Source: Acidobacteriota bacterium (lineage in GTDB: Bacteria; Acidobacteriota; Terriglobia; UBA7540). From it: DNA of 12,267 nt. Position numbers and translations under genes: made by a program. How positions within the stretch are numbered: the stretch's first letter is position 1; every line of letters begins with the position of its first letter. The notes under the pieces were generated by a model. It did no database searches and had not been told where the DNA came from. It worked only from the letters and a program-made list of their open reading frames with translations. Where the stretch lies: NCBI GenBank assembly GCA_021789565.1, contig JAJYJL010000098.1, forward strand, positions 1 to 12,267, in the 5' to 3' direction. Shown in pieces: positions 1 through 12,267 of this stretch.

Positions 1-789
1 CGCGCAGATCCCACCCGCGGACAACAGGACCAGGGCGTCAATCAAAGCGGCATAAAAGCGCATCTTCATCTGGGCGATGGAAACGGAGGCGGGTCCGTCT
101 TCGTCGGGAACTGGCAGCGAACTCTTGGAAGGTCCCAGTTCAATTTCAAGCGGCCCCGTATCGGTACCGGGATTTGGCTGAGGCGGTGGTGGTGGCGGGA
201 CCTCCACTGCTTCTTCGCCTTCCAGAAAGGCGGATTCAAAGCTGCCCATACCAAACGACGGAGGGGCAGGGCGGAATTCAGGCCTGAGCTTTGGGTGGCT
301 TGCCGAACTATCCGCGGACGGGAACTCGATCAAATGAGGCCGGGGATCTTCCGGTTTGGGCGGGGAGGGTCCGAAATCCAGGTTCAGCGCGTTGTGGCCG
401 CGCTCCGACTCCTTGTTCAGGCGCGCACGGCGCTGGCGATATTCCTGCACGCGGTCGGCGAGCTCCTCCTGCCAGGGAGAAAGACCCGGGCGAGGCGCGG
501 GCCTTGGGGATGGGATCTCTGCTTCAGGTTGAACAGGGTCTGGGAGGGTGACCTGAGGTTCCAGTTCCACGTCCAGGCTGCCGGATTCCTCTTCGCTCAG
601 CTCTGTCTTGTCCAGTGGCGATTCTGGTTCCGGCTCCGGCTCGACCGGGGCTTCTGATTCCGGACCGAGACGGTGAAAAAGCGGCGGAATTCCCTCAACC
701 GGACCATTCACCTGAGTGAAGTGATGGCCACACTTCTTGCACTCCTCTTTTCCCGGAAAGCTGATAAAACCACACTTAGGACATTTCAC
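1..789 (-). CDS. Zinc-ribbon/RDD-family membrane protein, 3' part missing
   Basis: This frame is open from a GTG at 789-787 to the left edge, giving 263 visible residues. The N-terminus is a zinc ribbon with C3-x2-C6 and C17-x2-C20 (KCPKCG ... CKKCG). Residues about 45-240 form a low-complexity, acidic and proline-rich linker, including an EPEPEPE run and six consecutive prolines. At about residue 240 the sequence becomes MKMRFYAALIDALVLL, which is how the first membrane helix of an RDD domain begins (R near the start, then the Asp in the helix); the rest lies outside the window. The GTG start is chosen because it directly precedes the first zinc-ribbon Cys pair and has a purine-rich AAAGGGGGGG about 11 bases upstream. 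It is transcribed divergently from lptD. RDD proteins are integral membrane proteins of mostly unknown or transporter-like function; the substrate cannot be told here. Confidence 0.82.
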   Translation of the reverse strand, partial: MKCPKCGFISFPGKEECKKCGHHFTQVNGPVEGIPPLFHRLGPESEAPVEPEPEPESPLDKTELSEEESGSLDVELEPQVTLPDPVQPEAEIPSPRPAPRPGLSPWQEELADRVQEYRQRRARLNKESERGHNALNLDFGPSPPKPEDPRPHLIEFPSADSSASHPKLRPEFRPAPPSFGMGSFESAFLEGEEAVEVPPPPPPQPNPGTDTGPLEIELGPSKSSLPVPDEDGPASVSIAQMKMRFYAALIDALVLLSAGGICA

Positions 790-901
790 TGCGACCGGAA
801 CCCCCCCTTTGAGCCTCCCAGCAAAGTTCCCGAAACATCTTAACAAATTCATGCGCGTCAAGAAAGGATTTGCGGGTAGAATACAACTTTTGACAAATGT
901 G
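790..901. promoter_or_regulatory. Divergent intergenic region with a possible lptD -10 box
   Basis: These 112 bp separate the start of the zinc-ribbon/RDD gene (minus) from lptD (plus), so both promoters should lie here. On the plus strand TAGAAT at 877-882 resembles a -10 box and would give a 5' leader of roughly a dozen bases before the lptD ATG at 902. No convincing -35 is seen 16-18 bp upstream of it. On the minus strand TTGACG (revcomp of 855-860) could be a -35, but no good -10 follows at the right spacing. The region is more AT-rich than the flanking genes. The promoter assignment is an inference from consensus only. Confidence 0.3.
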
Positions 902-3244
902 ATGGGCCTCATTAACTACTTTTCCGACCGGCACAGAACTTCCCGATTCTGGCTGGCAACGCCGTTTGTCTTACTGCTGTTGTCCCTTTCCTTTGAAGGG
1001 TTTGGACAATCGCTGCCCGCTCCTCCCGGCCTTATGGACAAGGCTTCTACGGCGACCGTCAGTTCGGTAACCCAGGAAATGAAGGGGGATGTCTACACCC
1101 TGCGTGGGAATGTCGTTTTGACTTACAAAGAAATGCAGCTTACGGCCGACCAGGCTTCTTATAATCAGTCGACCGGCGAAGTAGTTGCCAAGGGCCACGT
1201 CACTTTTAACGACCCTATGGCCCACCTTGATGCCGATGAGCTCCACTACAACGTGGCCACCGGAAAGGGCTGGTTCCTCAATGGCAAGGGGTACGTGCAT
1301 CCGCATATGAAACACCGCCTGGGGGTTATGGAGACCGAAAGCCCTTTTTACGTACAGGCTAAAATCCTTGAAAGGCTGAACGAGCTTTCTTACAAGATCA
1401 CCGACGGCCGCGTGACCACCTGCCCGTGCGAAAACACCGGCTGGTCCATCAGCACCGCCAGCGCCAGGGTGAAAGTCGGAGACAAGGTGATTGCCCGCAA
1501 CAATCTGTTTCGCTTTTTTCGCGTGCCCGTCCTTTACGCTCCGGTGCTGGTGGACTCCATTGCGCCCCGGCCCCGGCAGAGCGGCTTCCTGCTGCCGAAC
1601 GTCGGCAATTCCTCGCAGAAGGGATTTACTTTCGGCGAGGGCTTTTATTGGGCCATGAACCGCAGCGCGGACCTGACGCTGGGCGTGGTCGATTACAGCA
1701 ACCGTGGCCTGGGGGGGAGCGGCGAGTTCCGGGCGCGCCCCACCGCCGACAGCAGCTTTGATGTCAGCGCGTTTGGCGTTCATGATAAGGGACCCCCAAG
1801 TTCTCCGGACCTGGCGGCGCCGGGCGAGAGTTTGAAGGCGACGGGTGAGATCGACAATTTTATCGGGGGTTTTCGGGGTGTCGTCGATGTGAATTACTCC
1901 AGTTCGCTTGCCTTCCAGCAGGCGTTTGCCAGCAACTTTGCGCAGGCCGTCAATTCAGAGGTGCGGCAGACGGGCTTCCTGACAAAGAACTTTGACGCCT
2001 ACAGCGTCAATTTCTACGTTTCGCGCTATCAGAACTTCCTCTCGACGACAGGCGGCGCAGCAAATTCTGTAACCATCCGGCAGACGCCCAGCTTTTCTTT
2101 ATTGGGCATGGACAAGCAGGTGGGCCGCACGCCTCTGTTTTTTTCCTTCGATACCTCTGCTGGAGCGGTATCCCGTTCAGAGCCTGATTTTTCGACTCCC
2201 AATTTTTCCGAGCGCTTCAATTTTCATCCCGAGCTGACTTTGCGGATGAAACCTTTTCTGCACTTTCACGTGACCCCGTCGGGAGGCGTGTGGGTGACGC
2301 GATACGGCACCAGCCTCCGGACGGACCGCAGCGCTGTGGACCGCTTTATGGGCGACTTCTCCCTGGACATCCGGCCGCCCTCATTTGAAAAGGTTTTTGC
2401 CCGCCCGGTCCACGGTTACCTGCTGAAGCATGTGATTGAGCCGGACATTCAGTATCGCCTGGTCCGGGCCGCCGACCCGCAGGATATTATGGACGTGGTG
2501 CGTTTTGACAATCTCGATACGATGGCCGAAACAAATGAAATCGAGTATTCGCTGACCAACACCATCCTGGTGCGCAAAGATGTGCCCAGTGGCCAGCCGA
2601 TTCCCCAGGCCCGCGAACTGCTTTCCCTGCGGCTTTCCCAGATCTATTATTTTGATCCCACTTTCGGCGGGGCGCTCCAGCCGGGCACGGACGTTGTCTG
2701 GCAGCCGACCACGGCGCTGACGGGTTTTGCTTTTGCCCGGGGCCGGAACCTTTCACCGCTGGTTTCCGTGCTGAAGCTGGCGCCGTCTTCGCACTACGAC
2801 ACCGAGTTCCGGGCGGACTTCAGCCCCAATGGCGGAGGCGTGCTGAACGCCGGCATCACCTCCAACGTACACCGGGGGCTGGTGGGCCTGTCGATGACGG
2901 ATTTTTTCATCAGCCGCACAGCGGAGCAGTTGACGCCGGTGCTTCCGACCACCCCGCTTTCCCAGATTCCATCGGCCAACCTGCTTCGCCTGGTTGGAAC
3001 CTATGGAAACATGGACCATAATGGTTTGAGCGGCGCCTTTGGCATCGACTATAACTTTGTGCAGCGCATCGCCCAGGGGGTTGTTGGGCAGCTCGGGTAC
3101 CGTTTTTCATGCTTCGCCGTCAACATGGAATACCGAAGGTTTTCACTGGGTCCAATCCGCCAGGAAAATGAGTTTCGCTTAGCTGTCTCGCTGGCGAATG
3201 TCGGTAGCTTTGGAAACCTTCGGCAGAACGAACGCTTGTTTTAA
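902..3244 (+). CDS. lptD: LPS-assembly outer-membrane protein LptD
   Basis: LptD is the outer-membrane beta-barrel that, with lipoprotein LptE, inserts lipopolysaccharide into the outer leaflet at the end of the Lpt bridge. The 780-residue product has a signal peptide (hydrophobic LATPFVLLLLSLSFEGFG, likely cut after G35). An OstA/LptA-like beta-jellyroll follows at about residues 55-170 (VYTLRGNVVLTYKEMQLTAD, then repeated hairpins with GHVTF). A barrel domain rich in alternating aromatic strands then runs to the C-terminus. The segment TTCPCENTGW (C174, C176) at the end of the jellyroll and LGYRFSCFAVNMEYRR (C737) near the C-terminus match LptD landmarks. ATG 902 is chosen because it leaves a clean signal peptide. 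The frame stays open to a TTG at 737 and an ATG at 851, but those would add a non-signal-like extension overlapping the divergent gene. No strong Shine-Dalgarno precedes 902. It is first of five closely spaced plus-strand genes. Confidence 0.93.
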   Translation: MGLINYFSDRHRTSRFWLATPFVLLLLSLSFEGFGQSLPAPPGLMDKASTATVSSVTQEMKGDVYTLRGNVVLTYKEMQLTADQASYNQSTGEVVAKGHVTFNDPMAHLDADELHYNVATGKGWFLNGKGYVHPHMKHRLGVMETESPFYVQAKILERLNELSYKITDGRVTTCPCENTGWSISTASARVKVGDKVIARNNLFRFFRVPVLYAPVLVDSIAPRPRQSGFLLPNVGNSSQKGFTFGEGFYWAMNRSADLTLGVVDYSNRGLGGSGEFRARPTADSSFDVSAFGVHDKGPPSSPDLAAPGESLKATGEIDNFIGGFRGVVDVNYSSSLAFQQAFASNFAQAVNSEVRQTGFLTKNFDAYSVNFYVSRYQNFLSTTGGAANSVTIRQTPSFSLLGMDKQVGRTPLFFSFDTSAGAVSRSEPDFSTPNFSERFNFHPELTLRMKPFLHFHVTPSGGVWVTRYGTSLRTDRSAVDRFMGDFSLDIRPPSFEKVFARPVHGYLLKHVIEPDIQYRLVRAADPQDIMDVVRFDNLDTMAETNEIEYSLTNTILVRKDVPSGQPIPQARELLSLRLSQIYYFDPTFGGALQPGTDVVWQPTTALTGFAFARGRNLSPLVSVLKLAPSSHYDTEFRADFSPNGGGVLNAGITSNVHRGLVGLSMTDFFISRTAEQLTPVLPTTPLSQIPSANLLRLVGTYGNMDHNGLSGAFGIDYNFVQRIAQGVVGQLGYRFSCFAVNMEYRRFSLGPIRQENEFRLAVSLANVGSFGNLRQNERLF

Positions 3245-3336
3245 GCCTTTCAGGCCGTGACGTGGCAGGCGGCAGAAATCAAACGGACTCAGCCGCGGCC
3301 CGGGCTGAATCGACTTGACCCATAAGGAAAACGACC

Positions 3337-4311
3337 ATGGCATTCCCAGTTCATCGCCCCCGCCGGCTGCGCCGGACAGCACCCATTCGCGAACTGGTGC
3401 GGGAGACCCGGCTATCGCCGCGCTCGCTGATTTATCCTCTTTTTGTCTGCCCGGGTTCAAAGGTCAAGGAAGAGATCAACTCCATGCCGGGAAACTATCG
3501 CTGGTCGGTGGACCTGCTGGTGGAAGAGTGCAAGGCGGTCCAGGACCTCGGAATCCCCGCGGTGATTCTTTTTGGGATTCCCGAGAGCAAGGATGAGGTG
3601 GGTTCGGGCGCTTATGATGCGAACGGGATTGTGCAGCGCGCCGTTCGCGCTGTCAAGAAAAGCCTGCCGGATTTGACGGTGATTTGCGACACCTGCCTGG
3701 ATGAGTACACCAGCCATGGCCATTGCGGCCTGGTCAGGGACGGTGATGTGGAGAACGACCCGACGCTGGAACTGCTGGCAGAAACCGCTTTGACACAGGT
3801 GCAGGCGGGGGCCGATATGGTGGCGCCATCGGACATGATGGATGGCCGCGTAGGGCGCATTCGGGACGAACTGGACGCCCACGGCTTCAGCGCCATTCCC
3901 ATCATGGCTTATTCCGCCAAGTATGCCTCCGCGTTTTACGGCCCGTTCCGCGAGGCGGCGGATTCGTTTCCCAGGTTCGGTGACCGTTGTTCCTACCAAA
4001 TGGACCCGGCCAATCAGCGCGAAGCCATGCGCGAAATTGCGCTCGACATTGAAGAGGGCGCGGACATCATCATGGTGAAGCCCGCGCTGGCCTATCTCGA
4101 CATTATTGCGCTGGCCCGGCAGGCCTTTGATGTTCCCTTTGCCGCCTACCAGGTGAGCGGTGAGTTTTCCATGATTGAGGCCGCCTCCCGCGCCGGATGG
4201 ATTGACCGCAAACGCACGGCCCTGGAGACGCTGCTGTCGATTCACAGGGCCGGCGCCGACATGATTCTCACTTACTTTGCCAAGGACGCCGCCGGATGGC
4301 TCGAATGCTGA
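3337..4311 (+). CDS. hemB: Delta-aminolevulinic acid dehydratase (porphobilinogen synthase)
   Basis: HemB condenses two 5-aminolevulinate molecules to porphobilinogen in the cytoplasm, an early common step of heme and other tetrapyrrole synthesis. The 324-residue length is normal for the family. The two active-site lysines are K195 in [15 protein letters not shown] and K248 in [12 protein letters not shown]. The metal-binding loop is [15 protein letters not shown] at residues 117-131: C120 and C130 of the usual zinc Cys triad are kept, but the middle position (residue 122) is Asp instead of Cys, with an additional Cys at 117. Serine-rich substrate-binding YQVSGEF is present at about residue 270. 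An AAGGAAA Shine-Dalgarno sits at 3324-3330 before the ATG. It lies 92 bp after lptD and 46 bp before dacB. Confidence 0.97.
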
Positions 4312-4357
4312 CTCCGCATTGCCTCCGGCATCGTCTGGTTTTCAAGGACGGACTCTG

Positions 4358-5953
4358 ATGGCGGCAGCGCGCCCCCGGCCGGTTGTGCGTTCGTCGTCTG
4401 CCTTGCATCGTAGCTCCGCGTGGAGCTTGCCTGGGGCGGTTGCCTTTGGCCTTCTCGCTGTCTGCGGGCTGCTGTTTCCACCTGCCGCCCAGGCTGCCGG
4501 CCGGCACAGTTCCCTCGCGCGGGCGATCGACGCCATCCTTCAGGCTTCGCCCGCCGGCCGCGGCTTCTGGGGGATTGAGGTTGTGCGGCTCTCCGACGGC
4601 GAAATCCTCTACGCCCGAAACACGCAGCACCTTTTCCTGCCGGCTTCCAACATGAAGATGTTCACCACCTCGGCGGCGCTCAGCACGCTGGGGCCGGACT
4701 TCGTGTTTCGCACCACGGTCGAGAGTGCGGCTGCGCCGGACCCCGCCGGCCGCGTGCCGGACCTCGTCCTGGTTGGCCGGGGCGATCCCAATCTGGGCAG
4801 CCGCGTTTTGCCCTATCAGCACAACTCGAAGCCCCGTTTTCCTGCCGACCTGGATTTTGAAAACCTTGCTGACCAGATTGCCGCCAAAGGCGTGCGCGAA
4901 GTTACGGGCAATCTTTATGCCGACGACACTTATTATCTCCACCAGCCTTACGGGACCGACTGGGCGGTGGATGACATCTACTGGGATTACGGCGCGCCGA
5001 TTACCGCCCTGGCCTTCAATGACAATTCTCTGCAGCTTGAAATCCGGCCCGCGGCATTTGCCGGCCCCCGGGCGCAGATTCTGCTTCAACCGGGGGAGGG
5101 CTACTACAAGATTGTTGACGGCGTAACCACGACCGCCCCGGGGACCCCGGCCAAGGTTGAGATCAATCGGTTTCCGGGCTCCATGGAACTCGACGTCTGG
5201 GGTCACATCCCGCTCGATTCCAAGGGCGTGGACGAAGGGATCTCCATTGAGGACCCGCCCCTTTTTATCGGCGATATGTTTCGCAAGCTGCTGGAGCAGC
5301 GCGGGGTGAAGGTGGATGGGAAAGTTGTTGTCCGCGAAGTTTCTCCCGCGCAGGCCGCCAGCCAGGCCCTGCCGCCGCAAACGGCGAAGCGGATTGTCCT
5401 GGCTGAACACGACTCTCTGCCGCTCAGCCAGGACGTCAAGGTTACGCTGAAGGTCAGCCAGAACCTGCATGCTGAAATGCTGCTGCGCACCATGTCCCGC
5501 GTTCTGGACAATAAAGGGAGTTTGGAAGACGGACTGGACATTCTGCACACCTTCACCCGGAAAATCGGAATTGCGCCCGTAGAAGCGCAGTTTGCCGGTG
5601 GGTCGGGCCTGTCACGCGAAACCCTGGTGACGCCCGACGCGGTGATGAAGCTGCTGCAATTCAATGCGCGCCAGACATATTTTAAGTGGTTTTATGATGC
5701 GCTGCCGGTGGCGGGCGTGGATGGCACGCTGGCCGACCGGTTTCATAACACTCCTTTGCAGGGCCGCATCCATGCCAAGACGGGATCGTTGGAACACGTG
5801 AATGCGCTGTCGGGATATATGAATCTGCCGGGACGGCGCCGCCTGGCGTTTGTGATCATCGGCAACCAGTATCCGCTCCAGGGGTCGCAGGCAACGAAAG
5901 TGATTGACCAGATCGCTCTCCAGACCTACCTGCATCTTGCGCACAGCCGATAG
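4358..5953 (+). CDS. dacB: D-alanyl-D-alanine carboxypeptidase/endopeptidase (PBP4, peptidase S13)
   Basis: This is a periplasmic class-C low-molecular-weight penicillin-binding protein that trims terminal D-Ala from peptidoglycan stem peptides and/or cuts cross-links. The 531-residue product starts with an Arg-rich n-region, a hydrophobic stretch (GAVAFGLLAVCGLLF) and a probable AQA-A cleavage site near residue 46. The three serine-DD-peptidase motifs are present in order: SxxK as S97-N-M-K100, SxN as S367-Q-N369, and KTG at 474-476. The long insert between the first two motifs is the hallmark of the S13/PBP4 family. ATG 4358 is chosen for the signal peptide and an AAGGA at 4343-4347. An in-frame TTG at 4277 would overlap the end of hemB and add a non-signal extension. 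It lies between hemB and the LOG gene on the same strand. Confidence 0.93.
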   Translation: MAAARPRPVVRSSSALHRSSAWSLPGAVAFGLLAVCGLLFPPAAQAAGRHSSLARAIDAILQASPAGRGFWGIEVVRLSDGEILYARNTQHLFLPASNMKMFTTSAALSTLGPDFVFRTTVESAAAPDPAGRVPDLVLVGRGDPNLGSRVLPYQHNSKPRFPADLDFENLADQIAAKGVREVTGNLYADDTYYLHQPYGTDWAVDDIYWDYGAPITALAFNDNSLQLEIRPAAFAGPRAQILLQPGEGYYKIVDGVTTTAPGTPAKVEINRFPGSMELDVWGHIPLDSKGVDEGISIEDPPLFIGDMFRKLLEQRGVKVDGKVVVREVSPAQAASQALPPQTAKRIVLAEHDSLPLSQDVKVTLKVSQNLHAEMLLRTMSRVLDNKGSLEDGLDILHTFTRKIGIAPVEAQFAGGSGLSRETLVTPDAVMKLLQFNARQTYFKWFYDALPVAGVDGTLADRFHNTPLQGRIHAKTGSLEHVNALSGYMNLPGRRRLAFVIIGNQYPLQGSQATKVIDQIALQTYLHLAHSR

Positions 5954-5973
5954 CCCTTCAGGATTGTACTTTG

Positions 5974-6546
5974 ATGAAGACCGTTACCATCTTCGGCAGT
6001 TCGATCCCGGGCGAAAGCACGGAAGTTTACCAGGAAGCGCAGCAACTCGGCCGGCGGCTGGCGGACGCAGGCTTTGCGGTTTGCAACGGCGGCTACGGAG
6101 GTTTGATGGAAGCCTCGGCCCGCGGAGCCAGGGAATCCGGCGGCCACACCATCGGCGTCACCTGCAATGTCTGGACCTCCACGCCCAACCGCTGGATTGC
6201 GGAGGAGGTTCGCACCGCGACCTTCATGGAACGCCTGCTGACTCTGATCGAGCGGGGCGATTCCTATATTGTGCTGCCCGGCGGCACCGGAACGCTGGCG
6301 GAGCTGGCGCTGGTGTGGGAGATGATGAACAAATCGTCTCTGTCACAATCCGTGGGCGGGCGCAAGCCGCTGCTGGTGATGGCACCCTACTGGCAGCCGG
6401 TGATCGAGTGCCTGGAGCAGGAAGTGACACTCGCTCTCGGTTCCAACAAAACCAGAATGCCTGCCATGGATATCGTGACCCTGGTCCATACGGTGGATGA
6501 GGCTGCCGCGCATGTGATAAAAGAGATGCAGGCCGGCTCTCGCTAA
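5974..6546 (+). CDS. LOG-family nucleotide 5'-monophosphate phosphoribohydrolase
   Basis: LOG-family proteins (often mislabelled 'lysine decarboxylase', TIGR00730-type) cleave the N-glycosidic bond of nucleoside or cytokinin 5'-monophosphates, releasing base and ribose 5-phosphate. The 190-residue product has a Rossmann-like start (MKTVTIFGSS), the glycine motif G39-GYGGLMEA and the catalytic-signature PGGxGTxxE at residues 102-110 (PGGTGTLAE). These are the diagnostic motifs of the family. ATG 5974 is preceded by AGGA at 5960-5963; a TTG three bases upstream is in frame but less likely. The gene starts 20 bp after dacB and ends 25 bp before mutS2. Whether the physiological substrate is AMP-like nucleotides or a cytokinin-type modified nucleotide cannot be told from sequence. 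Confidence 0.9.
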   Translation: MKTVTIFGSSIPGESTEVYQEAQQLGRRLADAGFAVCNGGYGGLMEASARGARESGGHTIGVTCNVWTSTPNRWIAEEVRTATFMERLLTLIERGDSYIVLPGGTGTLAELALVWEMMNKSSLSQSVGGRKPLLVMAPYWQPVIECLEQEVTLALGSNKTRMPAMDIVTLVHTVDEAAAHVIKEMQAGSR

Positions 6547-6571
6547 TGAGGGCCGTTTGCAGCCTCGCGCC

Positions 6572-8992
6572 ATGAGCAATCTCGATTTCCCCACAGCTTT
6601 ACCCGACCGCTATTCCTGCCGCGTTCTGGAGTTTGAAGCGGTCAAAGACCTGCTGCGCGGATTTCTCTCCGGGCCCATCAGCCACAGTCTGGTGGCGGAG
6701 CTTTCTCCCGGCGACGACCCGGATGCGATCAGCGCCGCCCTGGAGCGGGTGCGCGAGGCCGTCGATTTTATCCGCACAGGTTCGCGCCCCTCGCTGGGCG
6801 GGCTGGAAGATCCCGGTTCCATTCTTGACCGGCTGCGCGTCGAAGGCGTCTCCTGCACGGCGCGCGAAATTCTCACGGTTCTTGCGGTGATGCGCAAGGG
6901 CCAGGAACTCCGCAAGAATTTTGACCGCGCAGCCTTTCCATCCCTGGCCGGACTGGCGGGCACGCTGCCGGATTTCCGTTCGCTGCTCGCGGAAATAGAC
7001 GGCAAGATCCTTCCCGACGGCTCCCTTGATTCCTCCGCCAGCGCGGAGCTGGGCCGGCTGCGCCGCTCGATTGACCGCCTGCGGCAGGAAATCCAGAAAA
7101 CACTCGAAGGCCTCATGCGGCGGCTCAGCCGCGACAAGGTATTGCAGGACGCCGTGGTAATGCTTCGCAACGAACGGCTGGTGGTCCCCATTCGCGCCGA
7201 AGAAAAGCGCCACGTGCCAGGAGTGATTCACGGCGCCAGTTCGTCGGGCGCCACCGTTTTCCTCGAGCCCATGGAGACCGTGCCGCTGAACAACGAGCTG
7301 GTGGAGCTCGAAGACCGCGAGTATGCGGAAACGCAGAGAATTCTGGGTGTGTACACGGAAAAGCTGCGGCTGCGGCTGGCCGATTTGCTGGCCACGGCAT
7401 CGATTCTGGCCGAACTGGACATGGTTTTTGCCAAGGCGGCTTTTGCGGCGGCCTACGATTGCTGCATTCCGCAGATTGCGGGCGGGCAGGGAATCGTGCT
7501 CGAAGATGTCCGCCATCCCTGGCTCGAAAAATCGCTGCGAAAATCCGGCCGGAAATCGGTCCCGCTGCAGATTGTGTTGCAGGAGCCCAAGAGCCTGATG
7601 GTGATCAGCGGGCCGAACGCCGGCGGCAAGACGGTGGCGCTGAAGACCGTGGGAATCGCCGTCCTCATGGCGCAGGCCGGGCTGCCGGTGGCCGCCAGTG
7701 ATGCGCAACTGCCCCTGTTCCATCGGGTGCTGGCGGACATCGGCGACCAGCAATCCATCCAGGCGAATTTAAGCACCTTCTCGGCGCACATCACCAGCAT
7801 TCGCCACATGGTTGAGGTTGTGGGGCCGGGCGATCTGGTCCTGCTGGACGAGCTCGGGTCAAGCACCGAGCCTGGCGAAGGCGCCGCGCTGGCCATTGCC
7901 ATTCTGGAACGCTTCAGGAAGTCGCGCGCCTTCACGTTTGTCACCACGCACCACGGACGGCTGAAAGCTTACGGCAGCGAAACCGCGGAAGCCGAAAACG
8001 CCGCCATGGAGTTCGACGAGGAAACATTGCAACCCACCTACCGGCTGCTGGTGGGTCTGCCCGGTAAATCCAGCGCCGTGGATATCGCCGCGCGACTGGG
8101 CCTGCCGCAGGACATTCTTGACAAGGCCCGCGAACTGATTGGGCGGGAGGAAGCCGAGGCGGCGGCGCTTCTCGAATCGCTGCACGAGCAGCGGGCGCTT
8201 TTTGATTCGCAGATGGCGGACCTGCGCGAGCAGGAGAAACAACTTCAGCGGCGGGCGGTGGAGCTGGAAACTAAAGCCGAACAGGACCGCCGCGCGAAGT
8301 TGAAAGAGCTCGACGCGCGCCTCGAAGAAACTTTGCGGGCGATGGAGAAGCACTGGGAGGAAGCGCTGGCGGATATTCGCGCGCGGGTTGAAAAGTCCCG
8401 GCTGCCCAAAGGCGTTGAGCGCAAGGTGGGGGCGCTGAAGCAGGAAGCGCGCGAAGAATGGAATGCGCAGGTGTTGGATGTGCTCTCCGAGCCTGCGCCG
8501 GACCGCCCGGCCGCGCCTGAAGCGCCGGTTGCCGTGGGCGACCAGGTACGTGTCCCCAATCTTTCCACGCCGGGCACGGTGACGGAAATTGTGGATGAGG
8601 ACCATCTCCAGGTGCAGGTGGGGAACATCCGCCTGCAAATCCCGAAGGAAACGGCGCGGATCATTGCCCGCAAGTCGCGGCAGCCAGAGCACGCACCGGA
8701 GGCTGGCGGGAGGCTGGGTATGCGGGTGGAAGCGTCTGCCGCTGATGTGCCGGAGGAAATCAATGTGATCGGCAACACCGCTGAGGAAGCGATGGATCGC
8801 GTGGATGAGTTTCTCGATCGCGCTTACACCGCCGGGCGCACCCGGTTGCGGGTGATTCACGGCTTTGGCAAGGGAATCCTGCGCAGGAACCTGCACGAAA
8901 TGTTCACGGCGCATCCACACGTCGAGAAGTTTTATCTTGCCGGGCGGGGCGAAGGCGGTGGCGGCGCCACCATCGTCGAGCTGAGGAATTGA
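6572..8992 (+). CDS. mutS2: MutS2-family ATPase with C-terminal Smr domain
   Basis: MutS2 proteins are MutS-like ATPases lacking the mismatch-recognition domain; family members are linked to suppression of recombination and to rescue of collided ribosomes. In this 806-residue protein a helical core/lever region (about 1-330) precedes the ATPase. Walker A is GPNAGGKT at 347-354 and Walker B is LVLLDELGSSTEPGEG with D426-E427. A charged coiled coil (about 520-640) comes next, then a KOW-like beta segment (VGDQVRVPNLSTPGTVTEI). The Smr domain at about 730-806 contains VIHGFGKGILRR. The usual LDLRG motif at the start of Smr is INVIGN here. The ATG at 6572 is the conventional start but lacks a Shine-Dalgarno; an in-frame TTG at 6557 has GAGGG at 6548-6552 just upstream, so a five-residue N-terminal extension is possible. 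Confidence 0.95.
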   Translation: MSNLDFPTALPDRYSCRVLEFEAVKDLLRGFLSGPISHSLVAELSPGDDPDAISAALERVREAVDFIRTGSRPSLGGLEDPGSILDRLRVEGVSCTAREILTVLAVMRKGQELRKNFDRAAFPSLAGLAGTLPDFRSLLAEIDGKILPDGSLDSSASAELGRLRRSIDRLRQEIQKTLEGLMRRLSRDKVLQDAVVMLRNERLVVPIRAEEKRHVPGVIHGASSSGATVFLEPMETVPLNNELVELEDREYAETQRILGVYTEKLRLRLADLLATASILAELDMVFAKAAFAAAYDCCIPQIAGGQGIVLEDVRHPWLEKSLRKSGRKSVPLQIVLQEPKSLMVISGPNAGGKTVALKTVGIAVLMAQAGLPVAASDAQLPLFHRVLADIGDQQSIQANLSTFSAHITSIRHMVEVVGPGDLVLLDELGSSTEPGEGAALAIAILERFRKSRAFTFVTTHHGRLKAYGSETAEAENAAMEFDEETLQPTYRLLVGLPGKSSAVDIAARLGLPQDILDKARELIGREEAEAAALLESLHEQRALFDSQMADLREQEKQLQRRAVELETKAEQDRRAKLKELDARLEETLRAMEKHWEEALADIRARVEKSRLPKGVERKVGALKQEAREEWNAQVLDVLSEPAPDRPAAPEAPVAVGDQVRVPNLSTPGTVTEIVDEDHLQVQVGNIRLQIPKETARIIARKSRQPEHAPEAGGRLGMRVEASAADVPEEINVIGNTAEEAMDRVDEFLDRAYTAGRTRLRVIHGFGKGILRRNLHEMFTAHPHVEKFYLAGRGEGGGGATIVELRN

Positions 8993-9079
8993 TGGTGATG
9001 GCTGAATCTTTCGGCTCGCGCGCCGCATCAAACAAGTGCTGGCAGGGGAAAGCGCGTCTGGTTGGCCGCTGCATCCCTC

Positions 9080-9085
9080 TATAAT
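9080..9085 (+). promoter_or_regulatory. Candidate -10 box for the selenoprotein gene
   Basis: A perfect TATAAT stands in an otherwise GC-rich 145-bp spacer between mutS2 and the downstream gene, followed by a T-run. Transcription would start near 9092, leaving a leader of about 45 bases. No clear TTGACA-like -35 is found 16-18 bp upstream (9056-9063 reads roughly GTCTGGTT). The assignment is by consensus only. It suggests that the redox gene has its own promoter rather than relying on mutS2 read-through. Confidence 0.45.
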
Positions 9086-9103
9086 TTTTTCATGCATCGC
9101 CTG

Positions 9104-9119
9104 CCCCGTTTTTGCGGGG
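9104..9119 (+). promoter_or_regulatory. Small hairpin in the leader of the selenoprotein gene
   Basis: CCCCG (9104-9108) can pair with CGGGG (9115-9119) around a T-rich six-base loop, just upstream of the AAGGAG Shine-Dalgarno at 9127-9132. No T-run follows, so it does not look like a terminator for mutS2. It may simply structure the leader, and a regulatory role is speculative. Confidence 0.25.
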
Positions 9120-9137
9120 AGCGGCGAAGGAGCACAG

Positions 9138-9803
9138 ATGGGATTACTCCGTGACGAAGACGCCGTAGAAATCCGCCACCGCTTGAGCGGGATGGCGGCG
9201 CCCGTCAAGATCATTCATTTTACCCATGAGCTCAATCTCGAGTACGGGCCTGAAACGCGGCAGGTGCTGGAAGAACTCGCCGCGCTTTCCGACAAGCTTT
9301 CGCTCGAAGTCTACGACTTTATCCTCGACAAAGAGAAAGTGGCCGAGTACGGCGTGGACAAGGCTCCCGCCACGGTGGTCCGCAACGGGAAAGATTACGG
9401 CATCCGCTATTACGGGATGCCCGCCGGGTACGAATTCTCAACCGTGCTGGATGCCATCCTCGATGTTTCAAAAGGCGAATCGGGCCTGGGCGCCGAGAGC
9501 AGGGAAAAGCTTGCGCGCCTCAGCCAGCCGGTCCACCTCGAGGTGTTTGTCACTCCCACCTGACCGCATTGCCCCCAGGCGGTCCGCCTGGCCCAGCAGT
9601 TTGCAATGGAAAGCGAGCACGTCACGGCCGACTGCATTGAGGCCACCGAATTTCCCGACCTGGTCACCCGGTATCGCGTCCATGCGGTTCCCAGGACGAT
9701 CATCAACCAGAAGCATGCGCTCGAAGGCTCGCTGCCGGAAAGCCATTTTCTCGATACGATTCTCAGCGCAGTGCTGTCGCCGGAAGAAGGCGCTGAAGCC
9801 TGA
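9138..9803 (+). CDS. Selenocysteine-containing PDO-like thioredoxin-fold oxidoreductase (UGA = Sec142)
   Basis: The frame starts at ATG 9138 behind an ideal AAGGAG, meets an in-frame TGA at 9561-9563 and continues to TGA 9801-9803, giving 221 residues if the first TGA is decoded. Both halves align by eye with P. furiosus protein disulfide oxidoreductase (PDO), a tandem of two thioredoxin folds. The first half contains LSLEVYDF, KAPATVV with cis-Pro77, and GIRYYGMPAGYEF. The junction reads HLEVFVTPT-U-PHCPQAVRLA, where PDO has FVTPT-C-PYC. Then come VHAVPRTII (cis-Pro185) and EGSLPESHFL. The TGA thus replaces exactly the first Cys of the C-terminal CxxC, giving a U142-P-H-C145 redox centre, and a SECIS-like hairpin follows at once. 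The N-terminal domain has HELNLEY where PDO has CxxC, so only one redox centre remains; another Cys is C166. The likely role is cytoplasmic thiol/disulfide exchange or peroxide/disulfide reduction; the partner is unknown. Conventional gene calling would end it at 9563 or split it. The alternative is a nonsense mutation or sequencing error (TGC to TGA). Confidence 0.85.
9564..9600 (+). promoter_or_regulatory. Bacterial SECIS-like stem-loop directing Sec insertion at UGA 9561-9563
   Basis: Immediately 3' of the UGA the mRNA can fold as follows. The lower stem is 9568-9572 (AUUGC) with 9596-9600 (GCAGU, one G-U pair). An internal loop follows (CC at 9573-9574 against CCCA at 9592-9595). The upper six-base-pair stem is CCAGGC (9575-9580) with GCCUGG (9586-9591), closing a five-base apical loop GGUCC (9581-9585). 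The loop GGU lies 18-20 nt after the UGA. In E. coli fdhF, from memory, the loop is GGUCU with GGU at 19-21 nt. SelB recognises the apical G-U in such hairpins. The folding was done by eye, not by an energy program. Confidence 0.75.
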
Positions 9804-9883
9804 TGTGCCGTTTGGAACGGGGTGCGCGTTTGGGTTGTACCCCGCCCCGGGTTATTCACGACGCAGAAGTATTCCGTGAAAGG

Positions 9884-10028
9884 GCACGACTTCAGTCGTG
9901 CTGTTGGAATGCCTCAAAAGCTCCTATCGGGGCTTCAGCCCCTGAACGGAACGCTCAGGGTGCCGGAATTTTCAGCGGCTAAAGCCGCTTCCTTCAAAGC
10001 GCCTTTTCGGCACGACTAAAGTCGTGCC
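9884..10028. repeat. Cluster of four REP-like palindromes arranged as an inverted array
   Basis: Four perfect short hairpins with two-base loops fill the gap between convergent genes: P1 9884-9901 (8 bp, core CACGACT-TC-AGTCGTG), P2 9929-9942 (6 bp, GGGGCT-TC-AGCCCC), P3 9974-9989 (7 bp, AGCGGCT-AA-AGCCGCT) and P4 10009-10028 (9 bp, GGCACGACT-AA-AGTCGTGCC). P4 is the reverse-orientation partner of P1. P3 in reverse reads like P2, both continuing as CTGAA. The unit is therefore an overall inverted array with its centre near 9957. TC loops on one side become AA on the other, as expected for opposite orientation. This resembles the REP/BIME elements moved by RAYT transposases, and similar palindromes are common in acidobacterial intergenic regions as far as I recall. 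No transposase is present. None has a T-run, though they may still act in 3'-end stabilisation. Confidence 0.75.
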
Positions 10029-10085
10029 CCTTCTCCCCGTTCGTGTCAATGTTCGCTGGTCCGTGAATAGCCAAGTCTACCGCCC

Positions 10086-10601
10086 TCAATACTTCAACAC
10101 CGAGTGCAGATCGTATTTCGAGATTTTGTCTTTCCCCTTCAGAAATTCAAGTTCGATCAGGAACCCCATACCGGCCACAACGCCGCCCAGTGATTCCACC
10201 AGTTGGCCCACGGCTGCTGCGGTGCCGCCGGTGGCCAGCAAGTCGTCGATCACCAGCACGCGCTGGCCTTTGCTGATGGCATCACGGTGGATTTCCAACG
10301 AATCTTTTCCATATTCCAGGCTGTATTCCACCCGCGCCGTTTCCGCAGGAAGTTTCTTCGGCTTGCGCACGGGAACAAACCCGGCGTTGAGCCGATAAGC
10401 GACCATGGGCGCAAAAATAAAGCCTCGCGCCTCAATACCCGCCACGCGGTCGATCACCTGGCCCACGTAATGCTCGGCCAGCGAATCCACCGCGCCGTGC
10501 AGCCCCACGGGGTCTTTCAACAGCGTCGTAATGTCGTAGAACAAAATTCCCGGTTTGGGAAAGTCCGGAACTTCACGGATGAGTGCCTTGAGATTATCCA
10601 C
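10086..10601 (-). CDS. apt: Adenine phosphoribosyltransferase
   Basis: Apt salvages adenine by transferring it to PRPP, giving AMP and pyrophosphate in the cytoplasm. The 171-residue length is typical. Signature elements are the N-terminal [29 protein letters not shown] at about 55-64, and the PRPP-binding loop [13 protein letters not shown] at 115-127 with the acidic pair D119-D120. The start is GTG at 10601-10599, supported by AGAGGAG seven bases upstream on the minus strand. It is the last gene of a minus-strand group, 27 bp after acyP, and converges on the selenoprotein gene with the REP-like cluster in between. Confidence 0.97.
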
Positions 10602-10628
10602 GCAATGTCTCCTCTTTTGTGTGATCGG

Positions 10629-10913
10629 CTACCAGTCGCTCTCAACCACAAAGCGGCGGTAGGCGGTTTGGACTTGCACATCAAATTCCTGGACCTGATC
10701 GACGCGCGCGGTGCGCGGCCCTTCCGCCAGGCGCGTTTTAAATTCCTCCAGGGCGGCGGCGTTCCCAACCGCGTAGGCTTCCACGCTGCCGTCCGCGCAG
10801 TTTTTAACATAACCCAAAAGGCCCAGGCGGTTCGCCACGTTTTCGGTGAAAAATCGAAACCCCACGCCCTGCACGCGCCCCCTCACCACGTATTTTCTCG
10901 CTTGCTTCTTCAT
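10629..10913 (-). CDS. acyP: Acylphosphatase
   Basis: This small cytoplasmic enzyme hydrolyses carboxyl-phosphate bonds (acyl phosphates) to carboxylate and phosphate. The 94-residue protein has the family phosphate-binding loop G12-RVQGVGFR20, with the catalytic Arg R20, and the second signature [17 protein letters not shown] with the catalytic Asn N38. Its ATG overlaps the TGA of glpD as ATGA (10910-10913), which suggests translational coupling. It is followed 27 bp later by apt. Confidence 0.95.
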
Positions 10914-12267
10914 GACGTTGCCTGGCCCGCGGAAGAGGTTTGGGCCGCTTCATCAAAGCTGAAATGTCCTTCCGCCTGAAACTCTCGAACGGCAGCTTCG
11001 CGCCGCGCTGCGTCCCATCCCAATCGTTCTCCAAAAATCTCCGCCACTTTGGGGAGCGCTTCGCGAAGCGCATACGCCGCGTACCAGTTCAGGCCGGAAC
11101 GGCGCAGGAGAAAGTCGTCAATTTCACGGGCCATTTCGTTCTCTATGGCAAACGCAACCTCAGCGCCCAGGCAATCCGCGCTGCCGGGAAGCGGTTCAGC
11201 CAGTTTCCGGTCAGACCGGATAGGTTCCAGCACCTGCTGCCAGCGGGTCCCGTAGGTCCGCACGATGCGTTCGGCCGCCGGCCGCGGAACATTGAAGAGG
11301 CGCACGGCCTCTGCCGCGGCTTCCTGCAGGTAGCGGTCAAAGTTGTCCGTATGGCCGCCGGGGAGCGGCGCCTTGCGGGTGGGATGTTCCTCCCACCCGG
11401 CCGGAGCCCTGCCGGGCAGGCTGGCCACCACCTGGTCCACCAGCTTTTCTGCCAGCGAGCGCGAGGTGGTCAGCTTGCCACCGCAGACGGTGACCAGGTT
11501 GGCGGCCCAGGGGTCCTGGTGGAAGCGGTACTCGCGGGTGTTTTCTGAAGGGCTGGCGCCCGGCTGGATGGCCAGCGCCCGCAAACCCGCGAAGGCGCCG
11601 ACCACGTCGCTCATCTCGAGAGGCTTGCTGAGCACCCGATTCACCGCGTTAAGCAGGTATTCCACGTCTTGCGCGTCCGGCCGCACCTCGCCCGGGTCGG
11701 CATCGTAGTCGGTGTCGGTGGTTCCCAGCAGGCCGTGGCGGTGCCAGGGCATCATCACAAAAATCCTTTTTCCGGGCAGGATGGCGGCGAACATGGCAAA
11801 GTCTCCCGCGACGGGCGGAATCACAATGTGCGTGCCCTTGGTGAGGCGGACGGTTTTTGAGCCGTCATAACCCGGCAGCATAGCCCGAAGGTGGTCCACC
11901 CAGGGGCCTGTGGCGTTCACCCAGAAACGTGATGAGATTTCAAAGCGCTCGCCGGTCCGGCGGTCTTCCATCTCGGCGGCGGCCACCAGGGGACGGCCGT
12001 TAGACTTTTGCGCGCCCAGCTTGAAACTGCGGATTTCCGCGTAGTTGGCGATGGCGGCCCCGTGGGCAGCCGCGTCCACAATGTTTTCGACGGTCAGCCG
12101 CGCGTCGTCGGTCAGGGAATCGTGATAGAGCGCGCCCGAGCTCAGGCCGTCAGGCTGCAGCAAGGGAACGCGGCGCAGCAGTCCCTCTTTGCCCAGCGTC
12201 TGGTGCCGGTCGGCGGACCCGAGGTTTCCCAGCAGATCGTAAATGCCCAGACCCAGCCGGACCTTCA
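10910..12267 (-). CDS. glpD: Aerobic glycerol-3-phosphate dehydrogenase, N-terminus outside window
   Basis: This FAD-dependent enzyme of the inner membrane oxidises glycerol 3-phosphate to dihydroxyacetone phosphate and passes electrons to quinone. The frame is open from the right edge and the visible 451 residues end at 10910. The first visible codons read [14 protein letters not shown], so the N-terminal FAD-binding Rossmann motif (roughly the first 80-100 residues) is off the window. Family landmarks are [57 protein letters not shown] and [18 protein letters not shown] helical C-terminal DAO_C-type domain ([16 protein letters not shown]) follows. An internal TTG at 12163 is not the true start because the homologous frame continues upstream. 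It overlaps acyP by four bases. Confidence 0.94.

Follow-up and report, generated by a model that had tools for sequence, protein, structure and literature searches.

A selenocysteine (Sec) form of the TIGR02187 family of protein disulfide oxidoreductases (PDOs) has been known since 2006, when Zhang et al. listed two selenoproteins, from Carboxydothermus and Symbiobacterium, as "homolog of AhpF, amino-terminal domain" (PMC1794560). The available text of a 2022 and a 2026 review equates this name with TIGR02187 and gives the motif as UxxC (PMC9312934; PMC13188914), and the family also has a Sec form in Asgard archaea, according to the accessible part of a further paper (PMC11227280). The preliminary description of the gene reported here had left open whether such a form had been described; the first three of these sources, as far as they were available, answer that it had, and the gene is a further case and not a new type. 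For the Acidobacteria, the portions at hand give four selenoproteins of three families in the 2006 table (PMC1794560) and three known selenoprotein genes in Occallatibacter riparius in a 2025 paper (PMC12013277). Those counted may already include an acidobacterial Sec-PDO; the open-access literature searched, available in part, yielded no report of one.

The window, which is the whole stretch of DNA analysed, comprises 12,267 nucleotides of an Acidobacteriota contig. As had been proposed, a single frame runs from its ATG to TGA 9801-9803, and its sole internal stop is the TGA at codon 142 (Table 1). Seventy-nine codons follow this TGA, beginning with P-H-C-P-Q-A-V-R-L-A. In what follows, L-numbers denote loci of relatives and G-numbers the genomes bearing them, G001 being the genome of L001, the closest relative. 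By eye, a TATAAT upstream of the gene is also found in L003 and L004, and is missing from L001, L002 and L005.

Table 1. Features of the Sec-PDO gene and its surroundings in the window
Feature	Position	Strand	Basis
Probable selenoprotein PDO gene (TIGR02187), 221 residues, TGA 142 read as Sec	9138..9803	+	Frame, family score, alignment, relatives
In-frame TGA at codon 142, opening the UxxC active site	9561..9563	+	Frame, Pyrococcus alignment, relatives
TGC, second Cys (145) of U-P-H-C	9570..9572	+	Cys in 87/87 aligned rows
SECIS-like hairpin CCAGGCG-GTC-CGCCTGG, loop GTC 9582-9584	9575..9591	+	Begins 11 bases behind the TGA
Pro185 codon, presumably the cis-Pro position of the thioredoxin fold	9690..9692	+	Pro in 87/87 aligned rows
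Codons 34-37 (L-E-Y-G), site of the N-terminal CQYC in Pyrococcus PDO; lost here	9237..9248	+	Alignment
AAGGAG, 5 bases upstream of ATG, which we take to be the likely ribosome binding site	9127..9132	+	Sequence
TATAAT, possible -10 element, assumed from the consensus	9080..9085	+	Sequence

The predicted product matches TIGR02187 (NCBIfam PDO_seleno_TRX) with 265.4 bits against a cut-off of 185, over residues 6-210. By sequence, the solved structures closest to it are the Pyrococcus PDOs 1j08 (E 6e-51) and 1a8l (E 2e-49), and alignment to them places TGA 142 on the first Cys of FVTPTCPYC, the second CxxC, which is the catalytic position to which the preliminary description had assigned it. The C-terminal part had been called family-like, including Pro185, and this proline is indeed present throughout the aligned rows. 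An AlphaFold2 model, built from a 36-row alignment (35 among the 120 relatives listed) with the TGA modelled as Cys, has a tandem thioredoxin fold (pLDDT 92.2, pTM 0.88). TM-scores are 0.92 to 1j08, 0.93 to 1a8l and 0.92-0.94 when the Aquifex PDO entries 2ywm and 2ayt are included; against AhpF entries they range from 0.78 to 0.86, with 0.85 and 0.86 for the N-terminal domain entries 5h29 and 6il7 and 0.79-0.85 across 5h29, 1zyn and 4o5q. The second domain carries the active site U142-P-H-C145 together with Pro185. The N-terminal CxxC is absent (L34-E-Y-G37), so that the protein is a member of TIGR02187 but not a two-site PDO.

We consider it almost certain that the gene encodes a two-domain Sec-PDO of TIGR02187 in which UGA 142 is Sec, and which would act as a one-site selenol-disulfide reductase. 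The Sec reading draws on conservation and statistics in relatives, on the sel machinery in the relatives' genomes and on the fold, all of them computed from sequence; the family score, the tandem fold of the model and the pattern at codon 142 likewise favour the Sec-dependent PDO/tandem-thioredoxin protein that had been suggested. The product would be a two-domain thioredoxin-fold protein disulfide oxidoreductase, probably cytosolic, its UGA 142 decoded as Sec with the help of SelB, Sec-tRNA(UCA) and the hairpin that immediately follows. At the UPHC site of the second domain, Sec142 would attack and Cys145 resolve; the first domain, its CxxC lost, is probably a scaffold or docking domain, and because of this loss the protein would work at one site. 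A thioredoxin-reductase-like flavoprotein may be the donor, and electrons would pass to target disulfides or peroxidases much as in the AhpF N-terminal domain, both target and direction being conjectural.

The same selenoprotein might serve instead as a disulfide oxidase or a PDI-like isomerase, since PDO homologues of hyperthermophiles are described as disulfide-bond formers and isomerases. We think this role rather unlikely. The N-terminal CxxC, which is part of the two-site PDO design, has been lost here; Sec usually serves reducing reactions; and the AhpF domain, whose fold is by computation the same, relays reductant.

Relatives had been expected to carry either Cys or TGA at codon 142, and this was borne out. 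Across 147 related loci, with the window excluded and the duplicates L038, L127 and L170 removed, the codon is TGA in 64, TGC in 44, TGT in 39 and nothing else, counts that are not to be read as population frequencies, because one scan pattern represented the motif in its Cys form and the Chloroflexota are represented by the 30 best matches. The Cys-form pattern, used in the first contig scan, can bias only against finding TGA. Further in-frame stops in the 147 matched frames occur at codons 211 and 214 alone, near the natural ends.

The first contig scan yielded 21 loci, with TGA at codon 142 in L001-L006, all from Acidobacteriota MAGs and 68-83% identical to the window, and TGC or TGT in the other 15. 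Matches (E up to 1e-25) were found in 72 of the 396 genomes of the Acidobacteriota sample (phylum of L001), 30 of these genomes having TGA at codon 142 and 42 having Cys. The Bacillota sample (phylum of L009) gave matches in 21 of 299 genomes, with TGA in 13 of 26 loci, and the Chloroflexota sample (phylum of L014, Dehalococcoidia) in 87 of 301, with TGA in 15 of the best 30 loci; for these two phyla combined the figure is 28/56. The TGA form is found in the samples of all three phyla. One genome, G399, has two close Sec-PDO copies (L100 and L105), both with TGA at codon 142, and in G202 the PDO match (L055) sits within a reported open frame of 942 residues that may be a fusion.

The UGA could be a true stop, leaving a 141-residue N-terminal protein and a separate frame from ATG 9606. 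Protein records offer some support: 25 among the 120 relatives listed (of 7362 passing) have their last residue directly ahead of codon 142, the shortened annotation that had been foreseen for this gene, and the list of open reading frames contains a 65-aa frame starting at ATG 9606 (codon 157), downstream of TGA 142. It is nonetheless very improbable. Among the three stop codons TGA alone occurs at codon 142; P143, C145, A152 and A156 are invariant in 36 rows and all fall within residues 143-156, between the TGA and ATG 9606; and the piece from 9606 would, judging from the model, lack the active site as well as the strand and the helix with which the second fold starts.

The hairpin behind the TGA was assessed by counting pairs in relatives. 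With the register taken from the window's own fold, 37 TGA genes (the window included) form on average 4.19 of six pairs, where synonymous shuffles form 3.20 (z 6.3), while the same six pairs in 53 Cys genes score 2.66 both in the genes and in the shuffles. Sliding this register by -1 or +1 lowers the TGA genes to 3.43 or 3.54 pairs. Taking the best of two registers gives 5.08 against 3.75 in the TGA genes (z 9.7) and 2.85 against 2.93 in the Cys genes (z -0.8); since the second register was added after the sequences had been seen, z 9.7 has to be read as post hoc, and z 6.3 is the safer value; related rows are not independent in either. At least five of the six pairs, over the two registers, are formed in 27/37 TGA genes and 5/53 Cys genes, 10 TGA genes falling short. 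The window's loop, GTC, has the G expected of a bacterial SECIS apical loop, but the loop bases GT are common to both classes (36/37 TGA genes, 46/53 Cys genes) and by themselves do not discriminate. Folding of the whole region was a weak test: single-sequence folds of five genes did not outperform dinucleotide shuffles (z -0.73 to +0.83), and 45-nt fold energies against synonymous shuffles differed slightly between the classes (mean z -0.70 in 37 TGA genes, -0.30 in 53 Cys genes; Mann-Whitney p 0.048). It was therefore replaced by the pair counting in one named hairpin. An Rfam search of the window gave no match. By these pair counts the SECIS-like hairpin exceeds synonymous shuffles family-wide in the TGA genes and not in the Cys genes.

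A search for selA, selB, selC and selD had been suggested, and all four are present in G001, which serves as a proxy for the host: selA scores 591 bits, selB 357 and selD 372, and there is a tRNA-Sec with anticodon TCA. Within the Acidobacteriota sample, selB (TIGR00475) exceeds the cut-off in 254/396 genomes; the proportion is 30/30 in TGA genomes against 15/42 in Cys genomes (Fisher p 2e-9), and p is 1e-6 for TGA genomes against all other genomes of the sample, both values being uncorrected for kinship. Of the seven genomes bearing L001-L007, six have a selA over its cut-off (G002, of 2.0 Mb, has no selA match) and six a selD (the exception is G006); selB passes its cut-off in G001 and G004-G007. 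The selB of G003 is in two pieces in one frame, both below the cut-off, and the best match in G002, where none exceeds it, is a 405-residue frame that we read as resembling EF-Tu. Partial selB matches were left uncounted, as selB-like frames of ~400 residues resemble EF-Tu by our reading. Tracts in G004 (C233:1982-3735) and G005 (C489) have tRNA-like matches beside partial selB-like frames and are probably tuf/tRNA clusters.

The tRNA-Sec family search (RF01852) proved unspecific, with matches over the cut-off in 5/14 control genomes, and ARAGORN was therefore used as a check. It finds tRNA-Sec with anticodon TCA in G001, G003, G004, G005 and G008 (genome of L008), and no convincing tRNA-Sec among the matches of G002, G006 and G007. 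The weak RF01852 matches L028 and L029 were rejected as Thr, Tyr and Gly tRNAs, and L027, a 50-bit match at the end of a contig of G007, because ARAGORN recognizes no tRNA there. All four sel genes are seen in G001, G004 and G005, and the set is incomplete in the TGA-bearing MAGs G002, G003 and G006, likely as a result of missing contigs. The selD genes of G001-G005 (L120-L124) themselves have an in-frame TGA and look like Sec-containing SelD.

If UGA 142 were decoded as something other than Sec, it would be as Cys by a selC*-type tRNA with a UCA anticodon, or as Trp by a changed code. Transfer RNAs of the selC* type that carry Cys are known, some with a UCA anticodon, and the available text places their hosts in Firmicutes, Thermodesulfobacteria, Nitrospirae and Proteobacteria (PMC7609411). 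Here the TCA tRNAs of L023-L026 are typed by ARAGORN as tRNA-Sec, and the wide occurrence of selA in the genomes of L001-L007 points the same way. A global code change was rejected, for the PDO gene itself and mutS2 both terminate in TGA. Decoding as Sec is accordingly our reading, and any other decoding of this codon is highly improbable.

Homology had been predicted not to decay behind the stop. Between the window and L001, dN/dS is 0.083 before the TGA and 0.149 behind it; against L002-L005 it is 0.07-0.10 before and 0.05-0.20 behind, with synonymous change near saturation beyond L001; against the Cys form L007 it is 0.17 before codon 142 and 0.21 behind, and for L006 the ratio could not be given. 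On these ratios the codons behind TGA 142 are under purifying selection. Loss of the Cys codon by point mutation in a dead gene, or a sequencing error, would take a single base (TGC to TGA), but with the TGA shared by 64 of the 147 relatives from many assemblies, and with the low dN/dS behind it against L001-L005, this is extremely improbable.

Sec and Cys have been exchanged repeatedly in the family, as reconstructed from the trees, on which changes were counted irrespective of direction. In a tree of 87 rows with the trait columns masked (dropping L014, L017, L054 and L110 as partial, L019-L021 as short and L038 as the same as L001), the Sec/Cys label must change 10 times, and well-supported branches force 8 of these changes; a quick tree of 138 rows, from which L127, L146, L147, L152 and L170 were also dropped as duplicates or partial, needs 15. 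Sister pairs are L006 (Sec) with L007 (Cys), support 100/100, and L042 (Sec) with L040 (Cys), 100/99. The genome of L007, G007, keeps selA, selB and selD over their cut-offs, and L007 may represent a switch in a genome that still decodes Sec.

The clade that unites the window, L001 and L002 lacks the N-terminal CxxC (L-E-Y-G there), which is absent from the Cys form L007 as well. The motif has been lost in other Sec groups as well (SESG and PES types) and is kept in many. It is missing from 19/37 Sec and 5/50 Cys rows in the 87-row set, and from 19/64 and 6/74 in the 138-row set; a link between Sec and this loss is not claimed, since independent-pair tests gave a median p of 1, with too few differing pairs. 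More tentatively, the window's clade could be a one-site Sec-PDO with all chemistry on the single UxxC, a stand-alone selenium counterpart of the AhpF N-terminal relay; no description of such a subclass or its function was found in the literature searched, which was available in part.

Upstream of the PDO gene lie lptD, hemB, an S13 peptidase, a gene for a LOG-type protein and mutS2; the opposite strand downstream carries a phosphoribosyltransferase (apt), an acylphosphatase (acyP) and a glycerol-3-phosphate-dehydrogenase-like gene (glpD), assigned by Pfam with the finer gene names being our reading. Pfam matches nothing in the 304 residues encoded at 1-912 (-). L001 and L002 share the order mutS2 - PDO - apt - acyP - glpD, in which the gaps reach about 2 kb; apt also follows the PDO gene in L003-L005 and lies within about 1 kb in L007, and L006 and the more distant loci gave no match to any neighbour. 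The genes adjoining the PDO gene, in the window and in the relatives' loci, include no redox partner. Between the PDO gene and apt, at 9850-10072, are nested inverted repeats (GGCACGACTTCAGTCGTGC ... GGCACGACTAAAGTCGTGC), whose arms at 9878-9901 and 10010-10033 are 92% complementary; they look like an intergenic palindromic repeat element.

What is added to the earlier work is a TGA form in samples of three phyla, a repeated exchange of Sec and Cys, and a clade with the Sec site alone. The Sec-PDO recurs in Acidobacteriota, in the 30 TGA genomes of a sample in which selB is widespread. Because gene calling often cuts the enzyme at residue 141, selenium use in Acidobacteriota, Bacillota and Chloroflexota has probably been under-counted. 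With its 10 changes and close Sec/Cys pairs, the family offers a good natural experiment for asking why selenium is gained or lost by an enzyme.

The PDOs of Pyrococcus (1a8l, 1j08) and Aquifex (2ayt, 2ywm) have two thioredoxin folds, as does the window protein. The second active site of the Pyrococcus PDO aligns with the U-P-H-C of the window, with Cys where the window would have Sec, and Pyrococcus keeps the N-terminal CQYC that the window protein lacks. The AhpF N-terminal domain has the same tandem fold and one working site, in its second half; it uses Cys and is fused to a thioredoxin-reductase domain, whereas the window protein stands alone, with Sec. Sec-thioredoxin and Sec-glutaredoxin are single-domain proteins. 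They share with the window protein the UxxC of thioredoxin-like proteins but, in the available text, belong to families (PF00085 and PF00462) other than TIGR02187 (PMC13188914). Closest are the published Sec proteins of TIGR02187, which, compared through the listings at hand and not through sequences, share the family model, the UxxC and the single Sec with the window; the members named in those sources, as far as available, come from Carboxydothermus, Symbiobacterium and Asgard archaea, and the window belongs to an Acidobacteriota clade without the N-terminal CxxC.
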